A stretch of DNA of 64,000 nucleotides from Acidobacteriota bacterium. GTDB lineage: Bacteria > Acidobacteriota > Vicinamibacteria > Vicinamibacterales > UBA2999. How positions within the stretch are numbered: the first letter of the stretch is position 1; the number at the start of each line of letters is the position of its first letter. A model generated the notes under the pieces. That model had not been told where the DNA came from. It worked only from the letters and a program-made list of their open reading frames with translations, and did not search any database. This document shows positions 1 through 64,000 of the stretch, in pieces. The translations under genes and the position numbers were made by a program. The stretch is taken from positions 124,001 through 188,000 of the forward strand of contig JAUYQQ010000010.1 of NCBI GenBank assembly GCA_030697165.1. Direction: 5' to 3'.

Positions 1-771
1 TACGACCAGAACGTAGCGGGGACCAAGCACGGGTTCAAGGCCAACCCGGGCACGCCGGCGGCGCAACAAGGCTGCGAGTCGTGCCACGGCCCGGGCGAGG
101 CGCATGTCAGCGACCCGGAGAAGATCAAGCCCATCCTGTTGGCCAAGGTCTCGGCGAGCCAGTCCAATCAACAGTGCCAGACCTGCCACAGCCGGGGCGA
201 GCATGCCCTCTGGGAAGGCAGCCAGCACGAAAACCGCAACGTCAAGTGCATCGACTGCCACAGCATCCACTCGGCCAAGGGCCCGGTGCTGATGCGGGCC
301 AAGACCGAGCAGCTCACTTGCGCCAAGTGCCACCAGAACGTCACCAACAAGCAGCAGCGCTTCAACCACATGCCGGTTCGCGAGGGCAAGATGACCTGCG
401 CCTCGTGCCACAACGTGCACGGCTCGGTGAATGTGAAACTGCTCAAGGTGGGCACCACGATCGACCAGAGCTGCACCAGTTGCCACACCGAGAAGCGCGG
501 ACCGTTCCTGTGGGAGCACGCGCCGGTCGCCGACAGCTGCACCACCTGCCACGACTCGCACGGCAGCAACAACGACCGGATGCTCGTCGCCAAGCAGCCG
601 TTCCTCTGCCAGCGGTGTCACGTGACCTCGCGGCATCCTCCAACCGTTTACGAGGGCTTTACCCTGAACAACTCGCAGAATGCCAACAAGATTTACGGCA
701 AGTCCTGCGCGAACTGCCACCAGCAGGTTCACGGGTCGAACCATCCGAACGGCAAGTTCTTCCTGCGGTGA
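1..771 (+). CDS. DmsE/MtrA-like multihaem cytochrome c, 5' truncated by window edge
   Basis: Open from base 1 in frame 1 to TGA at 769-771; the start lies outside the window. The visible 256 residues hold nine CXXCH haem-binding motifs (CESCH, CQTCH, CIDCH, CAKCH, CASCH, CTSCH, CTTCH, CQRCH, CANCH), spaced as in the DmsE/MtrA decahaem family, so a tenth motif probably lies upstream. These periplasmic cytochromes carry electrons from the inner-membrane quinone pool into an outer-membrane barrel. The next gene, 13 bases downstream with its own strong ribosome-binding site, is such a barrel, which supports the role strongly. The ending GSNHPNGKFFLR looks complete. The family call is firm; the terminal acceptor (metal, DMSO, other) cannot be told from here. 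Confidence 0.9.
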   Translation, partial: YDQNVAGTKHGFKANPGTPAAQQGCESCHGPGEAHVSDPEKIKPILLAKVSASQSNQQCQTCHSRGEHALWEGSQHENRNVKCIDCHSIHSAKGPVLMRAKTEQLTCAKCHQNVTNKQQRFNHMPVREGKMTCASCHNVHGSVNVKLLKVGTTIDQSCTSCHTEKRGPFLWEHAPVADSCTTCHDSHGSNNDRMLVAKQPFLCQRCHVTSRHPPTVYEGFTLNNSQNANKIYGKSCANCHQQVHGSNHPNGKFFLR

Positions 772-784
772 TTGGAGGCATGTG

Positions 785-3196
785 ATGCGCAACCGAACTT
801 TGACAATCTGTGCGGCGCTGCTGCTGGCCACCGCCCACTCGGCGCTGGCCCAGGCCCCGCCGTCCCTGCCCCTTCCCCCCGCCGGCGTGCCCACCGTGGG
901 CCTGCTCGACGTCGGCCTCCGCGGCGGCAGCACCGATGGCGACGAAGCGCGCTTCGAGCGTTACAGCGACCTGCGCCCGGGAGCCACGACGTTCTTCGAG
1001 ATGAAGAAGGACGCCGATACCTACCGCTTCGCGGCCGGTGCTTCCAACGTCGGCTATCGCGACCAGCGCTATTCGGCCGCTTACACCAACGGGAAGGTCT
1101 CAATCAGCGGACTGTTTGACCAGGTCCCCATGAACTACCTGTACGACGCGCCGCTGGCGTGGACCAACCAGGGCAATGGCCGGTTCACGCTGGATGCGGC
1201 CGTGCGCCAGGGCATCCAGGGACCGACCAACGCGCCGGCCGACGGTAACGCGGTCGGCGTGCCCTGCGCCCCGGGCTCGGGGCCGACCTCCTGCAACGCG
1301 ACCACCGCCGCGGCCGCCAGGAACAACCGGTCGATCTACAACCAGTTGTTGCAGCCGGACGACATGGAGGTGCTGCGCAGCATCACCGCCGTCAGTCTCG
1401 ACTATGCCGCGACTCCGGCCTTGGGCCTCAACCTCGAGTTCTCGTCCACCGGCCGCAAAGGCTCGATGCCCTGGGCGGCCTCGTTCGCGTTCAATAACGT
1501 GAACCACCTGGCGGCGCCGATCGACCAGCGCAACAACGAGCTGAAGGCGGGCACCGAGTGGGTCAACGCCAAAGGCATGTTCCGCCTGGATTACTGGGGC
1601 AGCTACTTCGAGAACAACGAGCAGACGCTGACGTGGGACAACCCGATTCGGGCCACCGACTTCAACAACGGCCTGGAACCGCCGCGCGGCCCCTTCGACC
1701 CAAGCGCCTACAGCAACGGCAATGGCCCGGCGTTCGGGCAGACCGCCTTGTGGCCGAGCAACACGCTCAACTCGTTCGGCGCGACCGGGATGTACAAGCT
1801 GTTGCCACGGACCACGATCAACGGCAACGTGCAGCTGGCCTACATGCGGCAGAACGAGTCCCTGCTGCCCTGGTCGCTCAACACGTCGATCAACAACCCG
1901 GCGGTGCTGGCCACGTATCCCGTCTTTCGTGACCTGCCGCGGGCCTCGGCGCAGGCCGAGGTGAACAGCCTCAATGCGCTCGTCAACTTCAACAGCCGGC
2001 CGACGAGTTACCTGACCCTCCAGGCGCGTTATCGCTACAACGACCACAACAACAACACCCCCCACTTCGACGGCCGGCAGTACGTGACCTTCGACGGCGC
2101 CGTGCGCGGCCTCTCCGATGATCCGCTGACGCCGTTTGTCGAGGGCTACTCGGAGTACTTCCAGATTACCCGGAAGAACTTCGATGCCAATGCCACCTTC
2201 GGGCTGCGTGACATGGGCTCTCTCAAAGTCGGCGTCGCCAACGAGAAGTTCGACCGGCATGGCCGCGGCTTCAGCGATGTCTCCGAGAACACGTTCCGGC
2301 TCGCGTATGACGCCACCCTGTTCACGACGGCCACCATCAGGGCCACCTACGACGCGGGGCAGCGCCGCGGCGATGGCTACATCCTGAGCGGCCTCGACTA
2401 CGAGTCGGGACCGGCGGGCACGCAGCCTGGCCTGCGCTACTACGACGAGGCCGACCGGGACCGGACCCGCGCGACGATCACGTTCAGCATCAACCCGGTG
2501 CCGATGTTCGATGTCTTCGTGCAATGGTCAACGACTGAGGACGAGTTCCTGGGCGACGACTCCATTCCGGCAGGCCGCGAGCAGTTCGGCCTGTTGAGCC
2601 AGGACATCAAGGCGCTCGTTGGGGGCGTCAACATCAACCCGAACGACACCGTGCACTTCGGCATCAGCTATGGACGCGACCAGTTCGACGCCCTGCAGCG
2701 AGCGCGCAACGCCAACCCGCCGCCCGACGCGAGCTGGACCGACCCGGCGCGCAATTGGACGCTCGACAACAACGAGGTCGTGAACACGCTGATCACTTAC
2801 CTCGACCTGACCGGACTGGCCAACGCCAAGGCGGACCTCCGCTTCAGCTACGAGATGAACGATTCGGACAACGCCTTTAACTACGGTGGGCCGCGCATCC
2901 CCGCGCTGATCGCCGCCAACTCGTTCATCCCGCTGCCGAACGTCGTCAACGAATGGCAGCGCCTGTCGGTCGACTTGAAATATTTCCTGACCTCCGCCAT
3001 CGGCGCCGGCATCGGCTACTCCTACGACAAGTTGAGCATCACCGACTTCAACACCATCGACTCTAACGGTCCGGTGGGCTTCTACGAGGCCACCGGCGTG
3101 CCGCGCATCGACTGGCTGGGCGGCTTGATGACCGGCTACGGCAACCGGCCCTACGAGGGGCACCGGGTGTTTGCGCGCGTGCTCTACCGCTTCTAG
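785..3196 (+). CDS. MtrB/PioB-family outer-membrane beta-barrel protein
   Basis: 803 residues starting MRNRTLTICAALLLATAHSA, a clear signal peptide cleaved near LAQA. The start is ATG 785, placed by GGAGG at 774-778; the open frame runs further upstream but that part overlaps the cytochrome gene. The mature protein is rich in alternating aromatic/polar strands (many Y, N, D, G) and ends in a barrel-type strand closing with F (HRVFARVLYRF), as expected for an outer-membrane porin. In MtrB/PioB systems the barrel encases the decahaem cytochrome, so with the preceding gene this forms a trans-outer-membrane electron conduit. I do not see the N-terminal CXXC found in some MtrB proteins. A terminator follows directly, so the pair ends the operon. 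Confidence 0.88.
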   Translation: MRNRTLTICAALLLATAHSALAQAPPSLPLPPAGVPTVGLLDVGLRGGSTDGDEARFERYSDLRPGATTFFEMKKDADTYRFAAGASNVGYRDQRYSAAYTNGKVSISGLFDQVPMNYLYDAPLAWTNQGNGRFTLDAAVRQGIQGPTNAPADGNAVGVPCAPGSGPTSCNATTAAAARNNRSIYNQLLQPDDMEVLRSITAVSLDYAATPALGLNLEFSSTGRKGSMPWAASFAFNNVNHLAAPIDQRNNELKAGTEWVNAKGMFRLDYWGSYFENNEQTLTWDNPIRATDFNNGLEPPRGPFDPSAYSNGNGPAFGQTALWPSNTLNSFGATGMYKLLPRTTINGNVQLAYMRQNESLLPWSLNTSINNPAVLATYPVFRDLPRASAQAEVNSLNALVNFNSRPTSYLTLQARYRYNDHNNNTPHFDGRQYVTFDGAVRGLSDDPLTPFVEGYSEYFQITRKNFDANATFGLRDMGSLKVGVANEKFDRHGRGFSDVSENTFRLAYDATLFTTATIRATYDAGQRRGDGYILSGLDYESGPAGTQPGLRYYDEADRDRTRATITFSINPVPMFDVFVQWSTTEDEFLGDDSIPAGREQFGLLSQDIKALVGGVNINPNDTVHFGISYGRDQFDALQRARNANPPPDASWTDPARNWTLDNNEVVNTLITYLDLTGLANAKADLRFSYEMNDSDNAFNYGGPRIPALIAANSFIPLPNVVNEWQRLSVDLKYFLTSAIGAGIGYSYDKLSITDFNTIDSNGPVGFYEATGVPRIDWLGGLMTGYGNRPYEGHRVFARVLYRF

Positions 3197-3219
3197 CTTC
3201 GTCTCCTCCACGACTTTTC

Positions 3220-3249
3220 AGGGCGGCTCGTCAGCCGCCCTGTTTTTTT
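3220..3249 (+). terminator. Rho-independent terminator after the MtrAB-like pair
   Basis: A 9-bp perfect stem (AGGGCGGCT / AGCCGCCCT) with a 4-base loop CGTC is followed by G and seven T. It lies 24 bases after the stop of the barrel gene. It is the clearest intrinsic terminator in the window. Confidence 0.95.
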
Positions 3250-3335
3250 GTACGGACCGTCCGGCAACCACGCGATCCTTTGAGCCTGACCTGGGCGCGG
3301 GCACGGCGATTGCTTCACCCTCGGCGGGAGCCACC

Positions 3336-4274
3336 GTGTCGTTACCAACCCCCGTCGACATCTCGCGCATCCTCTGCCCGATCGACTTTTCGGAACCATC
3401 GCACCGGGCGCTGCACCACGCCGCGGCGATTGCGCGGTGGTACGGCGCGCACTTGCGAGCCCTTCACGTGTTCGTGCTGGCGCCGCCGGTCGGCATCCTG
3501 CCACCTCTGGAGAGTCCGCCCAAGGCGTTCACGCTGGCGCCCGGAGACCGCGACAAGATTGCCGGGCACATGCGCCAGCTCGCCACCGCCGCCGGTGTCG
3601 CGGCCGCGGCCGACATGGCCGTCGCCGAGTCGCCGAGCGTTACCGCCGAGATCCTGGACCAGGCGCTGACCTGGCCGGCCGACCTGGTGGTCATGGGCAA
3701 CCACGGTCACGGCGGGCTGACGCGGCTGGTGCTGGGATCGGTCGCCGAACGGGTGCTCCGGCTGGCACCCTGCCCCGTGCTGATCGTGCCGCACGGCACG
3801 GACCACGCCGTGCCGCCCGGCAACGTCGAGTTCGACCGCATCCTGTGCGCGGTGGACTTCTCCGAAAGCGCCCGCGACGCCCTCGGCTACGCGTTGTCGC
3901 TCGGCGCCGAGGCCGGCGCGCACGTCACCATCCTGAACGCCATCGAAGTGCCGCTCGAGCTGCGGGAGCCACCCGCCTCGTACGACTACGACATCGAGGA
4001 CTTGCGGACCCGGACCGAAGCATCGCAACTGCTTCGCCTCGAAGCCCTGATCCCATTCGCGGTGCGCGACTACTGCACCGTGGAGACGACGGTGGTCGAA
4101 GGCAAGGCGTCGCGCGAGGTGCTGCGCATGGCGGCCGCCAGGAAGGTCGACCTGATTGTGATGGGGGTGCACGGACGCAACGCCGTCAGCCGCGCCGTGT
4201 TCGGTTCGAACGTCCAGGACGTCATTCGCCACGCCACGTGCCCGGTGTTGATCGTGCATCCACGGCGTTCGTAG
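3336..4274 (+). CDS. Tandem universal stress protein (UspA fold, two domains)
   Basis: 312 residues from GTG 3336, preceded by GGGAG at 3326-3330. The open frame extends upstream through the terminator, so earlier starts are unlikely. Two Usp domains follow each other, each beginning with an ILCPIDFSE or ILCAVDFSE strand and ending with the ATP-binding signature: VMGNHGHGGLTRLVLGSVAE in the first and VMGVHGRNAVSRAVFGSNVQ in the second, each followed by CPVLIV. Both have the G-2X-G-9X-G(S) pattern, so both halves may bind nucleotide, although the second has V-H-G-R-N where G-H-G is usual. Cytoplasmic stress protein of unknown client. It stands alone, without a clear operon partner. Confidence 0.9.
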   Translation: MSLPTPVDISRILCPIDFSEPSHRALHHAAAIARWYGAHLRALHVFVLAPPVGILPPLESPPKAFTLAPGDRDKIAGHMRQLATAAGVAAAADMAVAESPSVTAEILDQALTWPADLVVMGNHGHGGLTRLVLGSVAERVLRLAPCPVLIVPHGTDHAVPPGNVEFDRILCAVDFSESARDALGYALSLGAEAGAHVTILNAIEVPLELREPPASYDYDIEDLRTRTEASQLLRLEALIPFAVRDYCTVETTVVEGKASREVLRMAAARKVDLIVMGVHGRNAVSRAVFGSNVQDVIRHATCPVLIVHPRRS

Positions 4275-4400
4275 GTGGTAAATTTCAGCACCACGCCCTG
4301 AAAAAGCCCCCAGCAGCAGTCTCGCCGCTCGCGCGGGGCGCATGGAGTCCGTCCAACTTCCTGACGGCCGCCAGGTACGTCGATTGCTGTCTGCAACTGC

Positions 4401-5507
4401 ATGCGATGGCTGGTCGTCGGCGTGTTGGCGCTACACGGACTCATTCACGCGATGGGGTTCGCGAAGGCGTTTGGCTTTGCTGAACTGCCGCAACTGGGCC
4501 AGCCCATCTCCCGCGCGATGGGCGTGGCGTGGCTGCTGGCCGGCGGACTGGTGATCGCGACCGCCGCCATGCTGGCCATCGGCTCGCGTCACACCTGGAT
4601 GGCTGGGGCGATAGCGATCCTGTTGTCGCAGGCCGTCATCCTGACGGCCTGGCGTGACGCGTGGGCGGGCACCCTCGCCAACATCGTGTTGCTGCTGGTG
4701 GTGGCTCACAGCTGGTTCACTGCCGGGCCGCGCAGCTTCCAGGCGCAGTTCGAGCGCGACGCCGCCGAAGGCCTGGCGCGCATCACTGCTTCGGCCATCG
4801 TCACCGACACCGACCTGGCGCCGCTGCCCGCGCCGGTGCAGCGCTACCTGCGCCTGGCGGGTGTCGTCGGCCAGCCGCGCGTCCAGAACTACCGCCTCCG
4901 CTTCACCGGTCGCATCCGGAGCGCGCCAGGTGCCGCGTGGATGCCATTCGAGGCCGACCAACAGAGTTTCGCAGACCCACCGACCCGGCTGTTCCACATG
5001 CGGGCGCGAATGTTTGGTTTGCCGGTCGATGTCTTTCATCGGCTGACCAGTGGCCATGCCACGATGCAGGTGAAATTGATTGGTGCCATCTCGATGGTTG
5101 ATGCGCGCGGCCCAGAGATGGATCGCGCCGAGACGGTGACGCTGTTCAACGACATGTGCCTGCTGGCACCTGGGACGCTCGTCGGACCCGGGATCACATG
5201 GGAGCCGATTGATGGGCACTCGGCGCGAGCGCGCTTTACCAACGCCGGCCAGACGATCTCGGCCGAGCTGTTGTTTGACGCGGACGGCTGGCTGAGCAAC
5301 TTCGTCTCGGACGATCGAACCCGGTCGTCGCCCGATGGCAGGACGTTCACGCCGCTTCGTTTCTCGACGCCGGTGCGCGACCACCGCGCCTTCGGGCCCC
5401 TGACGCTGGCCGCCTACGGCGAAGGGAGATGGTTGTTGCCCGAAGGGGAGTTCATCTATGGCGAGTTCGAACTCCAGGACGTGACCATGAACCTACCGCC
5501 GCGCTAG
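4401..5507 (+). CDS. DUF6544-like membrane-anchored protein
   Basis: 368 residues. Residues 1-110 carry about four hydrophobic helices (MRWLVVGVLALHGLIHAMGF and three more). The rest is a soluble domain starting near LAPLPAPVQRYLRLAGVVG, a stretch I associate with the DUF6544 family. The motif LPAPVQRYLR, the following FTGRIRS and the late EGEFIYGEFEL are the recognisable parts. No catalytic residues are known to me for this family, so no function is offered. The start ATG 4401 is the first in frame at the hydrophobic segment; no convincing ribosome-binding site is visible. The gene is monocistronic as far as can be seen. Confidence 0.7.
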   Translation: MRWLVVGVLALHGLIHAMGFAKAFGFAELPQLGQPISRAMGVAWLLAGGLVIATAAMLAIGSRHTWMAGAIAILLSQAVILTAWRDAWAGTLANIVLLLVVAHSWFTAGPRSFQAQFERDAAEGLARITASAIVTDTDLAPLPAPVQRYLRLAGVVGQPRVQNYRLRFTGRIRSAPGAAWMPFEADQQSFADPPTRLFHMRARMFGLPVDVFHRLTSGHATMQVKLIGAISMVDARGPEMDRAETVTLFNDMCLLAPGTLVGPGITWEPIDGHSARARFTNAGQTISAELLFDADGWLSNFVSDDRTRSSPDGRTFTPLRFSTPVRDHRAFGPLTLAAYGEGRWLLPEGEFIYGEFELQDVTMNLPPR

Positions 5508-5514
5508 TGGCCTT

Positions 5515-5532
5515 ATCCGGCTAAAGCCGGAT
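5515..5532. repeat. Short palindromic element, possibly REP-like
   Basis: ATCCGGCT-AA-AGCCGGAT is a perfect 18-base palindrome in the gap between the DUF6544-like gene and the next gene, 7 bases after the stop. It is followed by a direct repeat CGTGCAATG at 5535 and 5547. It could be a transcription-ending hairpin, but no T-run follows. It could also be one copy of a dispersed palindromic repeat; the window carries a REP-associated transposase but I saw no second copy of this element. Confidence 0.4.
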
Positions 5533-5608
5533 GCTACACGGTGGCGTGCAATGCGACGTGCAATGAAGCACAGCAAGAGGCCCGGAGATCACCGACAATG
5601 GAGATGAC

Positions 5609-6205
5609 GTGAGACTGAACCTGCGACTCGCCTTCGCGGCTCTCCTGCCCTGCGCGTTGCTGGCGTCGGTGGCCATGGCACAGAACGTCCAGACGCCACC
5701 GTCCGCAAAACCGTCGGCGGCCGCCGACGAACTGATCGTCGCCGAGTTCAGCGCGCGTATTACCGCCTACGCCGAGTTGCGACGGACGCTCGAGGACGGG
5801 CTGCCCGGACTGGTTGTGACCGCCAACAACAACGAGATCCGGCGCGCCGAGGAAGCGCTGGCCAGGCGCATCCGGCTGGCGCGCGAGCGCGCCAGACAGG
5901 GCGACATCTTCACGCCGGCGATCAATTCGGCGTTCAAGCAACTGCTGATGGGGGTGACGAAGCCCGGCATCTGCGCGGCCATCCTCGAGGACAATCCCGG
6001 CAACATCCCGTTCCGCCCCAACGCGCCGTACCCGCGGAACTCATCGCTTTCGACGGTCCCGCCGAGCGTGCTGGGCGTGCTGCCGACACTGCCGGACGAT
6101 GTCCAGTACCGGTTTCTCGATCGCGACCTGATCCTCTACGACACGCGAGCCAACATGATGCTCGATCGGATCCCGTCGGCGATTCGCTGCACGCCCATCC
6201 GCTGA
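5609..6205 (+). CDS. Secreted protein of unknown function
   Basis: 198 residues from GTG 5609, with TGGAGA about five bases upstream. A signal peptide is clear (MRLNLRLAFAALLPCALLAS, cleavage after AMA-Q). The mature part has a charged helical stretch (ELRRTLEDGLPG, then EEALARRIRLARERARQGDI) and an ending rich in proline with PDDVQYRFLDRDLILYDTRA. I recognise no domain. The segment VQYRFLDRDLILYDTRANMM recalls secreted proteins common in acidobacterial genomes. It converges on the HlyD gene with only 17 bases between the two stops, so no separate terminator is visible. Confidence 0.7.
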   Translation: MRLNLRLAFAALLPCALLASVAMAQNVQTPPSAKPSAAADELIVAEFSARITAYAELRRTLEDGLPGLVVTANNNEIRRAEEALARRIRLARERARQGDIFTPAINSAFKQLLMGVTKPGICAAILEDNPGNIPFRPNAPYPRNSSLSTVPPSVLGVLPTLPDDVQYRFLDRDLILYDTRANMMLDRIPSAIRCTPIR

Positions 6206-6222
6206 TCAGCGCGGCTCGCGGG

Positions 6223-7431
6223 TCACGACTCGCGTGACGCGCGCACTTCCACCAGCGCCTCGTCCACCACCCGGTCGTTGGGGTGGACCACCACCTGTGC
6301 GCCCGCCGCGAGGCCAGATTGAATCTCGGCTTCTTCGGCGTTGCGCTGGCCGACCGCCACCGTCACGCGGCGAATCCGATTACCGTCAACCACGAACACC
6401 GCCCACCGGTCGCCCTGGCGCACCAGCGCGCTGGTCGGCACCTTCACCACGTCGGCCGCCTCCCAGATCACGATCCGCACTTCCACGCGGTAGCCGTCGC
6501 CGAGTGCGTTCCAGGCTTCGGCCGGGTCATCGAAGTCCATCACCACGTTGACCCGCTGCTCTTCGACACCGAGGGCTGAGATCTTCGTGAAGCCCGACGG
6601 CTCGACCCGCCGCACCGTCGCCGCCAGCACGCGATCGCCGCCCCACTGCTCCACGCGGACCTTCGCCCCGGGCTTTACCCTCACGGCGTCGGTCGATAAC
6701 AGGTCGGACACGATTTCGAGGTCGGCCGCGGGGTTGCCGATCTCGAGCAGCGGCTCGCCGGCCGCGACCACGCTCTCGCTCTCGCGCAGGCGCTTCAGCA
6801 CCACGCCGTCGGCCGGGGCCGTGAGCGTCAGGATCCGGCCGCTCGCTTCCAGGGTCGGCGTCATCAGCCGGGCGGTGGCCTGGTCGAACTGCGACCGGGC
6901 GCCGGCGACGGCGAACTCGGCCGCGCGCACGGCCTCTTCGGCTCCGCTGGCGTTGGTTTCTGCCGCGTCCACGGCCTGCTGGGTCGTCAGCTGCGCGGCA
7001 CCCAGGTCGCGCTGACGCCTGAGGTCGGCGCGCGCCAGTCCCACGGCAGCCGTGGCTCGGCGCAGGTCGGCCTCGGCGCGGCCCAGGGCGGCCCGCGCGA
7101 CGGCCACCGCCGCGTCGGCCTCGGCGCGGCTGCGCGCGTCCATCAACGCCGGCGCTTCGGCGCGAACCCGTGCCACCACCGTGGTGCCGCGCACCACCGG
7201 ATCGCCGGCCTCGAGCTCGCTGCGCAGCACCCGGCCGGTCAGCGGCGCCGACACCACGTAGCGATGCCGGACGCGCGTCTCGCCCTCGTCGTCCACGGTG
7301 ACGGCCAGCGGGCCGCGCGTGCTGGGCATGACATCGACCGGCACCGGCGCCGGCCACAACGCGATCGCGACTACGGCGCCGACGGCCAGCACGACCAGCA
7401 ACCAGCGCCAATAACGGGTCATGGCGATCAC
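6223..7431 (-). CDS. HlyD/MacA-type periplasmic adaptor of an ABC exporter
   Basis: 402 residues. One N-terminal membrane helix (YWRWLLVVLAVGAVVAIALW), a biotinyl-lipoyl half (VVSAPLTGRVL), a long alanine/arginine-rich coiled-coil hairpin (about residues 95-195), the second lipoyl half (LTLTAPADGVVLKRL) and beta-barrel domains up to the end. This is the membrane-fusion-protein plan: it links an inner-membrane transporter to an outer-membrane channel. The start ATG 7431 lies one base after the stop of the permease gene, so translation is probably coupled; the second Met at 7422 is an alternative. No TolC-like gene is in the window, so the outer-membrane partner must lie elsewhere. Confidence 0.9.
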   Translation of the reverse strand: MIAMTRYWRWLLVVLAVGAVVAIALWPAPVPVDVMPSTRGPLAVTVDDEGETRVRHRYVVSAPLTGRVLRSELEAGDPVVRGTTVVARVRAEAPALMDARSRAEADAAVAVARAALGRAEADLRRATAAVGLARADLRRQRDLGAAQLTTQQAVDAAETNASGAEEAVRAAEFAVAGARSQFDQATARLMTPTLEASGRILTLTAPADGVVLKRLRESESVVAAGEPLLEIGNPAADLEIVSDLLSTDAVRVKPGAKVRVEQWGGDRVLAATVRRVEPSGFTKISALGVEEQRVNVVMDFDDPAEAWNALGDGYRVEVRIVIWEAADVVKVPTSALVRQGDRWAVFVVDGNRIRRVTVAVGQRNAEEAEIQSGLAAGAQVVVHPNDRVVDEALVEVRASRES

Positions 7432-7432
7432 C

Positions 7433-9807
7433 TTACTCCCTCGACTTCAAGACCGCGACCAGATCCAGCCGATCCAGCCGGCGCCGCACGGCCAGCGCCG
7501 ACAGCGCCGCCGCACCGATGATGATCAGCCATCCCCACGCCACCGTGGCCGGGGTGACGATGAACGGAATGCGGAAGACCTCGTTCTGGAACATGCTCAT
7601 GATGAACAGGCCGAGCCCGTAGCCGATCAGCGTGCCGCACGGCAGCGACACCAGCACCAGAATCGCCAGCTCGCCGAGCAGGATCGACGAGATCTCGCCG
7701 CGCGTGAACCCGAGCACGCGCAGGCTGGCCAGCTCGCGCTCCCGTTCCGACAGCGAGATGCGGGCCGCGTTGTAGACGACGCCCACCGCGATGATGGCGG
7801 CGAAGATCACGTTGATGCCGATGGTCAGGTTCATGTTCTGCGCCATCACCTCGCGGAAGTTGCGCAGCGCCGTCTCGCGAATCGCGACCCCGGCCACCGC
7901 CGGCGTTAACTTCAGCTTTGCGTAGAGCGGCTCGAGCTGCGCCGGGTCAACCTGCAGATAGGCGCCCGACACCGTGCCGCCCTCGCGCATCAGCCGCCCG
8001 AGCGAGGCGATGTCCAGGTAGGCCTGCAGCCCCATGATGTCGTCGATGACGCCGGCCACCCGCACCTGCCGCACCGGCCGGCGTCCCTCGAGCACTTCCA
8101 CCTGCACCAGGTCGCCGGGCGCGAGGTCCAGCACCGTCGCCAGCATCAGCGACAGCACCAGGCCTTCCGGAGGCAGCGTCCGCGGCCGCCCTCGCTGATC
8201 AACGACCCGGTTGAGGTCGGCGGCGGGGTCGAGGCCGGTCAGCGCGACCGTCCGCGAGCGCGTGCCGGCCCGCAGCCGCGCCGGCACCATCCGCAACGGT
8301 TCGACCGACATCACGCCGGGCATGCCCGCCACGGCATGCATCGCCGCTGACGACCGCGGCTCGACGAAGCTCACGGTCACGTCCTGCCGCATGCCGTCGT
8401 TGAACTGCCGCTCGATCAACACCTCGATGGCATCGATGAAGCCAAAGCCGATCAGCAGGATGGCGCCGCCGAACGCAATCCCGATCACCGACGCGAACGC
8501 GCGCATGGGCTGACGCTCGAGGGTGCGCAGCACCATGCGGGCGCCCTGCGGCAGCAGGCGCTGGACCCGCGGCGTCTCAAGCACGCTGGCGCGATAGCGG
8601 GCCGGCGACTCGGGCCGCATGGCCTCGGCCGGCGGGATCTTCACCGCACGCCTCACCGCCGACACCGAACCAATCACCGCCGAGACGAGCGCCAGGGCCA
8701 GGGCGGCCAGCGCCACTTCGGCCGACAGCCGGTAGTCGAGCGACGGGAAGCGGAAATACAGGTTGTACAACTCGATCATCTGCGCGCCCAGCCACGCGCC
8801 GACGACCACGCCGGTCACGGCCCCAAGCAGCGCGATGACGAGCGCCCATTTGAAGTAGTGCCACGCCAGCTGGCCGTTCGAGTAGCCGAGCGCCTTGAGC
8901 GCGGCCAGTTGCGGCCGCTGCAGCGCCAGCGCTCGCGCCAGCGCCACGTTGAGCACGAACGCCGCGACGGCCAGGAAGATCGCCGGGATGATGAACCCGA
9001 ACGTGCTCAACTGCGCCAGCTCGTTGTCGAGCGTCCACGCCGATTGCTGCAGCCGCCGCGGCACCGCGCCGAGACCGCCGAACGGCTCGAGCGCACGGTC
9101 GAGGCCGGCAATGGCTTCGTCGGCCGAGGCGCCCGGCATCAGCCGCAGGCTGACGTCGTTGAAGCCGCCCTCCATGTCGAACGCGCTCGCCAGCGCGCGC
9201 CGCTCCATCCACAGCAGCGCGAAACGCCGGTTGTCGGGGATCATCTCGCCGGGACGGATGCTGAAGACGTACTCGGGCGACAGCGCCACGCCGACGATGG
9301 TCAGCCGGCGGCGGCGGCTGTTGATGATGGCGGTGATCTGGTCGCCCGGCAACATGCCGTTGGCCTCGGTGAAAACCTCGCTCGCCAGCACCTCGTCGGG
9401 CCGCCCGGGCTCGGGCCAGCGCCCCGACCGCAGGAACACATCGTTCAGCAGCGGCCGTCCGCGCGACGGCACCGAGATCAGCCGGCCGGTCGCCGGCTCG
9501 AGCAGGCCCGGCACGTCGAGCGTCACGTCCGCGACGACGCGGGTGTCGAGAACGGCGACGCCGGGGATCGCCCGCAGGTCCGACTCGAGGCTGGTCGGCG
9601 CCCGCTTCAGCATGGCGAAGACATCGGCAAACCGCTGCCGCTCGTAGTAAGTGTCAACCGTCCGTTGCAGGGAATCGAAGTTCGACAGGTAGGTGACGAA
9701 CATCACCACGCCGGCGGCCATGACGGCGCCGATCGCGAGGGCCTGGCTGCGCATCTCCCACAGGTCGCGCAGCAGCTTGCGATCGAGCGCGGCGATTGGC
9801 AGGCGGC

Positions 9808-9814
<7 letters not shown>
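7433..9814 (-). CDS. FtsX-family ABC transporter permease (double-unit)
   Basis: 793 residues. The plan is an N-terminal helix ([20 protein letters not shown]), a large periplasmic domain, three helices near residues 265-385, a second N-terminal-type helix after [22 protein letters not shown], a second periplasmic domain, and three final helices ending [20 protein letters not shown]. This two-unit FtsX/MacB_PCD layout is seen in exporters that act on lipids, lipoproteins or peptides rather than in importers. It overlaps the ATPase gene by 7 bases and abuts the adaptor gene, so the three make one transporter. The substrate is not readable from sequence; the multicopper oxidase at the head of the operon hints at envelope or metal stress. 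Confidence 0.9.
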
Positions 9815-10530
<716 letters not shown>

Positions 10531-10539
10531 GGCAGCCGA

Positions 10540-11979
10540 TTATTGCTTCTTTGTGTGCACGTGGTCCGATGCTTTTACGTCGCCGACCAGGACCGTCCCC
10601 ATGAGCCCGCCCTCGGCGTGATCGAGGATGTGGCAGTGGATCATCCACTCCCCCGGCCGCTCGTCGAACGTGACCAGCAGCCGCACCGTCGTCTTCATCG
10701 GCACGTTGACCGTGTCCTTCAGCGCCAGCGGCCGCACCGGCTGGCCCTGGTCGTCGATGACCTGGAAGAAATATCCGTGAAGATGGTACGGGTGGTCCCA
10801 GTCGCTGTCGTTCTTGACGGTCCAGAGCTGCGTTTCCCCGAGCCTGGCCCGGAAGGGCTCCGCCTTCCAGAAGGGCACGCCGTTGATGCGGAACTCGGAC
10901 TTGCCGTTTTCCATCGGCGGCAGCGTCAGCACCATCTCCACTGGCGTCGCGCCTTCGACCGTTGGCACCGGCAGCGCACGACTCACGCGCACCGGCGGCG
11001 CGGTCACGGCCGGCTCCTTCGTGAACTCGATCGTCAGCACGTCTTCGACGCCGCGATACTGCACGCTGCCGTAGCCGCGGTTGTAGAGCATCGCGCGCAA
11101 GGTCAGCGGCGTGCCGGCCGTGCCTTTCGGCGCGACGATCACGTCAACCCGTTCGCCGGGCGTGACCAGCAGGATGTCGGTCGTCACCGAGTGCTCCTGC
11201 AGCCCGCCGTCGGCGCCAATGACCGTGAACATCTGGCCGTCGAGATCGAGATAGAAGAACCGGCTCTTGGCGGCGTTGACGATGCGCCAGCGTTGCGGGG
11301 CGCCGGGACGGGCGCCGAGCACCGGGCGGGTGCGGCCGTTCACGAGCACGTAGTCGCCCTCGCGGCCGAACACCATGCCGGCCGAGCCGCCGCTGTCCCA
11401 GGGTTCGAGCTTGCCCTTGGCGTCGAAGCCGATGTCGCTCAGCACGATCGTCACCTGGTCGGCGACACCGACGCCATCATCGGGATCCTCGACGAGCAGC
11501 GCGCCATAGAGGCCGAAGCCGACCTGCGCCGCGGACATGACGTGCGGGTGATACCAGTACAGCCCCGCGTCGCGCACGATGAAGTCGTAGATGAACGACT
11601 CGCCCTGCTTGACCTCCGGCTGCGAGATGCCGGGGACGCCGTCCATCTCGATCGGCACACGCACGCCGTGCCAGTGCACCGTGGTCGGCTCCTGCAGTTC
11701 GTTCTTGAAGTGCACGATCAGCCGGTCGCCGACGCGCGTCTTGATGAGCGGCCCGGGTAACCCGCCGTCGTAGGTCCACGCCTGCACCCGTTTGCCCGGT
11801 GCCACCTCGACCTCGGCCAGCCGGGCCGTCAGGGTGATCTCCACCACCTTCGGGTCGGGATTGGTATCGATCGATTCCTTGAGCTTGAGGCCCGCGTCCC
11901 AGCCGGGAGGCGCCATGGGCTGCGCCGCCGACGACGAGGGCAGCAAGAGACACAAGACGAGCAAGCTCAGCATGACCAT
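10540..11979 (-). CDS. Exported multicopper oxidase (first of two in the window)
   Basis: 479 residues from ATG 11979 (Met at 11973 equally possible), beginning with the export signal MVMLSLLVLCLLLPSSSAAQ. The four copper-ligand blocks are present: HWHGVRVP, WYHPHV, HPYHLHGYFF and HCHILDHAEGGLM, giving type 1, 2 and 3 copper sites. The enzyme oxidises a substrate with four-electron reduction of oxygen to water; copper(I), phenols or metals are possible substrates. The open frame runs much further upstream but has no signal peptide there and would overlap the divergent membrane-protein gene. It heads the operon with the ABC exporter, 9 bases before the ATPase start. The upstream gap of about 175 bases must hold promoters for both directions. 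Confidence 0.88.
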   Translation of the reverse strand: MVMLSLLVLCLLLPSSSAAQPMAPPGWDAGLKLKESIDTNPDPKVVEITLTARLAEVEVAPGKRVQAWTYDGGLPGPLIKTRVGDRLIVHFKNELQEPTTVHWHGVRVPIEMDGVPGISQPEVKQGESFIYDFIVRDAGLYWYHPHVMSAAQVGFGLYGALLVEDPDDGVGVADQVTIVLSDIGFDAKGKLEPWDSGGSAGMVFGREGDYVLVNGRTRPVLGARPGAPQRWRIVNAAKSRFFYLDLDGQMFTVIGADGGLQEHSVTTDILLVTPGERVDVIVAPKGTAGTPLTLRAMLYNRGYGSVQYRGVEDVLTIEFTKEPAVTAPPVRVSRALPVPTVEGATPVEMVLTLPPMENGKSEFRINGVPFWKAEPFRARLGETQLWTVKNDSDWDHPYHLHGYFFQVIDDQGQPVRPLALKDTVNVPMKTTVRLLVTFDERPGEWMIHCHILDHAEGGLMGTVLVGDVKASDHVHTKKQ

Positions 11980-12154
11980 GGGCAGCGAAGACTGCAAAAT
12001 ACAGTCCCTTGATAATCGCCGGAAATGGGCGGATTCCGCGTGGAATTCTTCGCCGAGCGGGGGAATATCCCCGGCCCGTTCGAGGATCTTCTCGCCCGGC
12101 GCGCCGGTGGCACTGGCATGGTCTGTGCTCCCTGATCCGGGCAGGGAGTTCGAC

Positions 12155-12721
12155 ATGGCCACCATGACGCAATCCGCAAGCGGAACCACGACGCAGTTCG
12201 TCAGGCGCTTCATGGGCGCGTTGGCGCTGGATCCGGCGACATTTGAAGACGTCGAGGCAGACCGCACGGCGGGCGGCCAGGCCGCACTTGTGGTGTTGCT
12301 GACGTGCCTGGCGGGCGGCCTCGCGGTCGCCGGCAGCTCGCAGTTGAACGTCACCATGTTCATCGCCGGCCTGACCGCGACGCTCGGCGCGTGGGTGGTG
12401 TGGGCGCTCCTGATTACGACCATCGGCACGCTGGTCGTGCCGGAACCCACCACCAGCAGCCGGCCGGCGGAGTTGTTGCGCACCATGGGGTTTGCCGCCG
12501 CGCCAGGTGTCTTCCTGGCCTTTGGCGCCATGCGGGCGGTCGCGCCCTTTGTCGTGGCGCTGGCCACGCTCTGGATGGTGGCCGCGACCGTGCTCGCCGT
12601 GAGGCAGGCGCTTGATTATCGCAGCATGGGCAGGGCGGTGGCCGTGTGCGTGGCGGCCGGCCTGGTGGCATTTGGAATGGTCGCCGTCGCTGGCCTGCTG
12701 TTCGCGCGTCCGGTCAGCTAG
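12155..12721 (+). CDS. Yip1-like multi-helix membrane protein
   Basis: 188 residues from ATG 12155 with AGGGAG at 12143-12148. An N-terminal amphipathic stretch (QFVRRFMGALALDPATFEDV) is followed by about five hydrophobic helices; the FEDVEADR...A...V arrangement followed by paired helices recalls YIP1-family bacterial proteins. No catalytic motif. It is divergent from the multicopper oxidase operon. The function is unknown, and the family assignment rests on layout rather than a diagnostic motif. Confidence 0.65.
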   Translation: MATMTQSASGTTTQFVRRFMGALALDPATFEDVEADRTAGGQAALVVLLTCLAGGLAVAGSSQLNVTMFIAGLTATLGAWVVWALLITTIGTLVVPEPTTSSRPAELLRTMGFAAAPGVFLAFGAMRAVAPFVVALATLWMVAATVLAVRQALDYRSMGRAVAVCVAAGLVAFGMVAVAGLLFARPVS

Positions 12722-12723
12722 GC

Positions 12724-12752
12724 CACAGATTAAATACCGATTAGCACAGATT
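12724..12752. repeat. Two CACAGATT direct repeats in an intergenic gap
   Basis: CACAGATT occurs at 12724-12731 and again at 12745-12752, with an imperfect CGATTA between them, immediately after the Yip1-like gene. The stretch is AT-rich against its surroundings. Arrays of this CACAGATT style occur between genes in many bacteria; here it is only a remnant and no role can be assigned. Confidence 0.35.
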
Positions 12753-12787
12753 TCTTGTGCGGTTGGTCGTCAGAAAAGGGCCGCCAC

Positions 12788-13129
12788 ATGCCATCGTCAC
12801 AAGTCGTCTTCTGGCACCGCGACCTCCCGCCGCTTGACGCGGCGGTGATGGCCGAGCACACGGTGGCGGCGAACAGCGATCGCGTGCCTGGAACGCTGGC
12901 CCATCGCGACGACCTGTGGGATGTCTGCTACCGGCAACTGATGGCCAATGCCACCGACCGGGTGACGGCGGAGGTGACGCGGCTCGGCGGCTGCTACGCG
13001 CACGTGCATGGCGAATCAATCGTCACCAAGCACGACGACGCAGCGGGCGAAGCCTGGTTGCACGGCACGTTCACATACGTTTTGTATGGCAGCGATCAAG
13101 TGCCGGCCCTGGTGACCGGCCGAAAGTAG
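12788..13129 (+). CDS. Small conserved-looking protein of unknown function
   Basis: 113 residues from ATG 12788; an upstream in-frame Met at 12755 would add 11 residues but lies in the repeat-containing gap. The sequence contains RDDLWDVCYRQLMANATDRV and a C-terminal TYVLYGSDQVPALVTGRK; it has no signal peptide or membrane helix. I do not recognise a family. It lies 13 bases before a zinc alcohol dehydrogenase that has its own strong GGAGG, so the two may be cotranscribed. Confidence 0.55.
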   Translation: MPSSQVVFWHRDLPPLDAAVMAEHTVAANSDRVPGTLAHRDDLWDVCYRQLMANATDRVTAEVTRLGGCYAHVHGESIVTKHDDAAGEAWLHGTFTYVLYGSDQVPALVTGRK

Positions 13130-13142
13130 TTGGAGGCAAGTC

Positions 13143-14237
13143 TTGCAAAAAGTCACAGTCGTCATCGATCCAATCACGTCCGGCAAGAACGGCAGCACCA
13201 TGAACGCCCTGGTCTACGGCGGACCAGGCCAGCGGGCGTGGCAGCCGGCGCCCCGGCCGGTCATTCACGAACCGGGCGATGCGATCGTTCGCATCACCAC
13301 CTCAACCATCTGCGGCACCGACCTCCACATCTTGAAGGGCGATGTGCCGAGCGTGACGCCCGGGCGCATTCTCGGGCATGAAGGCGTCGGCATCGTCGAC
13401 GAGGTCGGCGCCCAGGTGTCGGCGTTCAAGAAGGGCGATCGCGTCCTCGTCTCGTGCGTCAGCGCGTGCGGCATCTGCGAGTCGTGCCGCAAGGGCATGT
13501 ACTCGCACTGCACGACCGGCGGGTGGGTGCTCGGCAATACCATCGACGGCACGCAGGCAGAGTACGTCCGCACGCCGCACGCCAACACCAGCCTCTATCA
13601 CCTGCCGGCGGAGATCCCGGACGAAGCCGCGGTCATGCTGAGCGACATCCTGCCGACCGGCCTCGAGTGCGGCGTGTTGAACGGCCAGGTCAAACCGGGC
13701 GACACCGTCGCCATCGTCGGCGCGGGTCCGATTGGCCTGGCGGCGTTGTTGACGGCGCAGTTCTTCTCGCCGACAACGATCATGATGGTCGATGTGGACG
13801 ACAACCGGCTGCAGGTGGCCAAGCAGTTCGGTGCCACCACGCTGATCAACAGCAGCGACGGGACGGCCGTCGCGCGCATCATGGCGCTGACCGAGGGCGC
13901 CGGCGTGGACGTCGCGATCGAGGCGGTGGGCATTCCGGCCACGTTCGACATCTGCCAGTCGATTCTGGCGGCCGGCGGACGCCTGGCCAACGTCGGCGTG
14001 CATGGCAAGCCGGTCGAGTTACATCTCGAGAAACTCTGGGATCGCAATATCGCGATTACCACGCGCCTGGTCGACACGGCGGCCATCCCGATGCTGCTAA
14101 AACTGGTGAAATCGGGCAAATTGCAGCCGGCCCAGCTGGTGACGCACCGGTTCGCGCTGGCCGACATCATGAAGGCTTACGACACGTTCGGAAACGCGGC
14201 GGCCGAGCGGGCGCTGAAGGTGATTCTCACCGCCTAG
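13143..14237 (+). CDS. Zinc-dependent alcohol dehydrogenase (MDR superfamily)
   Basis: Medium-chain dehydrogenase. The catalytic zinc site is shown by ICGTDLHIL and GHEGVGIV. The structural zinc lobe has four cysteines in CVSACGICESC and SHC, and the Rossmann motif is GAGPIGLAALL. The enzyme oxidises or reduces small alcohols/aldehydes with NAD(P); the substrate is not readable. Start choice: GGAGG at 13132-13136 sits six bases before TTG 13143 (364 residues), whereas ATG 13200 (MNALVYGGPG, 345 residues) matches the usual N-terminus of the family but lacks a good ribosome-binding site. I keep TTG but consider the ATG almost as likely. Confidence 0.88.
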   Translation: MQKVTVVIDPITSGKNGSTMNALVYGGPGQRAWQPAPRPVIHEPGDAIVRITTSTICGTDLHILKGDVPSVTPGRILGHEGVGIVDEVGAQVSAFKKGDRVLVSCVSACGICESCRKGMYSHCTTGGWVLGNTIDGTQAEYVRTPHANTSLYHLPAEIPDEAAVMLSDILPTGLECGVLNGQVKPGDTVAIVGAGPIGLAALLTAQFFSPTTIMMVDVDDNRLQVAKQFGATTLINSSDGTAVARIMALTEGAGVDVAIEAVGIPATFDICQSILAAGGRLANVGVHGKPVELHLEKLWDRNIAITTRLVDTAAIPMLLKLVKSGKLQPAQLVTHRFALADIMKAYDTFGNAAAERALKVILTA

Positions 14238-14259
14238 AGGATTGGGGTAGCATCGAGCA

Positions 14260-14745
14260 ATGCGAATCAAATACACGGCGGCAGCCATGGTGGGACTGGT
14301 GGTGGCAGGCTTCAGCCTCGTCGCGCTAGCTCAGCAGAAGCCGTCCGCGACAGCGAAGACCGCCACGCCGACCTCGGTCGTGGTGTACAAGTCCCCGACT
14401 TGAGGGTGCTGCACCGCCTGGATGAAACATCTCCAGGCGCAAGGCTTCCAGGTGGAAGCCAAGGACGTCAGTGACCCCCAGGTGCAAGCGGTCGGCAAGC
14501 AGGCCGGCATGACCGACGAGTTGTCCTCGTGCCACGTGGCGACGATTGGTGGCTACGCCATCATCGGCCACGTCCCAGCCGAAGACATCAAGCGGTTGCT
14601 GAAAGAGAAGCCGGCCATTGCCGGCATCTCGGTGCCGGGCATGCCGATGGGATCGCCCGGTATGGAGCAGGGCGGCATGAAGGAGTCGTACAACGTGATG
14701 GCGTTCACGAAGGACGGCAAGAAGTACGTCTTCGCGAAACACTAG
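14260..14745 (+). CDS. DUF411 metal-binding protein with in-frame UGA: candidate selenoprotein
   Basis: Frame 1 reads MRIKYTAAAMVGLVVAGFSL (signal peptide, then LAQQK) and continues to VVVYKSPT. It meets TGA at 14401-14403 and goes on without a break as GCCTAWMKHLQAQGF and so on to TAG 14743-14745. DUF411 proteins have YKSPTCGCC here, so the UGA replaces exactly the first cysteine of the metal/redox CGCC motif. The rest of the family is intact: SSCH, GHVPAEDIKRLL and VPGMPMGSPGMEQG. A stem-loop fitting a bacterial SECIS starts 11 bases after the UGA. Read through, the product has 161 residues with selenocysteine at position 48. Alternatives are a nonsense mutation (TGC to TGA) or a sequencing error. 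ATG 14260 follows TAGCAT at 14248-14253, so the transcript may be nearly leaderless. DUF411 proteins are usually linked to copper handling. Confidence 0.8.
14415..14439 (+). promoter_or_regulatory. SECIS-like stem-loop after the DUF411 UGA
   Basis: CGCCTGGA (14415-14422) pairs perfectly with TCCAGGCG (14432-14439) around the nine-base loop TGAAACATC. The loop begins 20 bases after the UGA and has G at its second position. Bacterial SECIS elements are stem-loops inside the coding region with the apical loop about 16-37 bases after the UGA and a G in the first two loop positions; this fits. An alternative fold adds A-T/T-A pairs and leaves loop GAAAC. SelB binding is inferred. Confidence 0.65.
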
Positions 14746-14770
14746 CAGCGGCTGGAGCGAGCCCGCCACC

Positions 14771-15391
14771 GTGGCGGGCTTCGCGACGGCATCTCCGAAT
14801 CTCACGCTGATTGACTACGCCGCCGCCCGGCTGGGCGGCGCCCGTACGGCGCGCCTGCTCGACATTGGCTGCGGCGCGGGCCGTAACGCGGTGCCCTTGG
14901 CGCGCCTTGGGTGGCGCGTCGCCGGCACCGATTCTTCACAGCCGATGTTGCGCGCAGCAGCGGCACGCGAGGGCGGTCACCATCTTCACCTCGCCAACGC
15001 CGAGATGGCGGCGTTGCCCATCCAGGGCGCGTCGGTCGACTTCATCGTCGCGCACGGCATCTGGAATCTCGCGCGCTCGGGCGCCGAGTTCCGCGGCGCG
15101 GTGCGCGAAGCCGCTCGCGTCGCGCGGCCGGGCGCCGCGTTGTTCCTTTTCACCTTCTCGCGCCACACCCTGGCCGCCGACGCGGAGCCAGTGGCCGGCG
15201 AGACGTTCGTGTTCACCCAGTTCTCCGGCGCGCCCCAGTGCTTCCTGACCGAGGCGCAACTGGCGGATGAACTGGGCGCCGCCGGCTTCGAACCGGATCC
15301 GGCGCGGCCCGTTCGTGAACTCAATCGACCGGCGCCGGGCCTGCGAACGGGCGGCCCGGTCATCTACGAAGGCGCCTTCCGCCTTGCATAA
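14771..15391 (+). CDS. Class I SAM-dependent methyltransferase
   Basis: 206 residues from GTG 14771. The SAM-binding motif I is LLDIGCGAGRNAVPLARLGW, motif II GTDSSQPML, and the later VDFIVAHGIWNLA and ARPGAALFLFTF segments complete the Rossmann methyltransferase core. The acceptor is unknown; the C-terminal half (FTQFSGAPQCFLTEAQLADE) recalls small methyltransferases acting on thiols, metalloids or other small molecules. GGAG at 14754 is rather far upstream (13 bases), and a GC-rich hairpin (14759-14781) covers the proposed start, so the start is uncertain. It lies 25 bases after DUF411 and 9 bases before the cupin gene; the three are likely cotranscribed. Confidence 0.8.
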   Translation: MAGFATASPNLTLIDYAAARLGGARTARLLDIGCGAGRNAVPLARLGWRVAGTDSSQPMLRAAAAREGGHHLHLANAEMAALPIQGASVDFIVAHGIWNLARSGAEFRGAVREAARVARPGAALFLFTFSRHTLAADAEPVAGETFVFTQFSGAPQCFLTEAQLADELGAAGFEPDPARPVRELNRPAPGLRTGGPVIYEGAFRLA

Positions 15392-15400
15392 GGAACTCAA

Positions 15401-15751
15401 ATGACGACGACACCAGGCACTATTCCGGCTTCCGAAGCGCTGCCGCTCGAGAGCCTCATCGCGTTCACCGACGGCGGCATAGCCAGCCGCGTGCTGGCAA
15501 AAAACGGCGGCGGCAACCTGACGCTGTTTGCGTTTGATCGAGGACAGGGGCTGACCGAGCACACGACGCCGTACGATGCGCTCGTGATGGTGCTCGACGG
15601 CGAGCTGGCGCTCACCATTGGCGGCACGGCCGTCACCGCGACGCCCGGCACCATCGTCCGCATGCCCGCCAACGTGCCGCACGCGGTTGAGGCGGCCGTC
15701 GCCTCGCGCATGTTGCTGATCATGCTGCGGGAGCCGAAACCCACGACCTAG
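15401..15751 (+). CDS. Small cupin-domain protein
   Basis: 116 residues from ATG 15401 with AGGAA upstream. A single cupin barrel: the first motif region is GLTEHTTPYDALVMVLDGEL, the second GTIVRMPANVPHAVEA. The metal-ligand set is reduced (H in TEHTT, H in PHAV, no complete HXH pair with the usual E), which is common in small cupins of unknown activity. Cytoplasmic. It follows the methyltransferase closely, suggesting a shared transcript; the substrate is unknown. Confidence 0.82.
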   Translation: MTTTPGTIPASEALPLESLIAFTDGGIASRVLAKNGGGNLTLFAFDRGQGLTEHTTPYDALVMVLDGELALTIGGTAVTATPGTIVRMPANVPHAVEAAVASRMLLIMLREPKPTT

Positions 15752-15794
15752 TCGGGCCTGTGGGTCGGCCTGGCATTTGCAGGCGGTGGTAGCG

Positions 15795-15941
15795 ATGGAT
15801 AACTGGATCGGCATGGCGGCGTTTCTCGTGATCTGGGTGGCCCTTCAAGTGTGGGTGTTGCCGAAATTTGGCGTGCCCACTTGAGCTGTGCCAGCACCGC
15901 GCCGGCCGGCGCGGGACGATGAGCGATCCGATCAGGAGTAA
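15795..15941 (+). CDS. One-helix membrane peptide with in-frame UGA, candidate small selenoprotein
   Basis: ATG 15795 opens a 29-residue frame, MDNWIGMAAFLVIWVALQVW then VLPKFGVPT, one clear membrane helix, ended by TGA 15882-15884. Reading through the UGA gives 18 more residues (AVPAPRRPARDDERSDQE) to TAA 15939-15941. Two observations favour readthrough. A perfect GC-rich stem-loop sits 12 bases after the UGA. A diverged partial copy at 20743 keeps the UGA and the following AVPAPRR, with only synonymous third-base changes after the UGA (GCT/GCG, CGG/CGC). I know no named family. The simple alternative is a 29-residue protein that stops at the UGA, or no gene at all. The ribosome-binding site is weak. 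Confidence 0.5.
15897..15914 (+). promoter_or_regulatory. SECIS-like stem-loop after the UGA of the small membrane peptide
   Basis: CCGCGCC (15897-15903) pairs with GGCGCGG (15908-15914) around loop GGCC. The loop starts 20 bases after the UGA, the same offset as in the DUF411 gene, and begins with GG. Such GC palindromes arise by chance in GC-rich DNA and could also act as a terminator-like hairpin, although no T-run follows. Confidence 0.45.
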
Positions 15942-15981
15942 CCTGCGGATCGAGCCGGACTGAGGGATACCCAGGCGCTGA

Positions 15982-16533
15982 CTACGGTGAAGCCGGGGCG
16001 CGCAGCACCGTGATCCAGGCCACCTCGAGCGCGAACGGACCGGGTGTGTTCTCGGCCAGAAGGAACCCTACCGCGGTGACGCTTTGGGGATCGACCGGGC
16101 CCATCCCGCGCTGGACCTGGCCGAACGAGGTGGCCTCGAACGAGTCGAGCGGCGCGCGCACCTCGATCCATTCTGCCGCGCGGGTCTTCAGGGGCGCCCG
16201 GTATGAGAAGGCCTTCATCCGCCCGGACGTGTAGAGGTTGAAACGATACTCCCGTCCGTCGCCACGGACGCGGGCCACCAGCGTGTCGCCGGCCTGCAGT
16301 CCCAGCGCTGCCGGCTGGGAACGCACCGAGGCGAAGCCACCGTTATTCTCCAGTGACAGGGTGCCGTAGAACTCCAGCGTCTGGCGGTCGGTGATCCGGA
16401 ATCGACCGTCTGACACGCCGCCCATCACACCGTCGTTGACGGTCTGCCATGCGGCGGCCGCGCCGGGCGCCGAAAACTCAAACAGCGCGGCAAGCGTCAG
16501 GTCCTCAGTTCTTCTCGGCGTGTCGCCTGTCAT
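15982..16533 (-). CDS. CIA30-family protein
   Basis: 183 residues from ATG 16533. The segment WQTVNDGVMGGVSDGRF is the recognisable CIA30 signature, followed by FYGTLSLENNGGFASVRSQP and RFNLYTSGRMKAFSYRAPL. CIA30 domains are galactose-binding-like beta sandwiches, named after a mitochondrial complex I assembly factor; the bacterial members are mostly of unknown function. No signal peptide is seen. It starts 25 bases after the stop of the leftward methyltransferase, so the two are likely one transcript. An upstream extension of the frame overlaps that methyltransferase and is rejected. Confidence 0.82.
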   Translation of the reverse strand: MTGDTPRRTEDLTLAALFEFSAPGAAAAWQTVNDGVMGGVSDGRFRITDRQTLEFYGTLSLENNGGFASVRSQPAALGLQAGDTLVARVRGDGREYRFNLYTSGRMKAFSYRAPLKTRAAEWIEVRAPLDSFEATSFGQVQRGMGPVDPQSVTAVGFLLAENTPGPFALEVAWITVLRAPASP

Positions 16534-16558
16534 GCGTGATCCCGGCCCCAGTCCGTTA

Positions 16559-17170
16559 CTACGCGCGAACGAACCGACTGTAATTGAAGTTCTGGATCGC
16601 ACCAGTCGGCGTGCGGTGAGCCTCGGCCACCGTGTCGACCAGGGAGAACCCCGGGCCGAGTTCGGCGCTGATCCCGGCCGCGTCATAACGACACACCGGC
16701 AGACCGCTGCAGCGCTCCGGACCATCGGGCGCGAACGTGCCGATGATCACACTTCCCCCGGATTGCACCAGGTCGTGCACGTGAGCAACGTATCGGGCGC
16801 GGTCCCCGGCTTCAGTCAGGAAGTGAAAGACGGCACGGTCGTGCCAGATCTCGACCGGCGCCGCCGTCCACGGCGACGTGACGTCGGCCTCGATCCAGTT
16901 CACGTGATCGGCCAATCGGCCGAGCCTCGCCGCCGCTCGCGCGAGCGCGGCTCCGGAGACGTCGAGCACCGTGACGCAGCGCAGGCCACGGGCAACCAGC
17001 CGATCCACGAGGCAGGAATCCCCGCCCCCAATGTCGATGACTCACGTGCCGGCGGCCAACCCCGTTCGCTCCAACAACTGCAGCGCGATGGTCGGCTCAG
17101 GTTGATACCAGCTGACCTCGTCGGATTGCTTCGTGGTGTAGACGCGATCCCAATGTGCCTTGCGTTCCAT
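16559..17170 (-). CDS. Class I methyltransferase with in-frame UGA, candidate selenoprotein or nonsense-interrupted gene
   Basis: ATG 17170 opens MERKAHWDRVYTTKQSDEVS, continuing WYQPEPTIALQLLERTGLAAGT. TGA (17042-17044 on the minus strand) follows, and then the frame resumes at once with VIDIGGGDSCLVDRL, the SAM-binding motif I, and runs to 16559. Both halves match one methyltransferase family (HWDRVYTTK, VSWYQ, VIDIGGG, WHDRAVFHFLTE, FAPDGPERCSGLPVCRYDA), so the UGA is not a gene boundary. A stem-loop with apical loop GATT starting 22 bases downstream could be a SECIS. I cannot say which residue homologues carry here; CGA (Arg) to TGA would also explain it. Read through, the protein has 203 residues with position 43 in question. 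Confidence 0.65.
17009..17028 (-). promoter_or_regulatory. Weak SECIS-like stem-loop after the methyltransferase UGA
   Basis: On the minus strand GGGGCGGG pairs with CCTGCCTC (two G-U pairs) around loop GATT, which begins with G, 22 bases after the UGA. The stem overlaps the glycine-rich motif I codons, which are G-rich anyway, so this is weaker than the other two candidates. Confidence 0.3.
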
Positions 17171-17187
17171 GGTGATGCGTCCAGTTT

Positions 17188-17294
17188 ATCGCGGGTGTGA
17201 GAACGACGAGGCGTTCGGGATCAACTGGAAGAACACGTGCTCGGGCGTGTTCCCGTGCCAGTGACCCGCGACCCTGGCGTAGCCGACCAGCGCC
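17188..17294 (-). pseudogene. 107-bp duplicate of the 3' end of the 4Fe-4S protein gene
   Basis: Bases 17188-17294 match 20879-20985 at 103 of 107 positions, with no gaps. On the minus strand they encode the last 34 or so residues (ALVGYARVAGHWHGNTPEHV and on to HPR) of the membrane 4Fe-4S protein whose full gene lies at 20877-21896. Here the frame runs back into unrelated proline-rich sequence with no start or cysteine motifs, so this is a cut-off gene end. The four mismatches cluster in 14 bases near the stop; the rest is identical, so the duplication is recent or maintained. Confidence 0.8.
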
Positions 17295-17637
17295 GGTGGC
17301 AGCTCGGTGGTGGCAGCGGCCGCGGGCGGCGGCGTTGGCGCCTTCTCCTGTTGTTCGACCCTGGACGGCGCCGTTCTCTGGGGGACGTCGGCGCAAGGCG
17401 CCGGGTCACGCTCAGAATTTCGGGGGCACGTGGCGGGTTCCTCGGGCGGCTCTGTCACCAAACCGGGAGGCGTCGCGGCGAGGTTCGGAACCTGTGACCC
17501 TATGGTTCCTAAAAGAATCCGCAGATTCGTGGATTTTGACTAACCACGAGAAGTAAGCGGATCTGCACTTTTCTGCAGCAGGACTGTCCGACGCAGTGAA
17601 ATGCAGTAATCTCTCGGTTCTGTCCGTCTCATCGCCT
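17295..17637. other. Gene-free stretch between duplicated fragment and FG-GAP gene
   Basis: No coding sequence with family features is visible. Open frames here are chimaeras of the duplicated fragment and low-complexity Pro/Ala/Arg sequence. The left junction (after 17294) marks where similarity to the 4Fe-4S gene stops abruptly. The promoter of the FG-GAP gene should be near the right end, where A+T content rises around 17515-17575. Confidence 0.5.
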
Positions 17638-19410
17638 ATGAGTCGTTCACCGCTCTGCCGTCTTGCGATCGCCCTGCTTGTCGTGGCTGCCGTGCCCCAT
17701 GCACAGTCGCCCGCGCTGCCCGGTACCGACATCCGCTTCTGGGCCACGGCCAACATCACCAGTCGCCTGACTTTCGCCGGGACCTGGGTACCGCTCGATA
17801 CGACCGCCACCATCATCGGCCCATTCTGGAGCGCGATGAAACTCGGGTCGGACCAACGTGAAGGCCTGGTGCTGGCCGGGTGGGCCTACAACGGCTCCTT
17901 CGAGTCGACGCTCCCCGACGTGACCCCGACCCGCGCGATGATTTTCGAGCAGCAAGCCGACGGCACGCTGCAGGACGCCACCACCAGGCTGTTCGGCGAC
18001 CCGACGACGTTCGGCGTCGGTGATGTGCTGGTGGCCGATTTCAACGGTGATGGACGAGACGATGTCCTACTGCCTGCCCACAACGAGAGCCCGTTCATTG
18101 CCAAGCCGAGCGTCGCCTACGTTTCGCAGGGCGACGGCCTGCGGAAGCTGACGCTGCCCGACTCCGTGATGGCCCATCACACGAGCCTTTACACCGTGGA
18201 CGGCTCGACCCGTGCCGTGGCGCGCTCGTTCGGCGGCAGCGGCAACAACGGACGTGGCGCCGGCTACAACGTCGTCTACCACTGGACGGGATCGGGATTC
18301 TCTACCACGAACGTGGGCGACGTCGGCGGCATGGCGGTGCTGGTGGGACACTTCACCAATAACAGCGACCTGTGGATCGTCGCGGGCGATTCGAACTCCG
18401 GTATCGGACGCAGTTATTCAGTCACCAATCCAGGACTCAACTGGGCGTACAAGTTCAACAACCAGAACCCGACACTGCCCTATGTCGCGCTGCCGAAGCC
18501 GTACTTCAACGACAAGCCCGAATACGCGTCGTTCGCCAGCCAGTGGGACCCTTACTCGAAGACCCATACGCCCAGGCTGTTGAGCGCCGACCTCAATCAG
18601 GATGGCCTGCTCGACATCATCGCCCTCGCGTCCATTTGGCGGTCGGGCGTCGGTTTCCAGCGCGGCGCCCTGCAGTTGATGCTCAATCGCGGCAACATGC
18701 TGTTCGCGGACGACACCGATTCGCTCGCGCCCGAGTTCAGCAAGCTGTCAAACCTCGACTACAGTGCCAAGCTGATTGATGTCGACGGCAGCGGCATCGA
18801 GACCTTGTTCTTGGCGTCGGTCCAGGTGCCTCAGGTCGCCGACGACGAAGCCAAGCAGGGGCAATATATCCTCGTCAACGACGGTACCGGGCGCCTCTAC
18901 ACGGCAATGCATGATGAGTTTCGCGCGATGCGAACGCAAATCGCGCCGTTTGCGAGCGCCCGCGTGCCAGGATCCAGCATCGGCCCCGGATTCACCCCGC
19001 AGTACCTTCCCTATCGCACCCCGAACGGCGCGGTCAATTTCCTCGCGGTCCTCCGGACGACCATTGACGGAAAACCTGCCCGAGCGTTCGTGAACGTCCC
19101 GCTGCAGGTCAACCTGACGACCGATTTTCGGCGAGATCTCACCGTGGCGACCCGGAACAACAGCCGCCGCATCCGGACCTTCGCCGGCAACGATACGATT
19201 CATCGCGCAGTCACGGATCCGGACTGCGTGATCGACGGCGGACTTGGCAGCAACGTCGCGGTGTATCCGGGGCCGCAAGCGAACTGGACGATCGGTCGCG
19301 ATGGCGACCACGCCACCATTCGGCCCGCCCAGGGAAGCGGCGGGACCGATCGGTTGATCCGCGTGCAGATCGCACGGTTTGCCGACGGCGACGTCAACCT
19401 CAGTCAATAG
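17638..19410 (+). CDS. Secreted FG-GAP/VCBS repeat protein with RTX-like C-terminus
   Basis: 590 residues from ATG 17638, which places the signal peptide MSRSPLCRLAIALLVVAAVP at the N-terminus; ATG 17596 would add 14 residues ahead of it. Calcium-binding FG-GAP loops appear at DFNGDGRDDVLLPA, DLNQDGLLDIIALAS and a degenerate DVDGSGIETLFLAS, indicating a seven-bladed beta-propeller. The last 90 residues (RTFAGNDTIHRA, CVIDGGLGSNVAV, then TDRLIRVQIARFADGDVNLS) resemble the end region of RTX/serralysin-type secreted proteins. It is exported and probably extracellular or cell-surface, possibly adhesive or carbohydrate-interacting; no enzyme motif is seen. A paralogue-like second FG-GAP gene follows after 9 bases. 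Confidence 0.8.
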   Translation: MSRSPLCRLAIALLVVAAVPHAQSPALPGTDIRFWATANITSRLTFAGTWVPLDTTATIIGPFWSAMKLGSDQREGLVLAGWAYNGSFESTLPDVTPTRAMIFEQQADGTLQDATTRLFGDPTTFGVGDVLVADFNGDGRDDVLLPAHNESPFIAKPSVAYVSQGDGLRKLTLPDSVMAHHTSLYTVDGSTRAVARSFGGSGNNGRGAGYNVVYHWTGSGFSTTNVGDVGGMAVLVGHFTNNSDLWIVAGDSNSGIGRSYSVTNPGLNWAYKFNNQNPTLPYVALPKPYFNDKPEYASFASQWDPYSKTHTPRLLSADLNQDGLLDIIALASIWRSGVGFQRGALQLMLNRGNMLFADDTDSLAPEFSKLSNLDYSAKLIDVDGSGIETLFLASVQVPQVADDEAKQGQYILVNDGTGRLYTAMHDEFRAMRTQIAPFASARVPGSSIGPGFTPQYLPYRTPNGAVNFLAVLRTTIDGKPARAFVNVPLQVNLTTDFRRDLTVATRNNSRRIRTFAGNDTIHRAVTDPDCVIDGGLGSNVAVYPGPQANWTIGRDGDHATIRPAQGSGGTDRLIRVQIARFADGDVNLSQ

Positions 19411-19419
19411 CTTCGCGTC

Positions 19420-20730
19420 ATGAAACCGAGACCATTCCTCATCTCCGTGGCGGTCGGCACCGGCCTCGTTGCCTCGGTGCCGACGCCACTCTTGACACAG
19501 CAACAGCAAGCCGACTTCCGTTGGCCCACGCCGTACGCGCTGTGGAACGCCGTCACCGCCGACCTCGATCACGATGGTTCGTCCGAGCTCGTCGTCGCGA
19601 CGATGGACGGGGCAAAGTTCAACCAGCTGACCTCAAAGACCCCATTGTTCGTCCTGGGCGTCGTGGACGAGCGCGTGGTCGATCGCTCCGCGGACTTCTT
19701 CGAGACGCCGCCGACCTCCTGGAACGCGACGCTGGCCACTGGCGACTTCGACGCCGACGGTGCCGCCGACATCATGATCTGCGACCGTGGCCGCAACGTG
19801 GGCCCCAACCCGCCCCAAGGGTCCGCGCTCACCGATGGCATGCGAGGGGCGCAGAACGAGGTGTTGCTCAATCGCGGCGGCAAGCTGCGTCTCACCGATG
19901 GGTTTCCACGCCTGGTCACCTCGAGCTGGGGCTGCAGCGCCGGCGACATCGATCGCTCGGGTCGCGCCTCGATTGCAATGATGTCGTGGTACAGCGACAA
20001 AGGGCATGACGCCGCGTTCGTATTGACGTGGGATATGAACTCGCGCTTCGTCCAGACGCACACGCTATCGCGCGCCGGGGACCGCGGCTTCGGTGCGACC
20101 GCGACCGCCGACTTCGACGGCAATGGCTACGCGGACATTGCCGGCGGGACGCAGTTCTTCCTGAGCGGTCCAAATGGGTTGGGGACGGCGCGGCCGCTCG
20201 CCGAAAGCGTCGTCGAGCTGGAAGGCTACCGGTTCTGGCGAACCACCGTCACGGCCGATTTCACCGGCGACGGTCTGGCGGACGTGGTCAAAGTGAACAG
20301 CAAGGGCGAGCCGACGCTGTCGGAGGCGCGCTTTGCGATGTACCGCGGCGACCGCAGTGGGGGACTGGTCGAGAAGCGCGACGCGTTTCCGGCCACGGCG
20401 GCCTACAACGGCAACGACTACAGCCAGCGCGTTGTGGCGATCGACCTGGACTTCGACGGCAGCCTCGACCTGGCGCCGCTGGGCAAGGTTTATACGTCCT
20501 TCTCTGACCCGGGCCGGCCGGCCGATGCGGTGTGGTTGAACGACGGGAGCGGCCGGTTCCGGCAAGCGCGGTGGACCGATGCGATTCAGTCGTTCCCGCG
20601 TTGCGACCTGACGGAAGCGTACTTTCTGCCGACCGCTGATCCGCTTACCTATCACCTCATCTACGGTGGTTGCAGCCAGGGGTACATCGCCCGCACCGTG
20701 AGCGACACGCGCCGGCTGACCTTCAACTAA
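19420..20730 (+). CDS. Secreted FG-GAP/VCBS repeat protein
   Basis: 436 residues starting MKPRPFLISVAVGTGLVASV, a signal peptide ending near LTQQQ. At least five FG-GAP loops can be read: DLDHDGSSELVVAT, DFDADGAADIMICD, DFDGNGYADIAGG, DFTGDGLADVVKV and DLDFDGSLDLAPL, enough for a complete propeller. It starts 9 bases after the preceding FG-GAP gene, so the two form an operon and may act as a pair. It lacks the RTX-like tail of its neighbour. Directly downstream of the stop begins a fragment of the small UGA-containing membrane gene, which marks the edge of an insertion or duplication. Confidence 0.82.
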   Translation: MKPRPFLISVAVGTGLVASVPTPLLTQQQQADFRWPTPYALWNAVTADLDHDGSSELVVATMDGAKFNQLTSKTPLFVLGVVDERVVDRSADFFETPPTSWNATLATGDFDADGAADIMICDRGRNVGPNPPQGSALTDGMRGAQNEVLLNRGGKLRLTDGFPRLVTSSWGCSAGDIDRSGRASIAMMSWYSDKGHDAAFVLTWDMNSRFVQTHTLSRAGDRGFGATATADFDGNGYADIAGGTQFFLSGPNGLGTARPLAESVVELEGYRFWRTTVTADFTGDGLADVVKVNSKGEPTLSEARFAMYRGDRSGGLVEKRDAFPATAAYNGNDYSQRVVAIDLDFDGSLDLAPLGKVYTSFSDPGRPADAVWLNDGSGRFRQARWTDAIQSFPRCDLTEAYFLPTADPLTYHLIYGGCSQGYIARTVSDTRRLTFN

Positions 20731-20742
20731 AGCTACCGGCGC

Positions 20743-20805
20743 CAGGTGTGGGTGCTGCCGAAACTCGTCGTGCCCACTTGAGCGGTGCCAGCACCGCGCC
20801 GCCAG
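20743..20805 (+). pseudogene. Partial second copy of the small UGA-containing membrane gene
   Basis: The first 60 bases match 15846-15905 at 53 of 60 positions. Read in frame it gives QVWVLPKLVVPT, TGA at 20779-20781, then AVPAPRR, as in the complete copy; the start codon and most of the membrane helix are missing. After about 20802 the two copies diverge, but this frame stays open to TGA at about 20875. It follows the second FG-GAP gene by 12 bases. A stem CGCGC/GCGCG with loop CGCCA sits 13 bases after the UGA. Confidence 0.65.
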
Positions 20806-20876
20806 CGCGAGACGATCGGCAAGCCGAAGGTACGACGCCTCACGGACCAACCGAACCTGATTGAGTGGCGGTGAGC

Positions 20877-21896
20877 TCATCGCGGGTGTGCGAAGGAGGC
20901 GGCGTTCGGGATCAACTGGAAGAACACGTGCTCGGGCGTGTTCCCGTGCCAGTGACCCGCGACCCTGGCGTAGCCGACCAGCGCCAGGAAGATCGCCGCA
21001 ACCCCAATGGCGATCCGCGGGGCGGTGACGCGGCGCCGGGTCACGAGCGTCCGCATCTCCAGGGCGTCCTTCACCGGGCACACGGACACACAGGTCAGGC
21101 AGCCGTTGCACTCGGGCGTGCGCACGGTCATCAGCTGATCCACCGGGATCAACGAGGGGCACGCCGTGGCGCACTTGCCGCAATCGATGCACGAGATCGG
21201 ATCGCGCGTGATGCGCGTGGGGCTCAGCATCGACACCAGCCCCATCAGCGCGCCGTACGGGCACAGGTAGCGGCACCAGAAATTCTTGGTCACCACCGAC
21301 AGCAGGACCAGGCCCAGGCAGACCTGGATGGTCAGCCGGCCGGCGTCGCGGAAGAAGTCGAGCATCTTCACGTCGGCGACCAGCCCGTACGGGCTGGAGA
21401 GAAACGCGCGCAGCTCGGGCACCGGCATGGTGACGACCGCATAGACGAAGAGGGCCAGCAGGATGTACTTCAGGCTGCGCAGCGGCAGGTCGGCCCAGCG
21501 CGGCAGCGCGAGGTTGCGGCCGAACATCTCGCGCCCACCTTGCCAGAGCCATTCGGAGATCGTGCCGATCGGGCAGAGCCAACTGCAGAACGCCTTGCGG
21601 AACACCAGCGACATCGCCAGAAACGCCAGCAGCAGGAACAAGCCGGCCGGATGCACCTCGGGAACGCTGGCGGTCAGCAGGAGGTACTTCAGGTTCATCA
21701 GGGAGGCCACCGGCAGCCAGCCCTCAACCCCAGGCGGGCGCGGGACGTAGACGGTGGCCCCGCCGGTTTCGTAGAAACGAACCCAGAAGTAGAACCGCAC
21801 ACCGATCCAGAGATTCAGGAGCAGAAACGCCATCTGCACCGCGCGCCGGATCAGCAGCGTCTGTTCAATTGGACGCTTGTCGTAGGCTCGGGCCAT
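20877..21896 (-). CDS. Membrane 4Fe-4S ferredoxin-type protein (NapH/NosR C-terminal-like)
   Basis: 339 residues from ATG 21896. Five or six membrane helices, with the two CXXXCP motifs typical of the NapH/NosR/CcoG group (CSWLCPIG and CRYLCPYG), then two cytoplasmic [4Fe-4S] clusters (CIDCGKCATACP and CNGCLTCVSVCP) and a final helix. Such proteins pass electrons between the quinol pool and periplasmic or copper-dependent systems. No nap, nos or cytochrome oxidase genes adjoin, so the partner is unknown. Its last 107 bases are duplicated at 17188-17294. The frame extends upstream to 22178 but without family features. Confidence 0.87.
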   Translation of the reverse strand: MARAYDKRPIEQTLLIRRAVQMAFLLLNLWIGVRFYFWVRFYETGGATVYVPRPPGVEGWLPVASLMNLKYLLLTASVPEVHPAGLFLLLAFLAMSLVFRKAFCSWLCPIGTISEWLWQGGREMFGRNLALPRWADLPLRSLKYILLALFVYAVVTMPVPELRAFLSSPYGLVADVKMLDFFRDAGRLTIQVCLGLVLLSVVTKNFWCRYLCPYGALMGLVSMLSPTRITRDPISCIDCGKCATACPSLIPVDQLMTVRTPECNGCLTCVSVCPVKDALEMRTLVTRRRVTAPRIAIGVAAIFLALVGYARVAGHWHGNTPEHVFFQLIPNAASFAHPR

Positions 21897-22000
21897 CCCG
21901 CCGCAACTCCACGACCACGATACCGGGGTCCTGGAGACGGGCGTATGACACCGGTCATATCGACGGCTAGCACCGCTTGCGACTGCACGTCCGGGGCCGG

Positions 22001-22013
22001 AAGGGGCCGGGGA
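22001..22013 (+). repeat. Left inverted repeat of the REP-associated transposase
   Basis: AAGGGGCCGGGGA at 22001-22013 is the exact reverse complement of TCCCCGGCCCCTT at 22724-22736, which lies inside the 3' end of the transposase gene. A further GGGGCCGG precedes it at 21993-22000. The short motif GTAGGGAG (22053-22060) also recurs inverted as CTCCCTAC (22738-22745). GC-rich short palindromic parts beside such a transposase are the expected substrate (REP). Confidence 0.6.
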
Positions 22014-22066
22014 GCTTTCTCTTTGGCATCTCGATTGCGTTGAAGTTCTTCGGTAGGGAGACTTCA

Positions 22067-22756
22067 ATGCCAAGACGACCCCGTCACACTCTGCAAGGTG
22101 TGGCGTTCCACGTGATGAATCGAGCCGTGCGTGGGACCAACCTCTTCGAAACCCAAGGCGACTTCGACGCGTTCTCAAGAATTCTGCGAGAGGAACTCTA
22201 TGGCTCCCAAGTAGAGATTCTTTCCTATGAGGTCATGCGAAATCATTGGCATTTCGTCATGACCTGCGATCGGATCGCAAATCTTTCCAGGCTGATGCAT
22301 GACTTCGAGGGGAGACATGCCAATAACTGGGCGGGCGCTCACAACGCCCGCGGCAAGGGTTATGTGTATCAAGGTCGCTTCAAAGCCATTCCAATCCAGA
22401 CCAGCCATTCATTGTTTCGGGTCTGCAGGTACGTTGAGCGCAACGCCTTGAGACAAAACCTGGTTAGGGCCGCGGAGGACTGGGAGTGGGGCAGCCTACA
22501 TGCGCGCTGCAATAACTACTATCCGATTCCGCTAGCCAGGTGGCCAATTCTGCCACCGGCCAACTGGGTTGAGCTGGTAAACACCCCGCAGACAGAAGAG
22601 GAACTGGCGGATCTGCGTGTCCGAATCAAGCGCGATCAGCCAGTTGGGGATCCGAAGTGGGTCGAGGCTGTCGCTCCATTTGTCGGACTGACTTTAAGGC
22701 CCGTTGGCAGACCGAAGAAACGTTCCCCGGCCCCTTCTCCCTACCCTAGCTCTTGA
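22067..22756 (+). mobile_element. REP-associated tyrosine transposase (RAYT, Y1/TnpA_REP family)
   Basis: 229 residues from ATG 22067 with TAGGGAG six bases upstream. Family marks: N-terminal PRRPRHTLQGVAFHVMNRAV, HUH metal site in MRNHWHFVMTCD, and the conserved RVCRYVERNALRQNL, whose Tyr is the likely nucleophile. The enzyme cuts single-stranded DNA at REP palindromes and is usually domesticated rather than a free insertion sequence. Codon use is less GC-biased than in its neighbours (TTT, ATT, CAA, AAT frequent), suggesting foreign origin. A 13-bp inverted repeat frames it, and its last 11 bases overlap the end of the convergent glutamate dehydrogenase gene, so the insertion may have set that gene's 3' end. 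Confidence 0.88.
22724..22736 (-). repeat. Right inverted repeat of the REP-associated transposase
   Basis: TCCCCGGCCCCTT, the exact reverse complement of 22001-22013, encoding part of the RSPAPSP tail of the transposase and lying only 10 bases from the glutamate dehydrogenase stop codon. Confidence 0.6.
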
Positions 22757-25661
22757 ACCGGCGCTCCACATGCCGGCGGATCGCGTCTTCGAACTCCGCG
22801 TCCTGGTCCGCCTGATAGACCATTGATGAACCGATTTCCGCCGCCAGAATCGCCGAGCGATACTTCGGCGACAGGTTCTGGTACCGGCTATTGAAGCGCG
22901 GGTCCTCACGCAGGAGCGCCGGCAGGTGGCTCAGGATGACCTTGTCGAAGATCGGCTGCGTGGCAACGCCCGGGTTGGCCTGGAAGAACTCGAACAGGCG
23001 CTGGTAATTCCGGTTGATCTCGACCGAGATGTCATCGGAGATCTCGGTCCAGGGCTTCTTGCTCGCGGCATGGCGCCGCACCAGCAAACGGGCCTCATCC
23101 TCGGCGCGCCGCTTCAGGATCGCGAGCACGTCGGCGACGTATTTCGGCTTGTTCTGGAGGAACTCCTCTTCGGTGAGCAGCAGGTTGGCGATGATCTCGT
23201 AGGACGAGGAGATCACGCCGCACTTGTTCGCCGAGGCGTCGCGCATGAGGAGGACGCCCTTCTTCTGCAGCTCCAGCCGAGCCGCCGGCGTGATGAACGA
23301 GTTGGCGCCTTCGATAATGACCTTCGATGACGGGCTGCCGTCGGGCAGCAGGAAGCGCTGCCAGTTCTCGTCGTTGATCGTCTCGGGGCGGCCGCCGCCG
23401 GGAATGAACAGGTCAGCCGGCACCGAGAACGGGAGTTCCCCGAACTGTCGCGACAGGTCGTCGATCGAGATCCACTCTTCGGCGAGCCCCGCCGCGGTGC
23501 GCGTGACCTTGCGGTACAGCAGGCGCATCCCGTCTTCCTTCGGCGAGCCCCGGAACAGCATGAACCCGCCGGGGTGCAGCGCCTCGGGACTAAATCCGTC
23601 AAGGTCCTGCTCGAGCAGGATGCGCCGCAGTTCCGTCGGATCGGCGCCCGCCGGATCGAACAGCGCCGCGGCGCCGTCCAGGATCAGCCGGATCTGCATC
23701 TTCGGGCAGAGCTCCAGCATGATCTGCATCGCGTTGCCGGCGACATCCCCGTTCGGCCCGCCGGTGAACTTCACCGAGAAGGCGTCGCGCGTGATGTCGA
23801 TGCCGATCTCGCGCATCGCGATCTCGGCGAACTTGACCACCCCGGTCGAGGTCACGCCGTACTCTTTGTGATTGATGCCGATGGTCTTCGACGACATCAC
23901 GCCGGTGCCGAGAATGTAGCCGCGGCGCTTCGAGGTCAGCGCGATCTGCTCGATCATGTCGTCGTGCATGTTCTCGTCGGGGCCGAGCTCGATCGGTTCG
24001 TCCTGCCGGTAGTAGTCCACGACCGCAGGGTTCTTCGCGACGCCCCCCTCGGTGACGAAAATGTCGAGGAAGGCGCTGAAGACATCACGCTGCTTCTTGC
24101 GCAACAGGCGATCGAGCACCGACCGCGGCTCCTTCGCAAACGCCGACGCATCCAGCAGCACCACCAGTTTCGAGCCGCCCTCGTAGATGTCCTTGTTCTT
24201 CAGGTGCTGCGTGTGCGCCAGCACGAAGTTCTCCTTGAACAAGGTCGCGGCGTTGGTGAGGAAATCATCCTGGGTGCGGCAGATCACCGTGCGCCAGCCG
24301 CCGCGCGCGATGTCAGAGAACCCGATGTGATAGCCGAACGCGTGGCCGCCGAAGAAGAACGTCACCCGGAACGGCATGCCGGACGGCAGGTCGGCGGTCG
24401 AGACCTGGCCGAGGTCGGCCAGGTAGACCGGGTCGAGCCGGAACGCGAGGGCCTGCTTCTCTTTCACGAAGAAATTGGTCTTCAGCGTGTGCTCGATGAA
24501 GGTCAGGCAGCAGTGAAACACGGTCCGGCGAATCGCATCGAGATGCGCGTGGCCGGTGTCGTAGTCGGCCACCGCCTTGACGACGGTCGCCCGCAGCGCG
24601 GCGTAGGCCGCGTCGCGCCCCTCGACCGCCGGATCGAAGCGCAGCCGGAACAGGGCGACGCACTGCGCCAGCAGTGGCGTGTTGGCGTAGATCGCGCTCT
24701 GCACTTCCTTCCAGTCGTAACGATCGGGCTGCGCGTGCGCCAACTGCGTGTGGCAGAACGCCACGAACGCGCGGGTCAGCGAGGCGTCGTCGCCGCTCAT
24801 CTGCCCGGTCGTCACAAACTCGCGATATTCCGTGGAACTGGCGGTCAGGATCTGCGTGTTGTACAGTTCGCTCTGCAGCCGGTCGCGGAGGAACGCCGCG
24901 GTCTCTTGAATCTGCCCCTTGCGCTGCCGCACCGACATCGCAAACAGCGCATACGGCTGCGCGCCGGTCGACACGTCGAGGACGTCGGCGCTGCGGATGC
25001 CCACGTCGAACCGGTGCAGCACCTCCACCACTTGCGCGACGTAGCCGGTGTGGGGCGGATTCGCGATCGCAAACAGCAGACGCGCCTCGTTCGACCCGTC
25101 GGGGGCCGGCGTGAGATCGAAGTACAGGCCGTTCTGGGTCTCGCACAGGTGCAGCATCCGGAGCGCTTCGACCACGCAGGCGGCCGGCGACACGCGCAAG
25201 TAGTCGGCGTGATTGAGCCAGAGGATGGCCAGCAGCCGATCGAACTCGGCGAGGTCGAATGCCGGGTCGGACGCCAGCATCGCTTTCGCCGGTTCCCTCA
25301 CGGCGTCGGGAATCGTCACGCCCGCGGCGAGCCCCGCATGAATCTCCGCATCGCTCTTGCATTCGAACGCGAACCGCTGGATTTCCAGCCTCTGCTCCAG
25401 GCCGGGCATGGGCCCCGATGAATGCGCAAACATCGCGTATGAGATCGGGCGCCCCACGCGCGCGCTCTTCGTCAGTCCCTCATACAGGGAACCTGGCAAA
25501 CTCCGCGTGGCCAGAATCAAGGTGTCCGGACGGTCGGCCAGAATCAAACTCTGGTTGGTCCGAAGCGTCTCGACCTCGCGCTCGAGGATGGCGATCGCGT
25601 CCGGCTCACCGGCCATCGCCTTGAAGAATGAATCCGTCATCGAATCTCGAAGCCACGTCAT
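22746..25661 (-). CDS. Large NAD-dependent glutamate dehydrogenase
   Basis: 971 residues, in the size range of the roughly 115-kDa NAD-GDH class. The N-terminal 380 residues are regulatory. The catalytic core begins near MPFRVTFFFGGHAFGYHIGF and includes SDIARGGWRTV and KNKDIYEGGSKLVV (the substrate region of large GDHs), GPDENMHDDMIE, and the NAD-binding part with KFTGGPNGDVAGN and VIIEGANSFITPAARL. It converts glutamate to 2-oxoglutarate and ammonia with NAD, a catabolic role. It starts at ATG 25661; the Met at 25640 is an alternative. The 3' end overlaps the convergent transposase gene by 11 bases. No regulatory site is obvious upstream. Confidence 0.9.
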   Translation of the reverse strand: MTWLRDSMTDSFFKAMAGEPDAIAILEREVETLRTNQSLILADRPDTLILATRSLPGSLYEGLTKSARVGRPISYAMFAHSSGPMPGLEQRLEIQRFAFECKSDAEIHAGLAAGVTIPDAVREPAKAMLASDPAFDLAEFDRLLAILWLNHADYLRVSPAACVVEALRMLHLCETQNGLYFDLTPAPDGSNEARLLFAIANPPHTGYVAQVVEVLHRFDVGIRSADVLDVSTGAQPYALFAMSVRQRKGQIQETAAFLRDRLQSELYNTQILTASSTEYREFVTTGQMSGDDASLTRAFVAFCHTQLAHAQPDRYDWKEVQSAIYANTPLLAQCVALFRLRFDPAVEGRDAAYAALRATVVKAVADYDTGHAHLDAIRRTVFHCCLTFIEHTLKTNFFVKEKQALAFRLDPVYLADLGQVSTADLPSGMPFRVTFFFGGHAFGYHIGFSDIARGGWRTVICRTQDDFLTNAATLFKENFVLAHTQHLKNKDIYEGGSKLVVLLDASAFAKEPRSVLDRLLRKKQRDVFSAFLDIFVTEGGVAKNPAVVDYYRQDEPIELGPDENMHDDMIEQIALTSKRRGYILGTGVMSSKTIGINHKEYGVTSTGVVKFAEIAMREIGIDITRDAFSVKFTGGPNGDVAGNAMQIMLELCPKMQIRLILDGAAALFDPAGADPTELRRILLEQDLDGFSPEALHPGGFMLFRGSPKEDGMRLLYRKVTRTAAGLAEEWISIDDLSRQFGELPFSVPADLFIPGGGRPETINDENWQRFLLPDGSPSSKVIIEGANSFITPAARLELQKKGVLLMRDASANKCGVISSSYEIIANLLLTEEEFLQNKPKYVADVLAILKRRAEDEARLLVRRHAASKKPWTEISDDISVEINRNYQRLFEFFQANPGVATQPIFDKVILSHLPALLREDPRFNSRYQNLSPKYRSAILAAEIGSSMVYQADQDAEFEDAIRRHVERRFKS

Positions 25662-25717
25662 GGCAGTGTCCGTTCGCTGAAAGACTGATTGGTATCGGTG
25701 TCCGCGCTGGCGACCGG

Positions 25718-27436
25718 CTAGCGCCGGTACGCCACCTTACCGCCGACGATGGTGTAGACCACCCGCGTCGAGGGGATCTCGTCCTCGGGCACGGTCATGA
25801 TGTCTTTCGACAGCACCGTGATGTCGGCCAGCTTGCCGACTGCGAGCGAGCCCTTGAGCGATTCCTCCTTCGCGGCAAATGCGCCGTTCCAGGTGTAGGA
25901 CTTGAGGGCCTCGGCGCGCGTCATCTTCTGATCGCCGTAGAACACCGAGCCGTCGGTGGTCTTGCGGCTGACCGAGGCGTAGAAACTCGCCATCGGGTCG
26001 ATGCGTTCCACCGGGACGTCGGTGCCGTTGGCGATGATCGCGCCGCTCTTCATCAGCTTCTGCCACACGTAGGCACCTTCTTCCGCGCGCCCGGCGCCAA
26101 GCCGCGCCGGCACATAGGGCGCGTCCGAGGTGGCGTGAATGCCCTGCATCACCGGGATCACGCCAAGCTGGCCAAAGCGCGGGATGTCGGCGGCGCTGAT
26201 GTGCTGGGCGTGCTCGACGCGCCAGCGCAGGTCCTTCTGGTTCGGCCGCGACTTGAAGGCGCGCTCGTAGACATTCAGCACTTCGCGATTGGCGCGATCG
26301 CCGATCGCATGCACGCACAGCTGCACATCATGTTCGAGGGCAATCTGCGTGGTCTCCGCGATGCTCTCGGGCGAGTGGGTCGGCAGCCCGACGCTCGACG
26401 GCGAATCGCTGTACGGAGCGAGCATCCAGGCGCCGCGCGAGCCGAGCGCGCCGTCGGCGGTGACCTTGATCGCGGCGATCGTCAGGTGGTGGTTGTTGAG
26501 ACCAACGGCGCGGTACTGTCCGAGCTTCGCGCGCAGGTTGTCGTTGCTGTCGCGCACCATCACCCACAACCGGATGCCCAGTGCGCCCTCCGACGCGGCC
26601 CGCTTGAGGACATCGATGGTGCCAAAGTTCGAGCCGGCGTCCTGGAAGCTGGTGATGCCGTTCTCGAGACTGCCCTGCACCGCCAGCTCGATCTGGCGGC
26701 GCGCATCGGCATCGCGTTCGGCGACGGTCTTCGCCGCTCGCCATTGGTCGAGGGCGCGGCCGACGAGACCCGACGCGGTTTCACGCAGCAGTCCGGTCGG
26801 ACGGCCGCTGGCATCCTTGAGGATCTCGCCGCCCGACGGGTTCACGGTCGTGCGCGTCAGGCCCGCGGCCTCCATGGCCTTTGCATTCACGAAGCTGGCG
26901 TGGCCGCTGGCGTGCGTCAGCATCACCGGGTTGTTCGGCGACACCTTGCTGAGCGCATCGTGCAGCGGAAAGCCCTCGACGTTCGGCTTCGGCACGCTCG
27001 CCCACTTCTCCTGGTGCCAGCCGCGGCCCAGAATCCACTCGCCGGGCTTCGCCTGCTTCGCGGCGTCGGCCACCATCGAGACGATCTGGTCCCAATCCTT
27101 GACGTCCATCAGGTCGAGCGTCATCTTCGACAGGCCAAAGCCCATGAAGTGGCCGTGGCTCTCGACCAGCCCGGGAATGGCCAGCTGGCCGCGCAAGTCG
27201 ATGACCTGCGTGGCGGGGCCAATGTATGGCTGGATGGCCTGGTTGGTGCCGATCGCGGCGATGCGGTCGCCGCGGATGGCGATCGCCTGCGCCTCGGGCA
27301 GCGCGGCATCGACGGTCACGACCTTGCCGTTGTGCAGCACCAGGGTGGCCGGCGCAGGCTGACTCTGCCCGGAAATGACAACGGTCGACAGGACCAACAG
27401 GATGGCGAGATTTTTCACAACAGCTCCGAGTCTCAA
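25718..27436 (-). CDS. Exported amidohydrolase (YtcJ-like)
   Basis: 572 residues with a signal peptide (LAILLVLSTVVISGQSQ). The amidohydrolase-3 plan is visible: beta-sandwich VLHNGKVVTVDAALPEAQAI, metal entry motif IPGLVESHGHFMGFGL, WRVEHAQHISAADIP in the barrel, GTDVPVERIDPM near the end, and a C-terminal sandwich GSLAVGKLADITVLSKDI. The entry motif reads ESHGH rather than the commoner DSHxH, as in many YtcJ relatives. It probably hydrolyses an amide or carbamate in the periplasm; the substrate is unknown. The gene is separate from its neighbours (56 and 85 bases). Confidence 0.87.
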   Translation of the reverse strand: MRLGAVVKNLAILLVLSTVVISGQSQPAPATLVLHNGKVVTVDAALPEAQAIAIRGDRIAAIGTNQAIQPYIGPATQVIDLRGQLAIPGLVESHGHFMGFGLSKMTLDLMDVKDWDQIVSMVADAAKQAKPGEWILGRGWHQEKWASVPKPNVEGFPLHDALSKVSPNNPVMLTHASGHASFVNAKAMEAAGLTRTTVNPSGGEILKDASGRPTGLLRETASGLVGRALDQWRAAKTVAERDADARRQIELAVQGSLENGITSFQDAGSNFGTIDVLKRAASEGALGIRLWVMVRDSNDNLRAKLGQYRAVGLNNHHLTIAAIKVTADGALGSRGAWMLAPYSDSPSSVGLPTHSPESIAETTQIALEHDVQLCVHAIGDRANREVLNVYERAFKSRPNQKDLRWRVEHAQHISAADIPRFGQLGVIPVMQGIHATSDAPYVPARLGAGRAEEGAYVWQKLMKSGAIIANGTDVPVERIDPMASFYASVSRKTTDGSVFYGDQKMTRAEALKSYTWNGAFAAKEESLKGSLAVGKLADITVLSKDIMTVPEDEIPSTRVVYTIVGGKVAYRR

Positions 27437-27521
27437 TCAGGGTGAGGGTGCGATCAGTTTCATGATAATTGAATAACCGCCGACCGGCGACCCGGGGGCA
27501 GGCCGGCGGGTCCGCCGCCGA

Positions 27522-29165
27522 TCAGCCACGCCAGTTACGTCGATCCACGAACGTGCGGGGCTCCCGTACGCGCCCCGCGGGCGCCAGCCGCGCGTCGCGG
27601 CGGGCGCTCCACAGCATCAGCGGCCCGGCCAGGCGGTCGATCACCGGCGCCAACCCGCCGACCTCGCGCTCGACCTGCGACCGCAGATCGGCGATCCGGT
27701 CGCTCACCATCCGGTTCGACTCGCGCAAGTACTTCTCCATCGCCCACAAGGTCGCGCCCCAGCCCGAGCGCAGCTGCGCGGCCTCGCCGCGAACGCGCGC
27801 GCGGACGCGCTGGTCGGGGTCGTCGCGGTAGCGGCGCCAGCCGGTCAGCATGCTGGCCGTCAGCCGGAACAGGCTGGGACCGTTGACCTCGTAGTCGCGG
27901 CGAAACGCGCGGTCGAGCATGGTCTTCGACTGATCGCGCGAGATCGCCGCGTGCCGGAAGTTGAACTTGAACTGCCCGTGGATGTCGGCCAGGTCGACGC
28001 CGTCGAGCAGCCGGCCTTCCGACTCGACCTCGCGATAGAGCGGGGTCCCGGGCACCGGGGTATACAGCATGAACTGGTGGAACACTGTTTCGTGCGCGAC
28101 CGCATGGTCGATCACCGCATCGATATTGCCGGGCGTGTGGTGCTCGAGCCCGATGATGGTCGAGCCGTGCACACGGATGCCGTGCGACTGGAGTTCACGC
28201 GCCAGCGCCTGGGTGTCGGCGCCCTTGAGTTTCTGGTACTGGTTGCCCGAGGATTCGAGCCCGAGCCAGATCCACTCGATCCCGAGCTCCACCAGTTGGC
28301 GCACGTCATACTTGCGGATGGCGTTGGCCGACGAGAAGACGTAGAGCGACCAGGCCTTGCCGTGCGCCTTCATCAGATCGAGCAGCTCGAGAGCCCGCTT
28401 CTTATAGAGCAGGAAGTTCTCGTCCATCATGAAGAACGCCCGGGCACCGAGGCCCTTCTCCGCCTCGCACATCACGCGAAACACGTCTTCGCCGCGTTCC
28501 AGGAAGGTCACCATCTTCCCCTTGCCGCCGAAGAACTCCGAAGTCGTGCAGAAGTTGCAGCCGATTGGGCATCCCACCGACGGGATGATGGTGGCCGCGG
28601 CGTTGCCGCCGCCCCGCGGCACCGGCAGGCCCATCAGCCGGAAGCCGAATGACGAAGGGATCAACGGATGGTCGATGCGGTGACCAGCGTCCTCGCCGAG
28701 ATATGCCCGCAGCCACGCCACGCCCTCGCCCTTCACGATGTGATCGGCGTCGATCATCCCCTCGATGCCTGGAATCGCCGTCACGTGGCCGCCGACAACC
28801 AGCGTGGATCGCGGCGAGTGCTTTCGCACGAGCCGGCACATCTCGCGAATCTTGCCGACGTTGACGATGATGCCCGTCAGCCCGACGACGTCGTAGTCGT
28901 GGGACGTCAACTCGCGGACGAAGTGCTCCCGCGTGGGAAAATCGAGCACCGTGCACGGCGCCGAGATGTTCTGCTGCAACAGCATCAGGCTCCACGTGCG
29001 GTGGAACAGGCGCAGCGAGAACGGGCCCTGCGCCCGGGTCACCTGATTGTGGTACAGCTCCACCGGGTTGATCGCCCGGCTGCCAAACTCATCGTCTTGC
29101 GCGAAGGGTTTGAAGACCGACGCCAGGAGAACGCGGGCACGGGTCCCTTTCGGATGTGGCTGCAT
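27522..29165 (-). CDS. B12-binding-domain radical SAM protein
   Basis: 547 residues from ATG 29165, placed by GGAGG at 29173-29177; an upstream Met at 29189 lacks a site. Residues 50-170 look like a cobalamin-binding Rossmann domain (YDVVGLTGIIVNVGKIREM, STLVVGGHVTAIPGIEGM). The radical SAM cluster motif CPIGCNFC (CX3CX2C) follows GGGNAAATIIPSVG. Downstream are MMDENFLLYKKRALELLD and LGLESSGNQYQKLKG, usual in this class. Such enzymes methylate or rearrange unactivated carbons, often in lipid or natural-product pathways. It is not near the peptide-synthetase cluster, so its substrate is unknown. It is divergent from the sensor kinase gene across 87 bases. Confidence 0.88.
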   Translation of the reverse strand: MQPHPKGTRARVLLASVFKPFAQDDEFGSRAINPVELYHNQVTRAQGPFSLRLFHRTWSLMLLQQNISAPCTVLDFPTREHFVRELTSHDYDVVGLTGIIVNVGKIREMCRLVRKHSPRSTLVVGGHVTAIPGIEGMIDADHIVKGEGVAWLRAYLGEDAGHRIDHPLIPSSFGFRLMGLPVPRGGGNAAATIIPSVGCPIGCNFCTTSEFFGGKGKMVTFLERGEDVFRVMCEAEKGLGARAFFMMDENFLLYKKRALELLDLMKAHGKAWSLYVFSSANAIRKYDVRQLVELGIEWIWLGLESSGNQYQKLKGADTQALARELQSHGIRVHGSTIIGLEHHTPGNIDAVIDHAVAHETVFHQFMLYTPVPGTPLYREVESEGRLLDGVDLADIHGQFKFNFRHAAISRDQSKTMLDRAFRRDYEVNGPSLFRLTASMLTGWRRYRDDPDQRVRARVRGEAAQLRSGWGATLWAMEKYLRESNRMVSDRIADLRSQVEREVGGLAPVIDRLAGPLMLWSARRDARLAPAGRVREPRTFVDRRNWRG

Positions 29166-29239
29166 GAGCAAGCCTCCTGCTCCCATCATAGGAACCCGCG
29201 GCGACGGTGACTGTAAGGCTTTTGTACTAGTTCGGGCGT

Positions 29240-29252
29240 TACAATCGGCTTA
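29240..29252 (+). promoter_or_regulatory. Probable -10 box giving a leaderless kinase transcript
   Basis: TACAAT at 29240-29245 lies 7 bases before GTG 29253, so transcription would start at or just before the start codon. No ribosome-binding site precedes that GTG, which fits a leaderless message. No convincing -35 box is seen at the usual distance. Confidence 0.4.
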
Positions 29253-30938
29253 GTGCGACTGCGTCAACGGCTGAACACGGTCCTGCTGCAATGGGTCGTG
29301 TCGCTGATCGTCATCACCGGCGCCGTCTGGTTGCTGGCGCTGCCGGGGATTCGCCGTAATCTGGTGGATGAGCGGCTGCTGCTGGCGCGTTCGGTGGCGC
29401 ACGGTCTGGATACGAGCCTGTCTACCGCCATCCAGGGACTCGGCCGCCTGGCGCAGGATTTGCCTGGCGCCACCGACGCGGTCGCCGCCCGCCTCCATAG
29501 CTTCCGGTTCGAGTCTCCGTTCAGCGAAGCCATTTACCTGCTCGATGCGCACGGTCAGCTGATCGCGGCCGATCGCGCCGGGGTGCAACCCGTGCCGGCC
29601 TCCTGGCTGGGGTACCACGAGGCCGTGACGCCGATGGTGCGCAAGGCCGGGGCCGAGGCGGCGCCCGTGCTCGCGGTGATTCAGCCATTCAAGCGCACTG
29701 GCGTCGATCACTATCTCGTGGCAGAGATGCCGGTTCGCGGGTCGGCCCTGACGACGTTCCTGCAGGGCCTGGCGCCCAGTTCCACCATGCAGATGCTGGT
29801 GGTCGACGAACACGGAGTGGTCGTGGCGTCCCAGGACCCGGCGCAGTTACTGCGGGTGCTTCCTGACGCCGAGGCCCTCGGCGACCGGATCCGTGCCCAT
29901 CGGCCGCTGGTGCTCGACGAGTCGGCGGGGACCCTGTCGGTGATGGCGCCACTACGGTTCGCGGCGTGGGGCGTGATTATCCAGCAGGCGGAGGGCAGCG
30001 CTTTCGCGAGCCTGAACATGACGAGCCGCGCGCTGGTGGTGACCGGCTTCGCGCTGGCCGTGCTCGGCGCGCTGTTGGTGCGAACGCTGACGCGATCGAT
30101 CGTCTCGCCCATTCGACAACTGTCGCGGCAGGCCGAAGGGATGCGGGCCGGGGACCTGTCGAGCGTCATCGAAGTGTCGGGCGATCTGGAAATCGCGGTG
30201 CTGGCCCGGACGCTGGACGAGGCCCGGACCCGGCTGTCGTCCACGCTGGGCCGCCTGCAGGCGTTCAACGAGCAGCTCGAGGCGCAGGTGGCCGCCCGCA
30301 CTCGCGTGATCGAGCAGCAGAGCGAACAGCGCAAGCTGCTGGTGCGGCGAATGCTGGGGGCCACCGAAGACGAGCGGCGCCGGCTCGCGCGTGAACTGCA
30401 CGACGAGATCGCGCAGATGCTGACCGTCATCCAGATGTCGCTGCACCAGATCGCGCCGGAGACGCCAGAGTTGCAGCGGGCGAACGCGCTGCTCAACAAG
30501 ACGCAGGTGGAGATCCACCGGATCATCCACGACCTGCGGCCCTCGCTGCTCGATGACCTCGGCCTGGCGGCCGCGATGCAATCGTACGCCGACGACCACC
30601 TGGTCAGTCACGGGCTGCAGGTCGGCCTGGAGATTGACAGCGGGCTGCAGGCCGGCACCGAGATCGAGACCGTGATCTTCCGCATCTACCAGGAACTGCT
30701 GACCAACATCCTGCGCCATGCCGATGCGGAACACGTGTCGGTGGAACTGTACCGGCGCGATGGCAAGTTGGTGCTCGCGGTGGAGGACGATGGCCGGGGG
30801 TTTGATCCAGAGGCGAAGGCTGAAGGCGCGGGCCTGATCGGCATGCGCGAACGGGCAGCGCTCGTGAACGGGACGATCACGTTTGACAGCGAGGCCGGAC
30901 AGGGCACGCACGTGGTCGTGGAGATTCCCCTCCAATGA
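29253..30938 (+). CDS. Membrane sensor histidine kinase (NarX/UhpB class, HisKA_3)
   Basis: 561 residues from GTG 29253. N-terminal helix (LQWVVSLIVITGAVWLLAL), a periplasmic sensor domain of about 220 residues, a second helix (ALVVTGFALAVLGALLV), a HAMP linker (SPIRQLSRQAEGMRAGDLSS), a coiled coil, then a HisKA_3 dimerisation domain with RRLARELHDEIAQ (phospho-acceptor His near residue 383). The ATPase domain follows with QELLTNILRHA, VEDDGRGFDP and GLIGMRERA. The sensor domain carries no motif I can link to a ligand. The stop overlaps the response-regulator start by 4 bases (ATGA), so the two are coupled partners. Confidence 0.92.
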   Translation: MRLRQRLNTVLLQWVVSLIVITGAVWLLALPGIRRNLVDERLLLARSVAHGLDTSLSTAIQGLGRLAQDLPGATDAVAARLHSFRFESPFSEAIYLLDAHGQLIAADRAGVQPVPASWLGYHEAVTPMVRKAGAEAAPVLAVIQPFKRTGVDHYLVAEMPVRGSALTTFLQGLAPSSTMQMLVVDEHGVVVASQDPAQLLRVLPDAEALGDRIRAHRPLVLDESAGTLSVMAPLRFAAWGVIIQQAEGSAFASLNMTSRALVVTGFALAVLGALLVRTLTRSIVSPIRQLSRQAEGMRAGDLSSVIEVSGDLEIAVLARTLDEARTRLSSTLGRLQAFNEQLEAQVAARTRVIEQQSEQRKLLVRRMLGATEDERRRLARELHDEIAQMLTVIQMSLHQIAPETPELQRANALLNKTQVEIHRIIHDLRPSLLDDLGLAAAMQSYADDHLVSHGLQVGLEIDSGLQAGTEIETVIFRIYQELLTNILRHADAEHVSVELYRRDGKLVLAVEDDGRGFDPEAKAEGAGLIGMRERAALVNGTITFDSEAGQGTHVVVEIPLQ

Positions 30939-31594
30939 TCCGCCTCGCCATTGTCGACGACCACGACCTGCTGCGCGCGGGCATCCGGGCGATTCTCGAG
31001 CAGGACCCGCTGTTCAAGATCGTGGCGGAAACCAGCGACGGACAGGAGGCCATTCGCCTCGCGGCCAGCCTCAAGCCCGATGTGATGCTCATGGACGTGC
31101 ACCTGCCGGGCGGCCTGAGCGGACTCGACGCCACCGAGGCCATCGTCCGCGACACGCCCGAGGTGAAGGTGATCGTGCTCACGCATTACGAGAACCGCGA
31201 GTACATTCGCCGCGCGCTTCGCATTGGCGCGCGCGGCTATCTGCTGAAGCGCAGCGCCGCCGCCGACTTGAAGGATGCGATCAAGGCCGTCCACGCCGGC
31301 CAACGGTATCTACACCCGTCGGTCGCCGACAGCCTGGTCGACCTGGTGACCGCCGGCAAGTCGGTCGAGGATGCCGAAGACGAGTACGACCGGCTGACTC
31401 CACGGGAGCGGCAGGTCTTCACGCTGCTCGCCGAGGGCAAGACGAGCCGGGACATTTCCAAGTACCTGTCGATCAGCCTCAAGACCGCCATGACCCATCG
31501 CACGAACGTGATGGCGAAGCTCAACATGCACACCCGGTCCGAGTTGATCCGCTACGCGGTGCGCAAGGGCGTGATTTTCGTGAATGATGCCTAG
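30935..31594 (+). CDS. NarL/FixJ-family response regulator
   Basis: 219 residues. Receiver domain with the acidic pair D8-D9, phospho-acceptor D54 in VMLMDVHLPGG, T in VLTHY and K in LLKRS; then a LuxR-type helix-turn-helix (LTPRERQVFTLLAEGKTSRD, ISLKTAMTHRTNVMAKL). It is the partner of the preceding kinase by 4-base overlap. Targets are unknown; neighbouring divergent genes (radical SAM) and downstream cytochrome genes are candidates only by position. Confidence 0.94.
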   Translation: MIRLAIVDDHDLLRAGIRAILEQDPLFKIVAETSDGQEAIRLAASLKPDVMLMDVHLPGGLSGLDATEAIVRDTPEVKVIVLTHYENREYIRRALRIGARGYLLKRSAAADLKDAIKAVHAGQRYLHPSVADSLVDLVTAGKSVEDAEDEYDRLTPRERQVFTLLAEGKTSRDISKYLSISLKTAMTHRTNVMAKLNMHTRSELIRYAVRKGVIFVNDA

Positions 31595-31649
31595 CGAGGC
31601 GGCGCCTCAGACCGGCGAGCATGAGCGAGAGATCGGCGCGCCAATACAT

Positions 31650-31733
31650 CACACGGAAATTCGGAAGCACGGAAAAGCCCTTTTGTTCTGACCCAAGAGA
31701 GAAGAATTTTCCGTGTTTCTGTGTTTCTGTGTG
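31650..31733. repeat. Imperfect 27-nt inverted repeat between convergent genes
   Basis: The arm 31650-31676 (CACACGGAAATTCGG and on to CACGGAAAA) is largely complementary to 31707-31733 (TTTTCCGTGTTTCTG and on to TGTGTG), with 30 bases between. The right arm itself is a short array of CGTGTTTCTGTGTTTCTGTG units. It is much more AT-rich than its surroundings and lies between the response-regulator gene and the convergent unknown gene, so it could end transcription from both sides. Sequences of this CCGTGTTTC style recur in intergenic DNA of many genomes. Confidence 0.6.
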
Positions 31734-31746
31734 AGGCATTTCTGGG

Positions 31747-32232
31747 TCAGAAGGCGGTCAGCGTATCGGCGAACCGCCGCAGTTCACGCGGCGGCAGGCT
31801 CGTGTCCATCTCGATCCAGAATCCGTCCCGCTGCAGCACCAGGTGGCTGCGCTGTCCCGCCACCCACCACGTGGCATTGGGCACGCCGTCAAGCGGGCGG
31901 GCCAGCGGCGCGATGACGGGGCTCGGGCCACCTCGCCGCTGGCTGACCGAGAGGTCGTGTTCGAGGCCGCGCCACTGGATCTCGAAGGCCGGTATTGGAC
32001 TGAGCCGAATGGTCATGCGGGGCGCCTGATCGCCGAGGACCGCCGGCCGGTACGCGGGCACCAGCGGCGCGAATCCCACTTGTGGCTGCACGTCCTCGAG
32101 GCGCGTTACGGTGATGACACCTTGCCGCGTCATCGGAAACACCAGCGGCACCGCGACGTGCAGCCCCCGGAGCGTCACGAACACGCCGGCGGTGATCAGG
32201 AGGAACGCCGGCAGGCCCTTCACACCAGCCAT
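31747..32232 (-). CDS. Unknown protein at the end of the cytochrome operon
   Basis: 161 residues from ATG 32232. One N-terminal hydrophobic helix (GLPAFLLITAGVFVTLRGLH) is followed by a periplasmic-looking domain ending in WWVAGQRSHLVLQRDGFWIE and LPPRELRRFADTLTAF. I do not recognise the domain. The start overlaps the end of the M56-type peptidase gene by 13 bases, so the two are translated together, and the protein is probably part of the same membrane assembly or its regulation. Confidence 0.65.
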   Translation of the reverse strand: MAGVKGLPAFLLITAGVFVTLRGLHVAVPLVFPMTRQGVITVTRLEDVQPQVGFAPLVPAYRPAVLGDQAPRMTIRLSPIPAFEIQWRGLEHDLSVSQRRGGPSPVIAPLARPLDGVPNATWWVAGQRSHLVLQRDGFWIEMDTSLPPRELRRFADTLTAF

Positions 32233-33107
32233 GGCAGCACCACCAGCATCACCGCTGAAATGGCGGGAAGGGTGAGGGACGGGAGGGTGGCATCGGGGCC
32301 GCCAGCCAGCAGCACGTCCACCCGTTTTCGCAGCGCGGCCCGGGCGGCCAGGTCGCGCCGGTCAGTGTCTTGATACACCCGCAGCAGCACACGTGCGAGC
32401 AGACGGGGATCGCGGCCGGCGACCGCGGCGGCGTCACACCCGATTTCCATTTCGATGCAGTACTCGCGGAAGGCCCACATCGCCACCGGGTTGTGGCTTT
32501 GCAGGAGGCGAACGGCGAACATGGCGTGGGTTTGCCACCAACGTCCGGCCTGCCAGTGGGCATGTTCGTGGGTGAGGACAGCCGCGAGCTCGTCGCGGTT
32601 GAGAATCTCGAGGGCGCCGCGTGACACGATCAGCCGCGGCCGCCCGGGGCGGCCGCTGGTGGCGACGGCCATCGCCGACTCCCCCGTGACGAGGACCTCG
32701 CATTGTTCCCATCCAGGGCGGGCGCGTGCGGACGCGACCAGTGCTTCGGGCGCCGGGCCGTCGCTTGGTGCCCGCCGTCCGAGCGCCGGCAGGATCTCCT
32801 GCCAGATCGTGAGCAGCACCATCAGCGCGCCACCCGCGGCGAGGACATGGCCGAGGTGAACTCCCTCGAGTCCGACCGGGAGTGGAATGGCGAGGAGCCG
32901 GGCGCTGTTGAGCCAGGCGACCCGCTCACCGAACTCGACCGAGGTGCGCCACGGTATCGCCGCCGTCACCATCGGCAACACCAGCAGGAGCGCGAGCAGC
33001 CGTTGTCGCGTCGGTCCCGCCGGCAGGCCGACCCGGTGCACCCACACGTACAGAATCAGGCCCATCGTGCCCGAATGGAGGGCGACCTGCCACAGGTACG
33101 AAATCAC
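32220..33107 (-). CDS. M56 (BlaR1-like) membrane metallopeptidase
   Basis: 295 residues from GTG 33107, overlapping the cytochrome b stop by 4 bases (GTGA). Three or four N-terminal helices are followed by the zinc site LAAVLTHEHAHWQAGRWW (HEHAH, an HEXXH motif) and the conserved EMEIGCDAAAVA carrying further ligands, then a final helix (ISAVMLVVLPWLV). M56 peptidases are membrane-embedded and often act in regulated proteolysis. A BlaR1-type sensor domain is absent and no BlaI repressor adjoins. Its place inside a cytochrome operon is unusual. Confidence 0.82.
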   Translation of the reverse strand: MISYLWQVALHSGTMGLILYVWVHRVGLPAGPTRQRLLALLLVLPMVTAAIPWRTSVEFGERVAWLNSARLLAIPLPVGLEGVHLGHVLAAGGALMVLLTIWQEILPALGRRAPSDGPAPEALVASARARPGWEQCEVLVTGESAMAVATSGRPGRPRLIVSRGALEILNRDELAAVLTHEHAHWQAGRWWQTHAMFAVRLLQSHNPVAMWAFREYCIEMEIGCDAAAVAGRDPRLLARVLLRVYQDTDRRDLAARAALRKRVDVLLAGGPDATLPSLTLPAISAVMLVVLPWLV

Positions 33108-33790
33108 TGATCCTTGAAGAGTTCGTCGTACTCCAGCCGATGTTCGTGACGGAGCTTGTCCTTGCGAATCTTGCCCGTGAAGATGCTGGTGTCGAGGGGG
33201 AACGCTTCCGGCGACAAGTGCGCGCCGGCGATGTGCCAGACCAGCACGATCAAGAACGCGAACAGCGCCTCGTAGCTGTGCATCACCTTGGCGGCGGGGA
33301 TCAGTTCGGCCGGCAGCACGCCGGCGACGGCGATGGGGAAATACAGGATGAAACCGGTGGCGACCATGACGAGGCTGCCGAAGATGAGGCCCCAGTATTC
33401 GAACTTCTGCCGGTAGTCGAACCGTCCGAACTGCGGTGCCGTGTCGGTGTAGCCGGCGTAGTACCGCAGGTTGTTGATGGCGTCCCTGAAGTCCCTCTGC
33501 CCGAGAAGCATCGTGCCCTTCATCCGGCCACTCAGCAGGCCGGTGATGGCGACGGCGAGGTGCGCCACCACCAGCACGGAAAAGACGATCCCGACCATGC
33601 GATGCAGCCAACGCGCAGCGAAGATCCCGCCCATGGCGTCCACCACCCACACACTGGCCGATGCCGCCGGCCACTTCTGCGGCATGCCCGTGACGAGCAG
33701 CAGGCCGAACAGCACGATGATGGCGGCGTGCTGAAAGCGTGCCCAGGGCGAGAACCGCACGACGTATTCGACGGGAGGGTCAGCAGTCAT
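33104..33790 (-). CDS. Cytochrome b subunit (b561/formate dehydrogenase gamma-like)
   Basis: 228 residues. Four membrane helices with candidate haem-ligand histidines: WARFQHAAIIVLFG, ARWLHRMVGIVFSVLVVAHL, KVMHSYEALFAFLIVLVWHI. The pattern matches the diheme cytochrome b gamma subunits of formate dehydrogenase and the Ni/Fe-hydrogenase cytochrome b561 group, which exchange electrons with quinones. It lies 13 bases after the nine-haem cytochrome gene, so together they form a quinol-to-periplasm electron module. A catalytic dehydrogenase subunit is not present in the operon. Confidence 0.87.
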   Translation of the reverse strand: MTADPPVEYVVRFSPWARFQHAAIIVLFGLLLVTGMPQKWPAASASVWVVDAMGGIFAARWLHRMVGIVFSVLVVAHLAVAITGLLSGRMKGTMLLGQRDFRDAINNLRYYAGYTDTAPQFGRFDYRQKFEYWGLIFGSLVMVATGFILYFPIAVAGVLPAELIPAAKVMHSYEALFAFLIVLVWHIAGAHLSPEAFPLDTSIFTGKIRKDKLRHEHRLEYDELFKDQ

Positions 33791-33803
33791 GATTCGTGGC
33801 TCC

Positions 33804-34958
33804 TCAGCGGCCCGCCGACATCCGGTACACGTGCAGCGACAGATTCAGGATCAGGCCGATGACGGCGAACGGAATGAAGAACCGGTAGAACGATTCCACC
33901 GCCCAGACCAACGGCGCGTTCCTGGGCGAGGGCGGGTAGTGCGAAAGCCACGCGGCAGGGAACGTCGGCGCCGCCTCGGCATGGCAGGTGCGGCACGCCT
34001 GTTGCACGGTGGCCTTCATCGCTTCCGCCCCAAGCAGCCGCGGCGAGGCAATGTCATGCACCCCGTGGCAGGCGTTGCAGGTCACGACGATCTGCTGCTG
34101 GTCATCGGGAAGGTTTCTCGACAACGAGGCCGTCACGCCGTGAAAGTCGGCGAGATACGTCTTCGCCACGTTGGTGGAGATGCCGTACTTGGCCATCAGC
34201 GCCTCGTCGCCATGGCAGCGGATGCACGTCTCCGGAGAGTTCAGTCGGAATCGGGTCGTACCCGGCTGCTGCACCTGGTGGTGCGTATGGCAATCCGCGC
34301 ACGCCGGCACGTCCTGGTTGTCGTCTTCCACCAGCGCGCGGCCGTGCACGCTGCTGGCGTACATGGTGCTGACGTCGGCATGGCAGGCGGCGCAGCTGCG
34401 CGAGACCATGGCCCGCTTCGCGTGGGGGTTGGCAATGTCGTGCGCGCCGTGACAGTCGGTGCAAATCGGCGCCGACTCCACGCCGGCTTTCAGCAGGTCA
34501 TAGTGCACGCTTTCCAGCGTGCGCGTGTAGGTGTCGAAGTGGCATTTCTTGCAGAGCTCGTACGAGTTGACGGTGTAGGCGCGACGGCTCGCGAACGACG
34601 TGCCCATGGGGTGGTCGGCGTCGTACTTGGCGTGGCAGTCGGTGCAGGTGAGCTGGGACGCGTGCACCGAACCCGTGAGGTGACCCGGGTCCACGAACAG
34701 GCTCATGGTCGAGCCGTCGGCAAACGTCATGGCCATCGACTTGTCCTGGTGGCATTCGAGGCAGGCCGCCACCGCCTCAGGGACCGGGGCCGACGCGGCC
34801 GGGGTCCCTGGAGGTTGAGGCGGTGGGGCTTGGGAGGTGATCGGCGGGGCCGGCGGCCCGGCGGTGACAGCGGTGGCGACAGTGGCGGCGAACACGGCCG
34901 CACAGAGTGTCAAGGCACCGGAGACTCCGAACACCCCCTGCGCTAGACGCCGCACCAT
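33804..34958 (-). CDS. Membrane-anchored nine-haem cytochrome c
   Basis: 384 residues from ATG 34958, placed by GGGAGGACGACG upstream. A signal or anchor helix (GVFGVSGALTLCAAVFAATV) precedes nine CXXCH motifs (CLECH, CTDCH, CKKCH, CTDCH, CAACH, CADCH, CIRCH, CNACH, CRTCH), and a C-terminal helix follows (FFIPFAVIGLILNLSLHVY). The plan resembles NrfB/OmcA-like or cytochrome c3-type quinol-linked cytochromes that pair with a cytochrome b. The odd haem count and C-terminal anchor do not match a named family I can place. It is the first gene of a tight leftward operon with cytochrome b, an M56 peptidase and an unknown protein. Confidence 0.88.
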   Translation of the reverse strand: MVRRLAQGVFGVSGALTLCAAVFAATVATAVTAGPPAPPITSQAPPPQPPGTPAASAPVPEAVAACLECHQDKSMAMTFADGSTMSLFVDPGHLTGSVHASQLTCTDCHAKYDADHPMGTSFASRRAYTVNSYELCKKCHFDTYTRTLESVHYDLLKAGVESAPICTDCHGAHDIANPHAKRAMVSRSCAACHADVSTMYASSVHGRALVEDDNQDVPACADCHTHHQVQQPGTTRFRLNSPETCIRCHGDEALMAKYGISTNVAKTYLADFHGVTASLSRNLPDDQQQIVVTCNACHGVHDIASPRLLGAEAMKATVQQACRTCHAEAAPTFPAAWLSHYPPSPRNAPLVWAVESFYRFFIPFAVIGLILNLSLHVYRMSAGR

Positions 34959-34999
34959 CGTCGTCCTCCCGTCGGTTTCTCCCAGTCTATCGCACATGA

Positions 35000-35419
35000 T
35001 CAGCGCTCGCGGGTCACGGCCTCGTCGAGCTTTTCCTCGGTGGCGTCGGCCCACGGGTCGGGCGGTGGTGCCGGTGCGCCTGGCTTTACGGGCTTCGTCC
35101 TGGCGAGGAACGCCAGTGCTGGGGCCCAGGCCGGACGGAGCACGCGAACGCCTTGCGTGGCAGCGCGCCCACCGACTTCGAGGGCCTTTTCGCCCGCCAG
35201 GCGGAACACCATGGCAAAGCCGATGAACGGCAGGAAGATGACAAATGCCAGACCGAGCAGCGGGGCCAATGCGAGCATCACCAGCATCGGGACTCGGTAG
35301 TACGTCCGGGTGTCGCCGCCAGGCAGCGGGCCGCGCTCGTCAACAGTCGTGAGTTTGAGTGGGGCAACAGCGTAGTAGAGCCCCGGTTCGACGATTTGGT
35401 TTCCGGTGTAGGTGGTCAT
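35000..35419 (-). CDS. Small membrane protein upstream of the cytochrome operon
   Basis: 139 residues from ATG 35419 (GGAGG eight bases upstream; Met 35425 is too close to it). One long or two short hydrophobic helices (VPMLVMLALAPLLGLAFVIF, then LPFIGFAMVFRLAGEK) sit in the middle, and the C-terminus is a proline-rich charged tail ending EEKLDEAVTRER. No family recognised. It lies 41 bases upstream of the nine-haem cytochrome gene in the same direction and may be an assembly or anchoring partner. Confidence 0.65.
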   Translation of the reverse strand: MTTYTGNQIVEPGLYYAVAPLKLTTVDERGPLPGGDTRTYYRVPMLVMLALAPLLGLAFVIFLPFIGFAMVFRLAGEKALEVGGRAATQGVRVLRPAWAPALAFLARTKPVKPGAPAPPPDPWADATEEKLDEAVTRER

Positions 35420-35609
35420 GGTCATTCCCTCCGTTACTGTGACCATGGTGACTCGGGCCGGCACCCGCTGCCATACAGCACTTGTCCGATATTTCGGGTT
35501 CGAGTGCCTGATTTTTCGGTGCGCGGCAGGAGCTTCGAGGATGATCTCCTCGACGGACCGGCGCGGTGGTTTGCGGGATAATGTAGTCGGCCCCTGGGGG
35601 CCTGAACTT

Positions 35610-36746
35610 ATGCCTTTCGACTGTGCGCACCGAGCACGCCACGGCGCCAATGCCTGCCTGACCGCGTGCCCCACCATGGCTGAGGTCGGCGGTTTCCAGT
35701 TCGCGCGCGTCGAACAGGACCGCGACGTGCCACCGGCCGATTCGCGCGTGATCGATGTGGCCATGTTGGACATGCACCACGGGTGGCCCAACCTCGGCCA
35801 CGAGGCGCTGGTGCACGTCCTGCAGAACGCCGTCTGCGATCTGCGCGAGCCGCTGCTCCGGGCGCGGCTCAACGTGCGCGTGATCTCGTACGACGTGCGC
35901 CGGGGCCAGGCGCTGCCCGAAGCCCCTGGCGGCCGGCACACCATCTACATTGGCACGGGTGGCCCCGGCCATCTCGACCCCGCCGTCAACGACGGGCGAG
36001 ACGGCTCACAGGGCATTGTCGAAAACCCGGCGTGGGAGCCACGCCTGTTCAAGTTGTTTGATGCGATCCGCGACGACCAGCGCAGCTCGTTGTTTGCCGT
36101 CTGCCACACCTTCGGCGTCATGTGCCGGTGGCTCGGTGTCGCCGATGCGGTGCTGCGCGGCCCGGAGAAGGGCGGCAAAAGCGTCGGCGTCCGGCACAAC
36201 GTGCTCACTCCCGCGGGGCAAGGCCATCCGTGGTTCGCACCCTTTGCCCGGACCATCGGCAGCGCCGCGCGTTTTCCGGTACTCGACAACCGGCTCTACG
36301 ATCTCATTCCCGGCGGTGCGGTGCCGGGCGGCGTCAGGCTGCTGGCCGTTGACTGTGACGAGGGCGGGGACCCGGGCGACGCCGTCACCATGATCGAGGT
36401 CGCGGATGACCCGGCCGCAAGCATCCCGCGCATCCTCGGCGTCAACCACCATCCCGAGATCGTGAACCGTCAGCGCCAGCTCGTGTTGCTGGAAAAGAAG
36501 CGCGCGCGCGGCGATGTCAACGAGCAGTGGGTGACCGAACGCATCGCCGCGCTCACCGAGCCGGTTGACGCCGACACCGACGATCACGCCCTGCACCTGA
36601 CTTCGAGCTATACGCTGATGGGCCCGCTCCGCTTCGCGCTCTACCGCGCGATTCGGCTGCGCGCCGAGGCCCACGGCGTCGACCCCGGCTTTCACGAGCG
36701 CGACCTGCCGCTGGTCTACGGCCTCGATCACGCGGCGACGACCTAG
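35610..36746 (+). CDS. Class I glutamine-amidotransferase-like protein
   Basis: 378 residues from ATG 35610; ATG 35676 (MAEVGGFQFARVEQDRDVPP) is a credible alternative. The GATase1 layout is visible: a glycine-rich oxyanion region (IYIGTGGPGHLDP), a nucleophile-elbow-like LFAVCHTFGVMCRW with the likely catalytic Cys, and the late NHHPEI supplying the His-Glu pair. A long C-terminal extension after the HPE motif is unusual, and no synthetase domain or neighbour is present, so it may be a stand-alone hydrolase or a divergent, non-glutaminase member. It is divergent from the small membrane protein gene. The open frame continues upstream to 35412 without features. Confidence 0.7.
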   Translation: MPFDCAHRARHGANACLTACPTMAEVGGFQFARVEQDRDVPPADSRVIDVAMLDMHHGWPNLGHEALVHVLQNAVCDLREPLLRARLNVRVISYDVRRGQALPEAPGGRHTIYIGTGGPGHLDPAVNDGRDGSQGIVENPAWEPRLFKLFDAIRDDQRSSLFAVCHTFGVMCRWLGVADAVLRGPEKGGKSVGVRHNVLTPAGQGHPWFAPFARTIGSAARFPVLDNRLYDLIPGGAVPGGVRLLAVDCDEGGDPGDAVTMIEVADDPAASIPRILGVNHHPEIVNRQRQLVLLEKKRARGDVNEQWVTERIAALTEPVDADTDDHALHLTSSYTLMGPLRFALYRAIRLRAEAHGVDPGFHERDLPLVYGLDHAATT

Positions 36747-36766
36747 CTACCCGTAACTTCTCCTCC

Positions 36767-38128
36767 TCACGGCTCGTACCGCATCATGGTCATGAAGCCC
36801 ATGTCCATGTGGAACTGGTGGTGGCAGTGAAACAAGGACAGTCCGGGCTGGGTGGTCGGGACGTCAATCTCCACTTGTTGCCAGGCGGGCACGACCACCA
36901 CGTCCTTCCAGATGCCCGAGACGCGTTGACCCGCGTACTTGACCAGCTCGAACGTGTGCCGATGCAGGTGGATCGGGTGCGCGTCGGCGCTCTGGTTGTC
37001 GAGCAGCCAGCGATACCGCCGGTTGGCGCGGACGACGATCGGGTCGATGCGGGGGTGTGACTGGCCGTTGATGGTCCAGCTGTGCCCGTCGCCCTTGGGC
37101 TTGAACACCAGCGTCAACCGGCCGTCTGGTTCGGCCACTTCGGCGGCCGCGCCGAACCGCAGGTAGCTCCAGCCGTCGGTCGCCGTCGGCGCCCATCGCG
37201 GCGGACCCGGCTGGCCGGCGTACTCGATGGCAATGCCCATCCCGGCCTCGCGCTGGGCGGATCTCGTTTCGCCGAGGATCCACACGCCGGGCCGGTTCAT
37301 CTCGACGATCGCATCGACGCGTTCGCCCGGGCCAAGCTCCACCATCGGCGCGATCGCCGGCGTCGGCACGGCATTCCCATCGAGGGCGATTACGCGAAAC
37401 AGGTGCCCGGGCAGCGCCAGGCTGTGATGCAGCGTGGCGCTCGCATTGACCATGCGGAACAGTACCCGTTGACCCTCGCGGACGCGGATCGGTTCGCCGC
37501 CGCCGAGCATTTTGCCGTTGATCGAGTGGTAGCGGTACGTGACGTCGGCCGGGCTGGCGTTGGTCACCCGCGGCTCCCATTCGTGAAGCAGGATCGGGAC
37601 TTCCTGATCGTAGGCGCCCGGCTCGTCGCCGGTTTCGACCACGAGCATGCCGAACTGGCCGGTGTAGGTGCCCTTCTTGAAGTCACGGCCGGCCATGTGG
37701 TGGCTGTGGTACCAGCGGGTGCCGGCAGGGTCTGGCGTAAAGCGGTATCGCTGGCGGCCTTTTGGCGGGACGCCCGGCGTGCCCTGTTCATACACGCCAT
37801 CGACCTCCGAGGGAATGTGCAGGCCGTGCCAATGGACGATGTCCATTTCGCGGGTGTCGTTCCAGACGTCGACGATCACCGGCCGTCCCCGGCGCGCGCG
37901 CAAGAGCGGGCCTGGCACCTGGCCGTTGTAGGCCAGGGTCTTCACCGTGCGCCCGGGTTTGAGCTCGAGCGACACCTCGCCGATGCGGAGGGTGATGTCC
38001 GCTGGTTCGGTGAACGACTGCGGCTGCGTGGGGGGCTTGGGGTGCGTCATCCCCATGTGCTGGGCACGCCCAACTGCGGCCAGCGACGACCAGCCACACG
38101 CGGCGGCAAGCAGTTCACGACGAGTCAT
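36767..38128 (-). CDS. Exported multicopper oxidase (second in the window)
   Basis: 453 residues from ATG 38128, beginning MTRRELLAAACGWSSLAAVG, a Tat-like signal with RR. Copper-ligand blocks are HWHGLHIP, WYHSHH, HPIHLHRHTFEL and HCHHQFHMDMGFM. It differs from the first oxidase in length and in the last block and so is not a recent duplicate. The Tat-like signal implies folding with copper in the cytoplasm before export. It lies 68 bases from the stop of a small cytochrome c gene in the same direction; the cytochrome could be an electron partner. Substrate unknown: copper(I), iron, phenols or other reductants are possible. Confidence 0.88.
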   Translation of the reverse strand: MTRRELLAAACGWSSLAAVGRAQHMGMTHPKPPTQPQSFTEPADITLRIGEVSLELKPGRTVKTLAYNGQVPGPLLRARRGRPVIVDVWNDTREMDIVHWHGLHIPSEVDGVYEQGTPGVPPKGRQRYRFTPDPAGTRWYHSHHMAGRDFKKGTYTGQFGMLVVETGDEPGAYDQEVPILLHEWEPRVTNASPADVTYRYHSINGKMLGGGEPIRVREGQRVLFRMVNASATLHHSLALPGHLFRVIALDGNAVPTPAIAPMVELGPGERVDAIVEMNRPGVWILGETRSAQREAGMGIAIEYAGQPGPPRWAPTATDGWSYLRFGAAAEVAEPDGRLTLVFKPKGDGHSWTINGQSHPRIDPIVVRANRRYRWLLDNQSADAHPIHLHRHTFELVKYAGQRVSGIWKDVVVVPAWQQVEIDVPTTQPGLSLFHCHHQFHMDMGFMTMMRYEP

Positions 38129-38196
38129 CACGGGAAACCTAACACGGCCGCGAGGCGAGGGCGACCCCCGCCTCGCGATAGTGCTCGATCCGCCGA

Positions 38197-38610
38197 CTAG
38201 GGTACCTGCATCCCCTTGATGTAGTCCGCCAGCGCCGCCACGCGCAGCTGGGCGGTGTCGCGATTCAACGAGTTGAACAGGCCGCCCCACATCGGCATGT
38301 CGCGCGAACCGTGGGCGGCCACTTCGTCCAGACCCTCGATGTAACGGCGGACCCTGACGTCAGGGAACTTGCCGCCGTTGCGCGCGTTGATCCGGGTCAA
38401 GTCGGCAGGAACCTTGGCCAAGGCCGACGCGGCCGGGCCATTGCCCTTGCCCTCTTTGCCGTGGCACACCGCACAGTAGCTGTCGAACATGCCCTTGGCG
38501 TCTGACGCGTTGACGTTCTTGATGGGCGCCTGCTCGATTTTCGCCTGGGCGAACGCCGAGCCGGCCGAGAGCGCGAGAGCGACGAGTGCGATGAAGACAA
38601 ATCGGAACAT
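38197..38610 (-). CDS. Small exported monohaem cytochrome c
   Basis: 137 residues with signal peptide MFRFVFIALVALALSAGSAF. One haem motif CAVCHGKEGKGNG is followed by a likely axial Met in SRDMPMWGG, the class I cytochrome c plan. It is expected in the periplasm as a soluble electron carrier. It reads in the same direction as the multicopper oxidase 68 bases downstream, to which it might give or from which it might take electrons; this is inferred from position only. AGGAGGAGC upstream of the ATG is a good ribosome-binding site. Confidence 0.88.
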   Translation of the reverse strand: MFRFVFIALVALALSAGSAFAQAKIEQAPIKNVNASDAKGMFDSYCAVCHGKEGKGNGPAASALAKVPADLTRINARNGGKFPDVRVRRYIEGLDEVAAHGSRDMPMWGGLFNSLNRDTAQLRVAALADYIKGMQVP

Positions 38611-38781
38611 CAGGCTCCTCCTTTTTGCTGAGAGTCAGCACCTGACGGCTCAAGCATCAGATGTGCCAAGCGAGCACGCGGTGGGATCGGCCCAAAAAGG
38701 GGTCTGCGGCGATGACTCCCTCGGCCGCGGACCCGAAGACGGGGAATATTCCGCAGTGCCTGGAGGCCCGGGCGGTGCCCT

Positions 38782-40023
38782 CTAGAGGGCCAGCATCGCG
38801 GCGCCGGCGGCCGCCATCGCCAGCAGCGACCCCGCCGTCTGCCACGCAAACCGGCGCTCGCCGATCACCATCGCGATACCGGCTTTCATCAGGCAGTTGG
38901 CGATCACGCCCATGAGGATCGCGCGGCAGGCGAGGTCCGCCGCGGTGCCGGTCGTGACGCTCCGGGTCATGGCGAGCGTCAGCGCATCGACGTCGGTCAG
39001 GCCCAGCAGGAAGCCGCCGGCCAGCAGGCCGCTCTCCCCCATCCACGAGCGCGCATAGTGCACGCCGTACAACACCACCTGGAAGAGCGCCGCCATTTCC
39101 AGCGCCGCGCGGAACTGGAGCGGGTTACGCAAGTCCGATGGCGCCGCCTTCGGACCATCCATCTGCCGCCAGGCCAGTCCCAGCGCGACGAGGCCGGCGA
39201 CAAACGGCGCCCACAGGTACCACGCCAGCGTTTGCACCAACGCCGCATTGAGGACCGCCACTGCGACCACCACGCGCAGGAACAGGATGGTGCTGGCGGC
39301 AACCGCGCCAGTCGCCAGCGGCGCCGCCTGGGCGCGATGGGCGCGGCTCAGGCGCGCGAACGTCAGCGTCACGCTGGTCGATGACACCAACCCGCCAAGC
39401 AAGCCCGTGATCGGATAGCCCGCGGCGCCCGCGAGACGCTGGGCAATGAACCCGGCGAAACTGAGACCGGAGAACAGCAGCACGAGGAGCCACAGCTCGC
39501 GCGGACGGATGCCGGGCGCCGGACCGAACGGCCCCGCGGGCAACAGGGGCAGGATCACGACCGACATGACGGCGACGCGGGCAGCCGCGAGCAGCATGGT
39601 GTCGTCGAGGCGGTCGACGAACTTGTGCAGACCTTGCTTCTCCGCGAGCAGCAGCACGGTGAGGGTCGTGAGCGCCGCTGAAAAGCGCAACTCGCCGAGC
39701 CCGCCGAGCACGCCGGCGCCGAGTACTACGAGCGCGGCCACCTCCGTGGTCGCATCGATGTCGTGCTGGCTGGCGCGCACATAGCCGGCCACGACCAGGC
39801 TGAGCGCGCCGGCCACCAGCAGCCCGGCGGCCAGCGGATACCCGCCGGCGGTGAGCAGGCCGGCAATGCCGGCGAGCGCACCGAGCAGGGTGAACGTGCG
39901 CACGCCGCCCAGCCGCGCATCGGGACCGGTCGCATGTCCCGATTGCTGGCGCTCGACACCTACGGCAGCACCGCCGAGGATGGCGACGACGAGGCCGGCA
40001 ATGGCGTCCAGGCCGGGATTCAC
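38782..40023 (-). CDS. MgtC/SapB-DUF4010 family membrane protein
   Basis: 413 residues from GTG 40023 (frame open to 40071 but with no clear start there). About twelve membrane helices. The N-terminal MgtC/SapB signature is AVGVERQQSGHATGPDARLG with RTFTLLGALAG; the DUF4010 half follows from LPLLPAGPFGPAPGIRPREL. Members of this two-part family are ubiquitous inner-membrane proteins of uncertain transport function. Its divergent neighbour starts the biosynthetic cluster on the other strand about 117 bases away, so the intervening region holds promoters for both. It is not obviously part of the cluster. Confidence 0.87.
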   Translation of the reverse strand: MNPGLDAIAGLVVAILGGAAVGVERQQSGHATGPDARLGGVRTFTLLGALAGIAGLLTAGGYPLAAGLLVAGALSLVVAGYVRASQHDIDATTEVAALVVLGAGVLGGLGELRFSAALTTLTVLLLAEKQGLHKFVDRLDDTMLLAAARVAVMSVVILPLLPAGPFGPAPGIRPRELWLLVLLFSGLSFAGFIAQRLAGAAGYPITGLLGGLVSSTSVTLTFARLSRAHRAQAAPLATGAVAASTILFLRVVVAVAVLNAALVQTLAWYLWAPFVAGLVALGLAWRQMDGPKAAPSDLRNPLQFRAALEMAALFQVVLYGVHYARSWMGESGLLAGGFLLGLTDVDALTLAMTRSVTTGTAADLACRAILMGVIANCLMKAGIAMVIGERRFAWQTAGSLLAMAAAGAAMLAL

Positions 40024-40118
40024 ACGGTCAGGATACCGCCGCCCGGCCTTAGACCGTGTATCAACACGCAAGCGTCGCGTACGGCGGTGCCCAAGGGCGC
40101 GTCGCAGCCACCGTGCAG

Positions 40119-40127
40119 TGCTACACT
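40119..40127 (+). promoter_or_regulatory. Extended -10 promoter element of the exporter operon
   Basis: TGCTACACT matches the extended -10 form TGnTAnnnT, with transcription expected about 7 bases later (40134), close before ATG 40141. No good -35 box is seen, which extended -10 promoters do not need. The short leader leaves no clear ribosome-binding site. Confidence 0.4.
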
Positions 40128-40140
40128 CAATGTCTTCAAG

Positions 40141-41805
40141 ATGGCGCCATCCACCGAATTTTCGCTATGGAGTTTCCTCCAGGCGCGCTCCGAAGTACCG
40201 CTTCACCGCGTGATGGCGGTGGCGAGCCTCTCGGGCCTCGCCAACGCGACGTTGATCGCCGTGATCAATTCGGCTGCGCACGAGGTGGCGGCCGACGGGC
40301 TGAATACGCAGAAGTTCTTCCTGTTCCTGATCGCGATCACTATCTACGTGCTGACGCAGCGATACATCCTGCAGGTGTCGACGATCGAGGTCGAGAAGAT
40401 CATCGCGAAGATCAGGATTTCGCTGTCGGACAGGATCCGCCGCGCCGATCTCCATGCCATGGAAACCCTGGGACGCGCCCAGCTGTACGCCAGCCTGAAC
40501 AACGACACGCTGACGATTTCGCGGGCGACGGCGCCGATGATAATCGCGTCGCAGGGCGCGCTGCTGGTGGTGTTCAGCCTCGGCTATATCTGGTATCTCG
40601 AGCCGACCGCGTTCGCACTCACGTTGGCGATCGTCGCGATCGGGATCGCCCTTCATTTCAAGAACAAGAAGCAGCTGGCCTACGAGCTCGCCGAGTCGAG
40701 CGCCAAGGAGAACGAGCTGTTCGACGTGGTGACGCACCTGCTCGACGGGTTTAAGGAGGTCAAGCTCAACAGCGCCCGCAACCGCGACCTGTACGAGCAC
40801 CTGCGTGGGATCGCCGTCGACGCCGCCGAACTGAAGACCCGCAGCGGCATTCGCTACGCGCACTATTACCTGTTCACGCAGGTGATGTTCCTGCTGCTGC
40901 TGGCGGCGATGGTGTTCATCCTGCCCGAACTCTCGGCCAACTTGGTGGAGCCGGACCAGGTCACCAGCATCACCGCCGCGGTCCTGTTCATCATCGGGCC
41001 GCTGACCACCGTGGTCGCCTCGGTGCCGGTGTTTCGCACTGCCACCCACGCGGTCCAGAACATGGCGAACCTCGAAGCGGCGCTCGACCGCGCCCAGCAA
41101 CTGGCGAGGGATCCGGACAACGGCGAAGTCGTCACGCCGCCCGACTTCCACACCATCGAGGTACGCGGCGTGACGTTCAGCCACCGCGACAAGGCGGGCC
41201 GGCCGCTGTTCACACTCGGGCCGGTGAGTTGCACCATCACCAGGGGCGAGACCATCCTGACCGTCGGCGGCAACGGCAGCGGCAAGTCCACCTTCTTCAA
41301 GCTGCTGACCGGCTTGTACTATCCCGACACCGGCACGATCCTCATCGATGGGGTGGACGTCAAGACCATCGGCGATCGCCGGTATCGCGAACTGTTTTCC
41401 GCCGTCTTCACCGACTATCATCTATTCACACGGCTCTACGGCTTGAATCAGGTCGACGATCGCCGCGTGGACGAGCTGTTGCGGCTGATGCAGCTCGAAG
41501 GCAAGACCGCGTGGCGCGACGGCCGGTTCGTCAACCAGGAGTTGTCGACCGGGCAGAAGAAACGCCTGGCGCTGATCGTCAGCCTGCTCGAAGACAAGCC
41601 GATCTACGTGTTTGACGAATGGGCGGCGGATCAGGACCCGGCGTTCCGCAAGTTTTTCTACGACACCCTGCTGCCGGACTTGAAGGCCCAGGGCAAGACT
41701 GTGATTGCCGCGACCCATGATGACCGCTACTTCTACGCGGGCGACCGTGTGCTGAAAATGGAGATGGGGCAGTTTGTCGCTGGCGAGGGTTTGGAGAACG
41801 CATGA
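40141..41805 (+). CDS. Cyclic-peptide-type ABC exporter (PvdE/SyrD family)
   Basis: 554 residues from ATG 40141. A six-helix exporter domain (residues 20-310) includes LFDVVTHLLDGFKEVKLNSA, typical of the cyclic-peptide transporter family. The fused ATPase follows with Walker A GGNGSGKST, signature NQELSTGQKKRLALIVSL, Walker B IYVFDEWAADQDP and H-loop ATHD. The signature reads LSTGQ and the Walker B region reads DEWAADQDP, both features of the PvdE/SyrD branch. These pumps move finished or precursor non-ribosomal peptides out of the cytoplasm. It is the first gene of the rightward arm of the cluster; the lipoprotein gene overlaps it by 4 bases. Confidence 0.9.
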   Translation: MAPSTEFSLWSFLQARSEVPLHRVMAVASLSGLANATLIAVINSAAHEVAADGLNTQKFFLFLIAITIYVLTQRYILQVSTIEVEKIIAKIRISLSDRIRRADLHAMETLGRAQLYASLNNDTLTISRATAPMIIASQGALLVVFSLGYIWYLEPTAFALTLAIVAIGIALHFKNKKQLAYELAESSAKENELFDVVTHLLDGFKEVKLNSARNRDLYEHLRGIAVDAAELKTRSGIRYAHYYLFTQVMFLLLLAAMVFILPELSANLVEPDQVTSITAAVLFIIGPLTTVVASVPVFRTATHAVQNMANLEAALDRAQQLARDPDNGEVVTPPDFHTIEVRGVTFSHRDKAGRPLFTLGPVSCTITRGETILTVGGNGSGKSTFFKLLTGLYYPDTGTILIDGVDVKTIGDRRYRELFSAVFTDYHLFTRLYGLNQVDDRRVDELLRLMQLEGKTAWRDGRFVNQELSTGQKKRLALIVSLLEDKPIYVFDEWAADQDPAFRKFFYDTLLPDLKAQGKTVIAATHDDRYFYAGDRVLKMEMGQFVAGEGLENA

Positions 41806-42836
41806 CCATGGGACGATCGATGATGCGACAGGCGCGCGGCCGGCTGGCGGTGTGCCTGTGTCTCTCGCTGACGGTGATGGCCTGCCGCCAGCATGTCGAG
41901 CGAATCCCGTCCGGCCGCGGCTTCACGCCCGACCACACGATGTGGGTCGCTTCGCTCCCGCCGTCGTGCGGGTGCATCTCGCTGGAGAACAAAACCGGGA
42001 AGAAGGTCTACCTCGAATCGACGTTTTACGGCGTTGCCCGCGGCTTCATGCTGATCGAGGACCAGGCCGTCCACCGCGTGCTGTTCGATTGGGGGGGACC
42101 ACTCAATTCCGACCGCTACGAGTTGGTGCCGTACGAGGCCGATGCGGCGGGGCGCCCGCAGCGTGACCGCCGGCTCGACGCGCAGGCGACGCTCGCCGAG
42201 TTCGCGCCGGTGGCCGCGACGGCGTGTAACGACAAGGACTGCGCGTTCGGCACGCTGGCGATGAATCGTATGCTGGCGGCCGAGGAAGAAGCGGAGCGCG
42301 ACACGGCGCGGCGCGGCGTGAATTTCAGCAACGTCATCGAGGCCTCGGCACCACTCGGGCAATGCGGTTGCATGGTGCTTCGCAACTTCAGCACCAAGCG
42401 CGTGACCTTGAGGTCCACCCTGCACGGCGCCCAGACCGGTCAGATCACCATGGACCCGGGCTCGACCATCCCGGTTCCGTTCGATTGGTCCGGTAATCTC
42501 GACTCCGACGTCTACCTTGTCGAGGCGGTCGACGCGACCTCGCCGGACGAGGTCGCGCGGGCGCTCGCACCGAACATGCAAGCTCACAAGACGGCGATGA
42601 CGATTCGCCTCAAGCAGTTTGTCGAGATCACCGGAACCTTTGTCGGCATGCAATGCACGGCGACCGAAAGCGAGTTCATCGTCGCGGGCCATATGCCGGT
42701 TGATGCCGCGCAGGTCAGCATCAAGTGCCCGTGGAGTCCGCCGGCCGGGGCCGGCCTCGGGATGCGCGTGGCGTTTGACGAGCGGACCAGGCGGTCGGCA
42801 CCGACGCCGGCCGGCGAAACCGGAGCAGGACAGTGA
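41802..42836 (+). CDS. Probable lipoprotein with a duplicated ~55-residue domain
   Basis: 344 residues. N-terminal hydrophobic segment LAVCLCLSLTVMAC ends in a lipobox-like cysteine. Two related blocks occur: CGCISLENKTGKKVYLESTF...GPLNSDRYELV (from about residue 55) and CGCMVLRNFSTKRVTLRSTL...GNLDSDVYLVE (from about residue 187), each starting CGC and carrying a V.FDW motif. Eight or more cysteines outside the signal suggest disulphides or metal binding. I know no family. It overlaps the exporter by 4 bases and precedes an SPFH protein, so it probably acts with export at the envelope. This gene is a good candidate for a new component of the cluster. Confidence 0.75.
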   Translation: MTMGRSMMRQARGRLAVCLCLSLTVMACRQHVERIPSGRGFTPDHTMWVASLPPSCGCISLENKTGKKVYLESTFYGVARGFMLIEDQAVHRVLFDWGGPLNSDRYELVPYEADAAGRPQRDRRLDAQATLAEFAPVAATACNDKDCAFGTLAMNRMLAAEEEAERDTARRGVNFSNVIEASAPLGQCGCMVLRNFSTKRVTLRSTLHGAQTGQITMDPGSTIPVPFDWSGNLDSDVYLVEAVDATSPDEVARALAPNMQAHKTAMTIRLKQFVEITGTFVGMQCTATESEFIVAGHMPVDAAQVSIKCPWSPPAGAGLGMRVAFDERTRRSAPTPAGETGAGQ

Positions 42837-42847
42837 AGGAGCAGACC

Positions 42848-43729
42848 ATGAGCGACACCGCTGATCGGTCGTATCGAACGCGGGCCCGGCGTCTGCGCGT
42901 CAGGGTGCAGGCCTGGCTGACGCGGCACGCCTTCGGGTTATCCATCACCGGCTTGCTGGCGCTCTTCACGCTCGTGTTCTTCTGGAGCGCGATCGTCTAT
43001 ACGATTCACCCCGGTCAGGCCGGCGTGTACTGGAAGCGCTTTTCGGGGACGCAGATCAACGTGATCTATCGGGAAGGCACCCATTTCATTCCGCCCTGGA
43101 ACAAGCTCTACATCTACGACCTGCGGGTCGCGAAAATCGACTACACGGTGGCGGTGCTGGCGACCGATGGCCTGGAGATTAGCGTCGACGTCACCATGCG
43201 CTACCGCCCGGAGGCCCGGAGCCTGCCGCAGCTGCACCAGAACATCGGCCCTGACTACGCTGAGCGGATCATCGTGCCCGAGGTGGTGTCGGTGGTGCGT
43301 GAAGTGATCGGGCGATATCGCCCGGAGCAACTCTACACACTCCGTTCCGAAGACATCGCCCGGCAGCTCGTCGCCCGCGCCACGGTCGAGGCTCGCGCAC
43401 ACTTCCTCCAGATCGACGACGTGATCATCCGGCGGATCACGCTGCCGGTATCGGTACAGGCGGCCATTCAGCAGAAGCTTCAGCAGGAACAGGAAGCGCT
43501 GGAGTATGACTACCGAATCGAGAAGGAGAAGCGAGAGGCGGAACGCAAGAAGATCGAAGCGATTGGCATCTCCGACTTCCAGAACGCCATCTCCAGCGGT
43601 ATTACACCCGCCTACCTGCAATGGAAAGGCATCGAAGCGACCCTCGCCCTGGCCCAGTCGGCCAACGCCAAGGTCGTGATCGTCGGTGGCAAGGATGGCT
43701 TGCCGCTGATCCTGAACACGCCACAATAG
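42848..43729 (+). CDS. SPFH/prohibitin-family membrane protein
   Basis: 293 residues from ATG 42848 with GGAG six bases upstream; GTG 42833 overlaps the previous stop and is less likely. One N-terminal helix ([20 protein letters not shown]) precedes the band-7 domain ([40 protein letters not shown]), a helical stalk ending in [20 protein letters not shown], and [20 protein letters not shown] with [13 protein letters not shown]. Prohibitin-like proteins oligomerise into ring or cage scaffolds in the membrane. Its place between a lipoprotein and MbtH in a peptide cluster is unusual; it may organise the exporter or a self-protection site, which is inference. Confidence 0.85.
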
Positions 43730-43748
43730 TGAGATCGACCCAGGCATC

Positions 43749-43970
43749 ATGAGCGACACCGACGACGACACCACCGTCTACCGCGTGGTCATCAATCACG
43801 AGGAGCAGTACTCGATCTGGCCCGACTGGAAGGACCTGCCGCTCGGCTGGACCGCGGTGGGACCGACGGGGTCCAAAGACGTGTGCCTCGAGTACATCAA
43901 GGACACCTGGACCGACATGCGGCCGTTGAGCCTCCGCCAATCCATGGACGGCCGGAACGACAAGTCGTGA
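43749..43970 (+). CDS. MbtH-family NRPS accessory protein
   Basis: 73 residues. The family signature is complete: [37 protein letters not shown] and TDMRPLSLR. MbtH proteins bind adenylation domains and are often required for their folding or activity, so one or more A domains of the neighbouring synthetases probably depend on it. It lies 19 bases after the SPFH gene and overlaps the thioesterase start by 4 bases. This is a firm marker that the rightward and leftward arms belong to one pathway. Confidence 0.97.
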
Positions 43971-44761
43971 TCGGCGGCGGGATGCCGGGGGATGGCCCGC
44001 CCCCCGCTGCCATGGGCAAGTCCTCGCGCGACTGGATCTCCGTCCTCAATCCTCGTCCCAATGCCCGTCTTCGCCTCTACTGTCTGCCCTTCGCCGGCGG
44101 TGGCGCGGCGATGTTTCGCTCGTGGCCCGGGGAGTTACCCGCCGATATCGAAGTCTGCCCGATCCAGCTGCCCGGCCGGGAAGCACGGTTTCATGAGCCG
44201 CGATTCACGCGCATTCCGCAACTGGTGCGAACGCTCGCACCGGTGATGCTCCCGCATTTGCAGAAGCCGTTCGCGATCCTGGGACACAGCATGGGCGGGC
44301 TGATTGCGTTCGAGCTGCTCCGGGAGTTGCGCCGGCTCGGTGCCCCACCGCCGCAGCGCCTGCTCGTCTCGGGCCGCCAGGCGCCGCAGATCGTCAACAC
44401 CGATCCACCGCTCCACGGACTCCCGGCCGGCCAGTTCTTCGACGAATTGGACCGCCGCTATGGCGGTGTGCCGACCGAGGCCCTCAATAATCCGGAAATT
44501 CGTGAAGTGTTCGTGGCGCTGTTGCGGGCCGACATCGAGATGGTCGAGTCGTATCGTTACCTCGCCGACGCTCCACTCGACTGCCCGATCTCGGTGTTCG
44601 GAGGGCGGCACGATCTTGTTTCCGAGAGCGATTTGTCGGCCTGGCAGGAACACACGCGCCCCCCACTCACCGTGACGATGTTCGAGGGCTCGCACTTCTT
44701 TATTCAAACCGCGCGAGTTGAATTACTGCGGGTAATCGGCCAACACCTGGCCGCCGGCTGA
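43967..44761 (+). CDS. Type II thioesterase of the peptide cluster
   Basis: 264 residues from GTG 43967 (4-base overlap with MbtH); Met at 43982 or 44012 are alternatives, as the first residues are low-complexity. Alpha/beta hydrolase with [18 protein letters not shown] at the N-terminus, nucleophile elbow [15 protein letters not shown], Asp in [14 protein letters not shown] and His in FEGSHFFI, the GrsT/TycF layout. Type II thioesterases clear wrongly primed carrier proteins in trans. A separate, integrated thioesterase releases the product, so this is an editing enzyme. Confidence 0.92.
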
Positions 44762-44763
44762 CC

Positions 44764-45675
44764 GTGGCCGCGACCTTCCTCAACCCGGTGGCTGCCGAGA
44801 ACGCGCCGCGCCTGCTCGAGTACCTGTCTCGCGCGATCGGTGGCAGGATCGAGAAGCTGAACGAACCGCCACGGCGGCTGGTCGGCGGATCCGAGAATCG
44901 CAACTACCTGTGCTCGGTCCGCGTCGACGGTCACGACCACAGGTGGGTGCTGCGGTGCGAGCCTGACAGCATCCCGGAGTGGCGGCGGGACTGGGGACTC
45001 TACGATCTCGAGCGCGAATTCCGGGTGCTTCAGGAACTGCCGGCGCTCAATCTCGGGCTGCCCGCGCCGGCGGCGTTTGGGTTCAGCGACGCGTTGGGGG
45101 TGCCCAGTTTCGTCATGGAATACCTGCCCGGCACGCCCCTGGCGCACGAATACACGCCCTCGCACGAGAAGATCCTGCCGGCGTATGCCCGCGCCGTCGC
45201 GACCGTGTCGACGATAGCCGTCGCACCGGGTTCCTGGCTGTCAGCAAACCTCGTTCACCGAACCCTCGATCAGGACCTGGCGTGGTGCGCAGAGAAATCG
45301 CACAGCTTCCGAGCCGAGCCGCTGCACGATTACTCGTTGTCCTGGCTCCGCGAGCATCGCCCGCCATCGCGTCCGCTCGTGATGTCGCACGGCGATCCGA
45401 ACCCGGGCAACTGCCTGGCCGACGAGGGCCGAATCACGGGAATCGTCGATTGGGAATTCGCGTGCCTGACCGATGACGCGCTTGGCTCGCTGCTTCGCGT
45501 CACCTGGCTGTACCAATCCGAGGCGCTGCGGCCGATCTTCTGCCAGGCCATGCAACGCGACGTCCGCGACTTGACCTGGCACCTCGCGCTCTCGCTGTTC
45601 CGGGCAGTCTATGTCTTCCCCAGCCCGCAACGGCCACACCACTCGGCGTTGCTCGCCTCGATGGTCGGCTATTGA
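44764..45675 (+). CDS. APH-family small-molecule phosphotransferase in the cluster
   Basis: 303 residues from GTG 44764, two bases after the thioesterase stop. Kinase features: a nucleotide-loop region LVGGSENRNYLCSV, catalytic loop VMSHGDPNPGNCL (HGDXXXGN) and metal motif GIVDWEFACLTDD. The fold is shared by aminoglycoside and choline kinases. In a peptide cluster it could phosphorylate the product as a tailoring step, or phosphorylate the intracellular peptide for self-protection as known for other antibiotic producers. No substrate evidence. Its 3' end overlaps the convergent hydroxylase gene by 7 bases. Confidence 0.85.
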   Translation: MAATFLNPVAAENAPRLLEYLSRAIGGRIEKLNEPPRRLVGGSENRNYLCSVRVDGHDHRWVLRCEPDSIPEWRRDWGLYDLEREFRVLQELPALNLGLPAPAAFGFSDALGVPSFVMEYLPGTPLAHEYTPSHEKILPAYARAVATVSTIAVAPGSWLSANLVHRTLDQDLAWCAEKSHSFRAEPLHDYSLSWLREHRPPSRPLVMSHGDPNPGNCLADEGRITGIVDWEFACLTDDALGSLLRVTWLYQSEALRPIFCQAMQRDVRDLTWHLALSLFRAVYVFPSPQRPHHSALLASMVGY

Positions 45676-46697
45676 GGCGGTTTCAGCAGCTGCGCCTCGT
45701 CGTGATGCAGTTGCCGGATCCGCGCCAGTAGCTCGGGGATATGGCTGATGTCGGGCTCTGCGGTCCACCGTGCCGCGATCTCCGGGTCCTCCCGGTCCAC
45801 CGCCGCGAACACCGGCATGAACTGATCGACGATCGCTTGCGGCACTTCGCGCATCGTCATAAACAGCAGTCGAATCTCCTTGCGGCCAAACGCCGCTTTC
45901 AGCGCGCGACGTTCGGGAACCGTCAGGTCGGGGTGCCAGAAATCGGTCAGGAAGACGAGTCGGTGACGGTCGCTGTTGTTCACCGCCTCGTGCCAGAACG
46001 AATCGTCGAGGAGCAGGGCCTTGCCCTCCTGCCAGGTGCGCGCCTCGCCGGCGACCTTGAGATAGCAGTCGTCGGGAATGTCGAGCGCGAGCTGGCAGCG
46101 GACACGGAAGTTGTCTGCACTATGGTGGCCCCTGACGACGAACTTCGGGTCGAGCCACGAATAGAAAGCGTCGGCGAACGGGTAGTGGCTGAACCCGGCG
46201 TAGTCGTCCGCGTTAAGGCTCTCCAGCAGGGCGATGGCCGCCTCGGGGACGGTGCCGGCCGCGAACGCCTGGCGCGGGATCTGGGTGCCGAACGCTGATA
46301 CGAAGCCCTGCCGCCATTTCGATTCCTGCTTGTCGTTCGAACTGGCATAGCTCATGGACATGAACGATTCGCGAAGGCGGAGCGCTTCGGCGCGCAGTGA
46401 TTCAAATCCGTTTTCCATCGCGGCGACCCATGGGTAGTCAGCGGGATCGGGCCACGGCACATTGCGCAGGCCTGGAAACGGCGGCAAGACCCATGGATCG
46501 ATGTCGTTCGGGCCGGGCGGGTTGGCATCGCGTGGATCGGGCTCGTGTCCTTGCAACATCGCCAGGAAATGGCGGAAGCGAGCCAACTCCGGTCCGCTGC
46601 CGGCGAACGACTTGAGAAAACCACCGGTGTCCATGATGCGGGTGATGGCCGCCCACACGATCTTGCGGGACTGAAGGTCTGCCTGGCTGCGGTTCAT
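45669..46697 (-). CDS. Aspartyl/asparaginyl beta-hydroxylase-family enzyme
   Basis: 342 residues from ATG 46697 (AGGAGA upstream). The iron/2-oxoglutarate domain ends with the family block VVRGHHSADNFRVRCQLALD, LLLDDSFWHEAVNNSDRHRL and VFLTDFWHPDLT, including the first iron His in HHSADN and the second in FWHEA. Relatives such as SyrP hydroxylate the beta carbon of carrier-bound Asp in peptide synthesis; other members act on free residues. It is the last gene of the leftward operon, 20 bases after the NRPS-PKS, so it probably hydroxylates a residue on the assembly line. The N-terminal 120 residues are not recognised. Confidence 0.85.
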   Translation of the reverse strand: MNRSQADLQSRKIVWAAITRIMDTGGFLKSFAGSGPELARFRHFLAMLQGHEPDPRDANPPGPNDIDPWVLPPFPGLRNVPWPDPADYPWVAAMENGFESLRAEALRLRESFMSMSYASSNDKQESKWRQGFVSAFGTQIPRQAFAAGTVPEAAIALLESLNADDYAGFSHYPFADAFYSWLDPKFVVRGHHSADNFRVRCQLALDIPDDCYLKVAGEARTWQEGKALLLDDSFWHEAVNNSDRHRLVFLTDFWHPDLTVPERRALKAAFGRKEIRLLFMTMREVPQAIVDQFMPVFAAVDREDPEIAARWTAEPDISHIPELLARIRQLHHDEAQLLKPPQ

Positions 46698-46717
46698 AAG
46701 TCTCCTGGTAATGCGTT

Positions 46718-49700
46718 TTACGAATGCTTGCCGGTCGCGGCCGTCGCGGCCAACTGCTCGTAGCGAGAAAGAATGGTGTTGATGCATCGAGCGACGACGT
46801 GGCAATGCGGTTTCGTCAGCATCGTCAAGTGGTCGCCCGGGACGACTTCCACGGCAACGCCGTCGCGGCCAAAATCGCGCCAGCCCCACGTGTCGTCGTG
46901 CTTCATGGCCACTGGGATGCCGTCGACGAAGTCGGCCAGCGTCTCGGTGGCGCGCACCAGGGTCAGATCAACAGGAACGGGCGGCAACTCGGGGCGGTAG
47001 CGCATTTGCGCCTGCGCCTTGTAGACGCCGACCAAGCCCCGGATCTCCCGGCGATCGGCATCCGGCGGAATGACGCCGGCGTCGATCAGGGCTTGCGCGA
47101 AGCGATCGAGCTTGTCCGACCAGTCGAGGCCTTCGAGCAAGTCGAGATTCAGATCCGCGGTCGTGCCAGAAAGCTGCCGCAGCATGGTGGCGATGGCGAC
47201 CAGCCACTGCGTGTCGCTGCGTACGGCCATGGCAGACAGATCGCGATCGCCGGGCGCCGCGGCGTCCAGGATCACCACCACCACGTCGTGTCCCTGCCGC
47301 TTCAGCTGATGGGCCATCGCCAATGCTACCCAGCTGCCGAACGAGTGACCGCCGATGAAGTAAGGCCCGGTCGCCTGGAACGCCAGCAACGCGGCGATGT
47401 TTGCTTCGGCCAATTCCTCGACGCTGCCAAGCGGCGGTGTCCGCCCATCAAGGCCAGCAGCCTGGAAGCCATAGAACGGACGGCCGTGCTCGCCCAGTGC
47501 CCGCGCCAGCTCGCGCAAATAGACGACGCTGCCGCCGGTGCCTGGGACGCAGAAGAATGGCGCGTGCGAGCCGGCCGTCACGATCGGCACCAGCGGAGAC
47601 CATGCCGCCAGACCGGCGTCGGCGGCGTCGAGGGCGGCCGCCAAGCTTCGGATCGTGGTGTCCTTGAGCAGCACATTCAACGAGAGCGTCTTGCCGACCG
47701 CCGACTTAATCATCGACATCAGGCGAACGCCGGTGAGCGAATCGCCGCCCAGGTCGAAGAAATCGTCGTCCACGCTCATCGATGCAAAGCCAAAAAGCTC
47801 GGTCCAGAGGTCGACGAGCAGGCGCTCGGACGCGCTGGTGGGAGCGACGATGTGGCCTGCCCCTGGCCGGCGGGGGCGAACCTTCGGGGCGACCTCGAGC
47901 GGCGTGTCCCACCCGGTGCGCCGGACCCATTGATCGAATCGCGCCGACAGGTCACTGGTCGAAATCAGCACGCGGCCCGGCGGCATCCGCGACAGCACGC
48001 GACGAAACGCCTCGGCACCCTGCAGCGGGGTCATCGACAGCTCGGCGGCGCCGGCGCGATCGGCAAACGACCACGCATCCCAATTGGTCGAGATCCAGGC
48101 GGTGCCATTCTGGCCGTTACGAGTTGCGGCAAAGGCGTCCATGTAGCGATTGGCTGCGCTGTACGCCGCAAAACCAAGTCCGCCCAGTTCGGCCGCGAGC
48201 GAAGAGACCAGCAGGCAGAAGTCGAGCGGCTGATCCTGCACGACGCGTTCGAGCACGCCCAGGCCATCGACCTTGGCCAGGAACTGTGTCGCCGAGGCCG
48301 CTTCGTCCAATGCCGAGACTGCGCACGTAAACGACGGGGCCGCGAGCGCACCAGCGGCGTGAAACACCCCATGCAGAGCGCCAAAGCGATGCCGGATGCT
48401 GTCGACGGCCGCGCGCATCTCCGACTCGATTGACACGTTGCCCGACACGACCAGGACCTCGGCGCCACGCTGTTGCAGGGCCTGGAGGCGGCGAATCCTG
48501 ACGCTCGTGGCGTCGTCGTGGTTGTGCTGCTCCAGCCACGATGGCCACTGAGCCGGGTCAGGAAACGGCGATCGGGCCAGCAAGGCGATCCGGGCGTGGG
48601 CACTGGCGAACAGCTGCTCGGCGAGTTGCAACCCGACGTTCCCCAAGCCTCCGGTAATCAGGTAAACGCCGTGATCACGCAAAGCGGTTGGCGCGCCGGC
48701 ATCCACGGTGACGTCGATGCGATTGAAACCCGGGACGAACCTTGTGCGACCGCGATACGCGACCTGGGGGTCGCTAGTGCCGCTCGCGATCTCGGCCAGC
48801 AAGACGGCTGGCGACGGGGTGCGCAGGTCGATGGTTCGCAGCGTCAGGCCGGGATGCTCTTGTGGAATGACCAGCGCCGGCCCCATCAGCAGCGCCGTGT
48901 CGGGACTGACGTCGCCAAGGCCGAAGACATCATGCAACCGGTCAGACACGACGATGATCTGGAGCGGCGCCTCGACCGGGCGTCGCGACAGCGCCTGCGA
49001 CAGGCCGATCAAGCTGTCGTACCCCCACCGCCGCATCGTCACCGAATCGCCGGCGGGCTCGGCGTTCCACAGGTGCACAATCCTCTTGATTCCGTGCCGC
49101 GCGATCGTTGCGACGACCTCGTCATAGTCGGTGACGCCCTCGGCGGGCAGCGACAGCACCTGCTGACCCTGGCGTTCCACGAGGGCAATCAGGCCACGAC
49201 CGAGCTCGCCGCCGTTGGTGAAGATCAGCCATGGCTCGGCTGAACGGTCGAGCGCGCCCCGACCGGCAGTGGGGGGCGACAGCGACGGGACCCAGGTCGG
49301 CAGGTAGAACCATTGGTCCAGCGGCAGCTTTTTGGTGCGGCTGCCCGCGGTGTCGGCGACGCGATCTGGGCCGGCGTCGGGAGGATTCACCCAGTGCCGC
49401 TCGCGCGCGAACGGGTAGAGCGGCATGGCCACCCGACGCCGACGCTCATGCGCAAAATACGCGGTCCAGTCCACCTCGCAGCCCGCCACCCACAGCTGAG
49501 CAAGGGCGTCGGCGACTTGATCGGCATCGCCCATTACCTGGAGGTCGGCCGCCTCACGCGCAACCGACATGGAGGTAACGGTCGTGGGTGCTCGCCCACC
49601 CGTCGCCTGCTGCCGAGCCAGCCTGGTCAAGGCCGCGCCCGGCCCGACTTCGAGCAACACGCGACCCTCGCCGGCCAGGTGACTGATGCCGTCGGCAAAG

Positions 49701-52700
49701 CGAACCGCCTGCCGCAGGTGCTTCACCCAGTAGGCCGGGCCGGTGACCTCGTCTCCTGCCCAGTCGCCAGTCACGTTGGAGATGAATGGGATGGCCGGTC
49801 GAGCGAAGGTGAACTGCCGCAGGACTTCTGCAAATGACGTCGCGACCGGGTCCATCATCGCTGAATGGAACGCGTGCGACGTGCGCAGCCGGCGGCATGC
49901 CAACCCCGTCGCAGCGAGCTGGCCGGCATATGCGTCGATGACCGGCGTCGGCCCGGACACGACGCACGATTGCGGCGCATTGATCGCTGCGATCGACACG
50001 CCCGCGGGCAGCCGTCCCTCCAGCAGGGCCGGCGCGGCGGCCACCGACAGCATCGCACCCTCGGGTTGCTGCCACATCAGGCGCCCGCGAGCGGCGACCA
50101 GCTTCAACGCGGCCGGCAGATCGAACACGCCACCCAGGCAGGCGGCGACATACTCGCCGATGCTGTGGCCGATCATCGCCACCGGCTGGATGCCCCACGA
50201 CATCCACAATCGGGCCAGGGCGTACTCGGTCGCGAACAGCGCTGGCTGCGTCAGCCAGGTTTCGCCCAGCCGCAGTGATGCCGCGCCGCTCTGCGCCGCC
50301 GTGGGATAGAGGGCCTCGCGCAGGTCGATCGCCAGGTCCGGCGTCAGCAACTCCGCACAGCGGTCGATCGCGGCGCGATACACGGGCTCGTCGCGATACA
50401 GCTCACTACCCATGCCCGCGTACTGAGTGCCCTGCCCGGGGAACATAAACACGACTTCGGTGGCCGCGGCGACGCCCCGATGAACCCGGCGCGGATCGAC
50501 CACGGCCGCCGCCGCATCGGCGCCGCTCCGGCAGGCGAACGCGCCCCGATAAGGCAGCGGGGCCCGGCCCACGGCCTGGGTGTAGGCCGCATCGGCAATC
50601 GCGGTCTCCGGATGGGCCGCGAAGAAGGCGGCCAGGTTGGCCTGCATCTCGCCGAGTGCGACTTCGCTGCGCGCCGAAAAGACGATTGCCTGCGCGCCAC
50701 GCGACGGCAAAGCGGCCGGCGCGGAGGGCGCCTCTTCGAGAATGACATGCGCATTGGTGCCGCCGAGCCCGAACGAGCTGACGCCGGCGCGCCGCGGTCC
50801 GTCGGCCGATTCCCAGTCACGCAGCCGGTCGTTGACGAAGAACGCGCTGTCGGCGAAGGCGATGTCGCGATTGGGCGTCTCGAAATGGATGCTTGGCGGC
50901 AGCTGCCGATGCTGCAATGCCAAAGTGGTCTTGATCAGCCCGGCGATGCCGGCGGCGGTATCGAGGTGCCCGATGTTGGCCTTGACCGAACCGAGCGCGC
51001 AGTGCGGCGCGCCGTCCCGGCGGGGGCCGAACGCGCGGTTCAAGGCGGCCACTTCAGCCGGATCGCCCATCGGCGTGCCGGTGCCATGAGCCTCGACCGC
51101 GGTGATGCTCGCGGGATCGACCCCGGCCGCGGCATGGGCCGCTGCGATCACGCGCGCTTGCCCGTCCACACCCGGCGCGGTGAAGCCGACCTTCAACGAG
51201 CCGTCGTTGTTGATCGCCGACCCCTTGATGAGCGCGTAGATGGTGTCGCCGTCGGCGACCGCCCGGTCGGCGCGCTTCAACAGCACGATCCCGACGCCGC
51301 TGCCCCAGGTCGTGCCATTGGCGCGCGCGTCGAAAGGGCGGCAGTGGCCGTCGGGCGAGACGATCATTCCTTCCGAATAGAGATAGCCGGAACGCTGGGG
51401 AATCTTGACCGCCACGCCACCGGCCACCGCCATATCGGATTCGCCTGCGATAATGCTCCGGCACGCCATGTGTACGGCCACCAGTGACGATGAACAGGCG
51501 CTTTGGACGTTGACGCTGGGACCCCGCAGGTTGAGCAGGTACGAGGCGCGCGTCGCCAGGTAGTCACGGTCGTTGCCGATCAGCACCTGATAAATCGACA
51601 GCGGACTTTGCGTGTAGAGGTGCGGCAGCAGGTTGAAGATCAGGTAACGATCGTGACTGCAAGCCGCGAAGACGCCCACGTTGTCGTCGCCGACGCCGGC
51701 GCCGTAGCCGGCATGCTCCAACGCGTGCCAGGTGGTCTCGAGAAAAATGCGGTGCTGCGGATCCATCACTTCGGCTTCGGCGGGAGAAATCCCGAAGAAG
51801 GACGCGTCGAAGTGCGTCACGTCAGACAGGATGCCGTTGGCGCGCACGTAGTTCGGATCGGCAATCAGTTCAGGTTCGACGCCGGCGGCGAGGAGTTCCT
51901 CGTCCGTGAAGAACGTGATCGATTCACGGCCGTCGCGAAGGTTTCGCCAGAATGCGGCCAGGTCGTCGGCCCCGGGGAACCGGCCGGCCAGGCCGATGAT
52001 GGCGATGTCGGTGCCCTCGGGTGACCCGGCCCTGGTGGGGCGCGGCACGACCGTGGCCGGGGCCGGGGCGATCCGGGCCGCCAACGTCCGCACCGTTGGA
52101 TACTGAAACAGCTCGACGAGTGACAGGCGCGCGGCGACCGCCGTTTGCAGCCGCGCGTGCACACGGGTCATCAACAACGAATGGCCACCGAGGTCGAAAA
52201 AGTTGTCGTCGATGCCCACGCGATCGACGTGGAGAGCGGTCTTCCAGATCGCCGCAATCGCCTGTTCGGTACTGGTCCGCGGCGCCTGGTAGACCGCGTG
52301 CAGTTCACGTCGGCGCTCTTCGACGGCGGGCAGCGCCTGACGATCAACCTTGCCGTTGGCGGTGTGCGGCAGCGCCTCGAGAAAGACCACGGTTGCGGGA
52401 ATCATGAACTCCGGCAGCCTGACCTTGAGAAACGCCCGCAACTCCTCGGCCCCGGGTCGCGCCGGACCTGCCGTCGCGATGTAGGCCACCAGTTGTTTGT
52501 CGCCAAGATGGTCGGGGCGCGCGACGACGACCGCCTGCCCGACGGCCTCGTGCCGGGACAACGCCGCCTCAATCTCGCCCAGCTCGATGCGGAACCCGCG
52601 GATCTTGACCTGGTTGTCGACCCGGCCAATGAACTCGATGTCGCCGGAGGAAAGTCTCCTGACAAGGTCACCCGTGCGGTAGAGCCGCGCGCCGCGTTGT

Positions 52701-55426
52701 CGTGACCACGGATCGGGGCGGTAGCGATCGGCCGTCAGGTCCGGCTGATTCAGGTAGCCTCGCGCCAGTCCCTCGCCACCAATGTAGAGCTCGCCGGGCA
52801 CACCAATCGGCTGCGGCGAGAACTGCTCATCCAGGACATAAAGCTGCGTGTTGGCGATGGGCCGGCCGATCGGATCGAAGCCACCCGGCAACTCCTCGAC
52901 GTCAGTCGGCGGCGCGCCACCAACGCGCCGGACGGCGGACCAGACGGTCGTCTCGGTTGGACCGTACAGGTTCCACAGTTCGTGACCCTGTCCGCGCAGT
53001 CGACGCGCGAGCTCGGCCGGCAGCGCCTCGCCGCCACAGGCGATGCGAATCGGCGTCTTCGGTTGCCAGCCGGCGTCCATCAACATGCGCCAGGTCGCCG
53101 GGGTGGCCTGCACGAAGGTCGCGCCATGGTCCTCAATTGCCCGGCCCAGTGCCTGCGGATCACCCGCCGTGGCGCGGTCAGCAATCACGACGCGGGCGCC
53201 GACGATCAACGGCAGGTACAGCTCGAGCGCCGCAATGTCGAACGAGATGGTGGTCAGCGCCAGCACCGTATCGGCCGCGCTCAGTCCCGGCTCGTCACGC
53301 ATCGACCATAGGAAATTGACGAGGGCTCGATGCGAGATCTGCACGCCCTTCGGCTGCCCGGTCGATCCCGAGGTGTAGATGACATAGGCCAGGCCATCGG
53401 CCACGGGTTGGTCGGCCAACGGCTCGCCGGCCAGGCGATCGATCTCGGCCGCGGCGGCATCGATCGCAACGACCAGTGCGCGGCCCGCCGGCAGGTCGGC
53501 TGCCAGCGATTGCTGCGTGACGATCGCCACCGGTCCCGCGGCGTCGAGCATGCTGGCGATGCGACTCCTGGGATACGACGGGTCGATCGGCACGTAGGCG
53601 CCGCCAGCCTTCATGATGCCGAGCAGTCCGACCAGCAGATCGACGGAGCGGTCGAGCACCAGCGCCACCCGCGATTCCGGCGTGACGCCGCAGCCGCGGA
53701 GGTAGCGCGCCAGCCGATTGGCGCGCGTCACCAGTTCGCCGTAAGTCAGACTTTGATCGCCGGCTGTGACGGCAATTTTCTGCGGGTCGGCGGCCGCTTG
53801 CTCGTCAACCAACTCTGGAAGAGTCCGCGCGTCTGGCCATTCCCGGGGTACGGGGTTCCAGTGTACGAGCACCCGCTGGCGGGCGGCGTCGTCCATCAGC
53901 CGCAACCGCGACACCCGCGCGTCGGGCCTGGCAGCCAGGTCGCGCAACAGTTCCACGTAGTGCGTGGCGAGGCGCGCCACTGTCGCCGCGTCGAACAAAT
54001 CGGCGTTGTAGAGCAGCACGCAAGAGAGCGTGTCGCCCGATTGGCCGATCGACAGGCTCAAATCGAACTTCGACGACACGGCCTCCTGGTCCATGGGCAT
54101 CAGGGTGAGGCCGTGCATCCGCACGCCGTCGGCGGCATCGTCCTGCATGTCAAACGACACCTGGAACAGCGGGGCGTGACTCAGGTCGCGCGCCGGCTTG
54201 AGCGCGTCGACCACCTGCTCGAACGGCACATCCTGGTGGTCGTAGGCCGCCAGGCAGGTGTTTTTGACCCGACCGATCATCTCGCGGACACTCGGCTCGC
54301 AAGACAAGTCGACTCGCAGCACCAGCGTGTTGACGAACAGGCCAATCAGCGACTCCGTTTCGGGCCGCCGGTTGGCCACGGCTGTGCCCACCGACAGGTC
54401 GGTCTGCCCGCTGTAGCGGGACAGCACTGCTGCAAAACCCGCGAGCAGCGCCATGAACAGCGTCGCGTCACCCTCGCGACAGCAGGCCTGGAGCCGTCGG
54501 CTGAGCTCGGCGTCAATCACGAACGCATGGCCGCGGCCGCGGTACGTCTGCACCGCCGGACGAGGGTGATCAAGCGGTAGGCTCATCACCGCGGGCGCCC
54601 CACGCAGCGTGTGGCGCCAGAAATCGAGCTGCCGTTGCAATACGCCCGCCGACAGCCATTGGCGCTGCCAGTGTGCGTAGTCAGCGTATTGAATCGGCAG
54701 CTCAGCGAGCGGCGAGGGGCGGCCGGCGACATACGCCTCGTACAGCGCTGACAGCTCGCGGCTGAAGACCCCGAGCGACCAGCCGTCAGAGACGATGTGG
54801 TGCATCGTCACGAACAACACGTGGCTGGTGTCGCTGATTCGGTGCAGGCTGGCCCGAATCAGGACGTCGTTCTCGAGATCGAAGGACCGTTCGGCTTCTT
54901 CGCGCATCAGCCGCTGTTCGTGGCTCTGGCGGGCGGCGCCGGGGCCGGGCGGGGAATCGCGAAAGACAAACGGGCACCGCGCGTGCTCGCGAATCACGAC
55001 CTGTGGTTCCTCGGCCGTCGCCACATAGTTGCTGCGGAGGACCGCGTGCCGGCGCACGATCTCGTCAAGGGCACGCCGGAGGGCTGGTTGGTCCAGGGGG
55101 CCTTCGAGTCGCGCGGACAGCGGCATGTTGTACGCCGGCGAGCGGCCTTCGAGCTGATCGAGAAACCACAACCGCTGCTGTGAAAAGGACAGGCGGAGGG
55201 GCTCATCCGCGGGCGACGGCGGGATGGGCTGGTGATCCGGCGACGCCGTGTTCTCAGCCGCGCGGCGGAGGTAATCGAGAATCTCGGCCTTTCGTTCCTG
55301 CACTTCGGCCGTCAACCCTGGTGTCAGGGTGCCTTTCGGCGCACGGAGCCGCAGCTGGTCGCCGTCGACGCGAATCTCCACGCGCAGGGCTCGCAGCTCC
55401 GCCAGCAGTTGGTCGATCACTCTCAC
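46718..55426 (-). CDS. Hybrid NRPS-PKS: docking-C-A-PCP-KS-AT-KR-ACP-TE
   Basis: 2902 residues from GTG 55426, overlapping the preceding NRPS stop by 4 bases. Domains in order: N-terminal TubC-like docking region (1-55); C with HHIVSDGWS (about 70-520); A with YTSGSTGQPKG and GELYIGGEGLARGY (about 560-1030); PCP FFDLGGHSL (about 1075); KS with Cys in VQSACSSS, EAHGTG and GHLD; AT with GHSIGEY and HAFH, which suggests malonyl-CoA; KR with TGGLGNVG and the SSLAAELGG/AYSAAN triad; ACP FFDLGGDSL (about 2559); TE with GHSFGS (from about 2627). No dehydratase or enoylreductase is seen, so the last unit keeps a hydroxyl. The A-domain pocket reads by eye D-I-L-A-I-C-L-V-W, not decisive. It extends the chain from the upstream NRPS, adds one amino acid and one malonate, then releases. 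Confidence 0.95.
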   Translation of the reverse strand: MRVIDQLLAELRALRVEIRVDGDQLRLRAPKGTLTPGLTAEVQERKAEILDYLRRAAENTASPDHQPIPPSPADEPLRLSFSQQRLWFLDQLEGRSPAYNMPLSARLEGPLDQPALRRALDEIVRRHAVLRSNYVATAEEPQVVIREHARCPFVFRDSPPGPGAARQSHEQRLMREEAERSFDLENDVLIRASLHRISDTSHVLFVTMHHIVSDGWSLGVFSRELSALYEAYVAGRPSPLAELPIQYADYAHWQRQWLSAGVLQRQLDFWRHTLRGAPAVMSLPLDHPRPAVQTYRGRGHAFVIDAELSRRLQACCREGDATLFMALLAGFAAVLSRYSGQTDLSVGTAVANRRPETESLIGLFVNTLVLRVDLSCEPSVREMIGRVKNTCLAAYDHQDVPFEQVVDALKPARDLSHAPLFQVSFDMQDDAADGVRMHGLTLMPMDQEAVSSKFDLSLSIGQSGDTLSCVLLYNADLFDAATVARLATHYVELLRDLAARPDARVSRLRLMDDAARQRVLVHWNPVPREWPDARTLPELVDEQAAADPQKIAVTAGDQSLTYGELVTRANRLARYLRGCGVTPESRVALVLDRSVDLLVGLLGIMKAGGAYVPIDPSYPRSRIASMLDAAGPVAIVTQQSLAADLPAGRALVVAIDAAAAEIDRLAGEPLADQPVADGLAYVIYTSGSTGQPKGVQISHRALVNFLWSMRDEPGLSAADTVLALTTISFDIAALELYLPLIVGARVVIADRATAGDPQALGRAIEDHGATFVQATPATWRMLMDAGWQPKTPIRIACGGEALPAELARRLRGQGHELWNLYGPTETTVWSAVRRVGGAPPTDVEELPGGFDPIGRPIANTQLYVLDEQFSPQPIGVPGELYIGGEGLARGYLNQPDLTADRYRPDPWSRQRGARLYRTGDLVRRLSSGDIEFIGRVDNQVKIRGFRIELGEIEAALSRHEAVGQAVVVARPDHLGDKQLVAYIATAGPARPGAEELRAFLKVRLPEFMIPATVVFLEALPHTANGKVDRQALPAVEERRRELHAVYQAPRTSTEQAIAAIWKTALHVDRVGIDDNFFDLGGHSLLMTRVHARLQTAVAARLSLVELFQYPTVRTLAARIAPAPATVVPRPTRAGSPEGTDIAIIGLAGRFPGADDLAAFWRNLRDGRESITFFTDEELLAAGVEPELIADPNYVRANGILSDVTHFDASFFGISPAEAEVMDPQHRIFLETTWHALEHAGYGAGVGDDNVGVFAACSHDRYLIFNLLPHLYTQSPLSIYQVLIGNDRDYLATRASYLLNLRGPSVNVQSACSSSLVAVHMACRSIIAGESDMAVAGGVAVKIPQRSGYLYSEGMIVSPDGHCRPFDARANGTTWGSGVGIVLLKRADRAVADGDTIYALIKGSAINNDGSLKVGFTAPGVDGQARVIAAAHAAAGVDPASITAVEAHGTGTPMGDPAEVAALNRAFGPRRDGAPHCALGSVKANIGHLDTAAGIAGLIKTTLALQHRQLPPSIHFETPNRDIAFADSAFFVNDRLRDWESADGPRRAGVSSFGLGGTNAHVILEEAPSAPAALPSRGAQAIVFSARSEVALGEMQANLAAFFAAHPETAIADAAYTQAVGRAPLPYRGAFACRSGADAAAAVVDPRRVHRGVAAATEVVFMFPGQGTQYAGMGSELYRDEPVYRAAIDRCAELLTPDLAIDLREALYPTAAQSGAASLRLGETWLTQPALFATEYALARLWMSWGIQPVAMIGHSIGEYVAACLGGVFDLPAALKLVAARGRLMWQQPEGAMLSVAAAPALLEGRLPAGVSIAAINAPQSCVVSGPTPVIDAYAGQLAATGLACRRLRTSHAFHSAMMDPVATSFAEVLRQFTFARPAIPFISNVTGDWAGDEVTGPAYWVKHLRQAVRFADGISHLAGEGRVLLEVGPGAALTRLARQQATGGRAPTTVTSMSVAREAADLQVMGDADQVADALAQLWVAGCEVDWTAYFAHERRRRVAMPLYPFARERHWVNPPDAGPDRVADTAGSRTKKLPLDQWFYLPTWVPSLSPPTAGRGALDRSAEPWLIFTNGGELGRGLIALVERQGQQVLSLPAEGVTDYDEVVATIARHGIKRIVHLWNAEPAGDSVTMRRWGYDSLIGLSQALSRRPVEAPLQIIVVSDRLHDVFGLGDVSPDTALLMGPALVIPQEHPGLTLRTIDLRTPSPAVLLAEIASGTSDPQVAYRGRTRFVPGFNRIDVTVDAGAPTALRDHGVYLITGGLGNVGLQLAEQLFASAHARIALLARSPFPDPAQWPSWLEQHNHDDATSVRIRRLQALQQRGAEVLVVSGNVSIESEMRAAVDSIRHRFGALHGVFHAAGALAAPSFTCAVSALDEAASATQFLAKVDGLGVLERVVQDQPLDFCLLVSSLAAELGGLGFAAYSAANRYMDAFAATRNGQNGTAWISTNWDAWSFADRAGAAELSMTPLQGAEAFRRVLSRMPPGRVLISTSDLSARFDQWVRRTGWDTPLEVAPKVRPRRPGAGHIVAPTSASERLLVDLWTELFGFASMSVDDDFFDLGGDSLTGVRLMSMIKSAVGKTLSLNVLLKDTTIRSLAAALDAADAGLAAWSPLVPIVTAGSHAPFFCVPGTGGSVVYLRELARALGEHGRPFYGFQAAGLDGRTPPLGSVEELAEANIAALLAFQATGPYFIGGHSFGSWVALAMAHQLKRQGHDVVVVILDAAAPGDRDLSAMAVRSDTQWLVAIATMLRQLSGTTADLNLDLLEGLDWSDKLDRFAQALIDAGVIPPDADRREIRGLVGVYKAQAQMRYRPELPPVPVDLTLVRATETLADFVDGIPVAMKHDDTWGWRDFGRDGVAVEVVPGDHLTMLTKPHCHVVARCINTILSRYEQLAATAATGKHS

Positions 55427-58400
55427 AGCGCGACTTCCTCGACGTCGTGGCCGGCGGCCGCGTCGGGCCCACCCTGGCTCGCCGCCCACACCGTATTATC
55501 GACAAAGGCCGAGACCTGGCGAATGGTGGGCTGTCGAAACAGCAATGGCAGCGGCACGGATACGTTGAGCGCGGCGCGAATGCGGCCCACGACCTTCGCG
55601 GCCAGCAGCGAATGGCCGCCCAGCTCGAAGAAGCTGTCGTCGATGCCAACTTCGGGCAACTGGAAGACCTCCGACCAGATGCGGGCCATCCGTTCCTCGG
55701 TGGCCGTAACCGGGGGCACGTGTTGGTGCTGCGGTCTCGGGTCGGGCAGCGGCAACTGGCGACGCGCAACTTTGCCGTTGGGTGTCAGCGGAAACGCGGA
55801 CATGACCGTCACGTGCGTCGGAATCATGTACGCCGGCAGCGACTGGCCCAACCACGTGCGTAACGCCTGGTCATCGATCTCGACGCCGCCGACGGTGACA
55901 AGGTAGCCGATCAGTTCGTTCTCGCCATGGCTGGCGGTCCGCGCGATGACCACGGCTTGCGCCACGTCGGGATGGCGGCTGAGCGCGGCCTCGACTTCGC
56001 CTAACTCGATCCGGAAGCCACGGACCTTGACCTGCGAGTCGAGGCGTCCCAGAAACACCAGGGAGCCGTCGGCTCGGAAGCGGACGAGGTCGCCGGTGCG
56101 GTAGAGCCGGCCGCCGGGCGTGGCGCCGAACGGGTCCGGCACGAACCGTTCTGCCGTCAGGTCGCCGCGGCCGACATAGCCGTTGGCGACCCCGTCTCCC
56201 CCGATTAACAGCTCGCCGCCCACGCCGATCGGCACCGGGTTCATCCGTCGGTCGACGACATATGTCTGCGTGTTCGCAATCGGTTTGCCAATCGGCTCGG
56301 TGGCTTCGAACGGCGCCTCGTTCGACACCTGGTGCACGGTCGACCAGATCGTCGTCTCGGTTGGACCGTAGACATTCCACAGTTCGACACCGGTCGCCAA
56401 CAACTGCGCGGCCAAATCACGCGGCAGCGCTTCGCCGCCACAGAGGGCCCGGGTCAGCGGGGCGCCCGGCCACTGGGCCTCGAGCAGCAGGCGCCAGGTC
56501 ACCGGCGTCGCCTGCATGATGGTCGCACCGGTCCGTTGCATCTCGCCGAGCAGGGCCGCGCCGTCACGCGCCATGTCCCGCGACGCGATCACGACCGTGG
56601 CGCCGGTCACCAGCGGCAGGAACAGTTCCAGTGCCGCGATGTCGAAGGAGATGGTCGTGACCGCCAGCATGACATCGTGTTCGGACAGCCCGGGCCGTTC
56701 CTGCATGGAGAGCAGCAGGTTCACGAGCGCCGCCCCCGAGACCGCCACGCCTTTCGGTGTGCCGGTGGAACCGGACGTGTAGATCACGTAGGCGGGACTG
56801 GTCGGGTGCGCCGGCCGTTCCAGGTTGTCGCCGCCCAACCCGGCGTGGCCGCCCTCATCGTCGATGCAGAGCACGCGCGCACCGGATTTCGGGACCGACT
56901 CGACCAGCGCCCGCTCTGTCAGCACGAGCGCTACCTGGGCGTCGCTCAGCATGTGACGAAGTCGTTCCGACGGAAACATCGGGTCCATCGGAACATATGC
57001 AGCCCCGGCCTTGGTGACGGCCAACAGGCCGATCAACATGTCGAGCGAACGCTCCATAAACAGTCCCACCGTGCTGCCGTCAGCAACGCCGGCCGCGCGC
57101 AACCGGCGGGCCAGCTGGTTGGCACGGTGGTTCAACTGTTCGTAGGTCAGGGTGGTGTCGCCGAAGATCGCGGCGACGCTGGCGGGCGTCGTCCGGACCT
57201 GCGTTTCGAACAGTGCGGCCAGCGTGTGAGCGCGACCGGCGGGCCGCGTCTGCGTGTTGTTCCACTCGTGCACAAGTCGATGCCGCTCGGCCGCCGCCAT
57301 CATCTCCCAGTCGGCGACGCTGACGCGCGGATCAGCGACGAGCCTTTCGAGCAGGCGGCCCAGATGCGACAGCATGCCGTCGATCGACGGCCGATCAAAA
57401 CGCGATTCGTCGTAGGCAATTCGCAGCGGCAGGCACTCCGCGGGAGCGACCATCAGCGTGATCGGCAAGTTGGTCTGCTCGCGCAGTTCGAAGTCGCGCA
57501 CGGTGAAGGGACCACCGGCCTGACCCAGCGCTTCGTCCATCGGGTAGTTCTCGAACACCACCGCGCTCTCGAACAGCGGGTCGGGCGCCGGCACCTGGCT
57601 CCAGCGTTGAATGTCGGCCAGCGGCGCATACGCAAACGCGTCGCGGGCGACCTGCTCGTCCTGGAGCCTGGCGAGAAGCGCCACGACCGGCTCGCTGTCG
57701 GCCAGCGTGACGCGGACCGGCAGCGTGTTGATGAACAGGCCAATCATCGAATCGATATTGGCGATGTCGGGCGGCCGGCCGGACACGACCGCGCCAAACA
57801 CGATGTCGGCGGCGCCGGCGTAGCGGCCGAGCAACACCGCCCACGCCGCCTGGATCAGCACGCTCAGCGTGACGCGGCGTTGTTGCGCCAGCTGGTGCAG
57901 CGCGCGCGTCGTCTCGGCCGACAGCGTCAGCGCGGCGGTGGGGAAACGGCGCGACTCGCCGGCGGCCGCACCGACGCGGTCGATGCCGAGGCGCGTCGGC
58001 GCCGTGAAACCAGCGAGGTTCGCGCGCCAGAACGACTCGGCCGCAACGTGGTCCTGCTGTGACAACCAGTGCAGGTAATCGCGGAAGGGCCGTCCGGCAT
58101 GGGGAGCAATCGCCCGCCCGGAGAGCAGGCCTTGATAGATCGCGAGCGCTTCGGTGAGCAGGATTGGCAGGCACCAGCCGTCGGTTAACAGGTGGTGATG
58201 GGTCCAGACGAACTGCCAGCCCGTCGCCTCGATGCGAATCAGCGCGCACCGCATCAGTGGCGGCTGATCAATCGCAAATCCCCGCAGCCGGTCGGCCTCC
58301 AGCAGCTCGGCGAGTCGATCAGCGCGCTGCGACTCGGACACCCCACGCCAGTCGGACACCTGCCAGGGCAACTCGGCCCCCTCGAGCACGACTTGCAGGG

Positions 58401-61400
58401 GATCGTCGCCGTCGATGGCGATAAACGCCGTGCGCAACGCCGGGTGACGATCGAGGACCAGTTGCCACGAGCCTTGAAACAGATCCGGGCGCAGGTCGCC
58501 CTCGAGGCGGCACGACAACTGGATGACATCTACACCCGTGTGCTGCTCGAACTGGGCGTGGAACAGCATGCCGAGCTGCATTGGTGCGAGTGGATAGGCG
58601 TCCTCGACGCCGCGTCCCCAGCGCGCGAACAGCGTCTCGAGTGTGTCGTCGGCCAGCCGGCAGAGCGCGAAGTCGGAGGCGGTGTATCCGCCGTGCCGTG
58701 AATCGGCGCAGTGGTCGATCAGTTGTTCGAGCTCGCGAATGAAGTCGGCAGCGAGCGCGGCGATGGTCTCCCGGCGATGCAGATGGGTGCTGAAGCTCCA
58801 GCTCAACTCCAACGTCGAATCGTTCAGGACGCTGTTGATCTCGAGCGGGTAGCGACGCTGGCCGGCTTCGCTCTGGTTGGCGCCCGTCGATTCTGGCGCG
58901 AGCCCGGTAAAGACGTCATTGCGGCCCTGGCTGTCGAAACGGCCCAGGTAGTTGAAGACCACTTCAGCGACAGACTCGCAGCCGGCGATCCCGTCGGCCG
59001 GTTGCAGGTACTTGAGCAGCCCGAAGCGCATGCCGCGCAGCGGCACCGCGCGCAAGCGCTCCTTGACCCGCTTGAGCGTGTCGCCGGGGCCCTCGCCGGA
59101 CGCGCGCGACAGCACCACCGGGAAGAACGACGTGAACACCCCGACCGTCCGCGAGACATCGACATCGTCGAACAGTTCCTCGCGGCCGTGCCCTTCGAGC
59201 ATGATTCGGAGGTCGTCGCCGCCGGTCCAGTTCGCCATGCTGCGGGTCAGCGCGGTCAGCAGCACGTCGTTAATCTGCGTGCGGTAGGCGCCGGGAACAC
59301 GGGTCAGCAGTGCCTGCGTCATCGCCGCCGGCAACTGGACGACCACCTCGTCGGCGGAGGCGCAGGTGTTGTCGGAGAGGTCGCGTCCGTAATCGCGCGG
59401 CAGCGGCGTGATGGGAGTGTCGATCACGTCGCGCCACCAGCTGGCTTCGGCAGACACCTCCGCGGTCGCGGCATACTCATGCAGTCGCTCGGCCCAGCGC
59501 CGGAACGAAGTGGTCTTCTCCGGCAACCGCACGGTGTCGCCGCAGCGCAACTGCCCGTAGACGAGTGCGAAATCCTCGATCAGGATCCGCCACGACACAC
59601 CGTCTACGACCAGGTGATGGATCACCAGCAGCAGGCGATCGGGCTCGCCCGAGGCCATCCGGTAGAGCACGCTTCGGATCAACGGACCGGCGCTCAAATG
59701 GAGGCTGCGCTGCTGCCGGTCGGCGTCGGCAGTCAGCACCAGGCTCGCCTCCGGTGCCGCGACGCCGGACAGGTCGCACACGGTGAACGGCACCGCGACG
59801 CCACCTCCGTCGATGCGGGCGGTCGGTAGCCCGCCGTCGAGGTCAATGCGCGTTCGCAGGCCATCGTGATGCAGCATCAGGTGATGCAGTGATTGCTCGA
59901 CCAGCCCGGGATCCAGGCGCGACTCGGTCATGAGCAAGACGGCCTGGTTGCAGTGGTGCGGGTCGGACGGCGAACCGTCGAAGAACCACCGCTGAATCGG
60001 CGTCAAGGGCACGGGCCCGGTCACGAGACCTTGTTCCGCCGGGGCCGTCCGCCGGTCGGGCGCGACCCGCGCCAGTTCCGCGATCGTCTGTTGCTCGAAC
60101 AGCTGCTTGACGGTGAGCCCCAACCCGGCGCGGTTGGCCCGGCTGATGATCTGAATGCTGAGGATCGAGTCGCCGCCCAGTTCAAAGAAGTTGTCGTGGA
60201 CGCCGACGGCGGCAACGCCCAGCACCTCGCGCCAGATCCCGGCCAACAGGTGCTCGGTCGGCGTACGCGGCGCCGTGAAGCTGCCGGCGACCTCTTGAAT
60301 GCCCGCGGCCGCCAGCGCGCGGCGATCGACTTTTCCGTTGACCGTGAGCGGCAGCTCGTCGAGGAAGATGAAGGCCGCCGGCACCATGTAGGCGGGCAGC
60401 CTGGTCTTGAGGTGCGCTTGCAACTCGACACCAGAGGGCGCCGGCGCGCCGTCACCAACGCAGTACGCGGCCAGGCGCTTGGCGCCGGTCGCCGCGTCCA
60501 GATGAACGACGACCGCCGAGGCCCGAATGCCGGCGTGCTGGTCGAGCGCGGCCTCGATGTCACCCAACTCGATGCGGAAGCCGCGGATCTTGACCTGATG
60601 GTCCTGGCGACCGATGAACAGCAGATCGCCGTCGGCGCGCCGTGTGACGAGGTCGCCGGTCCGATACAGCCGCCGGCCTGGTTCCGCCGCGAACGGGTCC
60701 GGAACGAACTTCTCCGCCGTCGCGTCCGGGCGCCCGAGATATCCGCGCGCGACCTGGCCGCCGCCAATATAGAGCTCGCCGGTCACGCCCGGCGGCACCG
60801 GCTCAAGAGCGCGATCGAGCACGTATAGCCGGCAGCCGGGGACGGCCGTGCCAATCGTCGGTGCCTCGGCGGTATCGCAATCAACGCGCGACACCGAACT
60901 CCACCAGGTCGCTTCGGTCGGTCCGTACTCGTTGTGCAATGCTGCCTGCGGCGCCATCTCGGCATGACGTGCCACCAGCGGCCGGGCCAGCGTGTCACCA
61001 CCCACCACCACGGTGCGCAAACCGGCCAGACGATCGCGGTCCGCCGCATCCAGGATCGCTCCGTAGATCGCCGGGGTCGTGATCAAGTGGGAGCAACGGC
61101 CGTCCGCCAGCTGACGCACAACCTCCTGTGGATGCAGTGCGGCATCGTCCCCGCCGAGGACCAGGCAGGCACCCTGGCAGAGCGCCCACCACACCGCACC
61201 ATTGCCCGCATCAAATGAGAACGACAGCGTTGAACACAAGCGCGCCATCGGGTCGGCGTAGTATCCGGCCCTGGCGCTGACTGCCCGGGCCAGATTGTCG
61301 TGAGTGACGGCGACACCCTTGGGGCGGCCCGTCGACCCGGACGTGTAGATGATGTAGGCGGCGTGGTCGTGACCAATCGCCGGGGTGGGGTCCGCCAGCG

Positions 61401-64000
61401 CGTCGGCGCGTTCCCGAAGCTCATCGACGAACAGCGTCTGCGCCGTCGTCGCCGGCAGTTCAGGCCCAAGCGATCGGTTGGTGACGATGACCGGCATGCG
61501 CGTTTCGCCGATCATGTGCAGCAGCCGCGCCGGCGGCGCCGACACCTCCAATGGCACATAGCAGCCGCCGGCCTTGAGGACCGCGAGCAAGGCCGCCACC
61601 GCATCGACGCTGCGGTTCAAGTAGATGCCGACGGCGACTTCCGGCCCTACCCCACGTGATCCCAGCTCGGCAGCCAGCTGGTTGGCGCGGACGTTGAGTG
61701 CGGCGTAGGAGATGGTGGTCTCGCCCACCTGCAACGCCGGCGCGCCTGGGGTCCGTCGCACGTGTGCCTCGAAGTGGCGCGTCACGGTCGGCTGGGCCGC
61801 GGCCGGCGCTGTGGCGGTGTTGACAGCGGCCAGCACAAGACGACGCTCGTCGTCGCCGAGCATGCGGAGTTGTTGCACGCGTTTGTCCGGCTGGTCGACC
61901 ATCGACGCCAGCACGTTGCGGAAGTGTCCCGTCATGCGGTCGATCGTCGAATCGTCGAAGAGGTCGGTGTCGTACTCGATCAGCCCCGCCAGGCCATCGG
62001 CGGTCGGTTCGACCGACATCGTGAAGTCGAACTTCGCGGCCACCGCGCGCGCCGGGATCGGCGAAATGGCGAGCGCCGTCTGCGTCAGGTCCGGAGCCGG
62101 CGCATTCTGCAGGACGAACATGACCTGGAAGATCGGCGCGTGGCCCAGGTGCCGCTCGGGCCGCAGGGCCTCGACCAGCTGGTCGAATGGCACATCCTGA
62201 TGGGCATAGGCGGCAACCGCGGTCTGGCGCACCCGCGCAAGCAACTCGCGCACGGACGGATCGCCCGACAGGTCGATGCGAAGCGGCAGCGTGTTGACGA
62301 AGAAGCCGATCAACGACTCGAGTTCGGGTCGCACCCGGTTGGCCACCGGCGAACCGATCACGACGTCGGTCGCCCCGCTGTAGCGATGCAGGAATACCGA
62401 GTAACCGGCCAGCAGCGTCATGAACAACGTGGCCCCCGACTGGCGGCTGAGGGCCTCGAGCCGGTCGGAGAGGGCTCGTTCGATGTGGAACGGCCGCACG
62501 CGGCCGCGATGTCGTTGCAACGCCGGGCGAGGCCGATCGGTGGGCAGTTCGAGCAACGCCGGCGCTCCCGCCAGTGCGCCGCGCCAGAACTCCCGCTGGC
62601 TGTCGATTGCCGCATCGGCGAGCCAGGTTCGCTGCCAGGCTGCGTAATCGAGGTACTGGATCGTGAGCGCGGGCAACGGCGCCGCCTGGCCACCCTCATG
62701 GCCCGCGTAGATCGCAGACAATTCGTGGATCAACACACCCATCGACCACTCGTCAGAGACGATGTGGTGGATCGACATCAGCAGGACGTGGGTGTGGCGG
62801 TCCCGGCGTATCAGCGTCGCACGAAGCAAGCGGTCCCGAGCCAGGTCGAAGGGACGGCCGACCTCCGCCGTCATCCAGTTTTCGATCTCCAGCGCCTGAC
62901 TATCGGGGTCGAGCGCTTCGAGATCGACGACGGCGATCGGGAAGTCGTCGGCCGTTGAGACCACGGCCACCGGGTTTCCGTCGCGTTCCACGAACGTGGT
63001 TCGCAGGACCTCGTGGCGGCGGATTACCTGGCGGAACGCCGCTTCCAGACTCGCGACGTTCAACTCACCGGCCAGCTGCACCGCACCAAACAGGTTGTAG
63101 GTGGTATCGCGCCCCTGGAGCCGGTCCAGGAACCACAATCGCCTCTGGGCGAACGACAGCGGCAGGGCCGGCGTGGTGCGGTCGATCGGCACGATCGGCC
63201 GCAGCAGCGGCCGGCGGTCGGTGGCGCCGGCCGCCACCCGCGCGGCCAGTTCGCCAAGCTGCGGAGCCTCGAACAGGGCGTGAATCGGCAGCTCGATGGC
63301 GCAGCGCTCGCGGATCCGCGAGATCAGCTGCATGGCCAGCAGCGAATGGCCTCCGAGCGCGAAGAAGTTGTCGGTCATGCCGACCCGCGGGACGTCGAGG
63401 ACCTCGGTCCAGATGTCGGCCAATTGGCGCTCGAGGTCGGTTCGCGGCGCGACATACCGTTCCTCGGCCACGAGCGTCTCCGGCGCCGGCAGCGCGGCCC
63501 GATTGACCTTGCCGTTCGGCGTCAGTGGGAAGCTCTCCAGGCACATGAAGCTCGACGGCATCATGTAGGCCGGCAAGCGCGCGGCCAGCCTCTTGCGAAC
63601 CTCAGAGACCACTTGCCGATCGCCGGCACTGCGCGCCGGGTCGTTGGCGTACTCGCGCCACGGCCGCGCGGCCGCCTCGCCGCTCGCCAGCAGGGAATGG
63701 ACCCGCGCCGCGGTGTCCCCATCGGTGCCACGGTGAAACAGGACCTCGAGGCGGCCGTCCGACGCGGCGGCCGACCAGCGGATGGACACGTCATACCCGG
63801 CGGCTTCCCCAAGCTGCCACGCCTCCATCGGGTCGATGTCGCGGGACCTGGCCGAGGCGAGCCGCGATCGCAATTCGCCGACCGAACCGGTCGCCGACGG
63901 GTCAGACAGCCACTCGAGCAGCGCAAGTTCCGCGGCCAGACGCTGGTTCGCGAGGTGCTCGACGAGTATCGTGCCCGGCGCCGCAGGCGATGCCAGCAGC
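55423..64000 (-). CDS. Non-ribosomal peptide synthetase, 5' truncated by window edge
   Basis: Open from the window edge to TGA 55423, 2858 codons; no start within the window. Order: C-terminal end of an A domain, preceded by sequence typical after an embedded methyltransferase (ILVEHLANQRLAAELALLEW), then PAYMMPSSF and NGKVNRAAL; PCP (about 213, FFALGGHSLL); C (HHIVSDEWS, about 413); A (YTSGSTGRPKG, about 888); PCP (FFELGGDSIL, about 1276); E (LTPIQRWFFDG, HHLVVDGVSW, VFNYLGRF, 1336-1690); C (YPLAPMQLGM, HHHLLTDGW, about 1800-2240); A (YTSGSTGTPKG, about 2406; pocket D-I-L-A-A-C-V-I-W); PCP (about 2796) at the C-terminus. The E domain makes the second residue D; the next C is D-accepting by position. 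It hands over to the NRPS-PKS with its docking region. Confidence 0.95.
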   Translation of the reverse strand, partial: LLASPAAPGTILVEHLANQRLAAELALLEWLSDPSATGSVGELRSRLASARSRDIDPMEAWQLGEAAGYDVSIRWSAAASDGRLEVLFHRGTDGDTAARVHSLLASGEAAARPWREYANDPARSAGDRQVVSEVRKRLAARLPAYMMPSSFMCLESFPLTPNGKVNRAALPAPETLVAEERYVAPRTDLERQLADIWTEVLDVPRVGMTDNFFALGGHSLLAMQLISRIRERCAIELPIHALFEAPQLGELAARVAAGATDRRPLLRPIVPIDRTTPALPLSFAQRRLWFLDRLQGRDTTYNLFGAVQLAGELNVASLEAAFRQVIRRHEVLRTTFVERDGNPVAVVSTADDFPIAVVDLEALDPDSQALEIENWMTAEVGRPFDLARDRLLRATLIRRDRHTHVLLMSIHHIVSDEWSMGVLIHELSAIYAGHEGGQAAPLPALTIQYLDYAAWQRTWLADAAIDSQREFWRGALAGAPALLELPTDRPRPALQRHRGRVRPFHIERALSDRLEALSRQSGATLFMTLLAGYSVFLHRYSGATDVVIGSPVANRVRPELESLIGFFVNTLPLRIDLSGDPSVRELLARVRQTAVAAYAHQDVPFDQLVEALRPERHLGHAPIFQVMFVLQNAPAPDLTQTALAISPIPARAVAAKFDFTMSVEPTADGLAGLIEYDTDLFDDSTIDRMTGHFRNVLASMVDQPDKRVQQLRMLGDDERRLVLAAVNTATAPAAAQPTVTRHFEAHVRRTPGAPALQVGETTISYAALNVRANQLAAELGSRGVGPEVAVGIYLNRSVDAVAALLAVLKAGGCYVPLEVSAPPARLLHMIGETRMPVIVTNRSLGPELPATTAQTLFVDELRERADALADPTPAIGHDHAAYIIYTSGSTGRPKGVAVTHDNLARAVSARAGYYADPMARLCSTLSFSFDAGNGAVWWALCQGACLVLGGDDAALHPQEVVRQLADGRCSHLITTPAIYGAILDAADRDRLAGLRTVVVGGDTLARPLVARHAEMAPQAALHNEYGPTEATWWSSVSRVDCDTAEAPTIGTAVPGCRLYVLDRALEPVPPGVTGELYIGGGQVARGYLGRPDATAEKFVPDPFAAEPGRRLYRTGDLVTRRADGDLLFIGRQDHQVKIRGFRIELGDIEAALDQHAGIRASAVVVHLDAATGAKRLAAYCVGDGAPAPSGVELQAHLKTRLPAYMVPAAFIFLDELPLTVNGKVDRRALAAAGIQEVAGSFTAPRTPTEHLLAGIWREVLGVAAVGVHDNFFELGGDSILSIQIISRANRAGLGLTVKQLFEQQTIAELARVAPDRRTAPAEQGLVTGPVPLTPIQRWFFDGSPSDPHHCNQAVLLMTESRLDPGLVEQSLHHLMLHHDGLRTRIDLDGGLPTARIDGGGVAVPFTVCDLSGVAAPEASLVLTADADRQQRSLHLSAGPLIRSVLYRMASGEPDRLLLVIHHLVVDGVSWRILIEDFALVYGQLRCGDTVRLPEKTTSFRRWAERLHEYAATAEVSAEASWWRDVIDTPITPLPRDYGRDLSDNTCASADEVVVQLPAAMTQALLTRVPGAYRTQINDVLLTALTRSMANWTGGDDLRIMLEGHGREELFDDVDVSRTVGVFTSFFPVVLSRASGEGPGDTLKRVKERLRAVPLRGMRFGLLKYLQPADGIAGCESVAEVVFNYLGRFDSQGRNDVFTGLAPESTGANQSEAGQRRYPLEINSVLNDSTLELSWSFSTHLHRRETIAALAADFIRELEQLIDHCADSRHGGYTASDFALCRLADDTLETLFARWGRGVEDAYPLAPMQLGMLFHAQFEQHTGVDVIQLSCRLEGDLRPDLFQGSWQLVLDRHPALRTAFIAIDGDDPLQVVLEGAELPWQVSDWRGVSESQRADRLAELLEADRLRGFAIDQPPLMRCALIRIEATGWQFVWTHHHLLTDGWCLPILLTEALAIYQGLLSGRAIAPHAGRPFRDYLHWLSQQDHVAAESFWRANLAGFTAPTRLGIDRVGAAAGESRRFPTAALTLSAETTRALHQLAQQRRVTLSVLIQAAWAVLLGRYAGAADIVFGAVVSGRPPDIANIDSMIGLFINTLPVRVTLADSEPVVALLARLQDEQVARDAFAYAPLADIQRWSQVPAPDPLFESAVVFENYPMDEALGQAGGPFTVRDFELREQTNLPITLMVAPAECLPLRIAYDESRFDRPSIDGMLSHLGRLLERLVADPRVSVADWEMMAAAERHRLVHEWNNTQTRPAGRAHTLAALFETQVRTTPASVAAIFGDTTLTYEQLNHRANQLARRLRAAGVADGSTVGLFMERSLDMLIGLLAVTKAGAAYVPMDPMFPSERLRHMLSDAQVALVLTERALVESVPKSGARVLCIDDEGGHAGLGGDNLERPAHPTSPAYVIYTSGSTGTPKGVAVSGAALVNLLLSMQERPGLSEHDVMLAVTTISFDIAALELFLPLVTGATVVIASRDMARDGAALLGEMQRTGATIMQATPVTWRLLLEAQWPGAPLTRALCGGEALPRDLAAQLLATGVELWNVYGPTETTIWSTVHQVSNEAPFEATEPIGKPIANTQTYVVDRRMNPVPIGVGGELLIGGDGVANGYVGRGDLTAERFVPDPFGATPGGRLYRTGDLVRFRADGSLVFLGRLDSQVKVRGFRIELGEVEAALSRHPDVAQAVVIARTASHGENELIGYLVTVGGVEIDDQALRTWLGQSLPAYMIPTHVTVMSAFPLTPNGKVARRQLPLPDPRPQHQHVPPVTATEERMARIWSEVFQLPEVGIDDSFFELGGHSLLAAKVVGRIRAALNVSVPLPLLFRQPTIRQVSAFVDNTVWAASQGGPDAAAGHDVEEVAL

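Follow-up and report, generated by a model that had tools for sequence, protein, structure and literature searches.

The DUF411 gene at 14260-14745 (+) of the window, by which is meant the whole 64,000-nucleotide stretch of Acidobacteriota DNA that was analysed, very likely encodes a selenoprotein, a selenocysteine (Sec) form of the CopG/DUF411 family; the evidence for this is comparative and includes no selenium measurement. What has been shown computationally is the alternation of UGA and Cys codons at one position, the presence of Sec decoding machinery, a hairpin excess, purifying selection after the UGA and a CopG fold. The Sec form of CopG is likely to constitute a new selenoprotein family, apparently undescribed to date.

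The reading frame extends from ATG 14260 to TAG 14745 and its sole in-frame break is the TGA at 14401-14403, preceded by YKSPT and followed by GCC. A preliminary description, made without database searches, had reported this frame and this break, together with a perfect 8-bp stem whose loop begins 20 nt after the UGA, and both observations held exactly (14415-14422 with 14432-14439 for the stem). The features referred to below are as follows.

14260..14745, + strand: DUF411/CopG-type gene, very probably a selenoprotein gene, 161 residues with the UGA read as Sec.
14260..14334, + strand: probable signal peptide, residues 1-25, ending ALAQ, assigned by eye without a predictor.
14401..14403, + strand: in-frame UGA, read as Sec48, first position of the CxCC motif, from homologue codons.
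14401..14412, + strand: UGCC motif (U48 G49 C50 C51), corresponding by alignment to the CGCC through which CopG binds copper, with the role taken from PMC7558416.
14415..14422, + strand: 5' arm of the hairpin, 8 pairs, from sequence and fold.
14423..14431, + strand: apical loop of the hairpin, 9 nt, beginning at the 20th base after the UGA.
14432..14439, + strand: 3' arm of the hairpin, pairing with 14415-14422.
14530..14532, + strand: Cys91 of the conserved SCH motif, invariant in a 20-sequence alignment.
14638..14667, + strand: GMPMGSPGME segment, residues 127-136, with candidate Met ligands M128 and M135, both invariant; CopG has two Met ligands (PMC7558416, PMC8456105).
10540..12567, - strand: multicopper oxidase ORF, probable functional neighbour, with Pfam Cu-oxidase_3/_2/Cu-oxidase domains from residue 252.

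When the TGA is translated rather than taken as a stop, Pfam DUF411 (PF04214) is matched over residues 88-135 at 90.5 bits (gathering threshold 27, E-value 5.6e-26), and the protein is the only DUF411 match in its own genome (5.39 Mb in 23 contigs, rated 100% complete). In the 20-sequence alignment the Sec/Cys position, C50, C51, S90-C91-H92, M128 and M135 are all invariant. A phmmer search against solved structures returned 6WIS/6WJE, a DUF411 protein whose entry titles give the name copper resistance protein CopG, at 4.8e-29 over residues 37-160; the alignment sets the UGA against the leading Cys of the CGCC motif. The structure model (mean pLDDT 84, with low confidence in residues 1-20, the putative signal peptide region) superimposes on 6WIS in Foldseek with an E-value of 4.4e-15, a target TM of 0.91 and an rmsd of 1.5, and meets the expectation of a CopG fold with a C-terminal extension. 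The CxCC motif is present at the start of a helix, with Sec replacing its first Cys to give UGCC.

The fold and the residues preceding the UGA also bear on the possibility that translation starts internally at ATG 14422, with the upstream half unrelated and no recoding involved. In favour of this, ATG 14422 does open an ORF of 107 codons. Against it, an ATG is found there in only 6 of 16 genes of the window clade, and among all Sec genes 27 have GTG and the rest mostly a non-start codon; the residues before the UGA are conserved; and an internal start would remove the strand and the UGCC motif that the fold needs. This explanation is all but excluded.

The strongest evidence for recoding comes from the homologues. 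Among 149 relatives searched, 85 have DUF411 (88 matches), and at the 87 matches where the codon of interest could be read it was TGA in 36, TGC in 48 and TGT in 3. The placement of the UGA at the first Cys of CGCC in the preliminary description is thus upheld, both by the alignment to the CGCC of 6WIS and by the Cys codons in 51 of the 87 homologues. Within the window's genus, TGA is found in seven genomes (its own, G001-G004, G006 and G008), the Cys form (TGC) in one (G007, locus L036), and no DUF411 match was found in G005. The one match left out of the codon counts, L103 (genome G145), has no motif in frame; it retains the C-terminal half of DUF411 with an in-frame TGA and no in-frame CxCC, and is possibly a decayed or frameshifted copy. 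Two further loci stand apart in the relatives set: L067 (G074) carries the variant motif FEGPG-UGA-PCC in place of YKSPT-UGA-GCC, and G095 has three Cys-type DUF411 copies (L059, L070 and L078) and no SelA match.

Phylum-wide, DUF411 was found in 30 of 297 genomes, and outside the order TGA occupied the site in 5 of the 11 loci read (out of 12 matches, a second copy in G458 being left out). A pattern scan of named genomes returned at least 118 stretches; 70 of these were DUF411 by tblastn over the site, of which 22 repeated the relatives set and 48 were new UGA loci, a lower bound. The remaining 48, which failed to match DUF411 across the site at E<=1e-3, were dropped. The new loci carry ten phylum labels: Gemmatimonadota (9), Pseudomonadota (8), Chloroflexota (6), Acidobacteriota (5), Myxococcota (4), Rokuibacteriota (4), Thermodesulfobacteriota (4), Actinomycetota (1), Tectimicrobiota (1) and Methylomirabilota (1), with five unranked, including SAR324. 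These labels were taken from record titles and are loose where the titles are those of metagenome bins; two of the UGA loci, L163 (Parendozoicomonas callyspongiae 2012CJ34-2) and L217 (IMCC39146), come from records without a MAG mark. One of the dropped stretches, L211 (Anaerolineales), resembles a frameshifted DUF411: it reads VVYKSPT-UGA-GCCGDW and then meets an early stop, probably through a contig frameshift. Fourteen Achromobacter stretches (L115, L116, L149, L154-L156, L167, L172, L173, L176, L199, L201, L218 and L220) fitted the scan pattern as KEKxPS-UGA-GCC with 7 codons after it; they are not DUF411, and their TGA is likely to be an ordinary conserved stop.

The reading of the TGA as a recent nonsense mutation or a base-call error in a Cys-type gene can be set against these counts. 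It is favoured by the TGA being a single in-frame codon and the sole break, by the absence of a raw-read check, and by the decayed appearance of L103. Against it, TGA recurs at the same codon in 36 of 87 homologues and in the 48 further loci, and the frame after the UGA has a median of 113 codons in Sec and Cys classes alike and is under purifying selection. For the part after the UGA, the window clade has a ratio of mean pN to mean pS of 0.367, against 0.462 for the remaining Sec genes of the same order and 0.575 for Cys genes, the distances being uncorrected, the synonymous sites near saturation and the Cys value resting on 27 of 51 genes. A pseudogene or sequencing error is therefore all but excluded. 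No raw reads were seen, yet 15 other genomes carry TGA in the closest homologues (L018-L032). The earlier preference for selenocysteine over decay is accordingly supported, by the recurrence of UGA in homologues (36 of 87 and at least 48 further loci when UGA was allowed in the search) and by the presence of the machinery described below; of the observations that it had named as refuting, disabling mutations in relatives were not found, the frames being intact and under purifying selection (L103 again excepted), and Sec machinery is not absent, with SelA, SelB, SelD and tRNA-Sec all present in the same genome.

The exchange between Sec and Cys appears to have occurred repeatedly. With the Sec column masked, the tree built from 144 proteins requires no fewer than 17 changes between Sec and Cys; the count is approximate, with 60 of 140 inner branches open, and no direction was inferred (L125 and L150, whose genes run off the end of the stretch, were left out). 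Supported mixed groups include one joining Sec L089 with Cys L053 (99) and one of five rows in which Cys L036 falls together with the window gene (98). In the family of the L163 genome (G172, Parendozoicomonas), DUF411 was matched in 19 of 37 genomes, and a TGA covering the site was found only in the L163 genome itself, the 18 others, of which one is a fragment, having no TGA there; a UGA in one of 37 genomes hints at transfer or recent exchange there.

The genome that carries the window gene is equipped to insert Sec. SelA (532.7 bits) and SelB are present, the SelB match (309.3 bits) spanning positions 2-341 and being accompanied by a C-terminal piece in that region. Also present is SelD (354.7 bits), whose gene itself contains one TGA, within SCAGUASK (L226, G000:C8:380000-381300, frame from 30 +). 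The UxxK motif of selenophosphate synthetase is listed in PMC13188914 and the SelD TGA fits it, so that a known kind of Sec gene resides in the same genome. The tRNA-Sec was matched by RF01852 at 61.9 bits, and ARAGORN classified it as tRNA-SeC (anticodon TCA); RF01852 alone is unspecific, one tRNA-Ser having also passed the cut-off.

Across the 84 relatives with a readable site, SelA exceeded the cut-off in 34 of 36 Sec-type genomes and 31 of 48 Cys-type genomes, with fragments in two more of the latter (Fisher p 0.0013, uncorrected for relatedness). In the 49 further UGA genomes (those of the 48 new loci and L211), it was over the cut-off in 43, fragmentary in 4 and undetected in 2. SelA was thus not found in two UGA genomes of the same order and two of the further set; SelB and SelD were over the cut-off in all seven genomes searched for them (these four, the window's own and those of L163 and L217), making assembly gaps the likely reason for the missing SelA.

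The tRNA complement also addresses whether the UGA could be read as another amino acid, for example as Cys, by a tRNA-Cys whose anticodon is UCA, or as Trp, under an altered genetic code. Some bacteria do have a tRNA-Sec-like tRNA-Cys with a UCA anticodon (PMC7609411). Against this, 46 tRNA matches were found in the window's genome, and ARAGORN assigned a type to all of them except one weak match (L301). None of these 45 has a UCA anticodon, the tRNA-Cys having GCA and the tRNA-Trp CCA, and the only UCA found is that of tRNA-Sec; no tRNA-Ile GAT was found, so the census may lack a few. Furthermore, UGA is the terminal stop in 37 of 84 Sec genes, and hence still means stop there, and the alternatives at the site among the 87 homologues are Cys codons only, never Trp. 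Decoding as anything other than Sec is very unlikely.

A hairpin in the position of a bacterial SECIS element lies immediately downstream of the UGA. The 46-nt stretch folds at -18.7 kcal/mol (z -2.16), and 4 of 200 dinucleotide shuffles were as good. The RNA signal was separated from protein constraint by 200 synonymous shuffles per gene, drawn from the gene's own codons. By this measure the best hairpin energy averaged -8.44 against a shuffle mean of -4.40 in Sec genes (n=84), and -3.79 against -3.68 in Cys genes (n=51). With one gene per 80% cluster, p was 4.4e-6 for 32 Sec genes, 0.84 for 26 Cys genes and 1.0e-4 between the classes. Taken singly, 33% of the 84 Sec genes and 2% of the Cys genes reached p<=0.05; among Sec genes the proportion was 69% in the window clade (16), 15% in the others of the same order (20) and 29% in the scan loci (48). 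The window gene itself gave 0.03, and the isolates L163 and L217 gave 0.235 and 0.65 respectively. A near-complete helix in one of three registers, chosen after the Sec genes had been viewed, was present in 42 of 84 Sec genes and 0 of 51 Cys genes.

Covariation was assessed in three alignments that together hold 72 of the 84 Sec genes: A1 (16), chosen by relatedness, and A2 (17) and A3 (39), chosen by fit to a helix register, so that the percent paired in the latter two leans upward. The 12 Sec genes outside them, L163 and L217 included, have mostly weak hairpins, and many are from Chloroflexota or Desulfuromonadales. The number of cells altered on both sides of a pair was above that of every one of 500 shuffles in A2 (6) and in A3 (20); in A1, which represents the window clade, covariation was weak (2 cells, 194 of 500 shuffles). 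A G in the first two loop bases did not distinguish Sec genes (62 of 83) from Cys genes (33 of 47), and an Rfam scan of window positions 12000-17000 gave no match at E<=1. It has been shown computationally, without a dedicated SECIS predictor, that Sec genes as a group, and not Cys genes, carry a hairpin stronger than the protein sequence calls for.

The surroundings of the gene suggest a connection with copper. CopG genes often adjoin cueO, copA or cusCBA, and CopG, in which CxCC and two methionines hold a tetranuclear copper cluster, has been proposed to interconvert copper states and to hand copper to proteins such as CueO (PMC7558416, PMC8456105); one study found the Cys and Met motifs of CutG to be dispensable for maturation of the multicopper oxidase CutO (PMC8456105). 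In the window, the multicopper oxidase ORF ends 1.7 kb upstream of the DUF411 gene on the opposite strand. As about 250 residues precede the first Pfam domain of this ORF, translation probably begins further in, and the first ~230-250 codons of the ORF as listed are likely to be non-coding. Multicopper oxidases 85-90% identical over the available part lie ~1.1 kb from the UGA in L018 and L019, one that is 84% identical lies ~0.3 kb from the Cys-type gene of L036, and another is near DUF411 in L198 (SAR324); at L112 a P-type ATPase bearing three heavy-metal domains lies nearby. At the other loci scanned, no copper gene was seen among the neighbours tested (30 proteins, from ten loci and the window).

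The DUF411 gene is followed by a methyltransferase ORF (14771-15391, +) and a cupin ORF (15401-15751, +), homologues of which also follow DUF411 in L018 and L020, and methyltransferases are near DUF411 in L112 and L158. The window also holds an ORF at 21977-22756 (+) that resembles an IS200/REP-associated transposase.

These data can be weighed against the possibility that Sec is inserted into a glutaredoxin-like thiol/selenol redox protein that does not bind copper through selenium. This is favoured by weak matches to glutaredoxins and Uxx-star selenoproteins, and by the copper genes adjoining only some loci. Opposed to it are the match to CopG along the full length, which takes in the SCH and GMPxGSPGME segments, and the multicopper oxidase adjoining DUF411 in genomes of the same genus, and on balance it is unlikely.

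In the preferred reading, that of a Sec-containing CopG, Sec insertion, export, copper binding through selenium and an enzymatic role are all inferred. SelB would carry Sec-tRNA-Sec to the UGA at 14401-14403, aided by the SECIS-like hairpin just downstream (14415-14439), to yield a full-length exported CopG/DUF411 protein in which Sec is the first residue of the CxCC copper site (UGCC). By homology, the product may act in the periplasm beside the multicopper oxidase, either as a copper(I)/copper(II) oxidoreductase or as a protein that passes copper on. A selenolate would replace one of the thiolates adjoining the tetranuclear copper cluster, and would be predicted to render the copper site more reducing and faster to exchange; the suggestion in the preliminary description that a selenolate alters the chemistry of the copper site remains an inference, there being no experimental Sec-copper data. 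A bolder reading, towards which we lean slightly and which is unproven, is that Sec is a direct ligand of a natural, selenolate-bridged tetranuclear copper cluster, reached repeatedly by Cys/Sec exchange in several phyla and tying selenium supply to bacterial copper defence.

A widespread family, which standard gene callers are expected to truncate or miss, would thereby be added to the selenoprotein catalogue, and, if the reading is true, selenium would take part in how Acidobacteriota, Gemmatimonadota, Rokubacteria and others handle copper. With Sec in a copper-cluster site, the effect of selenium versus sulphur becomes testable using natural Sec/Cys pairs; such pairs exist in the window's own genus, between the seven Sec genomes and the single Cys genome, the latter still having its gene beside a related multicopper oxidase.

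The claim that no DUF411 selenoprotein had been described held within the open-access literature searched, where none was found; a subscription paper is not excluded. Table 1 of PMC13188914 (2026), which covers 119 prokaryotic selenoprotein families and subfamilies, has no DUF411, PF04214 or UGCC entry, DUF411 is not among the nine new families of deep-Sep (PMC12013277), and NCBIfam has no fitting model, its eight matches being weak and none of them close to the cut-off.

Among known selenoproteins, the CopZ-family (2Fe-2S) copper chaperone and SO_0444 Cu/Zn efflux proteins (PMC13188914) are likewise predicted selenoproteins with a link to copper by name, but differ in their domains (cd10141, NF033936) and motifs (GxUC, CU, UxC), and by the domain identifiers of the table are not CxCC DUF411 proteins. 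The glutaredoxin-like Uxx-star selenoproteins, as inferred from a weak alignment, may also carry Sec where the first helix of a thioredoxin-like fold begins, but they lack the DUF411 part, and the window protein does not meet their cut-offs (NF041212, 21 of 66 bits; NF041211, 15.4 of 100). The SelD of the same genome similarly has a UGA at a Cys-or-Sec position of its family and depends on the same decoding machinery, and belongs to an unrelated protein family. The closest counterpart is CopG of Pseudomonas aeruginosa (6WIS, 6WJE; PF04214), which shares the fold, 41% identity, the position of CxCC and the SCH and GMPxGSPGME segments, and which, like CutG of Rhodobacter capsulatus, is often encoded beside multicopper oxidases; where 6WIS has the first Cys of CxCC, the window gene has a UGA, read here as Sec, accompanied by a SECIS-like hairpin.
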